This document shows, in pieces, positions 1-64,000 of a stretch of 64,000 nt of DNA (position 1 is its first letter; the number at the start of each line of letters is the position of its first letter). The stretch is from Amycolatopsis methanolica 239 (GTDB lineage: Bacteria; Actinomycetota; Actinomycetes; Mycobacteriales; Pseudonocardiaceae): the NCBI RefSeq assembly GCF_000739085.1, contig NZ_CP009110.1, positions 1,054,001-1,118,000 on the forward strand, given 5' to 3'. Position numbers and translations under genes: made by a program. The notes beneath the pieces were generated by a model that did not search any database, was not told where the DNA came from, and saw only the letters and a list, made by a program, of their open reading frames with translations.

Positions 1-328
1 CCACTCGCCGGACGTCTCCGCGGAGCGGGTGCTGACCGCGGTCGACGAGGAGCTGGAGAAGCTGGCCGCCACGCCGCCGGACGCACAGGAACTGGCCAAG
101 GTCACCGCGCGCTGGAGCGCGAGCCTGCACGCCGAGCACGACCGGCTGATGTCCCGGACGCTGTCGCTCGGCGCGTTCGAACTGCTCTACGGGGACCCGT
201 CCCTGGTGTCCCGGCTGCCGGACCGGATGGCGGCCGTCACCGGCGAGGACGTGGCCGCCGCTGCCAAGGCGCTGCGGCCCGACTCGCGTGCGGTCCTGCT
301 CGTCGAGCCCGAAGGGGGAGCGAAGTGA
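1..328 (+). CDS. M16 family metallopeptidase, C-terminal fragment (cut by window edge)
   Basis: The reading frame is open from base 2 to the stop at 326-328, so only the last ~108 residues are present. They match the C-terminal half of an M16 (insulinase/processing-peptidase) protein: a helical stretch rich in Glu/Leu/Ala followed by a tail ending with the typical 'VLLVEPEGG' strand. The next gene begins with a GTGA overlap (325-328), so the two are translationally coupled. Paired M16 genes normally supply one catalytic and one non-catalytic subunit. Because the downstream partner lacks the zinc motif, this gene probably carries HxxEH in its missing N-terminal part. That assignment is inference; the motif lies outside the window. 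Confidence 0.75.
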   Translation, partial: HSPDVSAERVLTAVDEELEKLAATPPDAQELAKVTARWSASLHAEHDRLMSRTLSLGAFELLYGDPSLVSRLPDRMAAVTGEDVAAAAKALRPDSRAVLLVEPEGGAK

Positions 329-1707
329 CGTCCGTCGACCACCGCAGCGCCGAGGAGATCGGCCGAACCGCCACCGGACCGCGCCCGGTCCCGGAGCTCG
401 GCGCGCAGAAGGCCGCGGCGGATCTGTCCCACGTGGACACCGTGCTGTCCAACGGCCTGCGCCTGCTCGCGGTCCGCAAGCCGACGGTGCCGCTGGTGGA
501 GCTGCGGCTGCGGATCCCGTTCGGCGGCACGGCGCCGCTGCACGCGGCCACCGCCGAGGTGCTCGCCGAGACCATGCTCACCGGCACCGCCCGGCGCGAC
601 CGGATCGAGATCGACACCGAGCTGGCGCTGATCGGCGGCGAGCTGGACACCGTGGTCGACCCGGAGCGGCTGACCATCTCCGGGAACGGACTGGCCGCCG
701 GCCTGCCGACGCTGCTGGACGTGCTCGCCGACGCGCTCACCGCAGCGTCCTACGTGGACGACGAGGTGGCGCGCGAGTCGGCGCGGCTGGTCGAGCGGCT
801 GGCGGTGTCGCGCACGCAGCCGCGGGTGATCGCCCGCGAGGCGCTGCTCAGGCACGTCTACGGCGACCACCCGGCCACCCGCGAGGTGCCGCAGGCCGCC
901 GATGTGGAACAGGTGACGCCGGAGGCCGTCCGCGCGCTGCACACCGCTTCGGTGCTGCCGCGTGGTTCGGTGCTGGTGATCGTCGGCGACATCGACCCGG
1001 AGCGGATCGCGGCCGATGTCGAGCGCGTGCTGGGCGGCTGGTCGTCCGACGCGTCGGCGGTGGTGATGCCCGGCCTGCCCGAGGTCACCGGCGGCGACCT
1101 GCTGCTGGTGCCGCGGGCCGGCGCGGTGCAGTCCCAGATCCGGCTGATCGCGCAGTCGCTGCCGCGCACGGACCCGCGCTACGCCGCGCTGCAGCTGGCG
1201 AACATGACCTACGGTGGCTACTTCTCCTCGCGGCTGGTGGAGAATATCCGCGAGGACAAGGGCTACACCTACAGCGCGCACTCCGGGTTCGAGTTCACCG
1301 GCACCACGGCGACGGTCGGCGTCGACGCGGACACCGCGAACGAGGTCACCGCGGCCGCGCTGCTGGAGACACGCTACGAGCTGGGCAGGCTCGTAGTCGT
1401 GCCGCCGACGGCCGAGGAGGTCGAGTCGGTGCGCCAGTACGCGGTCGGCTCGTTGCTCACCGCGACGTCGTCGCAGGCCGGGCTGGCGAGCCAGCTCGCC
1501 GCGCTGACCGCGGCCGGCCTCGGCGTGGAGTGGCTGGCCGAGCACCCGGAGCGGGTCGCCGCGGTCACCGTGGAGGAGGTCGCGCAGGCCGCGCTCGACT
1601 TCTTCGCCCCGGCACGGTTCACCGGTGTCGTGGTGGGTGACGCCGAGACGCTCGCGCCGCGGCTGACCGCGCTCGGCGGGGTTATCGTGGGGGAGCCCGG
1701 CAAGTGA
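325..1707 (+). CDS. M16 family peptidase-like subunit lacking the zinc motif
   Basis: This 460-residue protein has the two-lobed M16 fold. The place where active members have HxxEH instead reads 'HAATAEVLAETMLTG' (about residues 72-86), so the zinc ligands are gone. The C-terminal lobe keeps the Arg/Tyr substrate-binding signature 'NIREDKGYTYS' (about residues 307-317). This is the pattern of the non-catalytic partner in heterodimeric M16 peptidases (as in mitochondrial processing peptidase alpha or Sphingomonas-type pairs). It overlaps the preceding M16 gene by 4 bp (GTGA), and nudC follows with the same GTGA overlap, so the three are probably co-transcribed. Start is GTG at 325. No signal peptide is seen, so the enzyme is probably cytosolic. 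Confidence 0.85.
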   Translation: MTSVDHRSAEEIGRTATGPRPVPELGAQKAAADLSHVDTVLSNGLRLLAVRKPTVPLVELRLRIPFGGTAPLHAATAEVLAETMLTGTARRDRIEIDTELALIGGELDTVVDPERLTISGNGLAAGLPTLLDVLADALTAASYVDDEVARESARLVERLAVSRTQPRVIAREALLRHVYGDHPATREVPQAADVEQVTPEAVRALHTASVLPRGSVLVIVGDIDPERIAADVERVLGGWSSDASAVVMPGLPEVTGGDLLLVPRAGAVQSQIRLIAQSLPRTDPRYAALQLANMTYGGYFSSRLVENIREDKGYTYSAHSGFEFTGTTATVGVDADTANEVTAAALLETRYELGRLVVVPPTAEEVESVRQYAVGSLLTATSSQAGLASQLAALTAAGLGVEWLAEHPERVAAVTVEEVAQAALDFFAPARFTGVVVGDAETLAPRLTALGGVIVGEPGK

Positions 1708-2711
1708 CCGTCGCACCGTTCACGCTGGGCCGCCTCCCGACGCTCTCGCGCTCCACTGTGGACCGGCAGGAGACGCTGCGCACCAACCCGGAGCGCCTGC
1801 GCGCCCGGTGGCCGGACGCGCAGGTCATGCTGCTGGACAAGCAGTTGCGGACTCCGGTCCGCGAGGGCGAGGCGGTCCTGGCCACCCGCAAGGCGCTGAT
1901 GTTCGGCGAGGAGCCGCCCGCGGACGCGGTGTTCCTCGGCGAGTGGCAGGGCGTCGACTACTGGTCGCTGCCGGGCGAGCCGGATGGCGAACCGGAGATC
2001 GTCGAGGTCCCGGGCAGCTGGGGCGTGCCCGAGGAGGCGCCGCGGGTCGACGGCGAGCTGTGGGTGACGCTGCGGGCGCACGGCGACCAGTTGGACGACA
2101 CGGCCGCCGGGCTGTTCACCACGGCGCAGGCGCTGCGGGTGTGGCACCGGCAGGCGCGGTTCTGCGTGCGCGACGGCAGCCCGACGCACCTGGTGCAGTT
2201 CGGGTGGGCGTCGAAGTGCGAGGCATGCGGCCGCGAGGAGTACCCGCGCACCGACCCGGCGATCATCTGCCTGGTGCACAACGAGGAGGGCGTGAACGGG
2301 GAGCACGTCCTGCTCGCGCGCCAGCCGGTGTGGCCGCCCGGGCGGTACTCGGTGCTGGCGGGGTTCGTCGAGGCAGGCGAGTCGCTCGAGGGCTGTTGTG
2401 TGCGGGAGATCCGGGAGGAGGTCGGCGCGGACGTCCACGACGTGCGGTACCTGGGCAGCCAGCCGTGGCCGTTCCCGCGCTCGATCATGCTGGGCTTCGC
2501 CGCGAAGGCCGACGCCTCGCGCCCGCTGGTCCCCGCCGACGGCGAGATCGAGGCCGCGCTGTGGGTGCCCCGCGCCGAGGTGCGCGCGGCATTCGAGGCG
2601 AAGGGCCGCCCGGTCCCCATCCTCGGCGGCGCGAGCGAGCTGATCCTGCCGGGCAACTCGTCGATCGCGCGCGTGATGCTGGAAGCGTGGGCGTACGCGG
2701 AACGGGGCTGA
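1704..2711 (+). CDS. nudC: NAD(H) diphosphatase / deNADding Nudix hydrolase
   Basis: NudC hydrolyses NADH to NMNH and AMP and removes NAD caps from RNA. The 335-residue protein has an N-terminal domain and a zinc ribbon. The Nudix box (residues ~220-242) has the GX5EX7REUXEEXG pattern ('REIREEVGA'). The family-specific SQPWPFP motif follows at ~252, which separates NudC from other Nudix enzymes. The zinc ribbon is unusual: the second pair is intact (C172, C175), but the first reads C154-V-R-D, with Asp in place of the second cysteine. This may be a lineage variant. The GTG start at 1704 overlaps the preceding stop. Just downstream lies a degenerate copy of this gene's last ~40 bp. Confidence 0.93.
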   Translation: MTVAPFTLGRLPTLSRSTVDRQETLRTNPERLRARWPDAQVMLLDKQLRTPVREGEAVLATRKALMFGEEPPADAVFLGEWQGVDYWSLPGEPDGEPEIVEVPGSWGVPEEAPRVDGELWVTLRAHGDQLDDTAAGLFTTAQALRVWHRQARFCVRDGSPTHLVQFGWASKCEACGREEYPRTDPAIICLVHNEEGVNGEHVLLARQPVWPPGRYSVLAGFVEAGESLEGCCVREIREEVGADVHDVRYLGSQPWPFPRSIMLGFAAKADASRPLVPADGEIEAALWVPRAEVRAAFEAKGRPVPILGGASELILPGNSSIARVMLEAWAYAERG

Positions 2712-2756
2712 GGGTCAGGCTTTCGAGCAGGTGTGCGGCGTGCGCGGGCGTCGGCC

Positions 2757-3020
2757 GGAGGCACGTCGCTTGCCTCGCTCGCGTGGACCTGCCATTGACG
2801 GGCTTGTGCTCGCTCGATGTGTCGCCGGGGCTCGGTTTGCGCCTCGGGTTCGGCGGCGAACCGCATCTCGTGCAGCTCGTCGCCGCGTCCGGCGGCCGCA
2901 CATGGTGCGGGCGGAAGGGCTTGTGCTCGATCGCGAGCTGATCCTGCCGGCAACGTCGATCGCGCTCGTGATGGGCGGAGGCACGTCGCTTGCCTCGCTC
3001 GCGCGGACCTGCCACTGACC
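2757..3020. repeat. Direct repeats including a partial copy of the nudC 3' end
   Basis: The 432-bp stretch 2712-3143 holds no convincing gene. A ~44-bp unit at 2757-2800 recurs at 2977-3020 with only about three differences. Immediately before the second unit, 2933-2974 is a slightly shortened copy of nudC codons near the stop (2636-2679; shared core 'gagctgatcctgccgg'). A shorter pair, 'gggcttgtgctcg', occurs at about 2800 and 2917. The arrangement fits a segmental duplication of the nudC tail plus downstream DNA, followed by deletion and drift. Confidence 0.75.
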
Positions 3021-3143
3021 GGCCGGCGCTCGTCCGATGCGCCGGGCAGGCCTGCGCGCCCCGGACGGGAAGCCAGCGCGCCCGATGTCGAGCAGCCGGT
3101 CGCGGCTCCGACCTCCTCGTGTCAGACGACGAAAGGGGAGACC

Positions 3144-3896
3144 GTGGACTTCGACCGGCACTGCATCGAGATCGTCACCCAGACCGAGCTGCTCACGGCC
3201 GACACCGCGGGCGCGGACCTGCGTGCGCCGGTGCCGTCCTGCCCGGGCTGGACGCTGGGCATGCTGCTGCGCCACATCGGCGGCGGGCACCGCTGGGCCG
3301 AGGAGATCGTCCGGACGCGCAGCCTGGAGTACCTGCCTGACGACCAGTTGCGCAAACTCGACGGTGACGACACCGGCGACGTGCCCGCGCACTGGTTGCT
3401 GGAGGGTGCGCGCCGGCTCGCGGAAACCCTGCGGGCCGCCGGGCCCGACGCGCCCGCCTGGGCACCGTTCGACTTCGGCCGGGCGGCGTTCCTGGCGCGG
3501 CGCTTCGCGTTCGAGACGGTCGTCCACCGCGCCGACGCCTGCCTCGCCGCCGGCGCGGAGTTCACGGTCGCCGACGATGTCGCCGGTGCCGCCATCGACG
3601 AGTGGATGGAGCTGGACGTCCTGCCCCAGCACTTCGAGACCGACCCGCGCAAGCGGGAACTGCTCGGGCCTGCCCGGACGATCGCGTGGCGGGCGCCGGA
3701 GGCGTCCTGGTTCGTCGACCTCACCGGCGACGTCATCCGCTGGCGCCGCGGGCCCGCCGGTGCGGCGGTCACCGTGTGCGGCTCGCTGACCGACCTGCTG
3801 CTGCTCGTCTACCGCCGCAGGCCGCCGGAGGGGCTCACCGTCACCGGGGACGCGTCACTGCTGGGTTTCTGGCTGGACCACGTCGCGTTCGGCTGA
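3144..3896 (+). CDS. Maleylpyruvate isomerase family (mycothiol-dependent, DinB-like) protein
   Basis: The 250-residue protein starts at GTG 3144, with an SD sequence GGGGAG at 3135-3140. It has the N-terminal four-helix MDMPI/DinB-type domain (motif 'PSCPGWTLGMLLRHIGGG', residues ~32-49, and the helix 'RRFAFETVVHRADA') and a C-terminal sterol-carrier-like domain ending '..LLGFWLDHVAFG'. Family members use mycothiol, the actinobacterial thiol, for isomerisation or conjugation. The true substrate cannot be read from sequence, and many paralogues in actinobacteria have no known role. Its 3' end overlaps the convergent gene by 42 bp. Longer open frame upstream is rejected because it runs through the repeat region. 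Confidence 0.8.
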   Translation: MDFDRHCIEIVTQTELLTADTAGADLRAPVPSCPGWTLGMLLRHIGGGHRWAEEIVRTRSLEYLPDDQLRKLDGDDTGDVPAHWLLEGARRLAETLRAAGPDAPAWAPFDFGRAAFLARRFAFETVVHRADACLAAGAEFTVADDVAGAAIDEWMELDVLPQHFETDPRKRELLGPARTIAWRAPEASWFVDLTGDVIRWRRGPAGAAVTVCGSLTDLLLLVYRRRPPEGLTVTGDASLLGFWLDHVAFG

Positions 3897-4475
3897 TTCG
3901 GCGTTGCGCTTCGCCAGGCGCAGCCACCGCCGCATGATGAACCCGGCGAACGGCCCGACCACCGTCCAGTAACGCGCGAACCGGTTGCGGGACAACGGAT
4001 CCGTCGTCGCCGTGCGGGTTTCGGTGGTCAGCAGCGTCCGGCCCGGCCCGTACGGCTGGACGATGAAGTTCAGCGCCACCTTGCCGTAGCCGGGCTCGTC
4101 GAACCCGGCGAACTCGCCCGGCTCGAACCGCCGGAACTCCAGCTGCGTCGCCGTCATGAACTTGCCGATCATGCCGACCACGAACTCGGTGCCCGGCCGC
4201 TCGTCGAGCAGCACGAACGCGGCCTGGTACTCGTCGGCCGGCAGGGATTCCGGTGGCGTCTCGGTGTCGCCGCGGATCCGGTCCGCGATGGCGGCCGGGA
4301 TCGCGCGGGCGCGGCCGAGCACGCGCAGCAGGGGCACGGCCTGGGCGACCTTGTCCGGGTCCAGGTCGCGGACCGCGCGGTAGGTCGCGTCCGGTGGCGC
4401 GTCGACGACAACGGCGTCGAGCTGGTGCGCTTCGTGGACGGGCAGGTACTCGTCGATCAGGAGTTTTTCGGTCAT
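3855..4475 (-). CDS. SRPBCC-like conserved protein of unknown function
   Basis: A 206-residue protein starting at ATG 4475. An alternative start at 4508 would add 11 low-complexity residues and is less likely. Visible features are an N-terminal 'DAVVVDAPPDATYRAVRDLDPDKV' type segment (strand-helix as in START/SRPBCC lipid-binding folds), a mid-part with alternating strands ('GTEFVVGMIGKFM', 'VALNFIVQPYG', 'LLTTETRTATTD') and a C-terminal helix 'FAGFIMRRWLRLAKRNAE' that closes the cavity in such folds. No catalytic motif can be seen. It overlaps the MDMPI gene tail-to-tail by 42 bp and lies downstream of gntP on the same strand, separated from it by a hairpin terminator. Function is not known. 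Confidence 0.65.
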   Translation of the reverse strand: MTEKLLIDEYLPVHEAHQLDAVVVDAPPDATYRAVRDLDPDKVAQAVPLLRVLGRARAIPAAIADRIRGDTETPPESLPADEYQAAFVLLDERPGTEFVVGMIGKFMTATQLEFRRFEPGEFAGFDEPGYGKVALNFIVQPYGPGRTLLTTETRTATTDPLSRNRFARYWTVVGPFAGFIMRRWLRLAKRNAESAERDVVQPETQQ

Positions 4476-4510
4476 GCCGCCAGCGTTCTGCGGCGGCGCG
4501 CACGGCATAA

Positions 4511-4538
4511 GGGGCCTTCGGCACCAACCGAAGGCCCC
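4511..4538 (-). terminator. Hairpin terminator after gntP
   Basis: A perfect 11-bp stem (ggggccttcgg at 4511-4521, complement at 4528-4538) with a 6-nt loop sits just past the gntP stop codon. It isolates the gluconate genes from the downstream SRPBCC-like gene on the same strand. Confidence 0.8.
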
Positions 4539-4545
4539 CTCGGAC

Positions 4546-5919
4546 TCAGGCGAGCAGCGCGCCCAGCGGCAGGATGATCGCGATCGCGACCACCGAGATC
4601 ACCGTCTCCATGATCGACCAGCTCCGGATGGTCTGGCCGACGGACAACCCGAAGTACTCCTTGACGAGCCAGAAACCGGCGTCGTTGACGTGCGAGAAGA
4701 ACAGCGAGCCGGCGCCGATCGCGAGCACCAGCAGCGCGGCCCCGGTGGGCGACATCGTCGCCGCCAGGCCGGACACCAGGCCGGCCGCGGACACCGTCGC
4801 CACGGTGGCCGAGCCCGTCGCGAGCCGGATCAGCACCGCGACCAGCCAGCCGAGCAGCAGCGCCGGGATGTTGGCGCCCTCGGCGAGCTGCGTGACGACG
4901 TTGCCGACGCCCGCGTCGACGAGAATCTGCTTGAACCCGCCGCCGGCGGCGACGATCAGGATGATCCCGGCGATAGGGCCGAGCGAATCGCCGATCGTCG
5001 AAGCCAGCCGGTCGCGGGTGAACCCGGCGGCGCGGCCCAGCGTGAACATGCCCAGCAGCACCGCGGCGAGCAGCGCGATCAGCGGGTCACCGACGAAGTC
5101 CAGCACCCGGCGGACCGGGTTGCCGCTGTCGGCGACGATGTCCGCGATCGCCTTGCCCAGCATCAGGACCACCGGCAGCAGCACGGTCACCAGCGTCGCG
5201 GTGAAGCTCGGCCGCGGTCGGTCGTCCTCGCTCCCGCCCGCGGCCGGGATCAGGTGGTCCGGGGCCTTCGCCTCGGGCACCCAGCGCGCGGCGACCTTGC
5301 CGAACAGCGGGCCCGCGATGATCACGGTCGGGATGGCGACCAGCAGGCCGAGGCCGAGCACGATGCCGACGCTCGCGTTGAGCGCGCCGGCCGCGGCGAG
5401 CGGGCCCGGGTGCGGCGGGACCAGGCCGTGCAGCACGGAAAGCCCGGCCAGCGCGGGAATCCCGACCAGCATCAGCGGTTTGCCGCTGCGCTTGGCGACC
5501 AGCAGCACGACCGGGATGAGCATGACCAGGCCGATCTCGAAGAACATCGGCAGCCCGATGAGGGCGGCGACCAGCGCCATCGCCCACGGCAGCGCCTTCG
5601 ACGAGGTGCGGGACAGGATCGTGTCGACGATCTGTTCCGCCCCGCCGGAATCGGCCAGCAGCTTGCCGAGCATCGCGCCCAGCGCGATCAGCAGACCGAC
5701 CGACGCGACGGTCGAGCCCACCCCGCTGGAAAAGCTCTTGATCACTTTGTCGACCGGCAGTCCGCCCAGCAGGCCGACGACCACCGATCCGATGATCAGC
5801 GACAGGAAGGCGTGCATGCGGGCCTTGCTGATCAGCACCACGATCACGGCGATGCCGATCAGGGTCGCGACGACCAGGCGGGTGTCGTGACCCGTCCAGG
5901 CGGCGGCGAGAGTACTCAC
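4546..5919 (-). CDS. gntP: Gluconate:H+ symporter, GntP family
   Basis: An integral membrane permease of 457 residues with about 12-14 hydrophobic segments, the usual length for GntP/GntT. Typical stretches are the N-terminal 'LIIGSVVVGLLGGLPVDKV', 'GLVPPHPGPLAAAGALNA' (about residues 165-182, a GntP hallmark) and the C-terminal 'LFFSHVNDAGFWLVKEYFG'. It imports gluconate with protons. The GTG start at 5919 overlaps the gluconokinase stop by 4 bp, so uptake and phosphorylation are coupled in one transcript. Regulation is expected from the divergent GntR gene through the twin operator at 6461-6493. The assignment to gluconate over other aldonates rests on the gntK partner. Confidence 0.93.
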   Translation of the reverse strand: MSTLAAAWTGHDTRLVVATLIGIAVIVVLISKARMHAFLSLIIGSVVVGLLGGLPVDKVIKSFSSGVGSTVASVGLLIALGAMLGKLLADSGGAEQIVDTILSRTSSKALPWAMALVAALIGLPMFFEIGLVMLIPVVLLVAKRSGKPLMLVGIPALAGLSVLHGLVPPHPGPLAAAGALNASVGIVLGLGLLVAIPTVIIAGPLFGKVAARWVPEAKAPDHLIPAAGGSEDDRPRPSFTATLVTVLLPVVLMLGKAIADIVADSGNPVRRVLDFVGDPLIALLAAVLLGMFTLGRAAGFTRDRLASTIGDSLGPIAGIILIVAAGGGFKQILVDAGVGNVVTQLAEGANIPALLLGWLVAVLIRLATGSATVATVSAAGLVSGLAATMSPTGAALLVLAIGAGSLFFSHVNDAGFWLVKEYFGLSVGQTIRSWSIMETVISVVAIAIILPLGALLA

Positions 5920-6413
5920 GGCTGCTCCTTTGCCAGCTCGGTGAGCGCGCGGTCCACGATCGCCGAGGGGGCTTCGAGGATGTCGGCGATCAGGCCGCGC
6001 TCATCGGTTTCGAGGGGTTCGAGGTCGGCGAGCTGGGAGTCCAGCAGCGACACCGGCATGAAGTGCCCGGTGCGCCCCTGCAGCCGCTCCGCGAGGACGT
6101 CGCGCGGGCCGTCGAGGTGCAGGAACCACACGTCCCCGCCGGTCCGCAACACGTCGCGGTAGCGCCGCTTCAGGGCGGACGACGACACCACGCCGCCCGT
6201 GGCCTGGTGGTCGGAGATCCACGCCGCGATGGCGTGCAGCCACGGCCACCGGTCTTCGTCGTCGAGCGGGTGGCCGGACGACATCTTCGCGATGTTGGCC
6301 GGCGGGTGGAAGGCGTCCGCTTCGGCGTATTCGACGCCGAGGCGCTCGGCCAGCGCCGAACCCACCGTCGTCTTGCCCGAACCGGCGACCCCCATCACGA
6401 CGATGACCGTCAT
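5916..6413 (-). CDS. gntK: Gluconokinase
   Basis: A 165-residue P-loop kinase that phosphorylates gluconate to 6-phosphogluconate, feeding the pentose phosphate pathway. Walker A is 'GVAGSGKT' at residues 8-15. The gluconokinase signature 'ADAFHPPANIAKMSSGHPLDDEDR' region (about 32-55) binds substrate, and 'SCSALKR'-type lid residues appear as 'SSSALKRRYRD'. Length equals the usual GntK. It is the first gene of the gntK-gntP operon and diverges from a GntR-family regulator. The start at ATG 6413 is followed directly by the P-loop strand, as expected. Confidence 0.95.
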   Translation of the reverse strand: MTVIVVMGVAGSGKTTVGSALAERLGVEYAEADAFHPPANIAKMSSGHPLDDEDRWPWLHAIAAWISDHQATGGVVSSSALKRRYRDVLRTGGDVWFLHLDGPRDVLAERLQGRTGHFMPVSLLDSQLADLEPLETDERGLIADILEAPSAIVDRALTELAKEQP

Positions 6414-6460
6414 TGGCTTCGCTCCTCAGACCTCGCTGTCACTCGATCAGTGCACCGCAA

Positions 6461-6493
6461 AAGTACTACTTATTCAACCCACAAGTACTACTT
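6461..6493. promoter_or_regulatory. Twin GntR operator between gntK and its regulator
   Basis: The near-palindrome AAGTA-C-TACTT occurs twice, at 6461-6471 and 6483-6493, with a 22-bp centre spacing (two helical turns). Each is a perfect 5-bp inverted repeat around one central base, the format of FadR/GntR-family operators. They lie in the divergent promoter region between gntK (start 6413) and the regulator (start 6523), so one protein can control both directions. Confidence 0.8.
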
Positions 6494-6522
6494 AATCGAA
6501 TCAGTGGTCTAGCGTCACCTTC

Positions 6523-7215
6523 GTGGCCGAGGGAATTCACGAGCGCGTGCTCGACGCGGTGGGCACCGCGATCGCCTGCGGGAAGCTGCCGCCGGGCACG
6601 GTGCTGCGGCTGGAGGAGCTGCAGCAGAACCACGGCGCCTCGCGCACTGTGGCGCGTGAGGTCGTCCGCGCGCTGGAAGCGATGCGGCTGACCACAAGCA
6701 AGCGCCGGGTCGGCATCACGGTGCGGGACTGCGCCGACTGGAACCACTACGACCCCCGGTTGATCCGCTGGCAACTGGACGGCGAGCAGCGCCCCGTCGC
6801 CCTGCGCAACCTGATGGAACTGCGGTGGGCGGTCGAGCCGAGCGCCGCGCGCTTCGCCGCGATCCGCGCGACACCCGAGGAGCGCGGACGGCTACGGGCA
6901 CTGGGTGCCCGGCTGGAGGTCACCGCACATGCGCGGGATCTGCACACCTTCCTCGGGCACGACATCGCTTTTCACCACCTGGTGCTCGCGGCGTCGGGCA
7001 ATCCGATGTTCACGCAGCTCTCCGCGGTCGTCGCGGAGGTGCTGACCGGGCGGACCGAGCACGGCCTGATGCCGCCGGAACCACAGCCGGAGGCGGTCGC
7101 GCTGCACCTGGAGGTCGCCCGCGCCATCGACGGGGCGGACGCCGACCGGGCCGAGCGCGCGATGCGCGACATCATGGTCCAGGCGCGCGACGAGGTCGCC
7201 CAGCAGTTCGAGTAG
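6523..7215 (+). CDS. GntR/FadR-family gluconate-type transcriptional regulator
   Basis: A 230-residue repressor-type protein. The N-terminal winged helix (residues ~5-70) contains 'LRLEELQQNHGASRTVAREVVRALEAMRL', the GntR recognition helix region. The C-terminal all-helical FCD domain (~80-225) has the metal/ligand pattern, with His residues in 'GHDIAFHHLVLAASGNP' and 'EHGLM'. It diverges from gntK-gntP, and the twin operator lies between them, so gluconate or a phosphorylated derivative is the probable inducer. The GTG start at 6523 is chosen because the wing domain starts immediately afterwards; no strong SD is seen, so leaderless translation is possible. Confidence 0.88.
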   Translation: MAEGIHERVLDAVGTAIACGKLPPGTVLRLEELQQNHGASRTVAREVVRALEAMRLTTSKRRVGITVRDCADWNHYDPRLIRWQLDGEQRPVALRNLMELRWAVEPSAARFAAIRATPEERGRLRALGARLEVTAHARDLHTFLGHDIAFHHLVLAASGNPMFTQLSAVVAEVLTGRTEHGLMPPEPQPEAVALHLEVARAIDGADADRAERAMRDIMVQARDEVAQQFE

Positions 7216-7251
7216 CCTCACGGCGGATACCGACCTCGGGGGGAGCCGCGA

Positions 7252-8184
7252 GTGAGTGCCGCACGGGCGATCGGACTGCTGCTGGGGGCGGCGGCGGACG
7301 GAGTGATCGGCGAGCCGAAGCGCGGACGGCCGGTCACCGTGTTCACCCGCGCCGTCCGGACCGTCGACGCGAGCCTGCCCCAGCACCGCCTCGCCGGGGT
7401 CGCCTTCGCCGGCGGGCTGGCCGGCTCGGCCGTCGTGGCCGGGGTGCTGGCGGAGCGGTCGCTGCGGCGCAGTCCGGTCCTGCAGGCGCTCGGCACGGCC
7501 GTCGCGACGTGGGCCGTTCTCGGCGGCGCCGGTCTCGCCGCCGACGGCACCGAACTGGCCCGCGACCTCGAAGAGGGCGAACTCGACGCGGCGCGCGAGA
7601 CGTTGTCCGAACTGGACAGCAGGCAGACCGGCGGGCTGAACGTGGTCGGCCTGTCCCGGGCGTCGGTGGAGTCGGTCGCGCAGCACACCGCGGACGCCGT
7701 CGTCGGCCCGCTGTTCTGGGGCGCGGTCGCCGGGATGCCCGGCCTGCTCGCCGCGCGGACCGTGTCGGTGCTGCGGACCGGTGACCCGACCCGTCCGGCG
7801 GGGTGGTTCGCGCGGCGCCTGGACGACCTGGTCAACCTGCTGCCCACCCGGTTCGCGGCCGCGCTGACGGTGTCGAGCGCGCCGGTGGTCGGCGGCTCGG
7901 CGGCCGGCGCGTGGCGCGCGTGGCGTCGGGACACCGCGGCCCACCCGAGCCCCAACGCCGGCCGGATGGAGGCGGCGTTCGCGGGCGCGCTGGAGATCCG
8001 CCTCGGCGGCCGCACGGTCTACCCGCACGGCGTCGAGGAGCTGCCGGTGCTGGGCGACGGCCGGAACCCGGACGCCGGTCACGTGACGCGCGCGGTCGAG
8101 CTGTCCCGGGTGGTCGGGTGGCTGGCCGGGGTCAGTTCCGCTGTGCTGGCTGCTCTGTTCGGTCTTCGCCGCCGGTCTCGTTGA
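7252..8184 (+). CDS. cobD: Cobalamin biosynthesis protein CobD/CbiB
   Basis: A membrane-associated protein of 310 residues that attaches the aminopropanol arm to adenosylcobyric acid, giving adenosylcobinamide. Hallmarks are the N-terminal 'DGVIGEPKRGRPVTVFTRAV' (variant of DxxxGEPxxxHPV), 'SRQTGGLNVVGLSRASVESVAQHTADAVVGPLFW' (about residues 121-154) and 'HPSPNAGRMEAAFAGALEIRLGG' (~223-245), all typical of CobD. GTG start at 7252 follows the SD 'ggggggag'. Its 3' end overlaps the convergent SURF1 gene by 53 bp. No B12 riboswitch is evident upstream. From memory, cobD next to SURF1 and LMW-PTP is the same order as Rv2236c-Rv2234 in M. tuberculosis. Confidence 0.93.
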   Translation: MSAARAIGLLLGAAADGVIGEPKRGRPVTVFTRAVRTVDASLPQHRLAGVAFAGGLAGSAVVAGVLAERSLRRSPVLQALGTAVATWAVLGGAGLAADGTELARDLEEGELDAARETLSELDSRQTGGLNVVGLSRASVESVAQHTADAVVGPLFWGAVAGMPGLLAARTVSVLRTGDPTRPAGWFARRLDDLVNLLPTRFAAALTVSSAPVVGGSAAGAWRAWRRDTAAHPSPNAGRMEAAFAGALEIRLGGRTVYPHGVEELPVLGDGRNPDAGHVTRAVELSRVVGWLAGVSSAVLAALFGLRRRSR

Positions 8185-8995
8185 CCTCGTCCTCGGCGAG
8201 GATTTCGGCGACGGACCGGCGCTTGCGCTTGTTCTTCTCGGCCATCTCGTTGAGCACGCCGCCGGGCTTCAGTTCGCGGACCGTGAAGTACACCAGGCCC
8301 ACGATCGCCATGATCCCGAACGCGATCCACTGCAGCGCGTAGGAGAAGAACGGGCCGGCGTCGGTCTGGGGCAGCGGCAGCGCGTTGAGCACGCCCGGCT
8401 GGTCGGAGTCGAGCTGGAAGTAGCCGCTGCGGATGTCCAGGCCGCTCGACCGCGCCACCACACGGGAGTCGACGCTGTAGCTCTGCAGCTTGCCGTGGGT
8501 GGAGGCGTCGGCGAACGCGTCCCGGTTCTTCGGGTCGTTCTCGTCCTCCCGGATCCGCGCGACGATCGTCACGGTGCCCGCCGGGGGTGCGGCGTAGGGC
8601 GGGACCTCGGTGCGGGAGTCCGGCTGGACGTAGCCGCGGTCGACGAGGACGACCTGTCCGTCGGTGGCGCGGAACGGGGTGAGCACCTCGAACGCGGGCT
8701 GCCCCTGCACGGTCCGCAGCCGGGCGACGACCTCGTGTTCCGGCAGGTAGGAGCCGGTGATCTCGACGCGGGTCCACTCGGTGTTGGTGTCAGGGGCGGC
8801 GCCGGGCGGGAGAACGTCGTTCAACGGGCGCGGGTCGGCGGTGAGGGAGGCCTCGATGGCCCGGTTCTGGGCTTCGCGCTCGTCGTTGCGGGAGAACTGC
8901 CACGGCGACAGCAGCGTGAAGCAGGCGAACGCGAACGCGAGCACACCCACCACGAGGGCGAGCCAGCTCGGCCGGAGGAGGAACTTCAGCCGCAC
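8132..8995 (-). CDS. SURF1 family cytochrome oxidase biogenesis protein
   Basis: A 287-residue membrane protein with the SURF1 layout: TM1 near residues 10-30 ('ALVVGVLAFAFACFTLLSPWQFSRN'-type, with the conserved Trp-Gln after the helix), a large extracytoplasmic domain with 'VLVDRGYV', and TM2 near the C-terminus ('WIAFGIMAIVGLVYF'), then a charged cytoplasmic tail. SURF1 proteins help insert heme a into cytochrome c oxidase. Start is taken at GTG 8995, because TM1 follows at once; extension to 9136 would add 47 low-complexity residues before the membrane helix. The last 53 bp overlap cobD tail-to-tail. Confidence 0.88.
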   Translation of the reverse strand: MRLKFLLRPSWLALVVGVLAFAFACFTLLSPWQFSRNDEREAQNRAIEASLTADPRPLNDVLPPGAAPDTNTEWTRVEITGSYLPEHEVVARLRTVQGQPAFEVLTPFRATDGQVVLVDRGYVQPDSRTEVPPYAAPPAGTVTIVARIREDENDPKNRDAFADASTHGKLQSYSVDSRVVARSSGLDIRSGYFQLDSDQPGVLNALPLPQTDAGPFFSYALQWIAFGIMAIVGLVYFTVRELKPGGVLNEMAEKNKRKRRSVAEILAEDEVNETGGEDRTEQPAQRN

Positions 8996-9109
8996 ACCCC
9001 TACGGTAGGCCGTCCCCGGTGGGGGGTGTGGGGGGAGGTCAGCGCGGCGTGTGGCAGGTGACACCTGTGGTGCCTGCGCACCACGCTGCCGCGCCCCCCC
9101 CGGCCCGCT

Positions 9110-9165
9110 AACCCGCGCTTCAGCGCGCGACATCAACCCACGCCTCAGCGCGCCAGCGCCGCCTC
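9110..9165. repeat. Short direct repeat copying the 3' end of the ketosamine kinase gene
   Basis: Read on the minus strand, the end of the kinase gene plus following bases (core 'gcgcgctgaggcgtgggttg') recurs about 23-30 bp further on as 'gcgcgctgaagcgcgggtta'. Identity is about 17-18 of 23 positions. It resembles the two other gene-tail duplications in this window, though it is shorter and could be chance in GC-rich DNA. Confidence 0.45.
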
Positions 9166-10008
9166 AGCAGCCCGGAGCGCCTGCCGCGCGTAGCCGGCCC
9201 CGAACACCGCCGCGTGCATGAGCAGCGGGAACAGTTGGTGCAGCTCCACGCGCTCCCGCCAGCCGTCGGCGAGCGGGGCGTCCAGGTCCTTCGCCGCCTC
9301 CTCGTACGCGCCCAGGATGTGCTCCAGCAGCGGCGTGCCGAACAGCCGCAGCATCGCCAGGTCCGTCTCGCGGTGGCCGCCGTGCGCCGCCGGGTCGATC
9401 AGCCACACCGCGCCCTGCCCCCAGTGCACGTTGCCGCTCCACGCGTCGCCGTGCAGGCGGGACGGGGGTTCGGCCGGGCCGCCCAGCTCGGGCAGCCGCG
9501 CGCACAACCGCTCGAACACCTGCGCCTGCCCGGCGTCGTACAGGCCCTGGTCCACGCACATCCGCACGTAGGGCAGCACGCGGTGTGAACCGTAGAACGT
9601 CGCCCAGTCCGGGCACTCCTCGTTGCGCATCGGCGCGAGACCCATCCACGCGTCGGCCGGTCCGCCGGGCGGCGGCGACCCGTACGCGGGCGCGCCCCGC
9701 AGGTGCAGCCGCGCCAGACCGCGCCCGAACGCTTCCGCCGCGGCCGTCTCGGGGTACGTCGGCGGCACGTACTCCATGACGATCCACTCGTCGTCGTGCG
9801 CGTGGACCCGAGGGACGGGGACGTCGCCGTGCTCGCCGAGCCACCGCAGCCCGGCGGCTTCGGCAGCGGTCGCGCCGGGCCCGCTGCCCTGCTTGGCGAC
9901 CAGCACACCCCGCCCCTCGGCGGTCACCAGGCACACCGCGCCACCGCTGCGGCGCACCCCGGTGACCGGGACTCCCAGCAGCCGTTCGACGGCTTCGCGA
10001 ACGCTCAT
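9145..10008 (-). CDS. Fructosamine/ketosamine-3-kinase family protein
   Basis: A 287-residue kinase-like protein of the fructosamine-3-kinase/aminoglycoside-phosphotransferase fold, which phosphorylates sugar adducts on amines. Seen features: Gly-rich N-lobe strand pair, 'VAKQGSG' (putative ATP-binding Lys, ~residue 38), 'MEYVPP' hinge, catalytic loop 'LHGDAWSGNV' (Brenner-like HxDxxxxN, about residues 188-197) and the metal-binding 'IDPAAHGGHRETDLAML' (DPA replacing DFG, typical of this family). Starts at ATG 10008. It may help remove glycation damage, as reported for this family; substrate is not known here. Lies between SURF1 and LMW-PTP, same strand. Confidence 0.88.
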   Translation of the reverse strand: MSVREAVERLLGVPVTGVRRSGGAVCLVTAEGRGVLVAKQGSGPGATAAEAAGLRWLGEHGDVPVPRVHAHDDEWIVMEYVPPTYPETAAAEAFGRGLARLHLRGAPAYGSPPPGGPADAWMGLAPMRNEECPDWATFYGSHRVLPYVRMCVDQGLYDAGQAQVFERLCARLPELGGPAEPPSRLHGDAWSGNVHWGQGAVWLIDPAAHGGHRETDLAMLRLFGTPLLEHILGAYEEAAKDLDAPLADGWRERVELHQLFPLLMHAAVFGAGYARQALRAAEAALAR

Positions 10009-10075
10009 GTCCAGCACCTTTTCGTCTCCCCGCCGCCACGGTAACCGCGCGCGGCCGCGACCGCATGAGCGCGGC

Positions 10076-10549
10076 TCAGAGCCGCGCCTTCGCCCAGTCC
10101 AGCAGCGCGGGAACGGTCCGTTCGACCATCGCGAGGACCTCCTCGAACCCGTCGTCGCCGCCGTAGTACGGGTCCGGGACCTCCGCGCCGTCGGGGGCTT
10201 CCGGGTCGAAGGACCGCAGCAGCCGCACGCGCTCGGGGTCGTCCACCAGCCGCCGCAGTTCCCGCAGGTGGCCCCGGTCGGCGGCGAGCAGCAGGTCGGC
10301 GGCCAAGTGGTCGCTGTCGACCTGCGCGGCCACGTGCTTGCCGGTGTAGCCGTGCTCGCGCAGGGTCTCGCGGGCACGCGGATCGGCGGGTTCGCCGACG
10401 TGCCACGGCCCGGTGCCGGCACTGGTGACGCGGACCCGGTCGGCCAGGCCGGTGCGCTCCAGGTGCGCCCGGAAGACGATGGCCGCCATGGGGGAGCGGC
10501 AGATGTTGCCGGAACAGACGAAGCAGATGTGCAGGCTCGGCTCGGTCAC
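10076..10549 (-). CDS. Low-molecular-weight protein-tyrosine phosphatase
   Basis: A 157-residue cytosolic phosphatase. The catalytic loop C12-S-G-N-I-C-R18 (CX5R) lies at the very N-terminus, and the general acid is Asp126 in 'VPDPYYGG'. These place it with bacterial LMW-PTPs such as mycobacterial PtpA. GTG start at 10549 is chosen because an upstream start at 10591 would run into the divergent Nif3-like gene (start 10590). Only 40 bp separate the two, so they share a promoter region. In M. tuberculosis (from memory) ptpA sits beside the SURF1 gene, as here; the adjacent kinase ptkA is absent. Confidence 0.9.
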
Positions 10550-10589
10550 ACCCCGCAGTCTGCCCCACGCCGCATGCGAAGATCCCAAC

Positions 10590-11396
10590 ATGCCCGCGCT
10601 CGCCGAAGTGATCGCCGCACTGGAGGACGCCTACCCGCCCGCGCTCGCGGAGAGCTGGGACGCGGTCGGCCTGGTCTGCGGCGACCCCGCCGAGCCGGTC
10701 ACCGACGTCCTGATCTGCGTCGACCCGGTCGCGACCACCATCGACGAGGCCATCGAGACCGGCGTCCAGCTGGTCGTCGCGCACCACCCGCTGCTGCTGC
10801 GCGGCGTGCATGGCGTGCCCGCCGACACCCCGAAGGGCGCGCTGGTGCACCGCCTCATCCGTGCCGGCATCGCCCTGTACTGCGCGCACACGAACGCCGA
10901 CTCGGCGAACCCCGGGGTGTCCGACGCACTTGCCGGGGCGATCGGGCTGCGGGTGCTCCGCCCGCTCGACCCGCACCCGGACGGCTCCACCGGCCTCGGC
11001 CGCATCGGCGAGCTGCCGGAGCCCGAGCCGTTCGCCGCGTTCGTGCGCCGGGTGGCCGCCGCCCTGCCACGCACCGAGCCGGGCGTGCTCGGGGCCGGCG
11101 ACCCGGACCGTCTCATTAGGACGGTGGCGGTGTCCGGCGGAGCCGGGGACAGCTTCCTCGGTGCCGCGACCGCGGCCGGCGTGGACGCCTACGTCACCGC
11201 GGACCTGCGGCACCACCCCGCGGGCGAGCACCTGGAAACCGGCGTGGACGCGCCCGCACTGGTCGGCCTGACCCACTGGGCCAGCGAGTGGCCGTGGTGC
11301 GGTCAAGCCTCGGCCATCCTGCGGGACGCCTTTGCGGGTAACGTCAACGTTCACGTGTCCGCGCGCCGAACCGATCCGTGGACCATCCGTGCGTAA
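10590..11396 (+). CDS. Nif3-like dinuclear metal-centre protein
   Basis: A 268-residue protein of the NIF3/YbgI (DUF34) family, which forms hexameric toroids with paired metal ions per subunit. Metal-ligand motifs visible: 'HHPLLLRG' (about residues 66-73), '[10 protein letters not shown]' (~98-107, His and Asp) and the C-terminal '[18 protein letters not shown]' plus 'GLTHWASE'. Annotations as GTP cyclohydrolase type 2 exist for this family but are weakly supported; a metal-handling or damage-control role is generally favoured. Starts at ATG 10590. It begins an apparent three-gene operon with the zinc-ribbon protein and the RNase H/phosphatase (gaps 15 and -4 bp), the same order as in mycobacteria. 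Confidence 0.92.
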
Positions 11397-11411
11397 TCCG
11401 AGGGAGTACCA

Positions 11412-12149
11412 GTGAAGGCAGAGCCAGCCGTCCAGCGTCAGCTGCTCGAGCTCGCGAAAGTGGATGCCGAGCTGTCCCGGGTCGAGCACCGCCGCCGCAC
11501 CATGCCCGAGCTCGCCGAGATCGAGGGCATCCAGAAGACCCTGCGCGAGCTGCGCGACACGGCGATCCGGCACGAGACCGCCGCCTCCGACCTGGACCGC
11601 GAGATCGCCCGCCAGGAGAAGGAGATCGAGTCCGTCCGCGCCCGCGAGGACCGCGACCGCAAGCTGATCGACGGCGGCACCCTGCCCGCCAAGCAGGTCG
11701 CGGACCTGCAGCACGAGCTGGAGACCCTGGCCCGGCGCCAGAGCGCACTCGAGGACGACCTGCTGGAGCTGATGGAGCGCCGCGAAGCGCTCGGCCTGGA
11801 CGTGCAGCGCACCGGCGCCGAGGTCGACAAGACCGAGCAGGCGCTGGCCGACGTCGAGGGCCGCCGCGACGAGACGCTCAAGGACCTGGACACCACGAAG
11901 GCCCGCCGCGAAGAGGACCGCGCGAAGCTGGTGCCGCGGTTCCCCGAGGGGCTGCTGAAGCTGTACGAGCGCGTGCGCGCGCACAAGGGCATCGGCGCCG
12001 CGCTGGTGCGGGCCCGCAAGTGCCTGGCCTGCAACATGGAGTTCGACCGCAACACCGTGTCCGAGCTCAAGGCGGCCGCCGAGGACGAGGTGGTGCAGTG
12101 CGACAACTGCGGCGCGATCCTGGTGCGGACGGTGGAGTCGGGCCTGTGA
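11412..12149 (+). CDS. Coiled-coil C4-type zinc-ribbon protein
   Basis: A 245-residue protein with a long heptad-rich coiled coil (residues ~10-175, many Glu/Arg/Leu) followed by a zinc ribbon with Cys at 204, 207, 230 and 233. The family resembles Helicobacter HP0958/FlgZ and mycobacterial Rv2229c. The structure suggests a nucleic-acid or protein adaptor; the exact job is unknown. It sits between Nif3-like and RNase H genes, a context conserved across actinobacteria. The stop overlaps the next GTG start by 4 bp. Confidence 0.9.
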   Translation: MKAEPAVQRQLLELAKVDAELSRVEHRRRTMPELAEIEGIQKTLRELRDTAIRHETAASDLDREIARQEKEIESVRAREDRDRKLIDGGTLPAKQVADLQHELETLARRQSALEDDLLELMERREALGLDVQRTGAEVDKTEQALADVEGRRDETLKDLDTTKARREEDRAKLVPRFPEGLLKLYERVRAHKGIGAALVRARKCLACNMEFDRNTVSELKAAAEDEVVQCDNCGAILVRTVESGL

Positions 12150-13225
12150 GAGTGGTCGTCGAGGCCGACGGCGGTTCGCGGGGCAACCCCGGGCCCGCCG
12201 GGTACGGGGCCGTCGTCCGCGACGCCGCGACGGGCGCGGTCCTGGCCGAGCGCCAGGAGGGGCTCGGGGTGGCGACGAATAACTTCGCCGAGTACTCGGG
12301 CCTGATCGCCGGGCTGCGGGCGGCCGCCGAGGCGGGCGCCACCGAGGTCGACGTCCGGATGGACTCGAAGCTGGTGGTCGAGCAGATGTCCGGCCGCTGG
12401 AAGATCAAGCACGAGGCGTTGAAGCCGCTCGCCGAGCAGGCGCGTCAGCTGGCTGCCGGGTTCGCGGCCGTGCGCTACGAGTGGATCCCGCGCGCCGAGA
12501 ACGCGCACGCCGACCGGCTCGCCAACGAGGCGATGGACACCCAGGCGGGCAAGGGCGCGGGACCGGAGCGCACGACGCCGCAGAAGTGGACCGGCGCGCA
12601 GGGCACCCCGACGCGGATGATGCTGCTGCGGCACGGGCAGACCGCGATGTCGGTGGACCGCCGGTACTCGGGCCGCGGCGACGTGCCGCTGACCGAGCAC
12701 GGCCTGCAGCAGGCCGCGGCTGCCGCGAAACGCCTCGCCGCGCTGCCGGACCTCGGCACGGACACCGCGATCGTGACCTCCCCGCTGACCAGGGCGAAGC
12801 AGACGGCCCAGTCTGTCGCCGACGCGCTCGGCGCCCGGGTGGAAACTCATCCCGGCCTGCTGGAGACCGATTTCGGCGAGTGGGAGGGGCTGACCTTCAC
12901 CGAGGCCGCCCAGCGCGACCCCGAGCTGCACGGCCGGTGGCTGCGTGACCCGTCGGTGCCCGCGCCGGGCGGGGAGAGCTTCGACGAGGTGCACCAGCGG
13001 GTCCGCCGCACCCTGGACGAGCTGGTCGAGAGCCACGCCGGGCGGACGATCATCGTGGTCAGCCACGTCACCCCGATCAAGTCCCTGCTGCGGCTCGGCC
13101 TGGACGCGGGGCCGTCGCTGCTGTTCCGGCTGCACCTGGACCTGGCGTCGCTGTCGATCGTGGAGTTCTACCCGGACGGCAACGCGTCGGTGCGCCTGGT
13201 CAACGACATCTCGCACCTGGCCTGA
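12146..13225 (+). CDS. Bifunctional RNase HI / histidine acid phosphatase
   Basis: A 359-residue fusion. The N-terminal RNase HI domain (1-~130) has the four carboxylates of the active site: D8, E49, D73, D123; it degrades the RNA strand of RNA-DNA hybrids. The C-terminal domain (~155-359) is a histidine phosphatase with the 'LLRHGQTAMS' motif (phospho-acceptor H163) and a second His in 'VVSHVTPIKSLL'. This fusion is the actinobacterial type (Rv2228c), whose phosphatase half was annotated as CobC-like (alpha-ribazole phosphatase). Starts at GTG 12146, overlapping the zinc-ribbon gene. It ends 3 bp from the convergent AraC gene. Confidence 0.95.
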   Translation: MRVVVEADGGSRGNPGPAGYGAVVRDAATGAVLAERQEGLGVATNNFAEYSGLIAGLRAAAEAGATEVDVRMDSKLVVEQMSGRWKIKHEALKPLAEQARQLAAGFAAVRYEWIPRAENAHADRLANEAMDTQAGKGAGPERTTPQKWTGAQGTPTRMMLLRHGQTAMSVDRRYSGRGDVPLTEHGLQQAAAAAKRLAALPDLGTDTAIVTSPLTRAKQTAQSVADALGARVETHPGLLETDFGEWEGLTFTEAAQRDPELHGRWLRDPSVPAPGGESFDEVHQRVRRTLDELVESHAGRTIIVVSHVTPIKSLLRLGLDAGPSLLFRLHLDLASLSIVEFYPDGNASVRLVNDISHLA

Positions 13226-13228
13226 GCC

Positions 13229-14089
13229 TCACGGCAAGGCGGGCGCCGCGGCCCGCAGGCGCGCCGCGTCCCGGCCGGGTGGCGCGCCGAGCAGGCGGCG
13301 GTACTCCCGGCTGAACTGCGACGGGCTGTCGTAGCCGACGAGGTGCCCGACGCCGGCGACGTCGTCCGGCCGGGCCAGCAGCAGTGACCGCGCCTCCTGC
13401 AGCCGGATCCGTTTCTGGAACTGCAGCGGGCTCATCGCGGTGACCGCGCGGAAGTGCCGGTGGAACGCCGAGGCGCTCAGCCCGCACAGCCGAGCGAGCT
13501 CCGCGATCCGCATCGTCTCGGCGTAGTTTTCCCTGATCCGGCCGATCGCGCGGCCGACCAGGCTCAGGCTGCTGTCGGCGAGGCCGATCTGACGCAGCGT
13601 CGCCCCGCACGGGCCGGTGAGCAGCCGCCAGAGGATCTCCCGCTCGATCAGCGGGGCGAGCACGGGCACGTCGGCGGGCCGGTCGAGCAGCCGCAGCAGC
13701 CGGGTCACGGCGTCGAGCAGGTCGGCGTCGGCGTCCCCGGTGGCGATGGCGGGCCCGGCCGGGGTGCGCGGGGCGGGCGCCTCCAGCAGCAGCGGCGCGA
13801 TCGCGGACGGCCGCAGCACCAGCCCGGCGCCCAGCGACGGCGCCTCCAGGAAGCGGCCGGTGACCGGCAGCGCGGCGGTGACCAGGAGGAACTGGCCTGC
13901 CCGGTACTCGAACACCCGGTCGCCCAGCAGCAGCCGTTTTTCGCCCTGGGCCATCAGCACCAGCAGCGGTTCGGTGAGCGAGTGCTCCGGCTCGGTGGTG
14001 TCCACCCGGGACAGCAACAGGCCGTCGACCGGCGTCCGCAGGTCGGGGCGGGCGTGGGCCGCGATGAGGTCGCGGATCTCGTCGAGCAC
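13229..14089 (-). CDS. AraC-family transcriptional regulator
   Basis: A 286-residue regulator. The N-terminal cupin-like sensing part (about 10-170) has the 'DGLLLSRVDTTEP' opening typical of AraC_N (PF06719-type) domains. The C-terminal double helix-turn-helix (~185-280) contains 'MRIAELARLCGLSASAFHRHFRAVTAMSPLQFQKRIRL' type sequence and the second helix 'DVAGVGHLVGYDSPSQFSREYRRLLG'. It diverges from the aldo-keto reductase at 14245, which it probably controls; AraC regulators of this subfamily commonly sit next to oxidoreductases. Start is uncertain: GTG 14089 is used because the domain begins there; a TTG at 14158 is also in frame. Confidence 0.88.
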   Translation of the reverse strand: MLDEIRDLIAAHARPDLRTPVDGLLLSRVDTTEPEHSLTEPLLVLMAQGEKRLLLGDRVFEYRAGQFLLVTAALPVTGRFLEAPSLGAGLVLRPSAIAPLLLEAPAPRTPAGPAIATGDADADLLDAVTRLLRLLDRPADVPVLAPLIEREILWRLLTGPCGATLRQIGLADSSLSLVGRAIGRIRENYAETMRIAELARLCGLSASAFHRHFRAVTAMSPLQFQKRIRLQEARSLLLARPDDVAGVGHLVGYDSPSQFSREYRRLLGAPPGRDAARLRAAAPALP

Positions 14090-14244
14090 TCCTCGACGGA
14101 ACCACCCCGGCCGACGAGGCACAAGCCCGATCCGGGCGGAGTCGAGAGGATCGTGCAAGAGCCCGCGTGGATCGGTCTACCTGGTACCGGCGGCCGCGGG
14201 CTTCGATGGGAGGACCATCCGGACTGACACGAGGAGCACCTCCC

Positions 14245-15315
14245 ATGCCACTCGACCACTACCTCACCCTGGGCCGATCCGGGCTGCGCGTCAGCCCGTA
14301 CGCCCTCGGCGCGATGACCTTCGGCGACGACCCCGGTGGCGCAGGTTGCGGCGTCGAGGAGTCGGAGAAGATCCTGGCGACCTACCTCGACCGCGGCGGG
14401 AACTTCGTCGACACCGCGAACTTCTACACGAACGGGCATTCGGAGAAGATCCTCGGCGACTGGTTCGCCGCCCACCCGGGACGCCGCGACCGCGTGGTGC
14501 TGGCGACGAAGTTCTTCACCAACATGCACCCCGGCGACCCGAACGGCGGCGGCGCCGGACGGCGGTCGGTGATCGCCCAGCTCGACGAGTCGCTGCGCCG
14601 CCTGCGGACCGATCAGGTGGACCTGTACTGGCTGCACAACTGGGACCGCAACACCCCGGTCGAGGAGACGTTGCGGGCGCTCGACGACTTGGTCCGCGCC
14701 GGCAAGGTCCGCTACATCGGCTTCTCCAACACGCCCGCGTGGGTCACCGCGCAGGCCCAGACCACGGCGCTGCTGCGGGGCTGGACGCCGCTGATCGCGC
14801 TGCAGGTCGAGTACTCGCTGCTGGCGCGCACGGTCGAGGGCGAGATCGCGCCGCTGGCCGCCGACCAGGGCCTCGGGCTGGTCGCGTGGAGCCCGCTGAA
14901 GAACGGGTTCCTCTCCGGCAAGTACCGCCGGGGCGCCGCGCCGGCCGATTCCGCCCGGGCGGCCTTCGTGGGCGGTCCCGCGGAGTCCGAGCACCCGGTG
15001 ATCGAGGCGGTCGCCGCGATCGCGGAGGAGCTGGGCACGACGTCCGCCGCGGTTTCGCTGGCGTGGCTGCGGGCGCGGGGAGTGGTGCCGATCCTGGGCG
15101 CCCGGCGCTTGAACCATCTGGAGGACAACCTCGACGAGGCCGCCTTGCTGCCGGAGCACGTGCGCACCCTGGACGAGGTGTCGGCCCCGGAGCTGGCCTA
15201 CCCGGCCCCGATGCACGGCTCGCAGCGGGCGATGCTCCAGTTCGCGGGCACCTCGGTGGACGGAGAGCCCTCGACGGTGTACCCGCCACTGGCCCCCGGC
15301 ACGGTGCGCTACTAG
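14245..15315 (+). CDS. Aldo/keto reductase
   Basis: A 356-residue NADPH-dependent oxidoreductase with a TIM barrel. The catalytic tetrad pattern is seen as Asp and Tyr in 'FVDTANFYTNGHSEKILG' (about residues 54-71), Lys in 'VVLATKFF' (~89) and His in 'YWLHNWD' (~130). The cofactor end has 'ILGARRLNHLEDNL'. It belongs to the YajO/Tas-like AKR group of general aldehyde/ketone reductases. Starts at ATG 14245, 8 bp after the SD GAGGAG. Probably regulated by the divergent AraC gene. Substrate is unknown. Confidence 0.92.
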   Translation: MPLDHYLTLGRSGLRVSPYALGAMTFGDDPGGAGCGVEESEKILATYLDRGGNFVDTANFYTNGHSEKILGDWFAAHPGRRDRVVLATKFFTNMHPGDPNGGGAGRRSVIAQLDESLRRLRTDQVDLYWLHNWDRNTPVEETLRALDDLVRAGKVRYIGFSNTPAWVTAQAQTTALLRGWTPLIALQVEYSLLARTVEGEIAPLAADQGLGLVAWSPLKNGFLSGKYRRGAAPADSARAAFVGGPAESEHPVIEAVAAIAEELGTTSAAVSLAWLRARGVVPILGARRLNHLEDNLDEAALLPEHVRTLDEVSAPELAYPAPMHGSQRAMLQFAGTSVDGEPSTVYPPLAPGTVRY

Positions 15316-15323
15316 CGCGCGGT

Positions 15324-15746
15324 TCACGGGCAGGGGCGGCCGAGCGGCCCCTTCAGGCGCTCGTCCGCGAGGCCGACCAGGTGGCGGTTGCGGCGGAACA
15401 GCGCCAGTTCGAGCCGCCCGGCGCCGGCCGCATACACAAGGACCGCGTCGTAATCGCCGAGCCAGGAGTCGCCCGCGCGCGGGAACCGGACGCCCGTGAA
15501 CTCCATGGCCGGTAAGGACAGCGCAAGGGCCCGCGAGCGCCGGATGCGCGGCGTCCACCAGACGCCCGCCTCGCGCGACAGGTGCAGCCGCCCGCGGGTC
15601 CAGCGCCGGCGGCCGGCCGGCGCGCCGCGGATCGCGCAGCCGAACCCGATCTCCCGGCCCGCCTGGAAGGCCAGCCGGTCCCGGCGGAGCCGCCGCGCGC
15701 TCGGAGCGCGCGTCCAGAGTTGCGGGAGCACGCAGCCGTCCAACAT
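15324..15746 (-). CDS. Hypothetical basic protein with a possible DUF2550-like fold
   Basis: An open frame of 140 residues (or fewer with an internal start) on the minus strand, rich in Arg and Trp. Alternating strands ('RRWTRGRLHLSREAGVWWTP', 'MEFTGVRFPRAGDSWLGDYDAVLVYAAGAG', 'LELALFRRNRHLVGLADERLKG') are in the style of DUF2550/PH-like proteins of actinobacteria, but the membrane helix of DUF2550 is absent. Lies between the AKR gene (8 bp tail-to-tail) and the permease at 15756 (9 bp), so it fills its space tightly, which supports coding. Function unknown. Confidence 0.55.
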   Translation of the reverse strand: MLDGCVLPQLWTRAPSARRLRRDRLAFQAGREIGFGCAIRGAPAGRRRWTRGRLHLSREAGVWWTPRIRRSRALALSLPAMEFTGVRFPRAGDSWLGDYDAVLVYAAGAGRLELALFRRNRHLVGLADERLKGPLGRPCP

Positions 15747-15755
15747 CGTCGGAGG

Positions 15756-17018
15756 TTAGAGCACCAGCCACAGCGCGACGGTCGCCGCCGCGAGGCTCAC
15801 CGGCACGGTCGCCAGGCCGAGCCGCGTGAACTCGCCCAGGCCAGGTGCGTCCCGGCCGAGCACGCGGCGCCACAGGAGCGTCGCGAGCGAGCCGAGGTAC
15901 GTGGCGTTCGGCCCGATGTTCACGCCCAGCAGCACGGCGAGTAGCACCCCGGGCGCCGGGTGCGGGCCGAGCGCCGCCAGCAGGATCAGCGTCGCCGGGA
16001 GGTTGTTCACCAGGTTGGCCAGCGCGGCCGCCACGAACGCCGCCAGCAGCAGCCCGCCGAGGCTCGCCGTGTCCGGCAGCAACGCCCGCAGCGGGCCGCC
16101 GAGCAGGTGGTCCGACACCGCCTGGACCACGATCGCCAGCCCGAGCACGAACAGGCTGAGCAGCGGGTTCGCCGCCGCCACCAGTTGCCGGGGACTGGTC
16201 TCGCGCCGCACGAGCGCCCGCACGGCCAGGACGGCGGCGGCGATCGCGGCCACCCACCCCGGCGCGAGCCCGATCAGCGGCCCCGCGCCGAACCCGGCGA
16301 GCGTCAGCCCGATCACGACCAGCGCGAAGACCGGCGCGGCCCGGTCGACGGCGGGCGGCTCCACGCACCCGGCCAGGTCTCGCCGGAAGAACCACCCGAA
16401 GACCGCCAGCTCGACGGCGACGGTGACCAGCCACGGCAGGGCCATCAGCGCGGCGAACCCGGTGAAGGTCAGCCCGGACGCGGCGAAGGCCAGCAGGTTG
16501 GTCAGGTTCGAGACGGGCAGCAGCGTGGACGCCGAGTTGGCCAGGTGCGCGCACGCGTAGACGTGCGGCTTGGGCGGCAGGTCGAGCGTCCGCGTGGTGG
16601 CCAGGACGACCGGCGTCAGCAGGACGACGGTCGCGTCGAGGCTCAGTACCGCGGTCGTGCCCGCCGCCGCCGCGAAGGTCAACGCCAGCAACCGTCGCGG
16701 ACGGCCGCGGGAGGTAGTGGCCAGCCGGGCGCCGAGCCACCGGAACACGCCCTCGCGGTCGGCGAGGTCGGCCAGCACGAGGATCGCCGCGAGGAACCCG
16801 AGCGTCGGGGCCATCGCGGTGACCTGCGCCAGCGCTTCACCGGGCGACACCAGCCCGATGGCGAGCACGACGAGCGCGGCGGGCACGGCGACGAGCGCCT
16901 CCGGCAACCCGCGGGGGCGCGCCATGGCGAACCCGAGGACGGCGGCGAGCGCTCCGAGACTCCCGGCTGCCGCGACCACGCCCCCAACGCTAGCGACCCG
17001 CTCGCGGGTGAAGGCCAC
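15756..17018 (-). CDS. ArsB/NhaD (SLC13-type) ion permease
   Basis: A very hydrophobic protein of up to 420 residues with about 11-12 TM helices. Two inverted-repeat hallmark segments are visible: 'LSLDATVVLLTPVVLATTR' (~residues 124-142) with 'HLANSASTLLPVSNLTNLL' (~157-175), and near the C-terminus 'ANLVNNLPATLILLAALG' with 'VNIGPNATYLGSLATLLW'. Such Asn-Asn-Pro and Asn-Xxx-Thr motifs are typical of arsenite/Na+:H+/anion permeases. Substrate cannot be decided; no arsR or arsC is near. The start is uncertain: GTG 17018 lies inside a strong terminator hairpin, so a later GTG at 16979 may be the real one. Confidence 0.82.
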   Translation of the reverse strand: MAFTRERVASVGGVVAAAGSLGALAAVLGFAMARPRGLPEALVAVPAALVVLAIGLVSPGEALAQVTAMAPTLGFLAAILVLADLADREGVFRWLGARLATTSRGRPRRLLALTFAAAAGTTAVLSLDATVVLLTPVVLATTRTLDLPPKPHVYACAHLANSASTLLPVSNLTNLLAFAASGLTFTGFAALMALPWLVTVAVELAVFGWFFRRDLAGCVEPPAVDRAAPVFALVVIGLTLAGFGAGPLIGLAPGWVAAIAAAVLAVRALVRRETSPRQLVAAANPLLSLFVLGLAIVVQAVSDHLLGGPLRALLPDTASLGGLLLAAFVAAALANLVNNLPATLILLAALGPHPAPGVLLAVLLGVNIGPNATYLGSLATLLWRRVLGRDAPGLGEFTRLGLATVPVSLAAATVALWLVL

Positions 17019-17050
17019 CCCCGCGCCCCAGCGCTGCGGGGGTGGCCTTC
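17010..17050 (-). terminator. Strong hairpin terminator after the sulfone operon
   Basis: A perfect 15-bp stem (gaaggccacccccgc at 17010-17024, complement at 17036-17050) with an 11-nt loop follows the stop of the sfnB-like gene (17064). It ends the sulfone transcript and overlaps the proposed first codons of the permease gene downstream. Confidence 0.85.
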
Positions 17051-17063
17051 CGGCGACAGGTGG

Positions 17064-18239
17064 CTATGTGTACCAGGTGGGCTCGGGGAGGCGGCCGTTC
17101 AGCGCGTAGTCCCCGACCTCCCGCCGCTTGTACGGCAGCGGGTCGTGCAGCGAGTGCGTCCGCAGGTTCCGCCAGAACCGGTCCAGCCCGTACTTCGTGG
17201 CGCTCGCCCGCGCGCCGGTCAGCTCGAAGATCTTCGTGCCGATCTCCAGCCCGGTGTCGACGATGCGCTGCTTGGCCGCGGCGATCAGCACCGCCACCTC
17301 GCCCCGCGCCTCGGGCGTCAGATCCTCCCGCGGCGCGTGCAGGATCGGCGAGATCGCCGCCCCAGCCCGGTCCACCAGTGCTTCCGCCGCCCACAGCTTG
17401 GCCTGGAGGTCGCCGTAGCCCTCCAGCACGTACCACTCCTCGGTGGCGGAGGCCTTGTCGTCCCCGCCGTAGGGCCAGGCGCGGGTCCGCTCACGCGTGT
17501 AGGCCAGCGCCGACTCCAGCGCGCCTTGCGCGATGCCGAGGTAGAAATTGGTGAAAACCAGCTGGATCGTCGGCACGTTCAGCGTGTTGTAGACGAGCGG
17601 CTGGAATTTCCGGTCCACGTATCCGGCGGCGTCCGACCACGGCACGCGCACGTCGGAAATGGTCACGCTGCCCGATTCGGTGAGCCGCTGCCCGATGTTG
17701 TCCCAGTCGTCGTGGAACGCGATTCCCGGCTGCTTCGACGGCACGATCGCGAAGATGTGATCGTCGGTCCCCTCCAGCACGCCCTCCAGCACGGTCAGGT
17801 CCGACACCTTGCTGCCGGTGGAGAACGACTTGTGCCCGTGGTACACGAGTTCGTCGCCGTCCTGCGTGATCTTCAGGTCCGAGTCGCGCGGGTTGACCGC
17901 GCCGCCGAAGAAGAAGTTGTTCTTCGTGTACAGCTCCTCGACCGCGGCGATCTGCGCGTCGGTGCCGACCAGGCGCGCCGCCCACGCCCACAGGTAGTGG
18001 TAGCCGAGCAGCTGGCCGATCGAGCCGTCCGCCTTGGCGATCTCCCGGATCACCCGGTAGGCGGTCTCCCAGGTCTGCCCGCCGCCGCCGTGCTCGGCGG
18101 GCCCGAGCAGGGTGACCAGGCCGTTGTCCTTGAGCAGCTGGACTTCGGCGAAGGGCGTCTTGTTCGCGCGGTCGCGCTCGACGGCGTCGACCGCCAGCTG
18201 GGCGGCGACCTCGCGGGCGCGGGTGATCCAGTCGGTCAC
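17064..18239 (-). CDS. sfnB: SfnB/DszC-like acyl-CoA-dehydrogenase-fold monooxygenase
   Basis: A 391-residue flavoprotein of the acyl-CoA dehydrogenase fold. Typical segments: N-terminal helices, 'LLGPAEHGGGGQTWETAYRVIREIAKADGSIG' (~40-70), the middle beta domain 'FFFGGAVNPRDSDLKI' and 'FSTGSKVSDL', and C-terminal helical bundle. It lacks the catalytic Glu context of true beta-oxidation enzymes and looks like DszC/SfnB flavin-dependent sulfur-acquisition monooxygenases. It is coupled (4-bp overlap) to sfnG, which supports a role in mobilising sulfur from sulfones or alkyl sulfur compounds. GTG start at 18239 after SD 'agggagc'. Whether its substrate is a sulfone, a sulfinate or another compound cannot be told; symbol is by context. 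Confidence 0.8.
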   Translation of the reverse strand: MTDWITRAREVAAQLAVDAVERDRANKTPFAEVQLLKDNGLVTLLGPAEHGGGGQTWETAYRVIREIAKADGSIGQLLGYHYLWAWAARLVGTDAQIAAVEELYTKNNFFFGGAVNPRDSDLKITQDGDELVYHGHKSFSTGSKVSDLTVLEGVLEGTDDHIFAIVPSKQPGIAFHDDWDNIGQRLTESGSVTISDVRVPWSDAAGYVDRKFQPLVYNTLNVPTIQLVFTNFYLGIAQGALESALAYTRERTRAWPYGGDDKASATEEWYVLEGYGDLQAKLWAAEALVDRAGAAISPILHAPREDLTPEARGEVAVLIAAAKQRIVDTGLEIGTKIFELTGARASATKYGLDRFWRNLRTHSLHDPLPYKRREVGDYALNGRLPEPTWYT

Positions 18240-19357
18240 GAGAAGCTCCCTACGGGCTCGGGGGTGGCGGCGGTGGCGTCGAGCTCCTTTTCGAGCTGGC
18301 GGATGATGGGCAGCACCTCGCGGCCGAAGTACTCGACGTCCTCGTGGTAGTGCAGGAAACCGAGCAGCAGCAGGTCCGCCCCGCGCCGCTTGTACTCCAC
18401 CGCCCGGCGCGCGATCTGCTCCGGCGTCCCGATGAGACCGGTGCGGAACCCGTCGTTGTACTGGACCAGGTCGGCGAATTCGGAATCCGCCCACATGCCC
18501 TTCTTGTCCGATGTCGACCGCCCGGCCTGCTGGACCGCGGACCGGAAGCCCTCGACGGCCTGGACGTCGGCCTTGTCCACGATCTCCCGCAGCACGTCAC
18601 GCGCCTCGGCCTCGGTGTCCCTGGCGATGACGAACCCGTTCAGCCCGAACCGCACCGCGTGGTTGTGCTCAGCCGCGTAGCCGCGGACCTCGGCGACCTG
18701 CTCGCTGAAGCCGTCGAAGTCCTTGCCGTTGCTGAAGTACCAGTCGGACACGCGACCGGCCAGCTTGCGCGCCGCGGTCGAGTTGCCGCCCTGGAACACC
18801 TCCGGGTGCGGACGGTCCGGTGTGGACAGCGGTTTGGGCTTGATGTCGAAGTCGTGGATGCGGTAGAAGTCGCCGCGGAACTCGGCCGCGTCGTTCGTCC
18901 ACAGTTCCTTGAGGACGCGGATGAACTCCTCGGACCGCCGGTAGCGCTCGTCGTGCTCCAGCCACGGCTCGCCGAGACCGGTGAACTCGTCCTTGAACCA
19001 GCCGCTCACCACGTTCACCGCGGCCCGGCCGCCGGACAGCACGTCCGCACTGGCCACGAACTTCGCCAGCACGCCGGGGTGCCACAGTCCGGGGTGGACG
19101 GCCGCGATCACCTTGAGCCGCTGGGTCGCCAGCAGCAGCGCCAGGCTGAACCCGGTGGACTCGTGCTGGTAGGCGGCGCCGTAGCTGGCGGTGTAGCGGA
19201 CCTGGGTGAGGGCGTACTCGAATCCGTTGTTCTCGGCGAGCACGGCGAGTTCGCGGTTGTAGTCGTAACCCCAGTCGGTGCGTTGTTCGATGCGGCTGGT
19301 GACCAGTCCGCCACTGACGTTGGGCACCCAATAGGCGAATTTGAGTGGTGCGGGCAT
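18236..19357 (-). CDS. sfnG: FMNH2-dependent dimethylsulfone monooxygenase
   Basis: A 373-residue LLM-class (bacterial luciferase-like) flavin monooxygenase. The N-terminal 'KFAYWVPNVSGGLV' and 'IEQRTDWGYDYNRELA', then 'VNVVSGWFKDEFTGLGEPWLEHDERYRRSEEFI' region (about residues 115-147), closely follow the SfnG family, which oxidises dimethylsulfone to methanesulfinate and formaldehyde for use as a sulfur source under sulfate limitation. First gene of the sfnG-sfnB pair. Start is ATG 19357 with 'ggag' upstream. No FMN reductase gene lies nearby, so reduced flavin must come from elsewhere. Confidence 0.9.
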   Translation of the reverse strand: MPAPLKFAYWVPNVSGGLVTSRIEQRTDWGYDYNRELAVLAENNGFEYALTQVRYTASYGAAYQHESTGFSLALLLATQRLKVIAAVHPGLWHPGVLAKFVASADVLSGGRAAVNVVSGWFKDEFTGLGEPWLEHDERYRRSEEFIRVLKELWTNDAAEFRGDFYRIHDFDIKPKPLSTPDRPHPEVFQGGNSTAARKLAGRVSDWYFSNGKDFDGFSEQVAEVRGYAAEHNHAVRFGLNGFVIARDTEAEARDVLREIVDKADVQAVEGFRSAVQQAGRSTSDKKGMWADSEFADLVQYNDGFRTGLIGTPEQIARRAVEYKRRGADLLLLGFLHYHEDVEYFGREVLPIIRQLEKELDATAATPEPVGSFS

Positions 19358-19483
19358 GAAGGCTCCATCGAAATGGTTCCGGGAATTGTGCGTCGACGGC
19401 CGCGCGATCTGATTCCGAGTAAAGCGGCGCGCAGGGGGAGGGGCAACCGACGTCCACGCCGTGGGAACGGTTACCCTGAGTGG

Positions 19484-19873
19484 GCGGACGAGTTGGCCGG
19501 GCGGTCGCGAGGGTCACCCCCTCGAGGAAAGTCCGGACTCCGCAGGGCAGGGTGGTTGCTAACCGCAACCCGGGGCGACCCGCGGGACAGTGCCACAGAA
19601 AACAGACCGCCCCGGCTTCACCGCCGGGGTAAGGGTGAAACGGTGGTGTAAGAGACCACCAGCACCCCGGGTGACCGGGGTGGCTAGGTAAACCCCACCC
19701 GGAGCAAGGCCAAGAGGGCGCCGCGAGGCGCCTGCGCAGGCGATCGAGGGCGGCCCGTCCGATGCCTGCGGGTAGGCCGCTCGAGCCTGCCGGCGACGGC
19801 AGGCCTAGATGGATGGCCGCCGCCGCGGTTCCGGCCGCGGAACAGGATCCGGCTTACAGGCCAACTCGTCCGC
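19484..19873 (+). ncRNA. rnpB: RNase P RNA (bacterial type A)
   Basis: The catalytic RNA of RNase P, which matures tRNA 5' ends. Conserved landmarks: 'gaggaaagtccggactcc' (P4/CR-I, starting at ~19523), 'acagaaaacagaccgcc' (~19596), 'aagggtgaaa' (~19631), 'ggtaaacccc' (~19687), 'cctagatggatg' (~19803) and the closing 'ggcttacagg'. The ends pair perfectly: 19484-19498 (gcggacgagttggcc) with 19859-19873, a 15-bp P1/P2-type stem that fixes both termini. About 390 nt, normal for actinobacterial type A. Confidence 0.96.
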
Positions 19874-19912
19874 CCCTTCCCGCCGGCCCGCCGTTGGCCT
19901 ACGGTCGGGCTC

Positions 19913-20785
19913 GTGGATCACGCAGAAGCTCGCGACGTCGCGTTCCGGTGCCACCGGGTGCTCGAACCGCTGCACTCGTTCGTCTACTTCGCGCCCGAGG
20001 CGGAGCAGGAGCTGACCGCGGCCGGGCTGCGGCCCGGCCGGATGGGCTACTTCGCCAGCCGGGCCGCGCCGATGGGCCCGGTCGGCGCGGGCGTCGTCGC
20101 GGCCACCTTCTACAACTTCAATCCGGAGCTGGTCGCCAGGCACATCCCGCGGGCGTGGACCCTCGCGTCGCCGGGGCGGATCCTGGAGGCCCGGCTGGCC
20201 GCGGCCGACGCCGGGCTGCGCCGGGTGCTGGGCGAGGAGCTGATCACCTCACCGCGGCTCGCGGAGGCAGCGGAGCTGGCGCGCTCGGCGGCGTCGGTGC
20301 TGAGTCCGGAGGGGCGCCCGTTGTACGCGGGGCACGCGGAGCTGGAGTGGCCGGCGGAGCCGCACCTGGTCCTCTGGCACGCGGCGACGCTGCTGCGCGA
20401 GCACCGCGGCGACGGGCACATCGCGGCGCTGGTCGGGCACGGGCTGAGCGGGCTGGCCGCGCTGATCACCTACACGGCGACGGGGAAGGGCTTCCTGGAG
20501 CCGGTGGCCAAGGCAACACGCGGCTGGTCCGACGAGCAGTGGGCCGCGGGCGTCGAGGAGCTGCGCGAGCAGGGCCTGCTCGACGCCGACGGCCGGCTCA
20601 CCCCGGAGGGCACGGTGCTGCGGCAGAGCATCGAAGAGCAGACGAACGCCTCCGCGACGGCCCCGTGGCGGCACCTGGGCGCCGAAAAGGCCGCGCGATT
20701 GCACGAGCTGGCCCGCGAACTGGCGCGGCACGCCGTGGCCCACGGCGCCTTCCCAGACGGCATCTTCGCGACGGCGCGCGCCTGA
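19913..20785 (+). CDS. SCO6745-family conserved protein
   Basis: A 290-residue protein conserved in actinobacteria and known as the SCO6745 family. Visible parts: N-terminal all-helical domain with 'VLEPLHSFVYFAPEAEQELTAAGL' and 'YFASRAAPMGPVGAGVVAATFYNFNPELVARHIPRAW' type sequence, and a C-terminal winged-helix-like tail ('GVEELREQGLLDADGRLTPEGTVLRQSIEEQTN', ~205-240) that resembles MarR-like helix-turn-helix DNA-binding domains. No characterised function is known to me. Starts at GTG 19913, 40 bp after rnpB, on the same strand. A degenerate copy of its last ~17 codons occurs 440 bp downstream. Confidence 0.8.
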   Translation: MDHAEARDVAFRCHRVLEPLHSFVYFAPEAEQELTAAGLRPGRMGYFASRAAPMGPVGAGVVAATFYNFNPELVARHIPRAWTLASPGRILEARLAAADAGLRRVLGEELITSPRLAEAAELARSAASVLSPEGRPLYAGHAELEWPAEPHLVLWHAATLLREHRGDGHIAALVGHGLSGLAALITYTATGKGFLEPVAKATRGWSDEQWAAGVEELREQGLLDADGRLTPEGTVLRQSIEEQTNASATAPWRHLGAEKAARLHELARELARHAVAHGAFPDGIFATARA

Positions 20786-21460
20786 GCCCGGCCCGCGCCG
20801 CGGCCGCGTCTCCCCCCGGCTGAGGCCTGCCCGACGCACGTCCACTCCCGCGCGGCTCACCGCACGCCCACACGGCTGTGCCCTGCTCACCGCCCCTTGC
20901 GGTGGCGCGAGCCGGCGCCCTGAGCTGTTACTTATTTTCCCGAGTTGCGCTCGCTGCCCGATCCAGCACTGCTGCGCGGCAGGCCGACGCCCACCGCGCT
21001 CACCCCGGGATCGGATCTTCGTGGCGCGAACCGGCCCACCCGAGCCACGCCGCGTCGTCCCGGCCGCCTGAGGCCGAGTGGCTTCGCCCGCGCCCGCGCA
21101 GCCGCGCGACAGGCCATCGCCGAGGTCGCCTTCCCGGGTTGGGCACGCTGCTTCCCACCGTTGCGGCAGACCGTCGCCCACGGCGCTTCCCTAGACGGAA
21201 TCTCCGCGGCAAGAGCCGCCCCATCCACGCCCGCGCCTCCCCGAAGCGCTCGACCGCCGCACACCGCGCCCCGAAATCTCACCTTCCGTGAGGAGGCAAG
21301 CGTTCGCGCTCGCCCTCCGTCACCGCGGCCCCGTCGGAAAGCGCTCCCTGCCCGCCCGGCACCACGCCGCGCATGTCGATCACCCGCTGTTCATCGCGCC
21401 CCCCGACCACCGCGTCCCACGGCGGCGCTCGTCACAGTGAGCGCTTACACCTGAGTCCAC
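20786..21460. other. Non-coding GC-rich stretch with relic of the SCO6745-type gene
   Basis: No start-supported gene is seen here. At 21165-21218 a frame (+) reads 'RQTVAHGASLDGISAARA', close to the end of the upstream protein 'RHAVAHGAFPDGIFATARA' (20725-20785); about 50 bp align with roughly 80% identity. A 170-residue open frame spanning it (20945-21454) has the composition of GC-rich noise (Arg/Pro/Ala) and no SD, so it is treated as a relic of a duplicated gene tail. Confidence 0.6.
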
Positions 21461-21574
21461 CGAAAGTGCGTACCGATCACGGTTTGTGAGGGCAAAACGG
21501 GCCCACCTGGGCGCTCCGTGAGCGCGTTCGCTGGATCGGATGATCGACTCGCCCGGAGAGGTCGTCACGCCCGG

Positions 21575-21725
21575 GTACATGCCATGCGGCCGATCGGGGC
21601 ATGCCACACTGTTGCTCGCGCCATCGAGGAGCGATACCGCACACCCAGAGTGAGGCGTGATTGCGCCTGTGGGTGAGTCCCCACCCACACTAGGAAATCC
21701 GGGTGCAGGGGGTTAACCCTGAGCG
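21575..21725 (+). other. Cluster of hairpins upstream of the secretion operon
   Basis: Four inverted repeats follow closely: 'catgcc' paired with 'ggcatg' around 21579-21605; 'ggcg' with 'cgcc' around 21653-21667; 'tgtgggt' (21668-21674) with 'acccaca' (21683-21689), loop gagtcccc; and 'aggg' with 'ccct' around 21706-21720. They lie about 220-360 bp before the first gene of the type IV secretion-like operon and may be a structured leader or regulator-binding array. No known riboswitch class is recognised. Confidence 0.35.
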
Positions 21726-21815
21726 GTCTTGCCACGATGATGGAGGGCGACGAGTTCAGGAGAAGTGGCCGTACTGTGCCTGGTGTGGATGGACTGCCGT
21801 TCGACAGAGAGCGCT

Positions 21816-21844
21816 TTGACCGTCACAGCTTGTGACGCCATGAT
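21816..21844 (+). promoter_or_regulatory. Promoter with embedded inverted repeat for the secretion operon
   Basis: TTGACC (-35, 21816-21821), a 17-bp spacer and CATGAT (-10, 21839-21844) form a good sigma-70-type promoter about 95 bp before the first gene. The spacer contains a perfect 6-3-6 inverted repeat GTCACA-GCT-TGTGAC (21822-21836), where a repressor would block RNA polymerase. Confidence 0.6.
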
Positions 21845-21938
21845 GGGCTAGACAGACCGGACCGGACTTTCCGACCTCGTGGGCCTGCCCCGCGCCGACC
21901 CACCCGACACCCACACTCCTCGCACCTGGGAGTACGCG

Positions 21939-22205
21939 ATGACCATGATGACACTTGTGCAGCAGCTGGCGCAGGGCGAGATCAGGACCCGTGGAGTCCA
22001 GCAGTGGCTCCTCGACAACATCATCCCCCTGGTCCTGCTCGCCGTCGCGCTGTTGCTGCTCTGGCTCGGTGGCGGCAAAGGCGACAACGCCGGCGTCATG
22101 CGCCGCCTGGCCGGTGTGGTGATCGCGCTCGCGATCGTCGGCCTCGCCGTGAGCGGGCTCGGCGTCAACGTCGGCGAGTGGATCGCCGGCTTGTTCACCA
22201 GCTGA
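21939..22205 (+). CDS. Small two-helix membrane protein of the T4SS-like operon
   Basis: An 88-residue protein starting at ATG 21939 (an in-frame ATG two codons later is possible). It has two hydrophobic helices at ~28-44 and ~58-72, joined by a short basic/polar loop (GGGKGDNAGVMRR), and a short C-terminal tail. Size and topology resemble VirB2/TrbC-type pilin precursors or small TM proteins that open actinobacterial conjugation operons, but there is no clear cleaved signal peptide. First of eight co-directional genes (21939-30601). Its role as pilin-like subunit is inference from position and topology. Confidence 0.75.
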   Translation: MTMMTLVQQLAQGEIRTRGVQQWLLDNIIPLVLLAVALLLLWLGGGKGDNAGVMRRLAGVVIALAIVGLAVSGLGVNVGEWIAGLFTS

Positions 22206-22223
22206 CGGCGCGGGGTAGCGCGC

Positions 22224-22679
22224 GTGCGGATTCGAACCGATGACGAGGTCTACCGGGTCGACGCGGTCTGGCTCGGCCCGCCGAAGGCGACGTTCCCGTG
22301 GCGGGCCCGCTACGTGGCCTGGGGCGTCGGCATCCCGGTGTTCCTCGTCGTCCTGGCGGTGGAGCGGCAGCTCGGCTTTGGGTTCGGCTTCTTCTCCACC
22401 GCGTGGGCGTTCGTCATCACGATCTTGATCACCCGGATGATCACCGCCAAGATCAGTCACGAGCGTCCGCTCGGAGCCGTCATGACGATGTGGCTGCGCG
22501 AGCTGCAGACGCCCCGCGAGAAGACCTCCGGAGAGGGCGGTGCGGTCACGGCCACGAAGATCCGCGTGCGGAACCAGCGGCCGCTGCCCAAGCACAAACG
22601 GCACCTCGCCGCGGCGGGGTCGCATCCTCACCACCAGACAGCACGACCGCGTGGCGCGCGCACTCCGGCGCCACGGTAG
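22224..22679 (+). CDS. PrgI/TcpE-like membrane protein of the T4SS-like operon
   Basis: A 151-residue protein from GTG 22224. The N-terminal 30 residues are soluble, then two TM helices follow (~31-47 and ~57-70), then a cytosolic, strongly basic tail (many Lys/Arg/His/Pro from ~95 onward). This is the layout of PrgI/TcpE/VirB3-like proteins, which in Gram-positive conjugation systems always precede the VirB4-type ATPase and dock it at the membrane. The ATPase gene follows after 10 bp. The basic tail longer than usual may contact DNA or acidic lipids (inference). Confidence 0.75.
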   Translation: MRIRTDDEVYRVDAVWLGPPKATFPWRARYVAWGVGIPVFLVVLAVERQLGFGFGFFSTAWAFVITILITRMITAKISHERPLGAVMTMWLRELQTPREKTSGEGGAVTATKIRVRNQRPLPKHKRHLAAAGSHPHHQTARPRGARTPAPR

Positions 22680-22689
22680 GAGGTAGAGG

Positions 22690-25596
22690 TTGTTCGGAAG
22701 CGGCGGACGCCGGAAGGCCGGGAAGTCCGACCCGAGCGGGGCTGCGCAGTGGCCGCCGCAGCCGGGTCGCGCCCCCGCCAAGCAGGGCCGCCGGCTCCCC
22801 GGTGAGCAGGCGATTCCCACCTATACCCCGTCGATCTCCCTGCGAACCATCGACGGGCACCTGGTGCGCACCGAGAACGAGGTCTACGCCTGGTACCGGC
22901 TGGCGCCGCAGCGGTGGTCGTTCCGGTCGGACTCGCAGCGGCGCGACCTGATCGCCGCGATCGCCGGCCAGTACGCCGAGTTGCAGGGCCGCTGGCTGCA
23001 CCTGCGCGTCACCACCCGCCCGTACCCGATCCGGATGTGGGCCGAGGCGCACGTCCACAACGCCATCCGCCGCCCGCCGGACGTGCCGGGCGCGCTGTCG
23101 TTCGACGACTACCTGATCGGCGAGCAGCAGCAGCTGCTCGGCCGGTCGATGGCGGAGAAAGAGGTCTACATCGGGGTGCAGGTGCAGACCCGGCGGGTCG
23201 TCGACCGCGCGGTCGAGCGCGCCGCCCCGCTGCTCCGCCGCATCCTGCCCGAGGCCGTCGACGCCGAGCTGGCGGCGCTGGACTCCGAGGTCGAGCACCT
23301 GGACCAGGTGATCGGATCGTCCGGCCTGGAGGGCCGCCCGGTGCACGCCGAGGAGATGTCCTGGCTGATGCACCGCTCGTGCTCGCTCGGCCTGCCCGCG
23401 CCGCGGCACCTGCCCGCCGTGCCCGGCGCGGCGTGGGAGCCGGAGGACCTGGCCAGCTTCACCGACGCGGCGGACTTCCACGCCGAGCCGTACGCCCCGA
23501 CGCTCACCGTGCGCGGCCGCACCGGGTCGAACGCCGGGGTGCAGCGGCACCTCGCGGTGCTGACCGTCGGGCAGATGCACGGTCTGCAGATCCCCGAGGT
23601 CGACGACCCGTGGGTGCAGCACGCCGACCGGCTGCCCGCCTCGGTGGAGTGGTCGGCCCGCATCTACGTGCGCCGCCCCGAGGAGGTGGCCGGCGAGCTG
23701 CAGCGGCAGATGAACAAGGTGCGCTCGCAGGTCAAGCACTACACCGACGAGCACGAGCTGGAGCCGCCGCAGTCGCTGGCGCGGCAGGCGACCCGCGTGC
23801 TGGAGATCGACGACGAGATGACGTCCGGCTTCACGGCGCTGGCCACGCGCGTGCGGTCGTGGTGGCGGCTGGCGGTCTCCGGCGACAGCGAGCGCGAGGC
23901 GCTGCGGCTGGCCCAGCAGCTGCTCGACCTGTACAAGCCGAAGATCGCGATCGAGCACCCGGAGGCGCAGTACGCGCTGGCGCGGGAGTTCATCCCGGGC
24001 GAGCCGCTGTCCTCGTCGGCGTACATGCGCCGCGGTTCGGTCGTGTGGGCCGCGGCGGCGGTGCCGACGGCCACGGCCGAGGTCGGCGACCGGCGGGGCA
24101 TCCTGCTCGGCGAGACGGTCACCGCCACCCGGCGCCCGGTGGCCTGGGACCCGTGGATGGCGCAGGAGATCCGGGACGGGTCCGGTCTGACCGCGATGGT
24201 CGCCGGTCTCGGTGGCGGCAAGTCGTTCCTCGGCGGCGGCATCGTCTACAAGACGCTGCGGGCCGGGGCGCACTGGACGCTGCTGGACCCGTCCGGCCCG
24301 CTGGCCCGGTTGTGCGACCTGCCGGAGATCCGGCCGTACGCGCGGCCCATCAACTTGCTGAATGCACAACCCGGCATCCTGAACCCGTACCGCGTGGTGG
24401 CCGAGCCGCTGCTCGAGCACTTCATGGACGAGGAGGACCCGGAGCGGGCGTGGCGGCGGGAGCGTGCGCTGGCCGGCGCGACCCGGCGGCGGCTCGTGCT
24501 GGACGTGCTCACCGGCGTGCTGCCGTACGAGGTCGCGCGGATGCCGCAGAGCCGGATCGTGCTGCTCCGGGCGGTGCGGGCCGTCGGCGGCCGGTATGAC
24601 GCCGACCCCGGCCAGGTGATCGATGCGCTGCGCCGGGACTCCAGCGAGCATCACGAGCACGCGGTGGTGGTGGCGGACTTCCTGGACGAGATGCGCGAGC
24701 GCATGTCGCTGCTGATCCCGGAGAGCGACGCCGACCCGTACTCGGAGACGCGGGACGACCGGCTGACGGTGCTGACGATGGCCGGGCTGACGCTGCCGAA
24801 GGACGGTGTCGGCCGCGAGCACTGGACCGACGCCGAGGCGTTGGGTGTCGAGATGCTGAACCTGGCGGCGTGGCTGACGCAGCGGTCGGTGTACGAGAAG
24901 CCGAAGGACCTGCGCAAGGGTGTGTGGATCGACGAGGCGTTCTTCCTGTCCGAGGTGCCGACGGGGCGGGTGCTGATGAACCGGTTCGCGCGTGACTCGC
25001 GGAAGTGGAACGTCCGGGTGCTGCTGTCGTCGCAGATCCCGGCGGACTTCCTGAAGATCCAGGGCTTCGTCGCGCTGCTGGACTCGGTGTTCGTCGGGCG
25101 CCTCGACGACGACGAGGCGCAGGCCGACGCGCTGCGGTTGCTGAAGGTGCCGGTCGGGGTCGGGTACGAGCAAGTGGTCGCGTCGCTGGGCAGGCGGCCC
25201 GGTGCGCAGCGCGGCCTGGAGCGCGATCGCGAGCCGAGGCAGTTCATCTTCGGCGACGGCGCCGGCGGGGTGGAGCGGATCCGGGTGGACTTCTCCGGGC
25301 CGCACCTGGCCCACCTGCGCGCGTCGCTGGACACGACGCCGGGTTCGAAGGACGCCCTGCCCGCGGACACGCACGCCCGGGACGCGGAGGCGCCGCGCGA
25401 GCAGCAGCACGTGGCGGCCCCGCCACCGGACGACGAGCTTGAGCCGGACCTGGAGCTTGCCGCCGAGCGCGATCTGGGGCTCACGGAGGAGCAGATCCTC
25501 GCCGAGGACGTGCCGGGCTCCGGCGGTCCCGCGGCGGGCGCCGCCGAGGGCGAACGAGCCGGTGCGGGCAAGCGCGGCGGCTGGGACGCCGCATGA
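22690..25596 (+). CDS. VirB4-like ATPase of a type IV secretion-like system
   Basis: A 968-residue motor protein starting at TTG 22690 after SD 'aggtagagg'. The N-terminal ~480 residues are the VirB4/TraC-type assembly domain ('YTPSISLRTIDGHLVRTENEVYAWYRL' region). The ATPase domain follows: Walker A 'AGLGGGKS' at ~505-512 (first Gly replaced by Ala), Walker B 'GVWIDEAFF' at ~742-750, then 'LLSSQIPADF' (sensor-type Gln). The C-terminal ~90 residues are acidic and low-complexity. It would power substrate or subunit export through the VirB6-like channel encoded next (ATGA overlap). It matches the SCO6880-type actinobacterial group (naming from memory). Confidence 0.88.
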   Translation: MFGSGGRRKAGKSDPSGAAQWPPQPGRAPAKQGRRLPGEQAIPTYTPSISLRTIDGHLVRTENEVYAWYRLAPQRWSFRSDSQRRDLIAAIAGQYAELQGRWLHLRVTTRPYPIRMWAEAHVHNAIRRPPDVPGALSFDDYLIGEQQQLLGRSMAEKEVYIGVQVQTRRVVDRAVERAAPLLRRILPEAVDAELAALDSEVEHLDQVIGSSGLEGRPVHAEEMSWLMHRSCSLGLPAPRHLPAVPGAAWEPEDLASFTDAADFHAEPYAPTLTVRGRTGSNAGVQRHLAVLTVGQMHGLQIPEVDDPWVQHADRLPASVEWSARIYVRRPEEVAGELQRQMNKVRSQVKHYTDEHELEPPQSLARQATRVLEIDDEMTSGFTALATRVRSWWRLAVSGDSEREALRLAQQLLDLYKPKIAIEHPEAQYALAREFIPGEPLSSSAYMRRGSVVWAAAAVPTATAEVGDRRGILLGETVTATRRPVAWDPWMAQEIRDGSGLTAMVAGLGGGKSFLGGGIVYKTLRAGAHWTLLDPSGPLARLCDLPEIRPYARPINLLNAQPGILNPYRVVAEPLLEHFMDEEDPERAWRRERALAGATRRRLVLDVLTGVLPYEVARMPQSRIVLLRAVRAVGGRYDADPGQVIDALRRDSSEHHEHAVVVADFLDEMRERMSLLIPESDADPYSETRDDRLTVLTMAGLTLPKDGVGREHWTDAEALGVEMLNLAAWLTQRSVYEKPKDLRKGVWIDEAFFLSEVPTGRVLMNRFARDSRKWNVRVLLSSQIPADFLKIQGFVALLDSVFVGRLDDDEAQADALRLLKVPVGVGYEQVVASLGRRPGAQRGLERDREPRQFIFGDGAGGVERIRVDFSGPHLAHLRASLDTTPGSKDALPADTHARDAEAPREQQHVAAPPPDDELEPDLELAAERDLGLTEEQILAEDVPGSGGPAAGAAEGERAGAGKRGGWDAA

Positions 25597-27653
25597 CGCT
25601 CGTGACGATCCTGAGCGTGCTGGCGATGGCCGGTGGCTGGCACGCGCTGCGGAGGGGCTTGAAGGACCGGGGCAGCCGGCGGAAGAGACCGTCCCGGTGG
25701 GCGGCCGTCGTGGCGGTCGCACTGCTGATGGGCTTCCAGACGACGGTGATGGCGCCATCCGCCACAGCGGCGGCGTGTGGTGACGCACCCAGTCCCGAGC
25801 GGCCCGGTTCCGGCCTGGTGGGTGCTCTCGACCCACCCGCCCGGCACGGTGAGAACGGCAGTGCCTACCTGGACTACAGCTACGCCGGGACGGTCTGGTA
25901 CGTCTACCAGACCGACTGCGGCCCGCTGTCCGGCATCACGAGCCCGAACACGACCATCGACACCTGGGCAGGAAACCAGCTCTTCAACATCGGCAAGAAC
26001 ATCGTGGGTGCGACGAACTCCCTGCACTACACGGTGATGGAGGGCGGGCTACTCAACCCGATCTACAACGCCGTGAAGTCGGGCGCGGAGAAGGTCTACA
26101 ACAACGTCTACGCGCAACTCTTCGGCTTGTTCGCCCTGGTGCTCGCCATCATGATGTTCCGCAACATCTGGCGCGGCGACCTGTCGACGGTGAGCAAACG
26201 CGGGCTCTACGCCCTCGGTGCCGTGTGGCTGGCGGCGTCGTCGATGGCGATGTTGCAGTACTTCGACCCGATCGACCGGGCCATCGTGCAGACCAGCACC
26301 AACATCCAGGCCGGGTTCGTCGACAACTCGGGTGACCGGATCGTCCGCGAAGTGCTGCCGACGGACCTGTACAACCAGGTCATCTACAACAATTGGCTGC
26401 GTGGCGAGTTCGGCGCGCCGGACGCGCCGCAGGCCCAGCAGTTCGGGCGCCCGCTCCTCGACGCGCAGGCCTTCACGTGGACGCAGATCCGCAACGGCGA
26501 CGACGCCAACCAGGGCGTGGTGGACGCGAAGAAGGCCGCGTACAAGAACATCTCCACACAGCTGGGGCCCGCGACCCAGTACTTCACGGGTGAGGGCGGC
26601 AGCCGGACGGGGTCCGGGTTCCTCGCGCTCGGCCAGAGCCTGGTCTACGCGTTGTTCCAGCTGCTGGCCAAGGCTTCGGTGTTGCTGGCTCAGGTGCTGA
26701 TCCGGCTGTTCGTCCTGACGGCGCCGTTGATCGGCCTGGTGGCCCTGGTCCATCACGACATCCTGCGTCGCGTGGCGCGGTTGCTCGGGGCGGTCGGCTT
26801 CAACCTGCTCGTCCTCTCCGTGCTCGCCGGCGTGCACGCCCTTCTCCTGCAGGCGATCTTCGCCGCGGGGAACTCGCTGTCGATCCTCACCCAGATGGTC
26901 ATGGCGGGCCTCGTGACCGTCCTGCTGTTCCTCGTCGGCAGGCCCGTTCGCCGTCTGTGGCAGATGGTCGAAATGTCCGTCGGCATGGTGGGGTCCTCCA
27001 TTCCGGCCCCCAGTGGTGGCCTGTTCAGCCGCTTCCGCAAGAAGCAGGGGCCGACGCCGCAGGACGAGTTCTGGGAGAGCGTCCGCGAGGGCGAGGAGAG
27101 CGAGGTCGCCAGCCCGACCGGCTCGGCGGGCCGCGGGCGTCCCGAGGCGACCGTCTTCGCCACGGCCCAGCGTCTCGACGGCGCCGGCGCCATGGCCGCC
27201 CGTCCCGCCGCCGCCTGGTCCGGTGCGCCCTGGCCTGGTGGCGGGCCGGCGTTGCCCGGGCACGCCAGGCCGGGCCTGCCCGCCGGCGGCGGCCACCAGC
27301 CCGCGTACGCCGGCTACGCACCGGAGGGCGCGGACCCGGACGCGTTCGTCTACTCCGCCCCGCCCGGCACCACCCGCCGCGCGGACGGCTGGATGCCGCC
27401 CGTCGCGCAGCGGCCCAGCCGCCGCGTCGACACCTCGCCCGTCTACGACCGCGGCTGGGACGAACCCGACCCCGTCGTCGTCCCGTCGCGCATCTCGCGG
27501 CCGGGCATGAGCGCCACCCCCGCCCAGCGGCCGGAACCGCGCCGCGCCGGGCAGGAACTCGTCGGCGGCAAGCCGGTCCACGTGCTGTACCGGCCCTCGC
27601 GCGGGCTCGAGGTGCGCGACGACTCCCGTGACACCGACCGGATCGTGCGGTGA
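25593..27653 (+). CDS. VirB6/TrbL-like polytopic membrane protein
   Basis: A 686-residue protein overlapping the ATPase stop (ATGA). After a membrane/signal segment (~35-60, ending 'MAPSATAAACG') comes an extracellular part with Cys residues, then helices near 168-190, 203-222 and at least four between ~350 and ~465 ('VLLAQVLIRLFVLTAPLIGLVALVHHDI', 'LLVLSVLAGVHALLLQAIFAAG', 'MVMAGLVTVLLFLVGRPV'). The last ~200 residues are a Pro/Ala/Arg-rich disordered cytosolic tail. The arrangement matches the channel-forming VirB6/TrbL/TcpH component of Gram-positive T4SS. The tail could recruit substrate; that is inference. Confidence 0.82.
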   Translation: MTLVTILSVLAMAGGWHALRRGLKDRGSRRKRPSRWAAVVAVALLMGFQTTVMAPSATAAACGDAPSPERPGSGLVGALDPPARHGENGSAYLDYSYAGTVWYVYQTDCGPLSGITSPNTTIDTWAGNQLFNIGKNIVGATNSLHYTVMEGGLLNPIYNAVKSGAEKVYNNVYAQLFGLFALVLAIMMFRNIWRGDLSTVSKRGLYALGAVWLAASSMAMLQYFDPIDRAIVQTSTNIQAGFVDNSGDRIVREVLPTDLYNQVIYNNWLRGEFGAPDAPQAQQFGRPLLDAQAFTWTQIRNGDDANQGVVDAKKAAYKNISTQLGPATQYFTGEGGSRTGSGFLALGQSLVYALFQLLAKASVLLAQVLIRLFVLTAPLIGLVALVHHDILRRVARLLGAVGFNLLVLSVLAGVHALLLQAIFAAGNSLSILTQMVMAGLVTVLLFLVGRPVRRLWQMVEMSVGMVGSSIPAPSGGLFSRFRKKQGPTPQDEFWESVREGEESEVASPTGSAGRGRPEATVFATAQRLDGAGAMAARPAAAWSGAPWPGGGPALPGHARPGLPAGGGHQPAYAGYAPEGADPDAFVYSAPPGTTRRADGWMPPVAQRPSRRVDTSPVYDRGWDEPDPVVVPSRISRPGMSATPAQRPEPRRAGQELVGGKPVHVLYRPSRGLEVRDDSRDTDRIVR

Positions 27654-27658
27654 TGTAG

Positions 27659-28255
27659 ATGCCGATCCGCACCAACCGCGGCCGCGCCGCCGTCTACCGC
27701 CGCATCTGGGGTTTCCCCCTGCGCTCGCCCGCCCACCTCGTCGGCACCGCCGTCGCGGTGATCGCGTTGATCGTGGCCATCGGCATCGTCGTGCCGCAGC
27801 TCCTCGGCAACCCCAACCGCTCGGGGCCGGAACCGGTCCGCATCCAGGACCCCGGCGCGAGCAGCAGCCCGACCAGCGCGGGCTCCTCGCCGGCCCCGAT
27901 GTCGACCCGGCTCACCGCGCCCCTGCTGCAGCCGACCTCCGCCGTGCCGGATCCGGCGGCCCTGCAGACCGCGAAGCAGTGGGCCACCGCGTGGGCCACC
28001 CACCCGGCAGGCATGACCACCGCGCAGTGGCTGGAGGGCCTCCGTCCACTCACGACGGAGGAGTACCTGCCGGAGATGTCCACTGTGGACCCGGCGAACA
28101 TCCCGGCCACCCGGGTCACCGGCGAACCCACCGTCACGAAGTCCTACACCAGTTCCGTCGAGGTGCTCGTCCCGACGGACGGCCCGAAGCTGTCGATCAC
28201 TGTCGCGAAGACCCCGTCCGGCTGGCTCGTCACCGGCTACGACCAGGCGAGCTGA
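27659..28255 (+). CDS. TcpC/VirB8-like membrane-anchored protein
   Basis: A 198-residue bitopic protein starting at ATG 27659. A basic N-terminus precedes one TM helix (~27-47), a Ser/Pro linker (~60-90) and an extracellular domain of ~110 residues ('TAKQWATAWATHPAGMTTAQWLEGLRPLTTEEYLP' region, then beta-rich 'SYTSSVEVLVPTDGPKLSITVAKT'). Strand-rich NTF2-like C-terminal domains on a single helix are characteristic of TcpC/VirB8/Orf13 scaffold proteins. It sits between the VirB6-like and the cell-wall hydrolase genes, as in Tn916- and pCW3-type systems. Spacing to neighbours is 5 and 3 bp. Confidence 0.78.
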   Translation: MPIRTNRGRAAVYRRIWGFPLRSPAHLVGTAVAVIALIVAIGIVVPQLLGNPNRSGPEPVRIQDPGASSSPTSAGSSPAPMSTRLTAPLLQPTSAVPDPAALQTAKQWATAWATHPAGMTTAQWLEGLRPLTTEEYLPEMSTVDPANIPATRVTGEPTVTKSYTSSVEVLVPTDGPKLSITVAKTPSGWLVTGYDQAS

Positions 28256-28258
28256 TCC

Positions 28259-29257
28259 ATGCGGCTGGGTGTCCTCGTCGGCGTTCTCGTCGCCGTCCTC
28301 TTCGCCGGGGTCGCGACCGTCGGTGTCGTGACGAAGGTCGTCAGCGACCAGCAGCAGGCCCAGATGCAGGCCGCCTACACCAACGTCAGCTGCGACGCGG
28401 CGATCGGCCCGAGCGTGCCGGGCACCGACCAAGGTGCCGCGCAGGCCGGGAAGCTCAACGACGAGCAGCGCTACATCATCAGCCAGATCATCGAGATCGG
28501 CAAGCAGCGCGGCCTGTCGCCGCGCGCGTGGCAGATCGCGATCCAGGCCGGCATGACCGAGTCCGGCATGCGGAACCTGAACTACGGCGACCGCGACTCG
28601 CTGGGCATCTTCCAGATGCGCCCGTCGATGGGCTGGGGCACGGTCGCGCAGCTGCAGGACATCCCGTACCAGATCAACAAGTTCTACAACGTCCTGCTCA
28701 CCGTGCCGGACTGGGACAAGCAGCGTCCCGGCGCGTCGGCGCAGGACGTCGAGCGGTCCGCGTTCCCCGAGCGCTACCACAAGTGGGAGCAGATGGCGGC
28801 CCACCTGGTCGAGAACCTGGGCCAGGTCGCGGACATGGTCGGCTGCGGGCAGAGCGCGGGCCTGGTGCTGCCGCCGAACAACGCCGCGGCCGCCGCGATC
28901 CAGTTCGCGCTGGGGGAGCAGGGCAAGCCGTACGTGTGGGGCGCGACGGGGCCGAACTCCTACGACTGCTCCGGCTTGATGCTGCGGGCCTACGAGGCGG
29001 CGGGCATCACGCTCAGCCGGGTGTCGCGGGACCAGTACAAGAACGGCGCGATGCTTCCCGTGCGTGACGCCCAGCCCGGTGACCTGCTCTTCTGGGCGTA
29101 CGACCCGTCGAACCCGGCGACCATCCACCACGTCGCGATGTACCTTGGCGACGGGAAGATCGTGGAGGCCCAGCAGACCGGCGTGCCGGTGCACACCCGG
29201 AAGGTTTCCTGGAACGAAGACGAGCTTGTGCCGCAGGCAGTCCGGCCCGGCGTGTAG
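28259..29257 (+). CDS. Membrane-anchored lytic transglycosylase-like / NlpC-P60 hydrolase
   Basis: A 332-residue wall hydrolase. An N-terminal TM/signal anchor (~5-28) is followed by a transglycosylase-like region with Glu101 in 'QAGMTESGMRN' and 'DRDSLGIFQMRPSMGWG' (SLT-type GIFQ motif), then a C-terminal NlpC/P60 peptidase (~205-332) with catalytic Cys237 in 'YDCSGL' and His290/291 in 'TIHHVAMYLG'. Two wall-cutting domains in one protein are typical of VirB1/TcpG/Orf14 enzymes that open peptidoglycan for a T4SS. It is the sixth gene of the operon. Confidence 0.92.
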   Translation: MRLGVLVGVLVAVLFAGVATVGVVTKVVSDQQQAQMQAAYTNVSCDAAIGPSVPGTDQGAAQAGKLNDEQRYIISQIIEIGKQRGLSPRAWQIAIQAGMTESGMRNLNYGDRDSLGIFQMRPSMGWGTVAQLQDIPYQINKFYNVLLTVPDWDKQRPGASAQDVERSAFPERYHKWEQMAAHLVENLGQVADMVGCGQSAGLVLPPNNAAAAAIQFALGEQGKPYVWGATGPNSYDCSGLMLRAYEAAGITLSRVSRDQYKNGAMLPVRDAQPGDLLFWAYDPSNPATIHHVAMYLGDGKIVEAQQTGVPVHTRKVSWNEDELVPQAVRPGV

Positions 29258-29270
29258 AAGGTGGTGCCCC

Positions 29271-30353
29271 GTGGCGAAGAAGTTCGGTAAGCGCAACAAG
29301 AAGCCGGCGCAACTCAACGACCTGTTCGGCGCCCCGCCGCCCCCGCCGCGGCCGGGTCCGCCGGCGTCGAGCACGCCCCTGGCGGACTACCTGTCGCAGG
29401 GGTTGCCGGGGGTGGACGAGGGTTACGTCGTGCTGCCGCGTTCGCTGGCGGAGTCGATGTCGCTGCCGTGGCAGCAGCAGATGGCCGGGTTGCTGTCGCA
29501 GTTCCACCAGACGCACCGGTCGCTGTCGTGGCCGGTCTACCGCACCGTGCCGTCGCGCTACGAGAAGCTCGTCGACCTGGACGAGGAGCAGCTCGCCGAG
29601 GTCGGGTACCTGGTCGAGATCGACGCCGACGGCGACATGGTCTACCGCGAGCGCAGCGGGCGGAAGGTGGAGGAGCCGGAGAACACGACGGTCCTGGTGC
29701 CCTGCCTCGACCCGATCCCGCCGCGCGGGCAGGCCCGCCGCGAGGCCGCGGCGCCCGCCCCGGACCCGGAGGCCCCCCGCGCCGCGCCGATGATCATCCC
29801 GCCGGCGCCGGTGTGGCGGACCACGCCGACCACGCCGTCACCCGAGGTGCCGCCGCTGCCGGAGCCGCCGAAGAAGCTCGCCGCGCCACGCACACCACCC
29901 GAGGCCGGTCCGGCCGCCGCGCCGGCGGGAGGCGCGGTGCCGGGCACGCCCGGCCCGGCTGCGCCCGACGCCGGTCCGGGCGCTGTGCCTTCGGGAGCTG
30001 CGATGCCGGGTCCGCTCGGCCCCGCCGCCCCCGATGCCGGCCCGGCCGCGGCGCCGGCGGGAGGCGCGATGCCGGGCCAGGGCACGCCACCCGAGCAGCG
30101 CGTGACGGACCCGAAGGCCTGGCGCACGTTGGAGCCCCAGGAGGAGCCGCCCCGGTTCACCGAGCCGCTGCCCCCGCAGCCCCAGCCGACCCCCGCGGCC
30201 GGCATCCCGCTCACCAGGGCCACCGACCCGGAGCCGACGCCGCCGCAGGGCACACCCCAGGTGAACCGCGACTGGTTCGAGCCGGACAACCCGGAGCACG
30301 AGTTCGGCCCGACCGGTCAGCCGACGGAGCTGCCGTACCGATACCGCCCCTGA
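29271..30353 (+). CDS. Proline/alanine-rich accessory protein of the T4SS-like operon
   Basis: A 360-residue protein from GTG 29271 (SD 'gaaggtgg'). A basic N-terminus (AKKFGKRNKK) is followed by a folded region (~35-140: 'LPRSLAESMSLPWQQQMAGLLSQFHQTHRSLSWPVYR' and 'LVEIDADGDMVYRERSGRKV') and a disordered Pro/Ala tail. The tail holds three tandem copies of a ~22-residue unit (codons 212-233, 234-255 and a shorter third; core 'AGPAAAPAGGA.PG'). No enzyme motif is seen. In position it corresponds to unassigned genes at the end of similar actinobacterial clusters. It might link the machine to DNA or the wall (inference). Confidence 0.75.
   Translation: MAKKFGKRNKKPAQLNDLFGAPPPPPRPGPPASSTPLADYLSQGLPGVDEGYVVLPRSLAESMSLPWQQQMAGLLSQFHQTHRSLSWPVYRTVPSRYEKLVDLDEEQLAEVGYLVEIDADGDMVYRERSGRKVEEPENTTVLVPCLDPIPPRGQARREAAAPAPDPEAPRAAPMIIPPAPVWRTTPTTPSPEVPPLPEPPKKLAAPRTPPEAGPAAAPAGGAVPGTPGPAAPDAGPGAVPSGAAMPGPLGPAAPDAGPAAAPAGGAMPGQGTPPEQRVTDPKAWRTLEPQEEPPRFTEPLPPQPQPTPAAGIPLTRATDPEPTPPQGTPQVNRDWFEPDNPEHEFGPTGQPTELPYRYRP
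29904..30080 (+). repeat. Tandem 66-bp (22-codon) repeats inside the Pro/Ala-rich gene
   Basis: Two complete 66-bp units (29904-29969, 29970-30035) and a partial third (30036 to ~30080) are in frame. Copies 1 and 3 are most alike ('gcgccggcgggaggcg' present in both), copy 2 more diverged, so the array may vary in number between strains. Confidence 0.8.
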
Positions 30354-30403
30354 CCGGCGCGGTGCCGCTGGCGCCGTCCGCCGCTGGGTGCGAAGCTCGG
30401 TGC

Positions 30404-30601
30404 ATGGCGAAGAGCAAGGACCCGAACCCGGACCAGGGCTGGTACTACAACACCCGCACCGGCGAGGTCGAGCACCTCGAGCGGTCGCGGTCCATCGACC
30501 TCCTCGGCCCCTACCCCGACGAGGCCACGGCCAAGCGTGCGCTCGAGATCGCCCGTGAGCGCACCAAGAAGGCCGACGAGGAAGACGCCAAGTGGCGCTG
30601 A
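30404..30601 (+). CDS. Small SPOR-like conserved protein
   Basis: A 65-residue soluble protein starting at ATG 30404. It begins 'MAKSKDPNPDQGWYYNTRTGEVE' and ends in a charged helix (AKRALEIARERTKKADEEDAKW). The 'WYYNTRTGEVE ... GPYPDEATAKRALE' pattern resembles the small SPOR-domain-type proteins widespread in actinobacteria; SPOR domains bind denuded glycan strands in other bacteria, though a cytosolic form with no signal cannot do this directly. It is 50 bp after the Pro/Ala-rich gene and just before the terminator, so it may be the last gene of the secretion-like operon or a separate small gene. Confidence 0.8.
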   Translation: MAKSKDPNPDQGWYYNTRTGEVEHLERSRSIDLLGPYPDEATAKRALEIARERTKKADEEDAKWR

Positions 30602-30608
30602 CGTGACA

Positions 30609-30638
30609 GGGCCCCGGACCGCAGCCGGTCCGGGGCCC
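30609..30638. terminator. Bidirectional hairpin terminator
   Basis: A perfect 12-bp GC-rich stem (gggccccggacc at 30609-30620, complement 30627-30638) with a 6-nt loop closes the secretion-like operon (last stop 30601) and lies before the 3' end of the convergent gene at 30652. Confidence 0.88.
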
Positions 30639-30651
30639 TTCTCGAAAAACC

Positions 30652-31044
30652 TCAGCAGTCGCGCAGTGCGGGGCTCTGGTTGCGCAGCTGGCCGGCCGGC
30701 GAGATGAACTCCCGGTACGCGTCGCTGTCCACGGCGGCCGGGCGGAAGGCCGCGACGCGGTGGCAGTTCTGGAACGCCAGCTTCATGCCGAAGTGCCGCT
30801 CCAGCCCACCGCGGATCGCGTCCGAAGCCAGCGCCCGCAGCAGCTGGCCCCGCTCCTTCTCGCTCGGCGGCGGGGTCGCGTGGTCGGCGAAGTCGGCGGC
30901 GCCGCCCTCGAGGTCCGCGGCCACTTCGCTGATCACCTGCCACGCGTAGGGCAGCGAGTCGCGCACGCAGGCGACGAACTCGGCGTCGCTCACCTCACCG
31001 GATTCGGCGCGGGCGAGCAGGTCGGCGGGTACATCGAGGGACAT
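30652..31044 (-). CDS. SCO5389-family conserved protein
   Basis: A 130-residue cytosolic protein matching the actinobacterial SCO5389 family: 'MSLDVPADLLARAESGEVSDAEFVACVRDSLPYAW' type start, then 'GQLLRALASDAIRGGLERHFG' (about residues 65-85) and the C-terminal 'NQSPALRDC'. Two Cys (26 and the last residue) and His residues are conserved-looking. Function unknown. It lies 21 bp downstream of the CooC-like ATPase on the same strand, so they are probably an operon; the same pairing is found in Streptomyces (from memory), suggesting joint function. Confidence 0.85.
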   Translation of the reverse strand: MSLDVPADLLARAESGEVSDAEFVACVRDSLPYAWQVISEVAADLEGGAADFADHATPPPSEKERGQLLRALASDAIRGGLERHFGMKLAFQNCHRVAAFRPAAVDSDAYREFISPAGQLRNQSPALRDC

Positions 31045-31065
31045 CGTGCTCCTTTCGATTTCTTC

Positions 31066-32028
31066 CTACGCCCCGGCCAGCGCTGGCGGGCCGGGCACGA
31101 ACTCGGGGTCCACCTGCTCGGCCAGGTCCACTCCCGCGCGCTCGTTGCCCCACGACCGGGCGTTGCGCAGGTGGAACTCGACGGCCTGGCGGTGGAACTT
31201 CGCCCAGTCCCGCGGTGTGGCATCCACAGTGGACTGGATGGTGGCGAGGGCGTCCAGGTTGTGCGGCTCAAGCGCGGTGATCGGCCGCGCCCGGCCGCGC
31301 TCGGCGGCGCGCACGTGCGACGATCCGGACAGCCAGCACAGCAGGTCCGAACCCAGCTGGTCGCGCAGGAACTCGACGTCCTCGTCGTCGGTGACCTTGT
31401 TCCCGACCACCGCGAGCCGCACGCCGAAGTCACGCGCGTACTCGGCGTACTGCCGGTACACGCCGACGCTGCGCAGCGTCGGCTCGCACACCAGGAACGT
31501 CACGTCGAAGCGGGTGAACAGGCCGGAGGCGAACGCGTCGGCCCCGGCGGTCATGTCCATCACCACGTACTCGCCCGTGTCGTCGACCAGGTGGTTCAGC
31601 AGCAGCTCCGCCGCGCCGACCTTCGAGTGGTAGCAGGCCACCCCCAGGTCGTCCTCGGTGAACTGTCCGGTCACGCCCAGCCGCACCCCGGCGACGTCGC
31701 GGAAGCACGCCGCGAAGACCGGGTTGTCCTCGAACGGCCGCACCAGCCGCGAACCGCGCCCCGGCGGCGTCGTCTTGATCATCGCCTCGGCGCTCGTGAT
31801 CCGCGGGTTGTCGCCGCGCAGCCAGTCCTTGATCAGGGGGAGGTGCTCGCCGAGCGTCGGCAGCGCGGCCGCCTCCTCCGCGGAGGCACCCAGCGCGACG
31901 GCGAGGTGCTGGTTGATGTCGGCGTCGATGGCCAGGACGGGGTGGCCGGAACCGGTGAGATAAGCAGCGAACAGGGAGGTCAGCGTCGTCTTCCCGCTTC
32001 CGCCCTTGCCGACAAAGGCGACTTTCAC
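31066..32028 (-). CDS. CooC/ParA-like P-loop ATPase
   Basis: A 320-residue protein of the MinD/ParA/CooC superfamily. The deviant Walker A 'GKGGSGKTT' is at residues 7-15 with signature Lys8, and 'LAIDADINQHLAVALG' (~32-48) is the CooC-type switch. 'VVMDMTAGADAFASGLFTRFD' carries Walker B. CooC-type ATPases insert metals into enzymes; others position proteins or DNA. GTG 32028 is chosen because AAGGG lies 10 nt upstream; ATG 32046 (six codons earlier) is possible. The inverted repeat at 32053-32071 covers its promoter. It pairs with the SCO5389-like gene. The client is unknown. Confidence 0.85.
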   Translation of the reverse strand: MKVAFVGKGGSGKTTLTSLFAAYLTGSGHPVLAIDADINQHLAVALGASAEEAAALPTLGEHLPLIKDWLRGDNPRITSAEAMIKTTPPGRGSRLVRPFEDNPVFAACFRDVAGVRLGVTGQFTEDDLGVACYHSKVGAAELLLNHLVDDTGEYVVMDMTAGADAFASGLFTRFDVTFLVCEPTLRSVGVYRQYAEYARDFGVRLAVVGNKVTDDEDVEFLRDQLGSDLLCWLSGSSHVRAAERGRARPITALEPHNLDALATIQSTVDATPRDWAKFHRQAVEFHLRNARSWGNERAGVDLAEQVDPEFVPGPPALAGA

Positions 32029-32052
32029 AGTGCGCGCACCCTTCATATAGAT

Positions 32053-32071
32053 GAAAACGATATCGCTTTTC
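32053..32071. promoter_or_regulatory. Inverted repeat upstream of the CooC-like ATPase gene
   Basis: GAAAACGATATCGCTTTTC is a near-perfect palindrome (one extra base in the right arm) placed directly upstream of the ATPase start and ~85 bp before the divergent RNB gene. AT-rich and symmetrical, it stands out in this GC-rich DNA and resembles metal-responsive repressor sites in format; the regulator is not known. Confidence 0.5.
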
Positions 32072-32153
32072 GACGGTGTGCGGGCAAGATACACCCGTCC
32101 GGCTCAACCCCGAACGGGCGACCGGAACGGCCATACCGGGTTAGGGTCTAGGT

Positions 32154-33557
32154 GTGCCCCACCTCGTGACCAGCACGAACTCGGCGGACGGCGGGTTCGC
32201 CCGGCTGCGCGCCGAGTTCGAGCTGCCGGAGGACTTCGACCCGGCCGTACTGGCCGAGGCCGAGGGCGTCGTGATGGACCCGTCCGGACTGACCGCCGAC
32301 CGCGCCGACGCGACCGAACTGCCCCTGGTCACGCTCGATCCGCCCGGCGCGAAGGACCTCGACCAGGCCATCCTCATCGAGCGGCGTGCCGGCGGCTTCC
32401 GCGTGCACTACGCGATCGCCGACCTCGCCGCGTTCGTCGCGCCGGGCGGCCCGATCGACCGTGAGGCCCGTCGCCGCGGCCAGACCCTCTACCTGCCCGA
32501 CGGCACCGTGCCGCTGCACCCGCCGGTGCTGTCCGAGGGCGCGGCGAGCCTGCTGCCGCGCGAGGTCCGGCCCGCCGTGCTGTGGACCCTCGACCTCGAC
32601 CGCGACGGCGAACTCGCGCGCGCCACCGTGCGCCGCGCGCTCGTCCGCTCCACCGAACAACTCGACTACGCGACCGAGGACCCGGCCGCGCCGCACCCGT
32701 CGATCGCCGCCCTGCCCGAGCTGGGCACGCTCCGCCGCGAACTGGCGGTGCGCCGCGGCGCGGTCGAACCGCAGCTGCCCGACCGGATCATCGGCGCGAA
32801 CGGTGGCGACTGGGTGCTCGGTATGCGGCCGCGCACGAGACTCGAGGCCTGGAACGCCGAGATCTCCCTGCTCACCGGGATGGCCGCGGCGCGGATGATG
32901 ATCGACGCGAAGATCGGCCTGCTGCGCACCCTGCCCGAGCCGGACGCCGAAACCCTCAACTGGCTGCGCGGCGCGGCCCCCGCGCTGGGCATCGGCTGGC
33001 CCGGCGGGACGAGCGTGGCCGAGCTCCTCGCCGGGCTCGATCCGGCCCAGCCGGAGTCGATGGCCTTCTACACCGACACCACCCGCCTGCTGCGCGGCGC
33101 CGGATACACCACCTTCGACGGCGAACTGCCCGAGGTCGTCACGCACGCCGGCATCGGCGCCCCGTACGCGCACGTCACCGCCCCCATCCGGCGGCTGGCG
33201 GACCGGTTCGCCACCGAGGTCTGCCTGGCTGTCAGTGCCGGCGATCCGGTTCCCGCGTGGACCCGCAGCGCGCTGACCGAGCTGCCCGGCCTGATGAGCG
33301 CGTCGGACCTGCTCGCCGCGCGGGTGGAGAAGGCCTGTCTGGACCAGGTCGAGGCGTGGATGCTGGCCGACCGCGTCGGCGAGGCCTTCGAGGCGGTCGT
33401 CCTGCGGGCGGAGGAGAACCGCGCGGAGATCCTGCTGGCCGATCCGCCGGTGATGGCGCGGTGTGCGGGGGAGAACCTGCCGGAGGGCCGCCGCATCAGC
33501 GTCCGGCTCACCGCCGTGGACGTCGACAAGCGGAAGGTGTCGTTCGAGCGGGCATGA
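32154..33557 (+). CDS. RNB-domain (RNase II/R family) ribonuclease
   Basis: A 467-residue protein consisting mainly of the RNB catalytic domain plus a short C-terminal S1-like end. The active-site signature is D62-x5-D68-x-D70-Q71 ('DPPGAKDLDQA'); in E. coli RNase II the last position is Asp. Gln there appears common in actinobacterial members (from memory), so activity is not excluded. Other landmarks: 'YAIADLAAFV', 'PHPPVLSEGAASLLP' region, and 'YAHVTAPIRRLADRF' (RNA-binding/catalytic Arg). Cold-shock domains are absent. GTG 32154 follows TAGGGT at 32142-32147 by 6 nt, as in leaderless genes. It is followed by two genes with ATGA overlaps. Confidence 0.9.
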   Translation: MPHLVTSTNSADGGFARLRAEFELPEDFDPAVLAEAEGVVMDPSGLTADRADATELPLVTLDPPGAKDLDQAILIERRAGGFRVHYAIADLAAFVAPGGPIDREARRRGQTLYLPDGTVPLHPPVLSEGAASLLPREVRPAVLWTLDLDRDGELARATVRRALVRSTEQLDYATEDPAAPHPSIAALPELGTLRRELAVRRGAVEPQLPDRIIGANGGDWVLGMRPRTRLEAWNAEISLLTGMAAARMMIDAKIGLLRTLPEPDAETLNWLRGAAPALGIGWPGGTSVAELLAGLDPAQPESMAFYTDTTRLLRGAGYTTFDGELPEVVTHAGIGAPYAHVTAPIRRLADRFATEVCLAVSAGDPVPAWTRSALTELPGLMSASDLLAARVEKACLDQVEAWMLADRVGEAFEAVVLRAEENRAEILLADPPVMARCAGENLPEGRRISVRLTAVDVDKRKVSFERA

Positions 33558-33928
33558 GCGACTGGACCGACGAGGAACGCGACCTGGCGCGCCGCGTGCG
33601 CGACGGCCACGCGGTGGTCGTCAACGTGCGGAAATCGGGCCCGCACAAGCACCTCGTACCGTGGCTGGTGGAGCACGACCTGATCACCTACATCGGGCAC
33701 AGGGGCAACCGGCACTCCTGGCCGGAGTCCGACTTCGCGAACCCGTTCGTCAAGGAGGGCAAGACCGACCGCGCCGCCATGGTTCGCCACTACCGCGAGT
33801 ACCTGGACGGGCGACCGGACCTGCTGGCCCGGCTGGACGAACTGTCCGGCCGGGTGTTGGGCTGCTGGTGCGCGCCGGAACCCTGCCACGGCGACGTCCT
33901 GCTGGAACACCTCGAAGGAGACCGATGA
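33554..33928 (+). CDS. DUF4326-type small protein
   Basis: A 124-residue protein with 'VVNVRKSGPHKHLVPWLVEHDLITYIGHRGNRHSWPESDFANPF' type N-terminus, 'MVRHYREYLDGRPDLLARLDEL' helix and the C-terminal motif 'GRVLGCWCAPEPCHGDVLLEHL', with three Cys and a His (C-W-C-x4-C-H-G-D). This is the DUF4326 pattern, found in phage and bacterial proteins; the Cys/His cluster may bind a metal. Function is not known. It overlaps both the RNB gene (ATGA, 33554-33557) and the next gene (33925-33928), so the three are coupled. Confidence 0.85.
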   Translation: MSDWTDEERDLARRVRDGHAVVVNVRKSGPHKHLVPWLVEHDLITYIGHRGNRHSWPESDFANPFVKEGKTDRAAMVRHYREYLDGRPDLLARLDELSGRVLGCWCAPEPCHGDVLLEHLEGDR

Positions 33929-34695
33929 CGCTGTTCGACGACCTCGGGGAGGACGTGCCGCTGCGTGGCACGCCCCAGCGCGTGGTCTCGCTGGTCCCGG
34001 CGCTGACGGAAGCGGTCGAGGCGACCGTGCCGGGCCGCATCGCCGGCGCCACCGACTACTGCACCCATCCGGACAGCCTCCAGGTCTCCCGGGTGGGCGG
34101 CTCGAAGTACCCGAAGGTCGACGACGTCCTCGCGCTGCGCCCGGACCTGGTGCTCGCCAACTCCGAGGAGAACCGCCCTGAGGACGTGGAACGCCTGCGT
34201 GCCAACGGGGTTCCGGTGTGGGTGATGGAGGCGCCGGCGACCGTTCCGCACGCGCTGGCGTCGCTGCGCCGCCTGCTGACCCAGGCGTTCGAAGTGTCCG
34301 AACCGGACTGGCTGGTGACCGCCGAGGAGCTGTGGCGGGAGGCGGCGCCCGAGCGCGTGCGGGCCGTGATCCCGGTGTGGCGCAAGCCGTGGATCGTGCT
34401 CGGCCGGGACACGTTCGGCGGCGACGTGCTGCACCGCCTCGGCGTCGCCAACGTCTACGCCGACCACGAAGACCGGTACCCGCGCCCGAAGATCGACGAG
34501 CTGCGGGCGCGGTTCGCCGACGGCGCGGACCTGCTGGTGCTGCCGGACGAGCCGTACCTGTTCACCGACATCGACGGCCCCGAGGCGTTCCCGGACGTGC
34601 CGTACGTGCTGGTCTCCGGTCGTTACCTGACCTGGTACGGACCGTCCCTCGTGGACGCCCATCGCGAGCTGTCGGTGGCGTTCAGCGCCTGGTGA
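33925..34695 (+). CDS. Cytosolic BtuF-like helical-backbone metal/cobalamin receptor
   Basis: A 256-residue protein of the TroA/BtuF fold: N-terminal lobe 'RVVSLVPALTEAVEATVPGRIAGATDYCTHP', a long backbone helix ('PHALASLRRLLTQAFEV') and C-terminal lobe 'WIVLGRDTFGGDVLHRLGVANVYAD'. Such proteins normally deliver vitamin B12 or metal chelates to ABC importers, but this one has no signal peptide or lipobox and no ABC permease or ATPase beside it. It starts with an ATGA overlap to the DUF4326 gene. A cytosolic corrinoid-binding role is plausible; not proven. Its 3' end overlaps the convergent Cache gene by 14 bp. Confidence 0.82.
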   Translation: MTLFDDLGEDVPLRGTPQRVVSLVPALTEAVEATVPGRIAGATDYCTHPDSLQVSRVGGSKYPKVDDVLALRPDLVLANSEENRPEDVERLRANGVPVWVMEAPATVPHALASLRRLLTQAFEVSEPDWLVTAEELWREAAPERVRAVIPVWRKPWIVLGRDTFGGDVLHRLGVANVYADHEDRYPRPKIDELRARFADGADLLVLPDEPYLFTDIDGPEAFPDVPYVLVSGRYLTWYGPSLVDAHRELSVAFSAW

Positions 34696-35410
34696 CCAGC
34701 AGCGCGATCGGCGCGTCACCGCAGCGGAGCAGCACCGTGTCCGCGTCGCGCACCGGCTGCGCGCCGCCGTTCCACCAGGACGCGATGTCCGGATCCCGCA
34801 CCAGCGAACCGGTCGCCTGACGGGCGGTGTTGGCGGCGATCACGCGGCCCTGCGCGTTGATCACCGCCGCCCGTCCGTCGACGCGCCGCAGCTTCGGCAG
34901 CAGCAGCCGCTCGAACTCGTGCACGAACACGTCCGCGCCGACGACCCCGGCGAACGCGCCGTCGCGCAGCACCGGGACGGTGAAGGTCAGCGTGTACTCG
35001 TCGGTGCACAGGTAGTCGACGTACGGCCCGGTGATGTGGCGGCGACCGGAATCCCGCGGCACGGTGAACCACGACTGCCGCGTGTAGTCCAGGAAGTGGT
35101 CGCTGGCCGGGTCGAGGCTGATGAACAGCTGCGCGGGCGGCCCGCCCGGCGTGCAGGTCCACCATTCGAACCCGAAGCGCTGGTCGGCGAGCGCGTCCGG
35201 GGCGGCGATGAAACCGGCGCCGACCACCCGTTCCCCCAGCGCCGCGAGCACGTCGGGGCGCAGCGCGTCCAGGTCGGCGGCGCGGACCGGGCCCGGTCTG
35301 CCGAGGATCGCGGTGGCCGCGGCGACGGCGGGCGCCAGCCGCCCGAAGACGCCCTCGACGATGCCGGACACCTCTTCGGCGATGTCTTCGCCGGCCAGCG
35401 TGTCGTTCAC
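34682..35410 (-). CDS. Stand-alone soluble Cache-domain sensor protein
   Basis: A 242-residue protein with a single Cache-like sensing domain: N-terminal helix (about 10-40), then 'DALADQRFGFEWWTCTPGG', 'YVDYLCTDEYTLTFTVPVLRDGAFAGVVGADVFVHEFERLLLP' (typical PDC/Cache strands) and 'AAVINAQGRVIAANT'. Unlike most Cache proteins there are no TM helices and no kinase, GGDEF or chemotaxis output domain. GTG start at 35410. It lies next to (34 bp downstream of) the GntR regulator and faces the polyamine-type transport genes, so it may bind the same small amine or amino acid and act with the regulator (inference). Confidence 0.78.
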   Translation of the reverse strand: MNDTLAGEDIAEEVSGIVEGVFGRLAPAVAAATAILGRPGPVRAADLDALRPDVLAALGERVVGAGFIAAPDALADQRFGFEWWTCTPGGPPAQLFISLDPASDHFLDYTRQSWFTVPRDSGRRHITGPYVDYLCTDEYTLTFTVPVLRDGAFAGVVGADVFVHEFERLLLPKLRRVDGRAAVINAQGRVIAANTARQATGSLVRDPDIASWWNGGAQPVRDADTVLLRCGDAPIALLVTRR

Positions 35411-35444
35411 GATGCCGCCCCTGGTGTAGTCGAGGTGTCGAAGC

Positions 35445-36188
35445 TTAGGACCCGAGTAGGTCAAGATGCACCTCACCCAATCGGTCGATGGTGTCCAGGA
35501 TGTGCTGCTCGGTCAGCTTGCGGGCGAGTTCGCCGTCGGCCTGGGCGATCGCCGCGGCGATCGCCCGGTGCTCGGTGCACGCTGTCACCGGATCGTGGTG
35601 TCCGAGCGGCAGCCACAGCAGCGCGCCTTGTTCGCTCTGCAACCGGATCTCCTGGTGCGTGAGGCGCGGGGACTGGGACGCGGCGGCGACCTCCAGGTGG
35701 AACTGCCGCTCGGCGCGGGCGGCGGCGGTGCCGGCCGCGCCGTCCATGTCCTCCGCGGCGAGCTGGAGGCGGGCGATGTCCTCGGTGGAGCTGCGCTCGG
35801 CCGCCAGCCGGGCCGCGGCGCCCGCGATCGCCACGTAGTCGTCGCCGATGTCCCGCAGCTCGCTGAGCGAGACCTCGCGCAGGCGCGCCCGCCACGTCTC
35901 GTCGTTCTCCTCCGGCGGCGCGCAGACGAAGCTGCCGCCGCCGCGGCCTCTCTTCGTCTGCACCAGACCCTGCTGCCGCAGGGCCACCAGCGCCTCCCGC
36001 ACGGTCACGGTCGACACCCCGAACTGCTCGGCGAGCTCGGCCTCGCTCGGCAGTTGCTCCTGGTCGGCGAGGACACCCAGCGTGATCGCGTCCACCAGCC
36101 GCCGGGCGACGAGCTTGGCCCGCCCGGTCTGGTCCAGGGGCGCGAACAGGACTGATCGCGCGCTGGGGGACGTCAACGGCCTTCGCAT
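35445..36188 (-). CDS. GntR/FadR-family regulator of the polyamine-type module
   Basis: A 247-residue regulator starting at ATG 36188 with a strong SD (AAGGAG) upstream. N-terminal winged helix (residues ~20-90: 'LPSEAELAEQFGVSTVTVREALVALRQQGLVQTKRGRGGGSFV' pattern) and C-terminal FCD helical domain (~105-240) with His/Asp/Glu ligand positions ('ERQFHLEVAAASQSPRLT', 'EHRAIAAAIAQADGELA'). It is divergent from the aldehyde dehydrogenase and ABC operon, with an AT-rich patch between (36229-36265) that is the likely operator. Longer continuation of the same open frame upstream is antisense to the dehydrogenase gene and is not coding. Confidence 0.88.
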   Translation of the reverse strand: MRRPLTSPSARSVLFAPLDQTGRAKLVARRLVDAITLGVLADQEQLPSEAELAEQFGVSTVTVREALVALRQQGLVQTKRGRGGGSFVCAPPEENDETWRARLREVSLSELRDIGDDYVAIAGAAARLAAERSSTEDIARLQLAAEDMDGAAGTAAARAERQFHLEVAAASQSPRLTHQEIRLQSEQGALLWLPLGHHDPVTACTEHRAIAAAIAQADGELARKLTEQHILDTIDRLGEVHLDLLGS

Positions 36189-36228
36189 CGGGCTCCTTCT
36201 TTCGGGTACCGCCGCGAACAATCCTGCC

Positions 36229-36265
36229 TCAAAGACTTGTCCTATGAAATATGGTCTTATATGTT
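36229..36265. promoter_or_regulatory. AT-rich operator/promoter between GntR gene and dehydrogenase operon
   Basis: A short AT-rich island in GC-rich DNA between divergent genes. It contains the arms AAGAC (36232-36236) and GTCTT (36254-36258), and a repeated GTCYTAT element (gtcctat at ~36239, gtcttat at ~36254). These are candidate half-sites for the adjacent FadR-type regulator. Confidence 0.45.
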
Positions 36266-36320
36266 TTCCGGCCATCGGGGTACCGACCCGCACCGTCCCC
36301 GCTGAGCCAGGAGCCTGCCC

Positions 36321-37742
36321 GTGCACCAGCTGAAGCACTTCATCGACGGCGAACCCGCGGATTCCGCGGACGGCGCCGTCGCCGAGATCATCGATCCGGT
36401 CACCGGACGGCCGTACTGCACCGCGCCGGTCGGCGGCGCGCAGGACGTGGACCGCGCCCTGCGCGCGGCGGCCCGGGCCTTCGAGCAGTGGCGCGAGACC
36501 ACGCCCGGCGATCGCCAGCTCGCGTTGCTGAAGATCGCCGACGCGGTCGAGAGCCATGCCGAGGAGATCGTCCGCGTCGAGTCGGCGAACACCGGCAAGC
36601 CGCTGGCCGTGACCACGGCCGAGGAGATCCCGATGATCACCGACCAGCTGCGGTTCTTCGCTGGCGTCGCCCGCGCGCTCGAAGGCCGTGCCGCGGGGGA
36701 GTACCTGACCGGGCACACGTCGTACGTCCGGCGCGAGCCGATCGGCGTGTGCGCGCAGGTCACGCCGTGGAACTACCCGCTGCTGATGGCGATCTGGAAG
36801 ATCGCGCCCGCGCTGGCCGCCGGGAACACGGTGGTGCTCAAGCCGTCCGACACGACCCCGGCGTCCACTGTGCTCCTCGCCGAGATCGCGGCGGAGTTCC
36901 TGCCGCCGGGCGTGCTCAACGTGGTGTGCGGGGACCGGGCGACCGGCCGGGCGCTGGTGGAGCACGACATCCCGGCGATGGTGTCGATCACCGGCTCGGT
37001 CCGGGCAGGCATCGAGGTCGCCGGTTCGGCGGCCGCCGATCTCAAGCGCGTGCACCTGGAACTGGGCGGCAAGGCGCCGGTGATCGTCTTCCCGGACGCC
37101 GACATCGACAACGCGGCCGAAACCATCGCGGGCGCCGGCTTCTTCAACGCGGGCCAGGACTGTACGGCCGCCACCCGCGTGCTGGTCCACGATGACGTGC
37201 ACGACGAGTTCGTGGCCGCCCTGACCCGGCACGCGGAGGCGACGAAAACCGGTCTGCCGGACGACCCGGACGTGCTCTACGGGCCGCTCAACAGCTCTGC
37301 GCACCTCGCGAAGGTCGCCGGGTTCATCGAGCGGCTGCCCGCGCACGCGACCGTCCACACCGGCGGCAAGCGCGCCCGCGACGAGGGTTTCTTCTTCGAA
37401 CCCACCGTGGTCTCCGGCGTCCGGCAGGACGACGAGATCTCGCAGAACGAGGTGTTCGGCCCGGTCATCACGGTGCAGCGGTTCAGCGGCGACGACGACG
37501 CGCTGGCCGCCGCCAACGGCGTCGAGTACGGGCTCGCCTCGTCGATCTGGACCGCCGACCACCGCCGCGCGATGCGCCTGTCCGCGAAGCTCGACTTCGG
37601 CTGCGTGTGGATCAACACGCACATCCCGCTCGTGGCCGAGATGCCACATGGCGGGTTCAAGAAGTCCGGCTACGGCAAGGACCTCTCGCTGTACGGACTC
37701 GAGGACTACACGCGCGTCAAGCACGTCATGACGGCCTGGTGA
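36321..37742 (+). CDS. Aminobutyraldehyde-type aldehyde dehydrogenase
   Basis: A 473-residue NAD(P)+-dependent aldehyde dehydrogenase. Catalytic Cys281 ('GQDCTAATR'), general base Glu247 ('LELGGKAP'), oxyanion Asn151 ('TPWNYP') and coenzyme-binding 'GSVRAG' are present. Among ALDHs it most resembles gamma-aminobutyraldehyde dehydrogenases (PatD/YdcW-type), which oxidise the aldehyde made from putrescine. The coupling with a PotABCD-like importer supports polyamine breakdown. Starts at GTG 36321; the next gene starts within its stop (GTGA). Divergent GntR regulator probably controls it. Confidence 0.88.
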
Positions 37743-38818
37743 TCGATATGTCGCCCAACCAAGCTCCCGCACTGGCCGAAAAGACCGCCCCGGCGGAGAC
37801 CACGAGCGCGATCCGGCTGCGTGGACTGCGCAAGGAGTTCGGCTCCGTGGTCGCCGTCGAGGGCGTCGACCTGGACATCGCGCAGGGCGAGTTCTTCTCG
37901 ATGCTCGGCCCGTCCGGCTCGGGCAAGACGACCGTGTTGCGCATGATCGCCGGGTTCGAGCTGCCCACGTCCGGGACGGTCGAACTGGCCGGCCGCGACG
38001 TCACCCGGCTGGCGCCGTTCGAGCGGGACGTCAACACCGTGTTCCAGGACTACGCGCTGTTCCCGCACATGACGGTGCAGGAGAACGTCGAGTACGGGTT
38101 GCGGGTCAAGAAGGTGCCCCGCGCGCAGCGCCGCGAACGAGCCCGCGAGGCGCTGCGGACCGTCCACTTGGAAGGGTTCGAGGGCCGCAAACCCACGCAG
38201 CTCTCCGGCGGTCAGCGGCAACGCGTCGCGCTGGCCCGCGCGCTCGTCAATCGCCCCAAGGTGCTGCTGCTCGACGAACCCCTCGGCGCGCTGGACCTGA
38301 AACTGCGGCACGCCATGCAGACCGAGCTGAAGCAGATCCAGCGCGACGTCGGCATCACGTTCATCTTCGTGACGCACGACCAGGACGAAGCGCTGACGAT
38401 GAGTGACCGGATCGCCGTGTTCAACACCGGCGGGATCGAACAGGTCGGCACCCCGAGCGAGGTGTACGAGGAGCCGGCCACCGCGTTCGTCGCCGGGTTC
38501 GTCGGCACGTCGAACCTGCTCTCCGGCGACAGTGCCGAGGCGGTCCTCGGCACACGTGGCGTGTTCAGCATCCGGCCGGAGAAGATCCGCATCGACGCCG
38601 ACCTGTCGCAACCGGCCGCCGTCGGCGAAATCTCCGCGACGGGCACGGTGACCAGCACCTCCTACGCCGGCGCCACCGTCCGCTACGTGGTGGCGCTCGA
38701 CGTCGGCGGGCAGCTCTCGGTGGTCCGGCAGAACGCCGGCGCACCCCTCGAACTTGCCGACAACCGAGTCCGCCTGTGTTGGCGGCAAGAGCACAACTTC
38801 CGCATCAAAGACACATGA
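37739..38818 (+). CDS. Polyamine-type ABC transporter ATP-binding protein (PotA-like)
   Basis: A 359-residue ATPase (356 if ATG 37748 is used). Walker A 'GPSGSGKTT' at about 57-65, Q-loop '[11 protein letters not shown]', signature 'LSGGQ' at ~155, Walker B '[12 protein letters not shown]' at ~175 and H-loop 'FVTHDQDEA'. A C-terminal TOBE-like domain (~275-355) is typical of PotA/FbpC-type spermidine/putrescine importers. The GTG at 37739 overlaps the dehydrogenase stop by 4 bp, which favours coupling. The permeases and binding protein follow after an odd 195-bp insertion-like gap. Confidence 0.9.
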
Positions 38819-39013
38819 GCAGGGGCCTGCGTGGCGGTGCGGGTAGCGGAACCTCAGACGGCCTCTCGCTGTGGGATCGCCTCCTCATGAATCCCCGCCC
38901 GTCACCCACCACCACCCTCAACGGACGCGCTTCGCGCGGCAGATCCGACTCGAAACCCGCGGCGGCGCAAGTTGCCTGCGCTGCCGTCAGAACAAACCGA
39001 AGGAGCCATCCAG
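38819..39013 (+). other. 195-bp gap inside the ABC operon with interposed-looking sequence
   Basis: No gene fits here. The first ~105 bp (38822-38925) differ in texture from the neighbours, and include 'gcggtgcgggtagcggaacc' and 'ctcgctgtgggatcg'. They interrupt an operon whose other junctions are 1-10 bp. It could be a dispersed repeat or a regulatory leader for the binding protein. The end holds the SD (aaggag, ~39000) of the next gene. Confidence 0.4.
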
Positions 39014-40225
39014 ATGCGCAACAGCCGGACCCTGCGCTTGATCGCGGGGCTGATGTGTGCGGGGACCGCGGTCGCGGCCTGCGGCACGTCGAGCACTTCG
39101 TCCAGCTCGTCCAGCGCGGGCGGGCAGGGCTTCACCCCGCCCAAGCTCGAAGCCCTGTCCCAGCTCGGTCAGCCCGAGGGCGCGCTGAACATCCTGGCCT
39201 GGCCCGGTTACGCGGAAAACGGGTCCAACGACCCCAACGTCGACTGGGTGACCCCGTTCGAGCAGGCAACCGGGTGCAAGGTCAACGTCAAGACCTTCGG
39301 CACCTCCGACGAGGCCGTCAGCCTCATGAAGACCGGCCAGTACGACGTCATTTCCGCCTCGGGTGACGCCTCGCTGCGGCTCATCGCCGCCGGCGACACC
39401 GAACCGGTCAACACCAGCCTCATCCCGAACTACGCCGACGTTTTCGACTTCCTCAAGAACAAGCCGTGGAACAGCGTGAACAACGTCTCCTACGGCGTGC
39501 CGCACGGCTGGGGCGCCAACGTCCTGACCTACCGCACCGACCAGGTCAGCCCGGCGCCGACGTCGTGGTCGGCGGTGTTCGACGCGAACTCCCCGTACAA
39601 GGGCAAGGTCACCGCGTACGACTCGCCGATCTACATCGCCGACGCCGCGCTGTACCTGATGAAGACCAAGCCGGAGCTGGGCATCAAGAACCCCTACGCC
39701 CTGGACGACAAGCAGTTCCAGGCCGCCGTCGACCTGCTCAAGCAGCAGCGCCCGCTGGTGTCGGAGTACTGGTCGGACTACCTCAAGGAAAGCCAGGCGT
39801 TGAAGAACGGGGACGCCGTCATCGGCACCGCGTGGCAGGTGACGGTCAACCTGACCAAGTCCGAGGGCGCGCCGCTGGAGTCCACGCTGCCCGTCGAGGG
39901 CGCCACCGGCTGGTCGGACACCTGGATGGTCGCCACCAAGTCGCCGCACAAGACCTGCGCCTACAAGTGGCTCGACCACATCGTCAGCCCCCAGGCCAAC
40001 GCGAAGGTCGCCGAGTACTTCGGCGAGGCCCCGGCCAACCCGAAGGCCTGCGCGCTGACGGCGGACGCCAAGCACTGCGAGACCTACCACGCCGGTGACG
40101 CCGCCTACGCGAGCCAGATCTGGTACTGGACCACGCCGATCGCGCAGTGCATCGACGGCCGCACCGACGTCAAGTGCAAGGACTACGGCGAGTGGACTCG
40201 CGCGTGGACGGAGATCAAGGGCTGA
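39014..40225 (+). CDS. Extracellular solute-binding lipoprotein, PotD-like
   Basis: A 403-residue lipoprotein: N-terminal signal 'MRNSRTLRLIAGLMCAGTAV' and lipobox ending at Cys23 (VAAC), then a Ser-rich linker. The mature part has the two-lobed type II binding-protein fold: 'LNILAWPGYAEN' (PotD-like 'W.Y' opening), 'VSLMKTGQYDVISASGDASLRLIAAGDTEPVN' and 'GVPHGWGANVLTYRTD'. These resemble spermidine/putrescine-binding proteins. Four or more Cys near the C-terminus may form disulfides. Starts at ATG 39014 with SD AAGGAG. It feeds the two permeases that follow. Confidence 0.9.
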   Translation: MRNSRTLRLIAGLMCAGTAVAACGTSSTSSSSSSAGGQGFTPPKLEALSQLGQPEGALNILAWPGYAENGSNDPNVDWVTPFEQATGCKVNVKTFGTSDEAVSLMKTGQYDVISASGDASLRLIAAGDTEPVNTSLIPNYADVFDFLKNKPWNSVNNVSYGVPHGWGANVLTYRTDQVSPAPTSWSAVFDANSPYKGKVTAYDSPIYIADAALYLMKTKPELGIKNPYALDDKQFQAAVDLLKQQRPLVSEYWSDYLKESQALKNGDAVIGTAWQVTVNLTKSEGAPLESTLPVEGATGWSDTWMVATKSPHKTCAYKWLDHIVSPQANAKVAEYFGEAPANPKACALTADAKHCETYHAGDAAYASQIWYWTTPIAQCIDGRTDVKCKDYGEWTRAWTEIKG

Positions 40226-40226
40226 C

Positions 40227-41084
40227 ATGAGCATCGCCGCCAGTGTGTCGGGATTCCTGTACCGCAAACCCAGGTTGCGGCTGGGCATGCTGCTCAGCGC
40301 GCCACTGCTCTGGCTGGGCCTGGCCTACCTCGGCGCACTGGCGGCGTTGTTCGTCACCGCCTTCTGGCACACCGACACCTTCACCGGCCAGGTCGTCACC
40401 GAGTGGTCGCTGGACAACTTCGCGACCCTGTTCACCGACGAGGTCTACCGCACGATCACGTTCCGCACCCTCGGGATCGCGGTGGCGGTGACGGTGATCG
40501 ACGCGGTCATCGCGTTCCCGATGGCCTTCTACATGGCCAAGTTCGCCTCGCCGCGGGCGCAGCGGATCCTGGTGATCGCGGTGATGACGCCGCTGTGGGC
40601 CAGCTACCTCGTCAAGGCGTACTCGTGGCGCGTCATGCTGTCGGGCAACGGGCTCGTCGGGTGGATCTTCGGCGCCACCCCCGGCTACGGCCTGACCGCC
40701 ACCATCCTGACGCTGTCCTACCTGTGGCTGCCGTACATGATCCTACCGATCTACGCGGGACTGGACCGGCTGCCGAACTCGCTCGTCGAGGCGTCGAGCG
40801 ACCTGGGCGGCCGGTCGTGGCGAACGTTCCGCTCGGTGGTGCTGCCGCTGACGTTCCCCGCGATCGTGGCGGGGTCGATCTTCACGTTCTCGCTGACGCT
40901 GGGCGACTACATCACCGTGAAGATCGTCGGTGGCGCCGGACAGATGCTCGGCAACGTCGTCTACGACAACATCGGCGCGGCGAACAACCTCCCGTTCGCG
41001 GCGACGGTCGCGACGGTGCCGGTCGTGATCATGCTTGTCTACCTCGCCGCGGTGCGCCGGACCGGTGCGCTGGACAACCTCTAG
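40227..41084 (+). CDS. ABC transporter permease, PotB-like
   Basis: A 285-residue membrane protein with six TM helices and the BPD_transp EAA loop 'EASSDLGGRSWRTFRSVVLPLTFPAI' (about residues 190-215), where the ATPase docks. It lies 1 bp after the binding-protein stop and 8 bp before the second permease. It matches the PotB/HisM-type first permease of spermidine/putrescine importers. ATG start at 40227. Confidence 0.9.
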   Translation: MSIAASVSGFLYRKPRLRLGMLLSAPLLWLGLAYLGALAALFVTAFWHTDTFTGQVVTEWSLDNFATLFTDEVYRTITFRTLGIAVAVTVIDAVIAFPMAFYMAKFASPRAQRILVIAVMTPLWASYLVKAYSWRVMLSGNGLVGWIFGATPGYGLTATILTLSYLWLPYMILPIYAGLDRLPNSLVEASSDLGGRSWRTFRSVVLPLTFPAIVAGSIFTFSLTLGDYITVKIVGGAGQMLGNVVYDNIGAANNLPFAATVATVPVVIMLVYLAAVRRTGALDNL

Positions 41085-41092
41085 GCGGTCCC

Positions 41093-41899
41093 ATGATGCT
41101 TTCGAAGAAGACCAAGTACGTGCTGCTCGCCGCGCTGGTGCTCGGGCTCGCCGTGATCTACGTGCCGCTGCTGGTGGTGCTGCTGAACTCGGTCAACAGC
41201 GACACCACGTTCGGCTGGCCGCCGTCCGGGTTCACGCTCGAATGGTGGGGTCGCGCGGCGCAGAACGAGGGTGTGCTGCGGGCGTTGTGGACGAGCCTGC
41301 AGGCGGGACTGGCGGCCACCGCGATCGCGCTGGTGCTCGGCATGATGGCCGCGTTCGCGCTGCAGCGGTACCGGTTCTTCGGCAAGGACACGGTGTCGCT
41401 GCTGATCATCCTGCCGATCGCGCTGCCCGGCATCGTCACCGGGATCGCGCTGAACAACGCGTTCCGCACCATCCTGGGCGTCGACCTCGGCCTGTTCACC
41501 GCGATCGTCGCGCACGCCACGTTCTGCATCGTCGTGGTGTTCAACAACGTCGTCGCGCGGCTGCGGCGGATGGGCGGCAACCTCGAAGAGGCGTCGATGG
41601 ACCTCGGGGCCGACGGGATCACCACGTTCCGGCTGGTCACGTTCCCGATGCTGCGGTCGGCGCTGCTCGCGGGCGGGCTGCTGGCGTTCGCGCTGTCGTT
41701 CGACGAGATCATCGTGACCACGTTCACCCTCGGCGCCGGACTGCAGACGCTGCCGATCTGGATCCTGGACAACCTGTTCCGGCCCAACCAGGCGCCGGTG
41801 GTCAACGTGGTCGCCGCGGTGCTGATCGTGGTGTCGACGGTCCCGGTATACCTGGCGCAGCGGCTGTCCGGTGACACGGCCAGCGGCGGGCGGCTGTAG
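41093..41899 (+). CDS. ABC transporter permease, PotC-like
   Basis: A 268-residue permease with six TM helices and EAA loop 'EASMDLGADGITTFRLVTFPMLRSAL' (about residues 163-188). A characteristic 'LSFDEIIVTTF' segment, typical of PotC-type permeases, follows. Last gene of the dehydrogenase-PotABCD-like operon. ATG 41093 (the next codon is also ATG). Together with PotB-like it forms the membrane channel. Confidence 0.9.
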   Translation: MMLSKKTKYVLLAALVLGLAVIYVPLLVVLLNSVNSDTTFGWPPSGFTLEWWGRAAQNEGVLRALWTSLQAGLAATAIALVLGMMAAFALQRYRFFGKDTVSLLIILPIALPGIVTGIALNNAFRTILGVDLGLFTAIVAHATFCIVVVFNNVVARLRRMGGNLEEASMDLGADGITTFRLVTFPMLRSALLAGGLLAFALSFDEIIVTTFTLGAGLQTLPIWILDNLFRPNQAPVVNVVAAVLIVVSTVPVYLAQRLSGDTASGGRL

Positions 41900-41952
41900 G
41901 GCCTCAGGTATTTTCGGCGGACGGTTTCCGGCGGTCGGAAAAGAGGTCCGCG

Positions 41953-42906
41953 ATGTCCGCTGTGACATATTTCGAGGCGATTGTCGTCGGCGCTTTGCAG
42001 GGCGTGTCGGAATTGTTTCCGGTGTCCAGCCTTGGGCACAGCATCCTGATCCCGGCCTGGCTGGGCGGTTCCTGGGCGCGGGACCTCAGCATGGGCGGCG
42101 AGTCGCCGTACCTGGCGGTGCTGGTCGCGATGCACGTCGCGACGGCATTGGCGCTGGTGGTCTTCTACCGGCGGGACTGGGCGCGCATCGTGCGCGGGAT
42201 GTGGACGTCGGTGCGTGACCGCCGCGTGTCCGACGCCGACCAGCGGCTGGCGTGGTTGCTGGTGCTGGCGACGATCCCGGTCGGGCTGGCCGGGTTGCTG
42301 CTGGAAAGGGTGTTGCGGGACTTCCTCGGCAAACCGGTGCCGACCGCGGTGTTCCTGGCGCTCAACGGGGTCGTGCTGCTGGCGGTGGAGCGGTCCGCGC
42401 GTGCTGCACGCCGGCCGGTCCCGGTGGTGTCGGGGCCCGAGCCGTCGGAGGTGACGCGGGACTTTTCGGCGGAGATCACGATGCCGATCCGGATCATCAG
42501 CGCCGAGGAGGCCGCCGACCGCCGTCTAGCGCGCCTCGGCGTCGGCGAGGCGGTGCTGATCGGGGCGGCGCAGATCCTCGCGTTGTTCCCCGGGATCAGC
42601 CGGTCCGGCATCACAATGGTAGCCGGTCTGCGGCGGGGCCTGTCGCACGAGGACGCCGCGCGGTTCGCGTTCCTGCTTGCCACGCCGGTGATCCTGGCCG
42701 CGGGGGTGCTGAAGCTGCCGTCGCTGTTCACGCAGGCGAACCAGGCCTCCCTCGGGCCTGCGCTGGTGGGCAGCGTGGTGGCCGGGGTGGCCGCGTACCT
42801 GGCGCTGCGATTCCTGACGCGTCATTTCGAAACGCGCACCTTGACACCGTTCGCGGTTTATTGCGTGGTTGCCGGATTGGGGAGTCTCGCGTATTTCCTG
42901 GCGTGA
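41953..42906 (+). CDS. uppP: Undecaprenyl-diphosphatase (UppP/BacA)
   Basis: A 317-residue polytopic enzyme that dephosphorylates undecaprenyl diphosphate to recycle the lipid carrier of wall synthesis; it gives bacitracin tolerance. BacA motif 1 'QGVSELFPVSSLGH' (residues 16-29, with Glu20) and motif 2 'PGISRSGIT' (~212-220) are both present. It is longer than E. coli BacA (273) because of a polar insertion at ~150-180. ATG 41953. A strong hairpin terminator follows, shared with convergent panB. Confidence 0.93.
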   Translation: MSAVTYFEAIVVGALQGVSELFPVSSLGHSILIPAWLGGSWARDLSMGGESPYLAVLVAMHVATALALVVFYRRDWARIVRGMWTSVRDRRVSDADQRLAWLLVLATIPVGLAGLLLERVLRDFLGKPVPTAVFLALNGVVLLAVERSARAARRPVPVVSGPEPSEVTRDFSAEITMPIRIISAEEAADRRLARLGVGEAVLIGAAQILALFPGISRSGITMVAGLRRGLSHEDAARFAFLLATPVILAAGVLKLPSLFTQANQASLGPALVGSVVAGVAAYLALRFLTRHFETRTLTPFAVYCVVAGLGSLAYFLA

Positions 42907-42912
42907 CCTTGG

Positions 42913-42947
42913 CCGGGTCTGCCGCCCGGCGGGGACGGCAGACCCGG
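42913..42947. terminator. Bidirectional terminator between uppP and panB
   Basis: A perfect 12-bp stem (ccgggtctgccg at 42913-42924, complement 42936-42947) with an 11-nt loop lies in the 46-bp gap between the two convergent genes. Confidence 0.87.
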
Positions 42948-42952
42948 GGCCG

Positions 42953-43813
42953 TCAGTGGAAGGCGTGCTCGGGCGCGGGGAACTCGCCGCGGCGCACTTC
43001 GTCGGCGAACGCGGCCGCGGCGCCGGACAGGGCGCCGGCGAGGTCGGCGTACCGCTTGACGAAGCGGGGCGCCTTGCCGCGGCGCAGGCCGGCCATGTCC
43101 TGCCACACCAGCACCTGGGCGTCGCAGTCCGGGCCTGCCCCGATGCCGACCGTCGGGATCTTCAGCTCGTGCGTGACCTGCTTCGCGACTTCGGCCGGCA
43201 CCATCTCCATGACCACGGCGAACGCGCCGGCTTCCTGGAGCGCGAGCGCGTCGGCGATCAGGTCGGCGCCCGCCTCGCCGCGGCCCTGGACCCGGTAGCC
43301 GCCGAGGTTGTGCTCGCTCTGCGGGGTGAAGCCGATGTGGCCCATGACGGGCACGCCGGCGCCGGTGAGGGCCTCGACGTGCGGCGCGAACCGGCGGCCG
43401 CCTTCGAGTTTGACCGCGTGCGCGCGGCCTTCCTTCATGAAGCGGACGGCGGTGGCGAGGGCCTGTTCGGGGGAGAGCTGGTAGGAACCGAACGGCAGGT
43501 CCGCCACGACGAGCGCGCGTTTCGCGGCGCGGGTGACGGCGCGCACGAGGGGGAGGAGTTCGTCGACGGTCACCGGGAGCGAGGTCTCGTAGCCGAAGAC
43601 GTTGTTGGCGGCCGAGTCGCCGACGAGGAGCACCGGGATGCCGGCCTCGTCGAACAGTTCGGCCGTGTACATGTCGTAGGTGGTGAGCATGGGCCACGGC
43701 TCGCCGCGGCGCTTGAGTTCCTGCAGGTGGGGGATGCGGACCTTCTTGGCCGGGGCGCCGGAAGCCGGGCCGGAGCCGTACGGGGCCGCGGTCTCGCCGC
43801 TGGTGGTGGACAT
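42953..43813 (-). CDS. panB: 3-methyl-2-oxobutanoate hydroxymethyltransferase
   Basis: A 286-residue TIM-barrel enzyme of pantothenate synthesis: it moves a hydroxymethyl group from methylene-tetrahydrofolate to alpha-ketoisovalerate, giving ketopantoate. Motifs: '[31 protein letters not shown]' (metal ligand Asp in GDS, about residue 68), '[17 protein letters not shown]' (second Asp), 'VKLEGG' and '[20 protein letters not shown]'. It starts at ATG 43813; upstream open frame is non-coding. In mycobacteria (from memory) panB lies near the TAP hydrolases and glnA2, as here. Confidence 0.95.
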
Positions 43814-43923
43814 CTTCGTCGACCGTCCTTCCCTCGAGGCCCTCGTCGGGTCCCCGGGTCGTGGATCTGGGACACCAAGCGTGACACCAGGACGTGAGGC
43901 ATCCCAAGGAGCTGCGATGAGCT

Positions 43924-44745
43924 TCACACGACGGTGGTTCCGAGCAGGCGCCGGAGGGCTGTCGGCGGGTGGCCGACGTGTTGCTTGACGGTCCGGGTGA
44001 GGTGGGCCTGGTCGGCGAAGCCGAGGTCGGCCGCGAGTCCCGCCAGGTCCGTGTCGCCGCATTCGAGGCGTTCCAGCACCATCCCGACGCGGACCCGGTT
44101 GCGGTAGCGGGTGAGGGGCACGCCCATTTCGCGGGTGAAGGCGCGGCTGAGCCGGAACGGTGAGACGTGGAGCAGTTCGGCGAGCGAGAGGAGGGTGCCG
44201 GCGGCCGGGTGCCCTTCGACGATGGCGACGCGCGCTCTGGCGACGATGTCCCGGTCGGTGGCCCGGGCGGCGAGGTGGGGCGCGGCCCGGGTGGCGAGGT
44301 GCGGAGCCGGCCCGATGGCGGCCCGGGTGAGGGCGAGCAGGCTTTCCGGCAGCGCGTAGTCGGAGTCGGCCTGCCGGGTCGACGCGATGAACTGCCGGTG
44401 GGCGAGCTCGAGCGCGGCGTCGACGTAGACGGCCGAGGTGGCCGGCCGGTGTTGCCCGAAGAGCGAGGCCCACAGCGAGGGAGTGAACTGTATTGCGGTG
44501 CACACGTCACCGCCCCCGGGATGCGCGAAGGTCTCTTCTTGATCTGGCAGCGAGAGGTAGCCAACGGCCGGATCGGCGTCGAAGACCCCGGCGCGCGTCC
44601 GGCGCCGGAACCAGCCCCGCCGAACGAGCACCAGTTCCGGCGAGGAACGCCCCTCAGGCGCCGACCACCCGCGATGCCCACCCCCACAACGCACAAGCCG
44701 CACCACGACGCCTGCCCGCGAGGCAATCGAGAGAACCGCCACCAT
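43924..44745 (-). CDS. AraC-family transcriptional regulator
   Basis: A 273-residue regulator with an N-terminal sensor part ('[35 protein letters not shown]', typical of small-molecule-sensing AraC cupins) and C-terminal double HTH (~175-265: '[35 protein letters not shown]' and '[34 protein letters not shown]'). Start is set at ATG 44745, since upstream frame is low-complexity. TACCGT seven bases before the ATG could be a -10 of a leaderless promoter. Target is unknown; no divergent partner is close. Confidence 0.85.
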
Positions 44746-45057
44746 GCGCGCGACGGTACCCCGCAGGTCCGACGTTTCCGGGGTTCTTGCACCGGGGCCC
44801 TTGGCGCCCCGCCCCCTGAGCCCGACGCCGCCCGCTCGATCGTCCCGGCCGCTCCGGCGCTCTGCCGTGCCGAAGCGTTGCCGCCCCGGGGCCCTGGCGC
44901 CGCGCACGAGGGTTGCCCTGCAGGGGCAGCTGGCCTGGCGCCCTGCTGCTCGTGCTGTTGCACCGCACGGCGCTGGCGCGGTTGCCGCTTCCCCTGCTGT
45001 TGCATCGCACCGTCGCTGGCGCTGCCGCCCGCCTCGCCCCCAGCCCCTCTGCTCGGG
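44746..45057. other. Non-coding 312-bp stretch with short tandem repeats
   Basis: No gene with start and SD is seen. A 26-27-bp unit (tgctgttgcaccgcac... at 44953-44978) repeats at 44995-45021 with three changes. The stretch is very GC-rich and lies upstream of the AraC gene and downstream of the maleate-isomerase-like gene, both on the minus strand. Confidence 0.5.
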
Positions 45058-45762
45058 TCAGCTCGCCAGTAGCTGTTGTCCGTGCCCGAGTGCCTTCTCG
45101 CCCACCGCGCGGAGCAGTGCCCACATCGTGGCCTGGTTCGCGGTGACCACGGGCTTGCCCAGCTCCCGCTCCAGCGGCGCGATCACGTCGTAGGTGGGCA
45201 GGCCGGTGCAGCTCACGAACACCGCCTCGGCCGTGGGGCTGTCGCCCTCGCGGATCAGGTCCGTCACCTCCTCAGGCTGGACGTCGGGGACCTCGTCGAC
45301 CGCCAGGGCGAAACCGGTGATCCTGGTGATCTCGCAGCCGTGCGCCGTGAGGTACGTGTGGAGGCGCCGGCCCACCGCGGGCGCGTACGGGTGCACCACG
45401 GCCACCCGCTGCGCGCCCACGCTCCGCAGTGCCTCGACGGCCGCGCCGGACGTGGTCAGCGCTCGGGGCGCGCCACACGACTCCATGGCTTCCCGCAGGG
45501 CGCGTTCGCCCGCCTCACCGCCGACAAAACTGCACGCCGTGCAGGCGTAGGCGATCGCCGCCGCGCCCGTGTCGCACAGCGCGCGGACCGGGGCCGCCAG
45601 GTACGCGGGATCGGACAGCGCGGACACCATAGTCAGGTTGTCGGCCGGAGCCTCGGCCGTCCGGCGCACCTCCAACTCGCCCCCGTCCGGCAGCCAGCGG
45701 CGGATCTCGTCGTCCCGGGTGAAGTCGAACGACGCGACGACGCCGACCCGCGGTGTGCCCAT
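45058..45762 (-). CDS. Asp/Glu racemase-fold maleate isomerase / arylmalonate decarboxylase-like protein
   Basis: A 234-residue enzyme of the aspartate/glutamate racemase superfamily. Two catalytic Cys positions are seen in 'YACTACSFVGG' (about residues 74-84) and 'VSCTGLPTYDVI' (~195-206), the arrangement of maleate cis-trans isomerases and arylmalonate decarboxylases. 'VAVVHPYAP' is the usual central strand ('V.TPY'). Start is ATG 45762. Neighbouring genes give no pathway, so substrate (maleate, nicotinate-breakdown intermediate or other) is open. Confidence 0.83.
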   Translation of the reverse strand: MGTPRVGVVASFDFTRDDEIRRWLPDGGELEVRRTAEAPADNLTMVSALSDPAYLAAPVRALCDTGAAAIAYACTACSFVGGEAGERALREAMESCGAPRALTTSGAAVEALRSVGAQRVAVVHPYAPAVGRRLHTYLTAHGCEITRITGFALAVDEVPDVQPEEVTDLIREGDSPTAEAVFVSCTGLPTYDVIAPLERELGKPVVTANQATMWALLRAVGEKALGHGQQLLAS

Positions 45763-45833
45763 GACGCCGGATACCCGCCGAGCAGCGCAAGAATCTTCAA
45801 GACCCCGGGCCCGCGGCGCGGCACGCTGACGGC

Positions 45834-46242
45834 ATGGCTTCAATACGTACGGAAACCCTGATCGACACTCCTCTCGACATGGTCTGGGCGGCACTTCGGG
45901 ACTGGGGCGCGCTGCACGAACGCCTCGCCCCTGGGTTTCGTCACCGACACGCGCCTCGACGGCACCGACCGGGTCGTCACCTTCTTCGACGGCACCGTCG
46001 TGCGCGAGGTGCTGGTCGACCTCGACGACGACGCGCACCGGCTCGTCTGGTCCGTCGTCGGCGGGCCCTACACCCACCACAACGACGTCGCGCAGGTGTT
46101 CGCCGACGGGCCGGGCCGGACCCGGTTCGTCTGGGTCGCCGACCTCCTACCCGGAGACCTCGCGGCACGAACCGGTGCTTTGATGGAGCAAGGCACCGCG
46201 GTCATCAAGGAGACGCTGGAGGCACATGCCCTCCCGGCCTGA
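45834..46242 (+). pseudogene. SRPBCC-family gene broken by one frameshift
   Basis: The protein starts 'MASIRTETLIDTPLDMVWAALRDW...ERLAPGF' in one frame and continues only in the next frame as 'VTDTRLDGTDRVVTFFDG...' through 'VVREVLVDLDDDAHRLVWSVVGGPYTHHNDVAQVFADGPGRTRFVWVADLLPGDLAAR' to the stop at 46242. One extra base near 45936-45938 (run 'gggttt') explains the shift. Joined, the ~135 residues have the whole polyketide-cyclase/SRPBCC fold (helix-grip). Both halves look under selection (normal codon use), so a sequencing error or a recent mutation is likely. Confidence 0.8.
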
Positions 46243-46251
46243 GGGGACACC

Positions 46252-46785
46252 ATGACAGCACTGGGTTACGCGCTCTTCGACACCGCGATCGGTCACTGCG
46301 GCATCGCCTGGGGTGAGCACGGCGTGACTGGCGTCCGCCTGCCCGACGGCGCGCCCGCCACGACACGGGCCCACCTTCGGGCCGACTTCCCCGGGGCCGT
46401 CGAGTCGGCGCCGCCGGACGAGATCCAGGCCGCGATCGACGAGATCACCGCCCTCCTGCGCGGTGAGCGCCGCGACCTCCTCGGGATCGTTCTCGACTAC
46501 CAGGGCGTGCCGGAGTTCAACCGCCGGGTGTACGAGATCGCGCGGAACATCCCGCCCGGGCGGACCCTCACTTACGGCGACATCGCCCACCGGCTCGGCA
46601 TGCCGGGGTCGGCGCAGGCCGTCGGTCAGGCGCTGGGGCACAACCCCTTCCCGATCGTCGTGCCGTGCCACCGGGTGCTGGCCGCCGGACGCCGCATGGG
46701 CGGGTTCTCCGCGCGTGGTGGCGTGGAGACCAAGCGGCAGATGCTCATCATCGAAGGCGCGGACGTCCAGCCGACCCTGTTCTGA
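46252..46785 (+). CDS. ogt: Methylated-DNA--protein-cysteine methyltransferase
   Basis: A 177-residue suicidal repair protein that takes alkyl groups from O6-alkylguanine onto Cys139 in 'VVPCHRV'. The DNA-binding helix 'YGDIAHRLGMPGSAQAVGQALGHNPFPI' (about residues 108-135), with arginine finger region, and the N-terminal ribonuclease-like domain are normal. ATG 46252, 9 bp after the SRPBCC pseudogene stop. Length is typical of Ogt. Confidence 0.95.
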   Translation: MTALGYALFDTAIGHCGIAWGEHGVTGVRLPDGAPATTRAHLRADFPGAVESAPPDEIQAAIDEITALLRGERRDLLGIVLDYQGVPEFNRRVYEIARNIPPGRTLTYGDIAHRLGMPGSAQAVGQALGHNPFPIVVPCHRVLAAGRRMGGFSARGGVETKRQMLIIEGADVQPTLF

Positions 46786-47075
46786 CGCGGGCGCGTCCGG
46801 CGCCCGGGGGAGCGCGGCCGTTGGGGTGGCCGGCGTGCGAGTGGTGTTTCAAGGGATCTCCTTTGACGTTGGTTCGGAACCGGCTTGCGAAGCGCGGGAC
46901 TGGGCGTGGCGGTGGGAAGGTGAGTTCTTGCGCGGCCCTTTCGCGGGGGAGGGCACCGGGCATCGTGTCGGGAGGGGTGCACATTGCGCCCGGCGGGTGG
47001 CGTGCGACTGAAGCAGGCGCCATCAACTGCTCGGTAGCGAGCGCGTCAGCAGCGAGCGCAACCGAAGCAGCGTCG

Positions 47076-47627
47076 TCAGCCGCTGGGGGAGCGCGGCTTC
47101 AGCCACGGTCTGACCGGCCACCCCTCCGCCGCGGCCATCAGCGGCACCGCGGTCGCACCGTCGATGTGTTCCCGCAGGATGTCCGCGTGTCCGGCGTGCC
47201 GGGCGGTTTCCTGGATCAGGTGCAGCAGCACCCACCGCACGGACCACGCGTCCACCTCGTCCGGGAGCCACGGCACCCGCACGGGCTGCCCCAGATCCGG
47301 TATCCCGGCGACGATCTCCTCGGTCTCCCTGGCCGCCGAGTCGTAGGCGGTCAGCACATCGGCCAGCGTTTCCCCTTGACCCACAACGAAATCCGTCACG
47401 TCCTCGCCGGCCGCCGGGGAACCCCGCACCGCGGCCATCCACCGTCGCTCGGCGCTCGTCACGTGTTTCACCAAGCCGACGATGCTCAACGCGCTCCGCG
47501 TGGGCGTCAGCCGCGCCTGCGCATCGTTCAGACCACGAGCCGCCAGGCGCAGGACGTACCGCTGCTGCGCGAGAAAAGTGAGCAGGCCGTCGCGCTCGTC
47601 GGCCACCGGACGGACATTCCCAGCCAT
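47076..47627 (-). CDS. DinB-family (DUF664-type) protein
   Basis: A 183-residue four-helix-bundle protein starting at ATG 47627 with SD GGAAGGA. Visible signatures: 'LLTFLAQQRYVLRLAARGL', 'LVKHVTSAERRWM' (metal-ligand His, about residue 56), and 'VRWVLLHLIQETARHAGHADILREHIDG' (two more His, ~132-150). These three His form the DinB metal site; members use mycothiol or bacillithiol as co-substrate, or have unknown roles. The upstream region is the nadE relic, whose frame runs on into this gene by chance. Confidence 0.85.
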   Translation of the reverse strand: MAGNVRPVADERDGLLTFLAQQRYVLRLAARGLNDAQARLTPTRSALSIVGLVKHVTSAERRWMAAVRGSPAAGEDVTDFVVGQGETLADVLTAYDSAARETEEIVAGIPDLGQPVRVPWLPDEVDAWSVRWVLLHLIQETARHAGHADILREHIDGATAVPLMAAAEGWPVRPWLKPRSPSG

Positions 47628-47644
47628 GACAACAGTTCCTTCCA

Positions 47645-48502
47645 GGAGGGGCATGGAGGGAATGATGGCACCCGGGTCCGACAGTTTCCGGCTCAGAACT
47701 CCCCTTTGGGCCGCCAGCTCGGTCTTGTTCCCGGTCGCCAGCACCAGAGTCCCTCCAGGTTGGACAGTGACATCAGGACCATGCCGCGCCGACGAGTACC
47801 GCGACGGCACCGACATGCCGTGCACCGAATCCGGTCCCAGCGCGTCCACCGCCGGCGCCGTCGTCACGGCGGAGTCGATCCCGCCGGAGAACCCGAAGAT
47901 CACCGAGCGGAACCCGTTCTTGTGCACGTAGTCGCGCAACCCGACGACCAGCGGCGTCCACGGAAACATCAGCCACCAGGTGCTCCACGAACTGCGGCGC
48001 CCGCGCGAGCAACGACCCGTCCGCGCCGACCACGAACGAGTCGCCGTCGAAAACCAGGTCGTCCTGCCCGCCGACCTGGTTCGCGTAGACCAGGGGAGCG
48101 CCGGCGCCGCGCGACCAGCGGCAGCCGGATGTCGTCCTTGGACCGTTCGTACGGCGAGGCGTTCGGCGACACCACCACGCCGCCGCCGCGTCGCGGGGGC
48201 CGGCGTCGTCCACGTCGAGATAGCCCACGCACACGAGCAGCTGGCCGCAACCCGCGTCCGCCAGCGAAACAGCCAACGCCCGCAACGCCGGGCGCGACGC
48301 CTCCGCGGAGTTCCCGCGCAACGCGAGGTCCCCGACCGGGTACCCGGTCAGCGACATCTCGGGGAACACGACGACGTGCGCCCCCGGCCTCGGCGGCCTT
48401 GCGGGCCCACGTCACGGTGTGCCCCGCGTTGGCCGTGAGGTCGCCGACGGTGGGGTTCACCTGGGCCAGCGCGATCCGGAGCGTGGCCTCATTGTTGGCC
48501 AC
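47645..48502 (-). pseudogene. nadE: Decayed glutamine-dependent NAD+ synthetase gene
   Basis: Pieces of NadE occur in order on the minus strand but in different frames. N-terminal nitrilase-like domain: 'LRIALAQVNPTVGDLTANAG' (from GTG 48502), then after a shift at the C5 run 48381-48385 'VVFPEMSLTGYPVGDLALRG', then a second shift near 48180 to 'VSPNASPYERSKDDIRLPLVA', and a third to 'GAPLVYANQVGGQDDLVFDG'. The synthetase domain follows as 'NGFRSVIFGFSGGIDSA' (PP-loop, ~47900) and 'LVLATGNKTELA' (~47730), with the linker and about 60-80 residues between these motifs deleted. About 860 bp remain of an expected ~1.75 kb. An intact copy should exist elsewhere because the reaction is essential. 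Confidence 0.88.
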
Positions 48503-48517
48503 GCCCCGGATGCCCGC

Positions 48518-50839
48518 TCAGTTCTTCTTGCGCCGCAAGAGGCTGCGCACCTGTCGCAGCGTCTCCTCGAAGCCCGCGTCGAACGGCGCATCGTGCACCA
48601 GGTACGTCCAGGTCGAGCTGGCCCGCCGCACGCCGGAGGCCGCGAGGTCGATGCCGTCGTCGCCGATCTCCGCGTCGGCGAGCGTCTCGGCGGACCGCTC
48701 CTTGATCGCGGGCACGATCTTGCGGAACTCCGGGATCGCGATGCGGTGGAACTCGTCCAGCGGCGTTTCCCGCGCCAGCGCGCGCAGGTGGATGCTCTCC
48801 CGCACGTCGGTGAGGAACGCGAGGTGGTCCGACCACATCTGGTCCAGGTGGTACAGCATGATCTCGCGGCAGACCTGCTTCGCCTTCTCCTCGCCGACCT
48901 TCTCGGTCAGCTCGTCGTAGCGCTTCTCGCCGGCCAGCGTCTCCGCGGCCGCGTCGGTCCGGAGCAGTTCGTCGCGGTACTCCAGCAGCTCGCGCCGCTG
49001 GTGCTCGATCAGCCGCGTGTAGCGCCAGGTGTTGCGGTGGATCTCCAGGTCCACACCCTCGGCGACGCGCTGCGCGTGGTCGATGTGCCGCTTCGCCGCC
49101 GGGTCGGTGATCTCGCCCGTCTCCTCGTCGGCGCTGATGCCGTCCGGCACGTCCGGCGCGTTCGACGTGACCAGCTCGTCGTTCAGGCTCGCGAAGAACA
49201 CCGCGCTGCCCGGGTCGCCCTGGCGGCCGGACCGGCCGCGCAGCTGACCGTCCAGGCGGCTCGACGGGTACCGCGCGGTGCCGATGACGTGCAGACCGCC
49301 CAGCTCGGCGACGCGTTCGCGGTCCTTGCCGTCCGCGCCGCCCAGCCGGATGTCGGTGCCGCGGCCTGCCATCTGGGTGGACACGGTGATCGCGCCGTAC
49401 TTGCCCGCCTCGGCGATGATCGCGGCTTCCTCGGCGTCGTTACGCGCGTTGAGGACGACGCACGGCAGGTCGGCCTTCGCCAGCTTCTCCGCGAGCTCCT
49501 CGGACTCGGCGACGTCCTGCGTCCCGACGAGGATCGGCCGCCCGGTCTCGTGCACCTCGCGGATCTCCTTGACGATCGCGCGCAGCTTGTGCGACGGCGA
49601 GGCGAAGATCCGGTCGTCGAGGTCCTCGCGGACATTCGGCTTGTTCGGCGGGATGACCGCCACCTCGAGCTGATAGAACTCGCGCAGCTGCTCGGCGACC
49701 GCGACCGCGGTGCCGGTCATGCCGGCGACCTGCGGGTACCGGGCGATCAGCGCCTGCACGGTGATCGAGTCGAGGATCTCGCCGCGGTCGGTGGGCGCGA
49801 CCTGCTCCTTCGCCTCGACCGCGGCCTGCAGCCCGTCCGGCCAGCGCTGCAGCTCGGCGACCCGGCCGCGGGAGGCGTTGATCAGCTCGACCTTGCCGTC
49901 GCGCACCAGGTAGTCGACGTCGCGGGTGAGCAGCGCGTGCGCGTGCAGCGCGACGTTGACCGCCGCCAGCCGCTCGGAGCCGGACTCGCTGTACAGGTCG
50001 ACGCCGCCGAGGGCCTTCTCCACGACGGACGCGCCTGCCGTGGTCAGCCACGCGTTGCGGCCGTCGGTGTCGGTCTCGTAGTGCAGGCCGAGCCGCAGCC
50101 GCCGGACCACGTTGGCGACCTCGGTGTCGGCGATCGCCTGGTCCACCGAACCGGCCATGACCAGCGGGACCCGCGCCTCGTCGACCAGCACCGAGTCGGC
50201 CTCGTCGATGATCGCGACCTCGGGGGCGGGCTGGACGACGTCCTCGGCCCGGGTGACGAGCCGGTCGCGCAGCATGTCGAACCCGATCTCGCTGACCGCG
50301 CCGTAGGTGACCTCGGCGTCATAGGCCACGCGCCGCTCCTCGCGGGTGAGGCTGCCGTCGACCCAGCCGACCGTGACGCCGAGCAGGTCGTACACCGGCT
50401 TCATCCACTCGCCGTCGCGGCGGGCCAGGTAGTCGTTGACGGAGATGACGTGCACGCGCTTGCCCTGCAGCGCGTACCCCGCGGCGGCCAGCGCGCCCGC
50501 CAGTGTCTTGCCCTCACCGGTCTGCATCTGCACGACGTGCCCGGACAGCAGGCCCATCGTGCCGAGCAGCTGCACGTCGAACGCGCGCTCGTCCAGCGCC
50601 CGCCGCGCGGCTTCGCGGCCGAGCGCGCACAGCTCCACCAGCTGCGGGTCGCCGAGCTCGGCCTCCAGGCGGAGCTTGCCCGCGCGCTCGGTCAGCTCCG
50701 CGTCGCTCAGGGCCTCCAGCTCGGGTTCGAGCGCCTCGATGTCCGGCAGCAGCGCCTCGTACTTGGTCAGCTCGACGCTGCCCGGCCGCTCGATGAGCTT
50801 GCGCAACCGCTTGCCCATCCGGCTGATCAGTGCTGGCAC
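48518..50839 (-). CDS. secA2: Accessory Sec translocase ATPase SecA2
   Basis: A 773-residue Sec motor starting at GTG 50839 after SD AGGAGA. NBD1 has 'MQTGEGKT' (~105-112) and 'IIDEADSVLVDEARVPLV'; the preprotein cross-linking region is shortened ('GKVELINASRGRVAELQRWPDGLQAAVEAKE'). NBD2 has 'VVLNARNDAEEAAIIAEAGKYGAITVSTQMAGRGTDI' and 'LDGQLRGRSGRQGDPGS'. The C-terminal zinc/SecB-binding tail of housekeeping SecA is missing and the protein is ~100-150 residues shorter, as in mycobacterial SecA2. It exports a subset of proteins with SecYEG. It diverges from the secreted TAP hydrolase pair (90-bp gap). Confidence 0.93.
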   Translation of the reverse strand: MPALISRMGKRLRKLIERPGSVELTKYEALLPDIEALEPELEALSDAELTERAGKLRLEAELGDPQLVELCALGREAARRALDERAFDVQLLGTMGLLSGHVVQMQTGEGKTLAGALAAAGYALQGKRVHVISVNDYLARRDGEWMKPVYDLLGVTVGWVDGSLTREERRVAYDAEVTYGAVSEIGFDMLRDRLVTRAEDVVQPAPEVAIIDEADSVLVDEARVPLVMAGSVDQAIADTEVANVVRRLRLGLHYETDTDGRNAWLTTAGASVVEKALGGVDLYSESGSERLAAVNVALHAHALLTRDVDYLVRDGKVELINASRGRVAELQRWPDGLQAAVEAKEQVAPTDRGEILDSITVQALIARYPQVAGMTGTAVAVAEQLREFYQLEVAVIPPNKPNVREDLDDRIFASPSHKLRAIVKEIREVHETGRPILVGTQDVAESEELAEKLAKADLPCVVLNARNDAEEAAIIAEAGKYGAITVSTQMAGRGTDIRLGGADGKDRERVAELGGLHVIGTARYPSSRLDGQLRGRSGRQGDPGSAVFFASLNDELVTSNAPDVPDGISADEETGEITDPAAKRHIDHAQRVAEGVDLEIHRNTWRYTRLIEHQRRELLEYRDELLRTDAAAETLAGEKRYDELTEKVGEEKAKQVCREIMLYHLDQMWSDHLAFLTDVRESIHLRALARETPLDEFHRIAIPEFRKIVPAIKERSAETLADAEIGDDGIDLAASGVRRASSTWTYLVHDAPFDAGFEETLRQVRSLLRRKKN

Positions 50840-50929
50840 CCGTGGTCTCCTGTCCTTCTCGCGCGCAACCCACCAGCCAACGAGGTGGCGGTGCACCTGT
50901 GTTCCCACTCAGGATGGCACGATCACGAC

Positions 50930-52546
50930 GTGCACTTCCTTCCGCGAGCCAGGTCCCGGTCCATACGAGCCGCCGTCCTCGGCGCCTGCCTGCTGGTGCC
51001 GGTCGCGGCCTGCACCTCGCCGGAGCCCACGCCGGCTCCGGCGCCGACGGCGACTACCGAGTCGGCCGGGCCGGCCGGGGTGGTGCCAGCCGGGCTGGAG
51101 CGGTTCTACGCCCAGCCGTTGACCTGGGGCGACTGTGCACCTTACGCGACTTCGGACGATGTCAGGTCCGCCTTCAGAGGTAAAGATCTCCAGTGCGCCC
51201 GGCTGACCGTGCCGCTGGACTACACGAAGCCGCAGGGCGACACGATCACGATCGGCGTGCTCCGGCACAAGGCGACGGGCGACCGGCTCGGGGCGCTCGT
51301 GCTCAACCCGGGCGGCCCCGGCGCGTCCGGCATGTATGCCGCCGCCGGCCTGGCGCCGCAGGTCGCGAGCACCGACATCGGCAAGCGCTTCGACATCGTC
51401 GGCTTCGACCCGCGCGGGATCGGTGCCAGCGAACCCGACGTGACCTGCCTGACCGACGCCGAGCGGGACGAGCAGCGCGCCGAGGACCTGGAGGCCGACG
51501 GCAGCCCGGCAGGCGTCGCCAAGCAGGACGCCGAGTCCAAGGAGTTCGCCGACAAGTGCGCGGAGCGGACCAAGTTCGGCACCGCGATGCTGGCGAACCT
51601 GGGCACCCGCGACGTCGTCAAGGACATGGACGTCCTGCGGTCCGCGCTGGGCGAGGAGAAGCTGACCTACCTCGGCTACTCCTACGGCACGCGGATCGGC
51701 TACACCTACGCCGAGACGTTCCCACAGAACGTGCGCGCCATGGTGCTCGACGGCGCGCTGGACCCGGGCCAGGACGAGGTCGAGTCGCTGGTCGCGCAGG
51801 GCCAGGGCTTCGGTGTCGCGTTCAACGACTTCGCCAAGTGGTGCGCCGCCCGCCGCGACTGCGCGCTCGGCACCGACCCGGCGCGCGCGACCCAGGCCTT
51901 CCAGAACCTGGTGCGGCCGCTGATCGACAACCCGCTCCGCCTCCGCGACGGCCGGGTCCTCAGCTACGACGACGCGACGCTCGGCGCGATCCAGGCGCTG
52001 TACTCGCAGCAGTTGTGGGCGCCCCTGAACTCCGGGCTCAACGAGTTGAAGAGCGGCCAGGGCGCCACGTTGATGGCCCTGGCCGACCAGTACAACGAGC
52101 GCGACTCCAGCGGCAACTACGCCAACACGCAGGACGCCTTCACCGCGATCCGCTGCGTCGACGACCCGCCAGTGACCGACCGCGCCGAGATCCTCGGGGC
52201 GGAGAACCGCTATGACCAGGTGGCGCCCTTCCTCGACGACGGCAGGCCCAACGGCGCCGCGCTGGACCCGTGCGCGTACTGGCCGGTGCCCAACACCTCG
52301 GAGCCGCACGAGCCGAACGTCGCGGGCGTGCCGCCGGTCCTGGTGATCTCCACCACGAACGATCCGGCCACCCCGTACCAGGCGGGGGTGAACCTCGCGA
52401 AGGCGATGAAGGGCGCGCTGCTGACGTTCGAGGGCACCCAGCACACCGTCTTCCTGCAGGGAGTCGACTGCGTGGACGACATCGGCAGCGCGTACCTGAT
52501 CGACGGGACCCTGCCCGCGGAAGGCGCGCGCTGTACCTCTCGGTGA
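50930..52546 (+). CDS. Secreted TAP-like serine hydrolase lipoprotein (Hip1/CaeA type)
   Basis: A 538-residue alpha/beta hydrolase. N-terminal signal and lipobox end at Cys28 (VAAC). Nucleophile Ser251 in 'GYSYGT'; oxyanion 'NPGGPGASG'; acid in 'STTNDPATP' and His in 'GTQHTVFLQ' (about residue 514) complete the triad. This is the tripeptidyl-aminopeptidase/Hip1 family that trims wall-associated proteins or peptides. GTG 50930 has no SD; CACGAT at 50919-50924 lies 5-6 nt upstream, as in leaderless promoters. It is a tandem duplicate of the next gene and faces secA2. Confidence 0.9.
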   Translation: MHFLPRARSRSIRAAVLGACLLVPVAACTSPEPTPAPAPTATTESAGPAGVVPAGLERFYAQPLTWGDCAPYATSDDVRSAFRGKDLQCARLTVPLDYTKPQGDTITIGVLRHKATGDRLGALVLNPGGPGASGMYAAAGLAPQVASTDIGKRFDIVGFDPRGIGASEPDVTCLTDAERDEQRAEDLEADGSPAGVAKQDAESKEFADKCAERTKFGTAMLANLGTRDVVKDMDVLRSALGEEKLTYLGYSYGTRIGYTYAETFPQNVRAMVLDGALDPGQDEVESLVAQGQGFGVAFNDFAKWCAARRDCALGTDPARATQAFQNLVRPLIDNPLRLRDGRVLSYDDATLGAIQALYSQQLWAPLNSGLNELKSGQGATLMALADQYNERDSSGNYANTQDAFTAIRCVDDPPVTDRAEILGAENRYDQVAPFLDDGRPNGAALDPCAYWPVPNTSEPHEPNVAGVPPVLVISTTNDPATPYQAGVNLAKAMKGALLTFEGTQHTVFLQGVDCVDDIGSAYLIDGTLPAEGARCTSR

Positions 52547-52568
52547 CCGGACTGGCACGATGTGAACG

Positions 52569-54125
52569 ATGCGTCTTCCTCGCCGACGGAGGCTGTTCGC
52601 CGCGGGCCTGCTGGCCGCAGCGCTCACCGCGTGCACCACGCAGACCCCCGCACCGCCGTCGTCACCCTCGCCGGTGGCGGCGGACGTACACGCGCTCGAC
52701 CGCTTCTACGACCAGCAGCTCGCGTGGGGTGACTGCGCGGCGTACGCGACGGGGCAGCAGAGCGCGGACGCGTTCCGCACGCCCGGGGTGGAGTGCGCCC
52801 GGCTGACCGTTCCGCTGGACTACGCGAACCCGCGTGGCGAGACGATCACCGTCGGCGTTCTGCGGCACAGGGCGCTCGACCCGGCGCACCGCATCGGCTC
52901 GCTGGTCATGAACCCGGGCGGCCCTGGCGGTTCCGGCATGGAGGCGGCCGCCCGGCTGGTGCCGACGGTGTCGAACAACGCGATCGGCCTGCGGTTCGAC
53001 TTCGTCGGCTTCGACCCGCGCGGGGTCGGCGCGAGCATGCCGCGCGTGCGGTGCCTGACCGACGCCGAACGCGACGCCGAGCGGGCGAGCAACCCCGGCG
53101 CCTCGGACGCCGCGTGGACCGGGCAGGCGACGGACTTCGCGGCGAAGTGCGCCCAGCGCACCGAGCACGGCGAGGCGATGCTGGCGAACGTGGGCACGCG
53201 GGACGTGGTCAAGGACCTCGACGTCCTGCGATCCGCGCTGGGCGAGGAGAAGCTGAGCTACCTCGGCTACTCCTACGGCACCCAGATCGGCTACAGCTAC
53301 GCCGAGGCCTTCCCGCAGCGGGTCCGCGCGTTGCTGCTGGACGGCGCGATCGACCCCGCGGCGAACGACCCGGACTCGCTGGTCGCGCAGGGCGCCGGGT
53401 TCTCGCGTGCGTTCGGTGAGTTCGCCGCCGAGTGCGCGCGGCACGACGGCTGCGCGCTGGGCCGCGACCCGGCGAAGGCGGCGGCCGAGTTCCAGAACCT
53501 GGTCCAGCCGCTGGTCGGCGCCCCGGCGAAGACCGGCGACGGCAGGCACCTGTCCTACCGGGACGCCATCACGGGCGTGGTCGAGGCGATGTACTCGAGC
53601 CAGTCCTGGCCGTTCCTCAACACCGGGCTCGGCTTGCTGCGCGGCGGTGACGGCTCGGTCCTGCTCCGGCTCGCCGACGGCTACTACGAGCGCGACGCCG
53701 ACGGCCGGTACTCGTCGTTGCAGGACGCCTACTACGCGGTGCGCTGCGTGGACAACCCGCGTGCGGTCGATCCGGCGGTGTCCCGGCAGCGGATGGCCGA
53801 CGCCGCGCCGTTCCTCGGCTTGGGCCGCCCCGACCAGGGCGAACTAGACGTGTGCGCGTCCTGGCCGGTGCCCAGCACGTCGCAGCCGCACCGGCCGACG
53901 GTCACCTCCGCCGCGCCACCGCTGGTCATCTCGACGACCGGCGATCCGGTGACCCCGTACCAGGCGGGCGTCAACCTCGCGAACCTCTTCCGCGGCGGGC
54001 TGCTCACCGTCGACGGCACCCAGCACACCGCGTTCCTGCACGGCAACATGTGCGTGGACGTCGCCGGCCTGGACTACCTGGTGGACGGCTCCCAGCCGCC
54101 CCCGGGCACCCGCTGCCAGGCCTAA
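52569..54125 (+). CDS. Second secreted TAP-like serine hydrolase lipoprotein
   Basis: A 518-residue paralogue of the preceding protein, alike over the full length. Lipobox ends at Cys22 (LTAC); nucleophile Ser235 in 'GYSYGT'; oxyanion 'NPGGPGGSG'; 'STTGDPVTP' acid and 'GTQHTAFLHG' His. ATG 52569 is preceded by GGCACGAT (52554-52561) 7 nt upstream, the same element as before its neighbour, so each gene seems to have its own leaderless promoter although they lie only 22 bp apart. M. tuberculosis has the same tandem pair (Rv2223c-Rv2224c, from memory). Ends in 4-bp overlap with the convergent LppX-like gene. Confidence 0.9.
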   Translation: MRLPRRRRLFAAGLLAAALTACTTQTPAPPSSPSPVAADVHALDRFYDQQLAWGDCAAYATGQQSADAFRTPGVECARLTVPLDYANPRGETITVGVLRHRALDPAHRIGSLVMNPGGPGGSGMEAAARLVPTVSNNAIGLRFDFVGFDPRGVGASMPRVRCLTDAERDAERASNPGASDAAWTGQATDFAAKCAQRTEHGEAMLANVGTRDVVKDLDVLRSALGEEKLSYLGYSYGTQIGYSYAEAFPQRVRALLLDGAIDPAANDPDSLVAQGAGFSRAFGEFAAECARHDGCALGRDPAKAAAEFQNLVQPLVGAPAKTGDGRHLSYRDAITGVVEAMYSSQSWPFLNTGLGLLRGGDGSVLLRLADGYYERDADGRYSSLQDAYYAVRCVDNPRAVDPAVSRQRMADAAPFLGLGRPDQGELDVCASWPVPSTSQPHRPTVTSAAPPLVISTTGDPVTPYQAGVNLANLFRGGLLTVDGTQHTAFLHGNMCVDVAGLDYLVDGSQPPPGTRCQA

Positions 54126-54814
54126 CCGCCGGTCGTGGTCCCGACCGGCACGTTCTGGTCGGACAGCGCGAGCTCCAGCTGGATGGCGCCTTCGTTCGGC
54201 TGCCGCGGCGGCACCTGGATCCACACGCGCACCAGGTTGCGCGGCTCGGCCTTGGTGACCCAGAACTTGATGTCCACGTCGGCCTGGATGCCGGGGATGA
54301 CGCTGGAGATGACGTCCTTCGCCAGCTCACCGGTGACCCGGTAGGCCTCGACGCCGAGGACGTCCTCCTTCGTCTCCGTCTTCAGCGCGGTCGCCTCCGA
54401 CATCAGCTTGGGCAGGCCGCGCTCGGAGTCGAGCAGCGTCATCGGGTTGTAGTCGGCGGGCACCGTGGCCTGCCGCTGCTGGCCCTTGGTGTCGGTGAGG
54501 AACAGCGTCTCGCCGACGAGCACGTAGTCCAGCTCGAACCGGTCGGCCGAGGCCTGCACGTCCGCCTGCCCGATCGCGGTGCCGTGGGGCCCGCCGTCCT
54601 TGCTGGCCTGCCCCTTGACCTCGCGGATGTCCAGGCCGGGGATGGTCGAGCTGACACTGAAGTCGAACCGCACGCTGCGGATCCCGTTCAGGCTCGTCTC
54701 GGCGGCGTCCACGAGCGCACGCCCGTCGGGGAGCGGTTCCTCTGGCGCGGCCGAACAGGCGCTGGACAGCGCCACGACCAGGGCGAGGACACCGGCGGTG
54801 CGTCGGCGGGGCAT
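54122..54814 (-). CDS. LppX/LprA/LprF/LprG-family lipoprotein
   Basis: A 230-residue lipoprotein: signal 'MPRRRTAGVLALVVALSSAC' with lipobox Cys20 (SSAC). The mature part is beta-rich with an amphipathic helix, the LppX_LprAFG fold that carries lipids (such as triacylated glycolipids) in its cavity. Motifs 'LVDAAETSLNGIRSVRFDFSV', 'FELDYVLVGETLFLTDTKG' and 'YNPMTLLDSERGLPKLMSEA' are typical. In mycobacteria LprG works with an MFS exporter (P55); here the MFS gene at 55852 is separated by a regulator gene and points the other way, so that link is weak. Role in lipid transport to the envelope is inferred. Confidence 0.85.
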   Translation of the reverse strand: MPRRRTAGVLALVVALSSACSAAPEEPLPDGRALVDAAETSLNGIRSVRFDFSVSSTIPGLDIREVKGQASKDGGPHGTAIGQADVQASADRFELDYVLVGETLFLTDTKGQQRQATVPADYNPMTLLDSERGLPKLMSEATALKTETKEDVLGVEAYRVTGELAKDVISSVIPGIQADVDIKFWVTKAEPRNLVRVWIQVPPRQPNEGAIQLELALSDQNVPVGTTTGG

Positions 54815-54830
54815 GGGTCCAAGGTAGCGA

Positions 54831-55781
54831 TCAGCGGCGGGCGAAGGTCCGGCGGTATGCCAGTGGTGCGACGCCGATCGCGGCGTTGAGGTGCTGCCGC
54901 AGCGACGCCGCGGTGCCCAGTCCCGACTCGGCCGCGACCCGGTCGACGGGCAGATCAGTCGTCTCCAGCAGGTGGCGGGCGTGCAGCACCCGCTGCTGGT
55001 TCAGCCAGGCGCGGGGCGACTGCCCGGTCTCCGCGCGGAAGCGGCGGCTGAAGGTGCGCACGCTCATGCCCGCGTGCTTCGCGAGCGCGGCCAGGTCGAG
55101 GGGTTCGCCGAGCCGTTCCAGCACCCACGCGCGCGTCGCGGCGGTGCTGCCGTCGGCCTCGGGCAGCGGCTGCTCGATGAACTGCGACTGCCCGCCGTCG
55201 CGCCACGGCGGCACGACGCAGTAGCGGGCGACGTGGTTGGCGACCGCGCTGCCGTGGTCGGACCGCACGAGGTGCAGGCACAGGTCCACGCCGGCGGCCA
55301 GCCCGGCCGAGGTCAGGACGTCGCCGTCGTCCACGAACAACACGTTCTCGTCCAGGTCGACCCGCGGGTAGAGGCGCCGGAAGGCGGGCGCGTGCGCCCA
55401 GTGGGTGGTCGCGCGGCGCCCGTCGAGCACACCGGCTGCGGCCAGCACGAACGCGCCGGTGCAGATCGACACGAGCCGCGCCGACGACGGGATCCGGGCC
55501 AGCGCCGCGGCCAGATCGGGCGGCAGCACGCCCTCCTGCCGCGGCCCGTGCGCACGGGTGCCGGGGATGACGACGGTGTCGGCGTCCTCCAGTGCTTCCG
55601 GGCCGTGGTCAAGGTGCGCCTCGTACCCGTGGCTGACCCGCACCGGCCGGTCGTCGACCCCGCAGACCCGCACGTCGTAGAGCCGTTCGCCGTCCTGTGT
55701 GGCGGTGCCGAACACGAGCGGCGCGATGTTCAGGTCGTACCCGACCACTTCGGAGACCGCGAGGACCACAACCCGGTGCAT
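54831..55781 (-). CDS. GlxA-family transcriptional regulator (DJ-1/PfpI + AraC HTH)
   Basis: A 316-residue regulator. N-terminal DJ-1/PfpI-like domain (1-~185) with nucleophile-elbow Cys in 'LVSICTGAFVLAAAGVLDGRRATTHW' (about residue 104) and C-terminal AraC double HTH (~210-310: 'LDLAALAKHAGMSVRTFSRRFRAETGQSPRAWLNQQRV' and 'VDRVAAESGLGTAASLRQHLNAAIGVAPLAYRRTF'). GlxA-type proteins sense small nitrogenous compounds such as quaternary amines. ATG 55781; the MFS gene starts 70 bp away on the other strand, so it is the likely target. Confidence 0.9.
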   Translation of the reverse strand: MHRVVVLAVSEVVGYDLNIAPLVFGTATQDGERLYDVRVCGVDDRPVRVSHGYEAHLDHGPEALEDADTVVIPGTRAHGPRQEGVLPPDLAAALARIPSSARLVSICTGAFVLAAAGVLDGRRATTHWAHAPAFRRLYPRVDLDENVLFVDDGDVLTSAGLAAGVDLCLHLVRSDHGSAVANHVARYCVVPPWRDGGQSQFIEQPLPEADGSTAATRAWVLERLGEPLDLAALAKHAGMSVRTFSRRFRAETGQSPRAWLNQQRVLHARHLLETTDLPVDRVAAESGLGTAASLRQHLNAAIGVAPLAYRRTFARR

Positions 55782-55851
55782 GGCCGGATTCTTGCACATA
55801 TTGGCGCTCCGGCCACTCGTCCGGGTGATCGCGATCGGGGAGCATGTACCG

Positions 55852-57135
55852 GTGACAAGAACGAAGTCGCGCATCCACCCGGCCTGGTTCGTCGCCTTCG
55901 CGGCGTTCGTCGCGCTGGTGGGCGCCGCCGGTTTCCGCGCCACCCCGAGCGTGCTGATCGAGCCGCTGCACGAGGAGTTCGGCTGGTCGACGGCAACGAT
56001 CTCGGCCGCGGTGTCGATCAACCTCCTGCTCTACGGCCTGACCGCGCCGTTCGCCGCGGCACTGATGGAGCGGCTCGGCATGCGCAAGGTCGTGACCGGC
56101 GCGCTGGTCTTGGTCGCGGCCGGCAGTGGGCTGACGGTCTTCATGACCGCGAGCTGGCAGCTGCTGCTGTGCTGGGGCGTGCTGGTCGGGCTGGGGACCG
56201 GCTCGATGGCGCTGGCGTTCGTCGCGACCGTGACCGCGCGCTGGTTCGTCCGCCACCGCGGCCTGGTCAGCGGCATCCTGACCGCGGCGGGCGCGGCCGG
56301 GCAGCTGGTGTTCCTGCCCCTGCTCGCCGCGCTGGCCACGAACGACGGCTGGCGCACCGCGTCGCTGGTGGTCGCGTTCGCCGCGCTGGCCGTCGTGCCG
56401 ATCACGTTGATGTTCCTGCGCGACCACCCGAGCGAGATCGGGACGACCGCGTACGGCGCGACTGAGCCGGCGGAGGCGCCGCCGCACTCCTCCGGTGCCG
56501 CGCGGCGTGCGCTGCAGGTGCTGGGGCAGGCCGCGAAGACGCCCACGTTCTGGTTGCTCGCAGGCGGGTTCGCGATCTGCGGTGCGTCCACCAACGGCCT
56601 GGTCGGCACCCACTTCGTGCCGGCCGCACACGAGCACGGGATGCCGGCGACCACGGCCGCTTCGCTGCTCGCGCTGGTGGGCATCTTCGACGTGGCCGGC
56701 ACGATCGCCTCCGGCTGGTTCACCGACCGCGTCAACCCGCGGATCCTGCTCGGCGTGTACTACTTCCTGCGTGGTGGGTCGCTCATCCTGCTGCCGCAGC
56801 TGTTCGCGCCCACCACCGAGCCGCCGATGTGGGCGTTCATCATCTTCTACGGACTGGACTGGGTCGCCACGGTGCCGCCGACGGTGGCGCTGGCCCGTGA
56901 GCACTTCGGCCTGAGCGGTCCCATCGTGTTCGGCTGGGTCTTCGCGTCCCACCAGGTCGGCGCGTCGATCGCCGCGGTGGGGGCCGGCCTGATCCACGAC
57001 CACGCCGGGAGTTACGACCTCGCGTGGTACATCTCGGGCGGTCTGTGCGCGCTGGCTGCGGTGATGTCGCTGGTCATTCCCTCCGTCAGGGCAACAGCGG
57101 AACCACGAAACATGCCGTTAACACGCCATGCGTAG
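55852..57135 (+). CDS. MFS transporter
   Basis: A 427-residue major facilitator with 12 TM helices. The loop 2-3 motif 'MERLGMRKVVTGALV' and the loop 8-9 'GWFTDRVNPRILLG' are the duplicated MFS signatures. It resembles the oxalate/formate or monocarboxylate-type (OFA/YhjX-like) group by its 'SVLIEPLHEEFGWSTATISAAVSIN' opening. GTG 55852 with SD GGGGAG. Divergent from a GlxA-type regulator that probably controls it. Substrate unknown. Confidence 0.88.
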   Translation: MTRTKSRIHPAWFVAFAAFVALVGAAGFRATPSVLIEPLHEEFGWSTATISAAVSINLLLYGLTAPFAAALMERLGMRKVVTGALVLVAAGSGLTVFMTASWQLLLCWGVLVGLGTGSMALAFVATVTARWFVRHRGLVSGILTAAGAAGQLVFLPLLAALATNDGWRTASLVVAFAALAVVPITLMFLRDHPSEIGTTAYGATEPAEAPPHSSGAARRALQVLGQAAKTPTFWLLAGGFAICGASTNGLVGTHFVPAAHEHGMPATTAASLLALVGIFDVAGTIASGWFTDRVNPRILLGVYYFLRGGSLILLPQLFAPTTEPPMWAFIIFYGLDWVATVPPTVALAREHFGLSGPIVFGWVFASHQVGASIAAVGAGLIHDHAGSYDLAWYISGGLCALAAVMSLVIPSVRATAEPRNMPLTRHA

Positions 57136-57144
57136 GGTGCGGCC

Positions 57145-58488
57145 ATGGATCGCCAGCAGGAGTTCGTGCTGCGCACGCTGGAAGAACGTGACATCCGGTT
57201 CGTCCGTCTGTGGTTCACCGACGTCCTCGGTTTCCTGAAGTCGGTGGCGGTGGCCCCCGCCGAGCTCGAGGGCGCCTTCAGCGACGGGATCGGGTTCGAC
57301 GGATCGGCCATCGAAGGCTTCGCGCGCGTCTACGAATCGGACATGGTCGCGAAGCCCGACCCGTCGACGTTCCAGGTGCTGCCCTGGGAGACCCCGGAGG
57401 GCGGGCACTACTCGGCGCGGATGTTCTGCGACATCGCGATGCCCGACGGGTCGCCGTCCTGGGCAGACCCCCGGCACGTGCTGCGGCGCCAGTTGTCGAA
57501 GGCTGGGGAGGCCGGGTTCACCTGCTACGTGCACCCGGAGATCGAATTCTTCCTGCTCTCGTCGTTGCCGTCGGACGGCAGCGAGCCCGAGCCCGCCGAC
57601 AACGGCGGGTACTTCGACCAGGCCAGCCACGCGACCGCGACGCACTTCCGCCGCCACGCCATCGAGGCGCTGGAGGCGATGGGCATTTCGGTGGAGTTCA
57701 GCCACCACGAGGGCGCGCCGGGGCAGCAGGAGATCGACCTGCGCTACGCCGACGCGCTGACCATGGCCGACAACGTCATGACGTTCCGGTACGTGGTCAA
57801 GGAGGTCGCGCTGACCCAAGGGGTTCGTGCGACGTTCATGCCGAAACCGTTCACCGAGCAGCCCGGCTCGGGGATGCACACGCACGTGTCGTTGTTCGAG
57901 GGCGACCGCAACGCGTTCCACAACCCGGAAGACCCGTACGAGCTGTCCGAGACTGGCAAGGCCTTCGTGGCCGGCCTGCTCCACCATGCGCGGGAGATCT
58001 CCGCGGTGACCAACCAGTGGGTGAACTCGTACAAGCGGTTGATCAGCGGGGGAGAGGCGCCGACCACGGTGTCGTGGGGCCGCGCGAACCGCTCCGCGCT
58101 GGTGCGGGTGCCGAACTACTCGCCGGGGAAGGCGTCGTCGCGACGGGTCGAGATCCGCACGATCGACTCCGCCTGCAACCCCTACCTGGCGTACTCGGTC
58201 GTGATCGCCGCCGGGTTGAAGGGGATCGAGAAGGGCTACGAGCTGCCGCCGGCGGCCGAGGACAACATCTGGTCGATGAGCGACGCCGAGCGCCGCGCGG
58301 CCGGGTACGACCAGCTGCCGCAGAACCTGGGCGAGGCCCTCGCCGAGATGGAGAAGTCCGAGCTGCTGCCCGACGCGCTCGGCGAGCACGTCTACGACTT
58401 CTTCCTCCGGAACAAGCGCGCCGAGTGGGACGCCTACCGGCGCTCGGTCACGCCGTACGAGCTCAAGACGCTCCTACCGGTGCTCTGA
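57145..58488 (+). CDS. GlnA2-type glutamine synthetase (possible gamma-glutamylpolyamine synthetase)
   Basis: A 447-residue class I glutamine synthetase. Seen: 'FSDGIGFDGSAIEGF' (substrate strap), 'VHPEIEFFLL' (metal Glu), 'PGQQEIDLRY' (Glu), 'FMPKPFTEQPGSGMHTHVSL' (metal His and Glu), 'NRSALVRVPNY' and 'RRVEIRTIDSACNPYLAYSVV'. The C-terminal adenylylation tyrosine loop (NLY) is absent: the region reads 'PPAAEDNIWSMSDAER', so it is not controlled by GlnE. Length and features match mycobacterial GlnA2 and Streptomyces GlnA2, the latter reported to glutamylate polyamines. ATG 57145, 9 bp after the MFS stop. A terminator and then the rRNA operon follow. Confidence 0.9.
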   Translation: MDRQQEFVLRTLEERDIRFVRLWFTDVLGFLKSVAVAPAELEGAFSDGIGFDGSAIEGFARVYESDMVAKPDPSTFQVLPWETPEGGHYSARMFCDIAMPDGSPSWADPRHVLRRQLSKAGEAGFTCYVHPEIEFFLLSSLPSDGSEPEPADNGGYFDQASHATATHFRRHAIEALEAMGISVEFSHHEGAPGQQEIDLRYADALTMADNVMTFRYVVKEVALTQGVRATFMPKPFTEQPGSGMHTHVSLFEGDRNAFHNPEDPYELSETGKAFVAGLLHHAREISAVTNQWVNSYKRLISGGEAPTTVSWGRANRSALVRVPNYSPGKASSRRVEIRTIDSACNPYLAYSVVIAAGLKGIEKGYELPPAAEDNIWSMSDAERRAAGYDQLPQNLGEALAEMEKSELLPDALGEHVYDFFLRNKRAEWDAYRRSVTPYELKTLLPVL

Positions 58489-58510
58489 CCAGGGGAAATG
58501 CCGTTAAGGG

Positions 58511-58531
58511 ACCCCCCTGTTTCAGGGGGGT
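58511..58531 (+). terminator. Hairpin terminator after the glutamine synthetase gene
   Basis: A perfect 9-bp stem (acccccctg at 58511-58519, complement 58523-58531) with a 3-nt loop follows the stop by 22 bp and separates the gene from the rRNA promoter region. Confidence 0.85.
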
Positions 58532-58619
58532 TCCGGGGCATGTAATCTTCTCTTCGTCGCCAGGGAGACCGGGACGACGGGGCCGAAAGCCCCGGCGGAC
58601 GGGCCAGGGTCGGGCGGTG

Positions 58620-58648
58620 TTGACACCGCGAACCGAACCGGGTAAAGT
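58620..58648 (+). promoter_or_regulatory. rRNA operon promoter
   Basis: TTGACA (58620-58625), 17-bp spacer, TAAAGT (58643-58648). This is a strong sigma-70-type promoter about 215 bp before the 16S start. Confidence 0.85.
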
Positions 58649-58863
58649 TCTTGGTCGGCCCGCGGGTGGGTCGCCAACCACTACTACTAAACCAGTAGGG
58701 TTGCTGACGCCCTCCGCGAGAACAAGAAAGCTTTGTAGAAGCAGCAGCTTCGTGTTGTTTGAGAACTCAACAGTGTATTGATGAGCTAAAGCCAGTTGAT
58801 TAGCTAGAACCCTTTGTGGGTTCCTTTGAGGCTATGAGAATAGCCGGGTTTGATTTTCTGACA
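58649..58863 (+). other. rRNA leader with antitermination-like elements
   Basis: The leader holds a boxB-like hairpin (gaagcagcagcttc, 58738-58751) followed at once by the boxA-like 'tgttgtttgagaactcaa' (~58753-58770), the usual Nus-factor site of actinobacterial rrn leaders. A further hairpin pair (agaaccc/gggttc ~58806-58823; ggctat/atagcc ~58830-58846) precedes 16S and probably serves RNase III processing. Together with 58489-58619 this makes up the 375-bp gene-free gap. Confidence 0.65.
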
Positions 58864-63783
<4,920 letters not shown>

Positions 63784-63787
63784 GCTA

Positions 63788-63819
63788 CGCATCCGCTCTG
63801 CAACTCTGAAACACCACAC
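63788..63819 (+). other. 3' arm of the 23S processing stalk
   Basis: This stretch is the near-complement (about 29 of 32 positions) of spacer bases 60617-60649. The two would pair around the 23S precursor and be cut by RNase III. Confidence 0.8.
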
Positions 63820-63852
63820 CAGTTGGAACATCTCTGGTGTTGTTTCGGAGAG

Positions 63853-63969
63853 TTTCGGTGGTTATGGCGGTAGGGAAACGCCCGGTCCCATTCCGAACCC
63901 GGAAGCTAAGCCTGCCAGCGCCGATGGTACTGCACCCCCGCGGGTGTGGGAGAGTAGGACACCGCCGAA
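63853..63969 (+). rRNA. rrf: 5S ribosomal RNA
   Basis: About 117 nt. Starts 'tttcggtggttatggcgg', contains 'cccattccgaacccggaagc' and ends 'agagtaggacaccgccgaa'; the two ends pair as expected for helix I. It is the third gene of the rRNA operon; the window ends 31 bp later, before any terminator. Confidence 0.96.
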
Positions 63970-64000
63970 CACAACTTCACAAATAAGCCCAGGGGCTCGG

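Follow-up and report, generated by a model that had tools for sequence, protein, structure and literature searches.

The window analyzed, a 64,000-nucleotide stretch of Amycolatopsis methanolica 239, contains eight genes on the same strand (g1-g8, positions 21939-30601; Table 1) with intergenic gaps of -4 to 50 bp, beginning approximately 2 kb downstream of rnpB, which confirms the tightly packed set of type IV secretion system (T4SS)-like genes of the initial annotation. Neither g1 nor g2 matches a Pfam or NCBIfam profile over the cut-off; g1 is assigned as a putative VirB2 purely by position and transmembrane (TM) layout, and g2 likewise as a putative VirB3/PrgI. The proposal that g3 encodes a VirB4-like ATPase was borne out by a match to PF12846 (E = 1.6e-18) and by Walker A and Walker B motifs (from residues 506 and 744, respectively), the GKS and DE of which are kept in 80 of 80 aligned rows (the window and 79 loci). 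The product of g4 has six TM-like stretches by hydropathy and matches NF046089 below the cut-off (E = 7e-4), and that of g5 is predicted to be VirB8/TcpC-like with an NTF2 fold. The wall hydrolase proposed for g6 is upheld by a match of its NlpC/P60 half to PF00877 (E = 4.2e-23) together with SLT-like motifs; the other half, without a profile match, is called SLT-like from these motifs, and the NlpC/P60 Cys and the Glu of the SLT-like motif are kept in 77 of 77 aligned rows (the window and 76 loci).

Table 1. Genes of the operon and the conserved RNA gene upstream (positions in the window).
Feature	Position	Strand	Description
g1	21939..22205	+	88 aa, two TM-like stretches; VirB2 (pilin) place
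g2	22224..22679	+	151 aa, two TM-like stretches; VirB3/PrgI place
g3	22690..25596	+	968 aa, VirB4-type ATPase
g4	25593..27653	+	686 aa, VirB6-like polytopic protein, long C-terminal tail
g5	27659..28255	+	198 aa, VirB8/TcpC-like (predicted): one TM and NTF2-like domain
g6	28259..29257	+	332 aa, wall hydrolase: SLT-like half and NlpC/P60 half
g7	29271..30353	+	360 aa, N-terminal domain and Pro/Ala-rich tail, without TM
g8	30404..30601	+	65 aa, small soluble protein; based on the open frame
rnpB (RNase P RNA)	19489..19872	+	RF00010, 286.9 bits; conserved upstream neighbor, outside the machine

The last two genes are of no recognized family. Alignments of g7 reveal a conserved N-terminal domain (about residues 31-150; mean column identity of 63% over 23 sequences, with many invariant residues) followed by a Pro/Ala-rich tail of highly variable length, so that the protein ranges from 157 aa in Lentzea, where the tail is lacking, to more than 900 aa, some lengths being cut by contig ends. 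The tail (29720-30353 in the window) varies by genus from absent to several hundred residues, and long-tailed orthologs keep the end motif FGPTG..PTE(I/L)PYR. No Pfam or NCBIfam profile matches g7. One profile of g7 itself was built on 32 rows; g7 was found in one of 396 genomes of a phylum-wide draw, namely that of A. methanolica (up to nine candidates scored per genome), and in none of 72,556 plasmid records. The product of g8, described as SPOR-like in the initial annotation, matches no family over the cut-off when scanned without its first codon.

Twenty large frames flanking the operon (6.9-42.9 kb of the window) gave Pfam matches to SURF1, fructosamine kinase, histidine phosphatase/RNase H, citrate/arsenite transporter, acyl-CoA dehydrogenase, luciferase-like monooxygenase, GntR/FCD, aldehyde dehydrogenase, ABC transporter parts and BacA, with no integrase or relaxase among them. 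Closer to the operon are genes for a SCO6745-family protein, a SCO5389-family protein, a MinD/ParA-like ATPase, an RNase II-like protein and a TroA-like protein. The window ends in an rRNA operon (58864-63970); ARAGORN predicted no tRNA genes in its spacer, nor any in the whole 64 kb.

The VirB4 gene is present in all 249 Pseudonocardiaceae genomes searched, representing 46 of 46 genera, and in each of the 19 Amycolatopsis genomes (A. methanolica counted in each case), so that the sporadic strain distribution named by the initial annotation as typical of an integrative element did not occur. In the phylum-wide draw at least 12 of 396 genomes matched, A. methanolica included, a lower bound that reflects the scoring of only two candidates per genome. 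Synteny was compared in the best 80 of 286 named loci, which span Amycolatopsis, Prauserella, Saccharomonospora, Lentzea, Saccharothrix, Umezawaea, Actinokineospora, Thermocrispum and others. Across these best 80 of 286, one gene order beside rnpB is kept, rnpB itself being detected in 69 of the 80, always upstream of g1, and tblastn located g1, g2 and g4 in 79 loci each, g3 in 80, g5 and g6 in 76 each, g7 in 75 and g8 in 64. Contig ends or assembly gaps account for some of the misses, and those of g7 and g8 are likely due to low complexity or short length; a profile search recovered g7 in one locus (L032) where tblastn had missed it. Within the same best 80 of 286 loci, the median identity of g3 is 85.6% (80 loci), and that of neighboring genes is 64.4% for u1 (41 loci), 76.9% for d2 (33), 66.7% for d3 (56), 74.8% for d4 (14) and 71.4% for d5 (60); for d1 it is 90.8%, but this gene was seen in only four close loci. 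Thus, the occurrence of VirB4 throughout the family and the fixed order beside rnpB indicate a core locus and not a mobile element, and together with the lack of an integrase among the 20 flanking frames they support the earlier view of a resident apparatus. One genome of another family of the same order (G455, locus L127), the sole representative of the next closest family in these comparisons, has counterparts of g2-g6, with g1 weak, and an M23 peptidase where NlpC/P60 would stand.

The nearest relatives of g1-g6 that were found are transfer modules on actinomycete plasmids, mostly linear. With g3 as the query, tblastn matched 94 plasmid records, every one below 60% identity (34-43% among the matches listed, 30 of the 94 records), from Rhodococcus (62), Prescottella (11), Streptomyces (7) and others; mobility typing classes 59 of them as non-mobilizable and 35 as mobilizable. 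Among 13 plasmids inspected in detail (L153-L157, L172-L179), 11 are recorded as linear and two as circular, and 12 are typed as non-mobilizable and one as MOBP. Profiles identified counterparts of g1-g6 in identical order on all five plasmids tested (L153-L157), with E values of 9e-18 to 9e-29 for g2 and 2e-34 to 2e-43 for g4 in all five, and of 2e-11 (L154), 5e-10 (L156) and 1e-3 to 3e-2 (the other three) for g1; the g5 profile was not significant in L156. Neither g7 nor g8 had a convincing match on these five plasmids. An FtsK-like ATPase of 668-891 aa adjoins the module in 12 of the 13 inspected plasmids (ten carry the annotation FtsK/SpoIIIE or conjugative DNA transfer protein, and two were recognized by their similarity to these), the stretch read of L154 containing none. 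Six-gene modules of this kind, for example those of the Streptomyces sp. 891-h plasmid, pSM17C, Rhodococcus pNSL1 and Pseudonocardia DSM 110487 p1, share the gene set and order of g1-g6 (five plasmids tested), but unlike the chromosomal operon they are accompanied by the FtsK-like ATPase (12 of 13) and often by ParA, have no counterpart of g7 or g8, and are not core. Judging by gene content, these modules probably function in transfer. One report describes linear mycobacterial plasmids with VirB4 and VirB8 and without a relaxase, and discusses relaxase-free transfer (PMC12803027), and another reports transfer of a linear plasmid carrying VirB4-like (AAA, Pfam12846) and TcpC genes (PMC9195940).

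A genome-wide search of A. methanolica agrees with the initial annotation, which had found neither a VirD4-type coupling protein nor a relaxase near the operon: PF12696 had no match, PF02534 had none over the cut-off (best E = 0.16), and the two relaxase families tested, PF03432 and PF08751, had none. Twelve stretches matched PF01580, as we presume is to be expected for FtsK and the type VII EccC proteins. Among 55 one-contig genomes of the family, a VirD4 match at the E 0.001 threshold is present in 18 and absent from 37, and three have a PF03432 match. The nearest mobile relatives, however, rely on an FtsK-like ATPase and are mostly without a typed relaxase, so that DNA transfer may be possible even where VirD4 and relaxase are lacking. 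More telling is that the chromosomal version also lacks the FtsK-like partner. When the plasmid FtsK-like ATPase was compared with the named loci (best 80 of 286), one (L083) gave a weak match (27% identity, E = 2e-4) approximately 8 kb upstream of g1, and no partner ATPase was found within the other 79. Of 20 one-contig genomes compared, one (G455) is of another family; in each of the 19 of the family, a single FtsK-like motor domain gives the best match (32-37% identity, E = 1e-14 to 3e-13), other frames match more weakly, and none of these complete genomes, that of A. methanolica included, has a close homolog of the plasmid protein. An FtsK-like frame of 308 aa (L112, G000:C1:4844905-4845468), which resembles short frames of G008, G031 and G061, is possibly part of another element. 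New relative to the initial annotation are the relationship to plasmid modules, the finding that the FtsK-like ATPase of those modules is absent, and g7 as an addition.

VirB4 trees of 38 and 33 rows came from quick searches and have long deep branches; in both, the 16 chromosomal rows group as a single clade with support of 100. Next to this clade are plasmids of Rhodococcus, Gordonia and Pseudonocardia (support of 83 and 91), and the VirB4 sequences of Streptomyces and Nonomuraea plasmids fall outside the combined group. A single chromosomal clade beside plasmid rows is consistent with a plasmid-type module having been domesticated once. Descent from plasmid to chromosome would account for this topology, with which transfer in the opposite direction is also compatible.

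With confidence no better than even, we favor the reading that the operon is a domesticated plasmid-type machine that now serves as an envelope translocator, exporting protein or building a surface fiber of g1 instead of conjugating DNA. The transfer module of a mostly linear type of actinomycete plasmid would have been domesticated once, in an ancestor of the Pseudonocardiaceae. The products of g1, g2, g4 and g5 would form a channel through the membrane, g6 would open the wall, and g3 would power assembly and transport. With neither a dedicated coupling ATPase (VirD4 or the FtsK-like partner) nor a relaxase of the kinds tested, the machine would no longer accept relaxase-bound DNA; because these DNA-loading parts are missing, it probably does a different job for the cell. 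The soluble additions g7 and g8 may be a substrate adaptor, a regulator or cargo, and the export of protein, or the fiber of g1, across the hyphal envelope would serve the cell itself. Any proposal that g7 is what replaced the coupling ATPase, or that it is cargo, is a guess. A wider version, in which a domesticated core organelle without its own coupling ATPase or relaxase relies on g7 as the substitute and passes macromolecules between or out of hyphae, is possible but tentative.

What counts against the favored reading is that FtsK or another FtsK-type ATPase (12 PF01580 stretches in the genome) could couple in trans, that the plasmid relatives are mostly without a typed relaxase, and that a VirD4 match occurs somewhere in 18 of the 55 one-contig family genomes. 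On the main rival reading the operon would be a resident, relaxase-free apparatus for conjugation or chromosome mobilization between hyphae, with a motor borrowed from housekeeping FtsK or another FtsK/HerA-type ATPase. The plasmid-borne relatives (11 of 13 linear, 12 of 13 without a typed relaxase, 12 of 13 with the FtsK-like ATPase) and the FtsK-like frame found in each of the 19 complete family genomes are in keeping with this, but no partner ATPase was found within 79 of the best 80 of 286 named loci and the genome-wide match is one of motor-domain similarity only, which leaves DNA transfer doubtful. Alternatively, the host may retain the operon as a helper channel for use in trans by plasmids that enter with an FtsK-like ATPase of their own, and the homologous plasmid modules do encode the missing ATPase; this is highly unlikely, since the five plasmids tested possess their own counterparts of g1-g6 and a helper is hard to reconcile with retention by 249 of 249 hosts.

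The operon may also be a developmental envelope complex comparable to Cmd of Streptomyces, required for aerial growth or for segregation of the chromosome and moving hardly any cargo, or none, to the outside. The cmdABCDEF genes form a chromosomal VirB4-like cluster resembling the transfer genes of the linear plasmid SLP2, and their deletion disturbs sporulation and chromosome segregation and leaves transfer of an SLP2-derived plasmid unchanged (PMC2782261). This explanation is unlikely: cmd-like genes compared with g1-g6 gave hhalign probabilities of only 0-15 (100 for the plasmid VirB4 control), and the wall hydrolase, both catalytic halves of which are intact, points to penetration of the wall. 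An inert or decaying integrative element would also lack a coupling protein and the relaxases tested, as degraded elements do, but occurrence in 249 of 249 genomes of 46 genera, strong conservation, a fixed place and intact motifs make decay scarcely credible.

The Pseudonocardiaceae are soil bacteria known for antibiotics, and a conserved immobile T4SS in this family, to which Amycolatopsis, Saccharothrix and Lentzea belong, would represent a new, genetically accessible function of the cell. The operon would also illustrate how a conjugation machine loses DNA loading. The comparison brings to light a group of plasmids that carry a complete transfer module yet are often classed as non-mobilizable by mobility typing; the recurrence of this module together with an FtsK-like ATPase but without a typed relaxase, on mostly linear plasmids of actinomycetes, suggests that relaxase-based typing may miss conjugative plasmids.

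To our knowledge, nearly all known Gram-positive T4SSs belong to mobile elements. The literature covered, which excludes most subscription journals, yielded no description of the operon, and one account states that only conjugative Gram-positive T4SSs have been characterized in some detail (PMC6540685). Those of the pCF10, pIP501 and pCW3 type share with the operon VirB4, a VirB6-like protein (putative for g4), a VirB8 with NTF2 fold (predicted for g5) and a wall hydrolase, but the operon is immobile and without a coupling protein or the relaxases tested. The Streptomyces cmdABCDEF cluster (SCO4126-SCO4131) likewise combines a chromosomal VirB4-like ATPase with membrane proteins. Cmd-like loci were located in four genomes taken as Streptomyces, using SCO6880_fam (NF042935) and gene layout and not SCO numbers; the cmdA-F labels are assignments made here. 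Unlike the operon, these loci appear from sequence to have VirB4 split over two genes; cmdB has an hhalign probability of 0.8 with g3 and of 53 with plasmid VirB4 (a weak P-loop likeness), and the SCO6880 family is absent from the A. methanolica genome. A cmd-like locus (L167-L170) occurs in four of four Streptomyces-like genomes, the ATPase half of the apparently split VirB4 being 91-97% identical to that of L167. With no detectable homology to g1-g6, Cmd is a functional parallel and a different system. The T4SS of Patescibacteria, as described in PMC12102498, resembles the operon in being chromosomal, widespread and mostly without a relaxase, and is thought to be co-opted; unlike the A. methanolica genome, Patescibacteria commonly encode VirD4 homologs, according to the same paper. 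Bordetella Ptl and Brucella VirB, which it names as T4SSs without a coupling protein (PMC12102498), are Gram-negative machines likened here by description and not by sequence; beside them, the operon would add another natural T4SS that works without a dedicated coupling ATPase.
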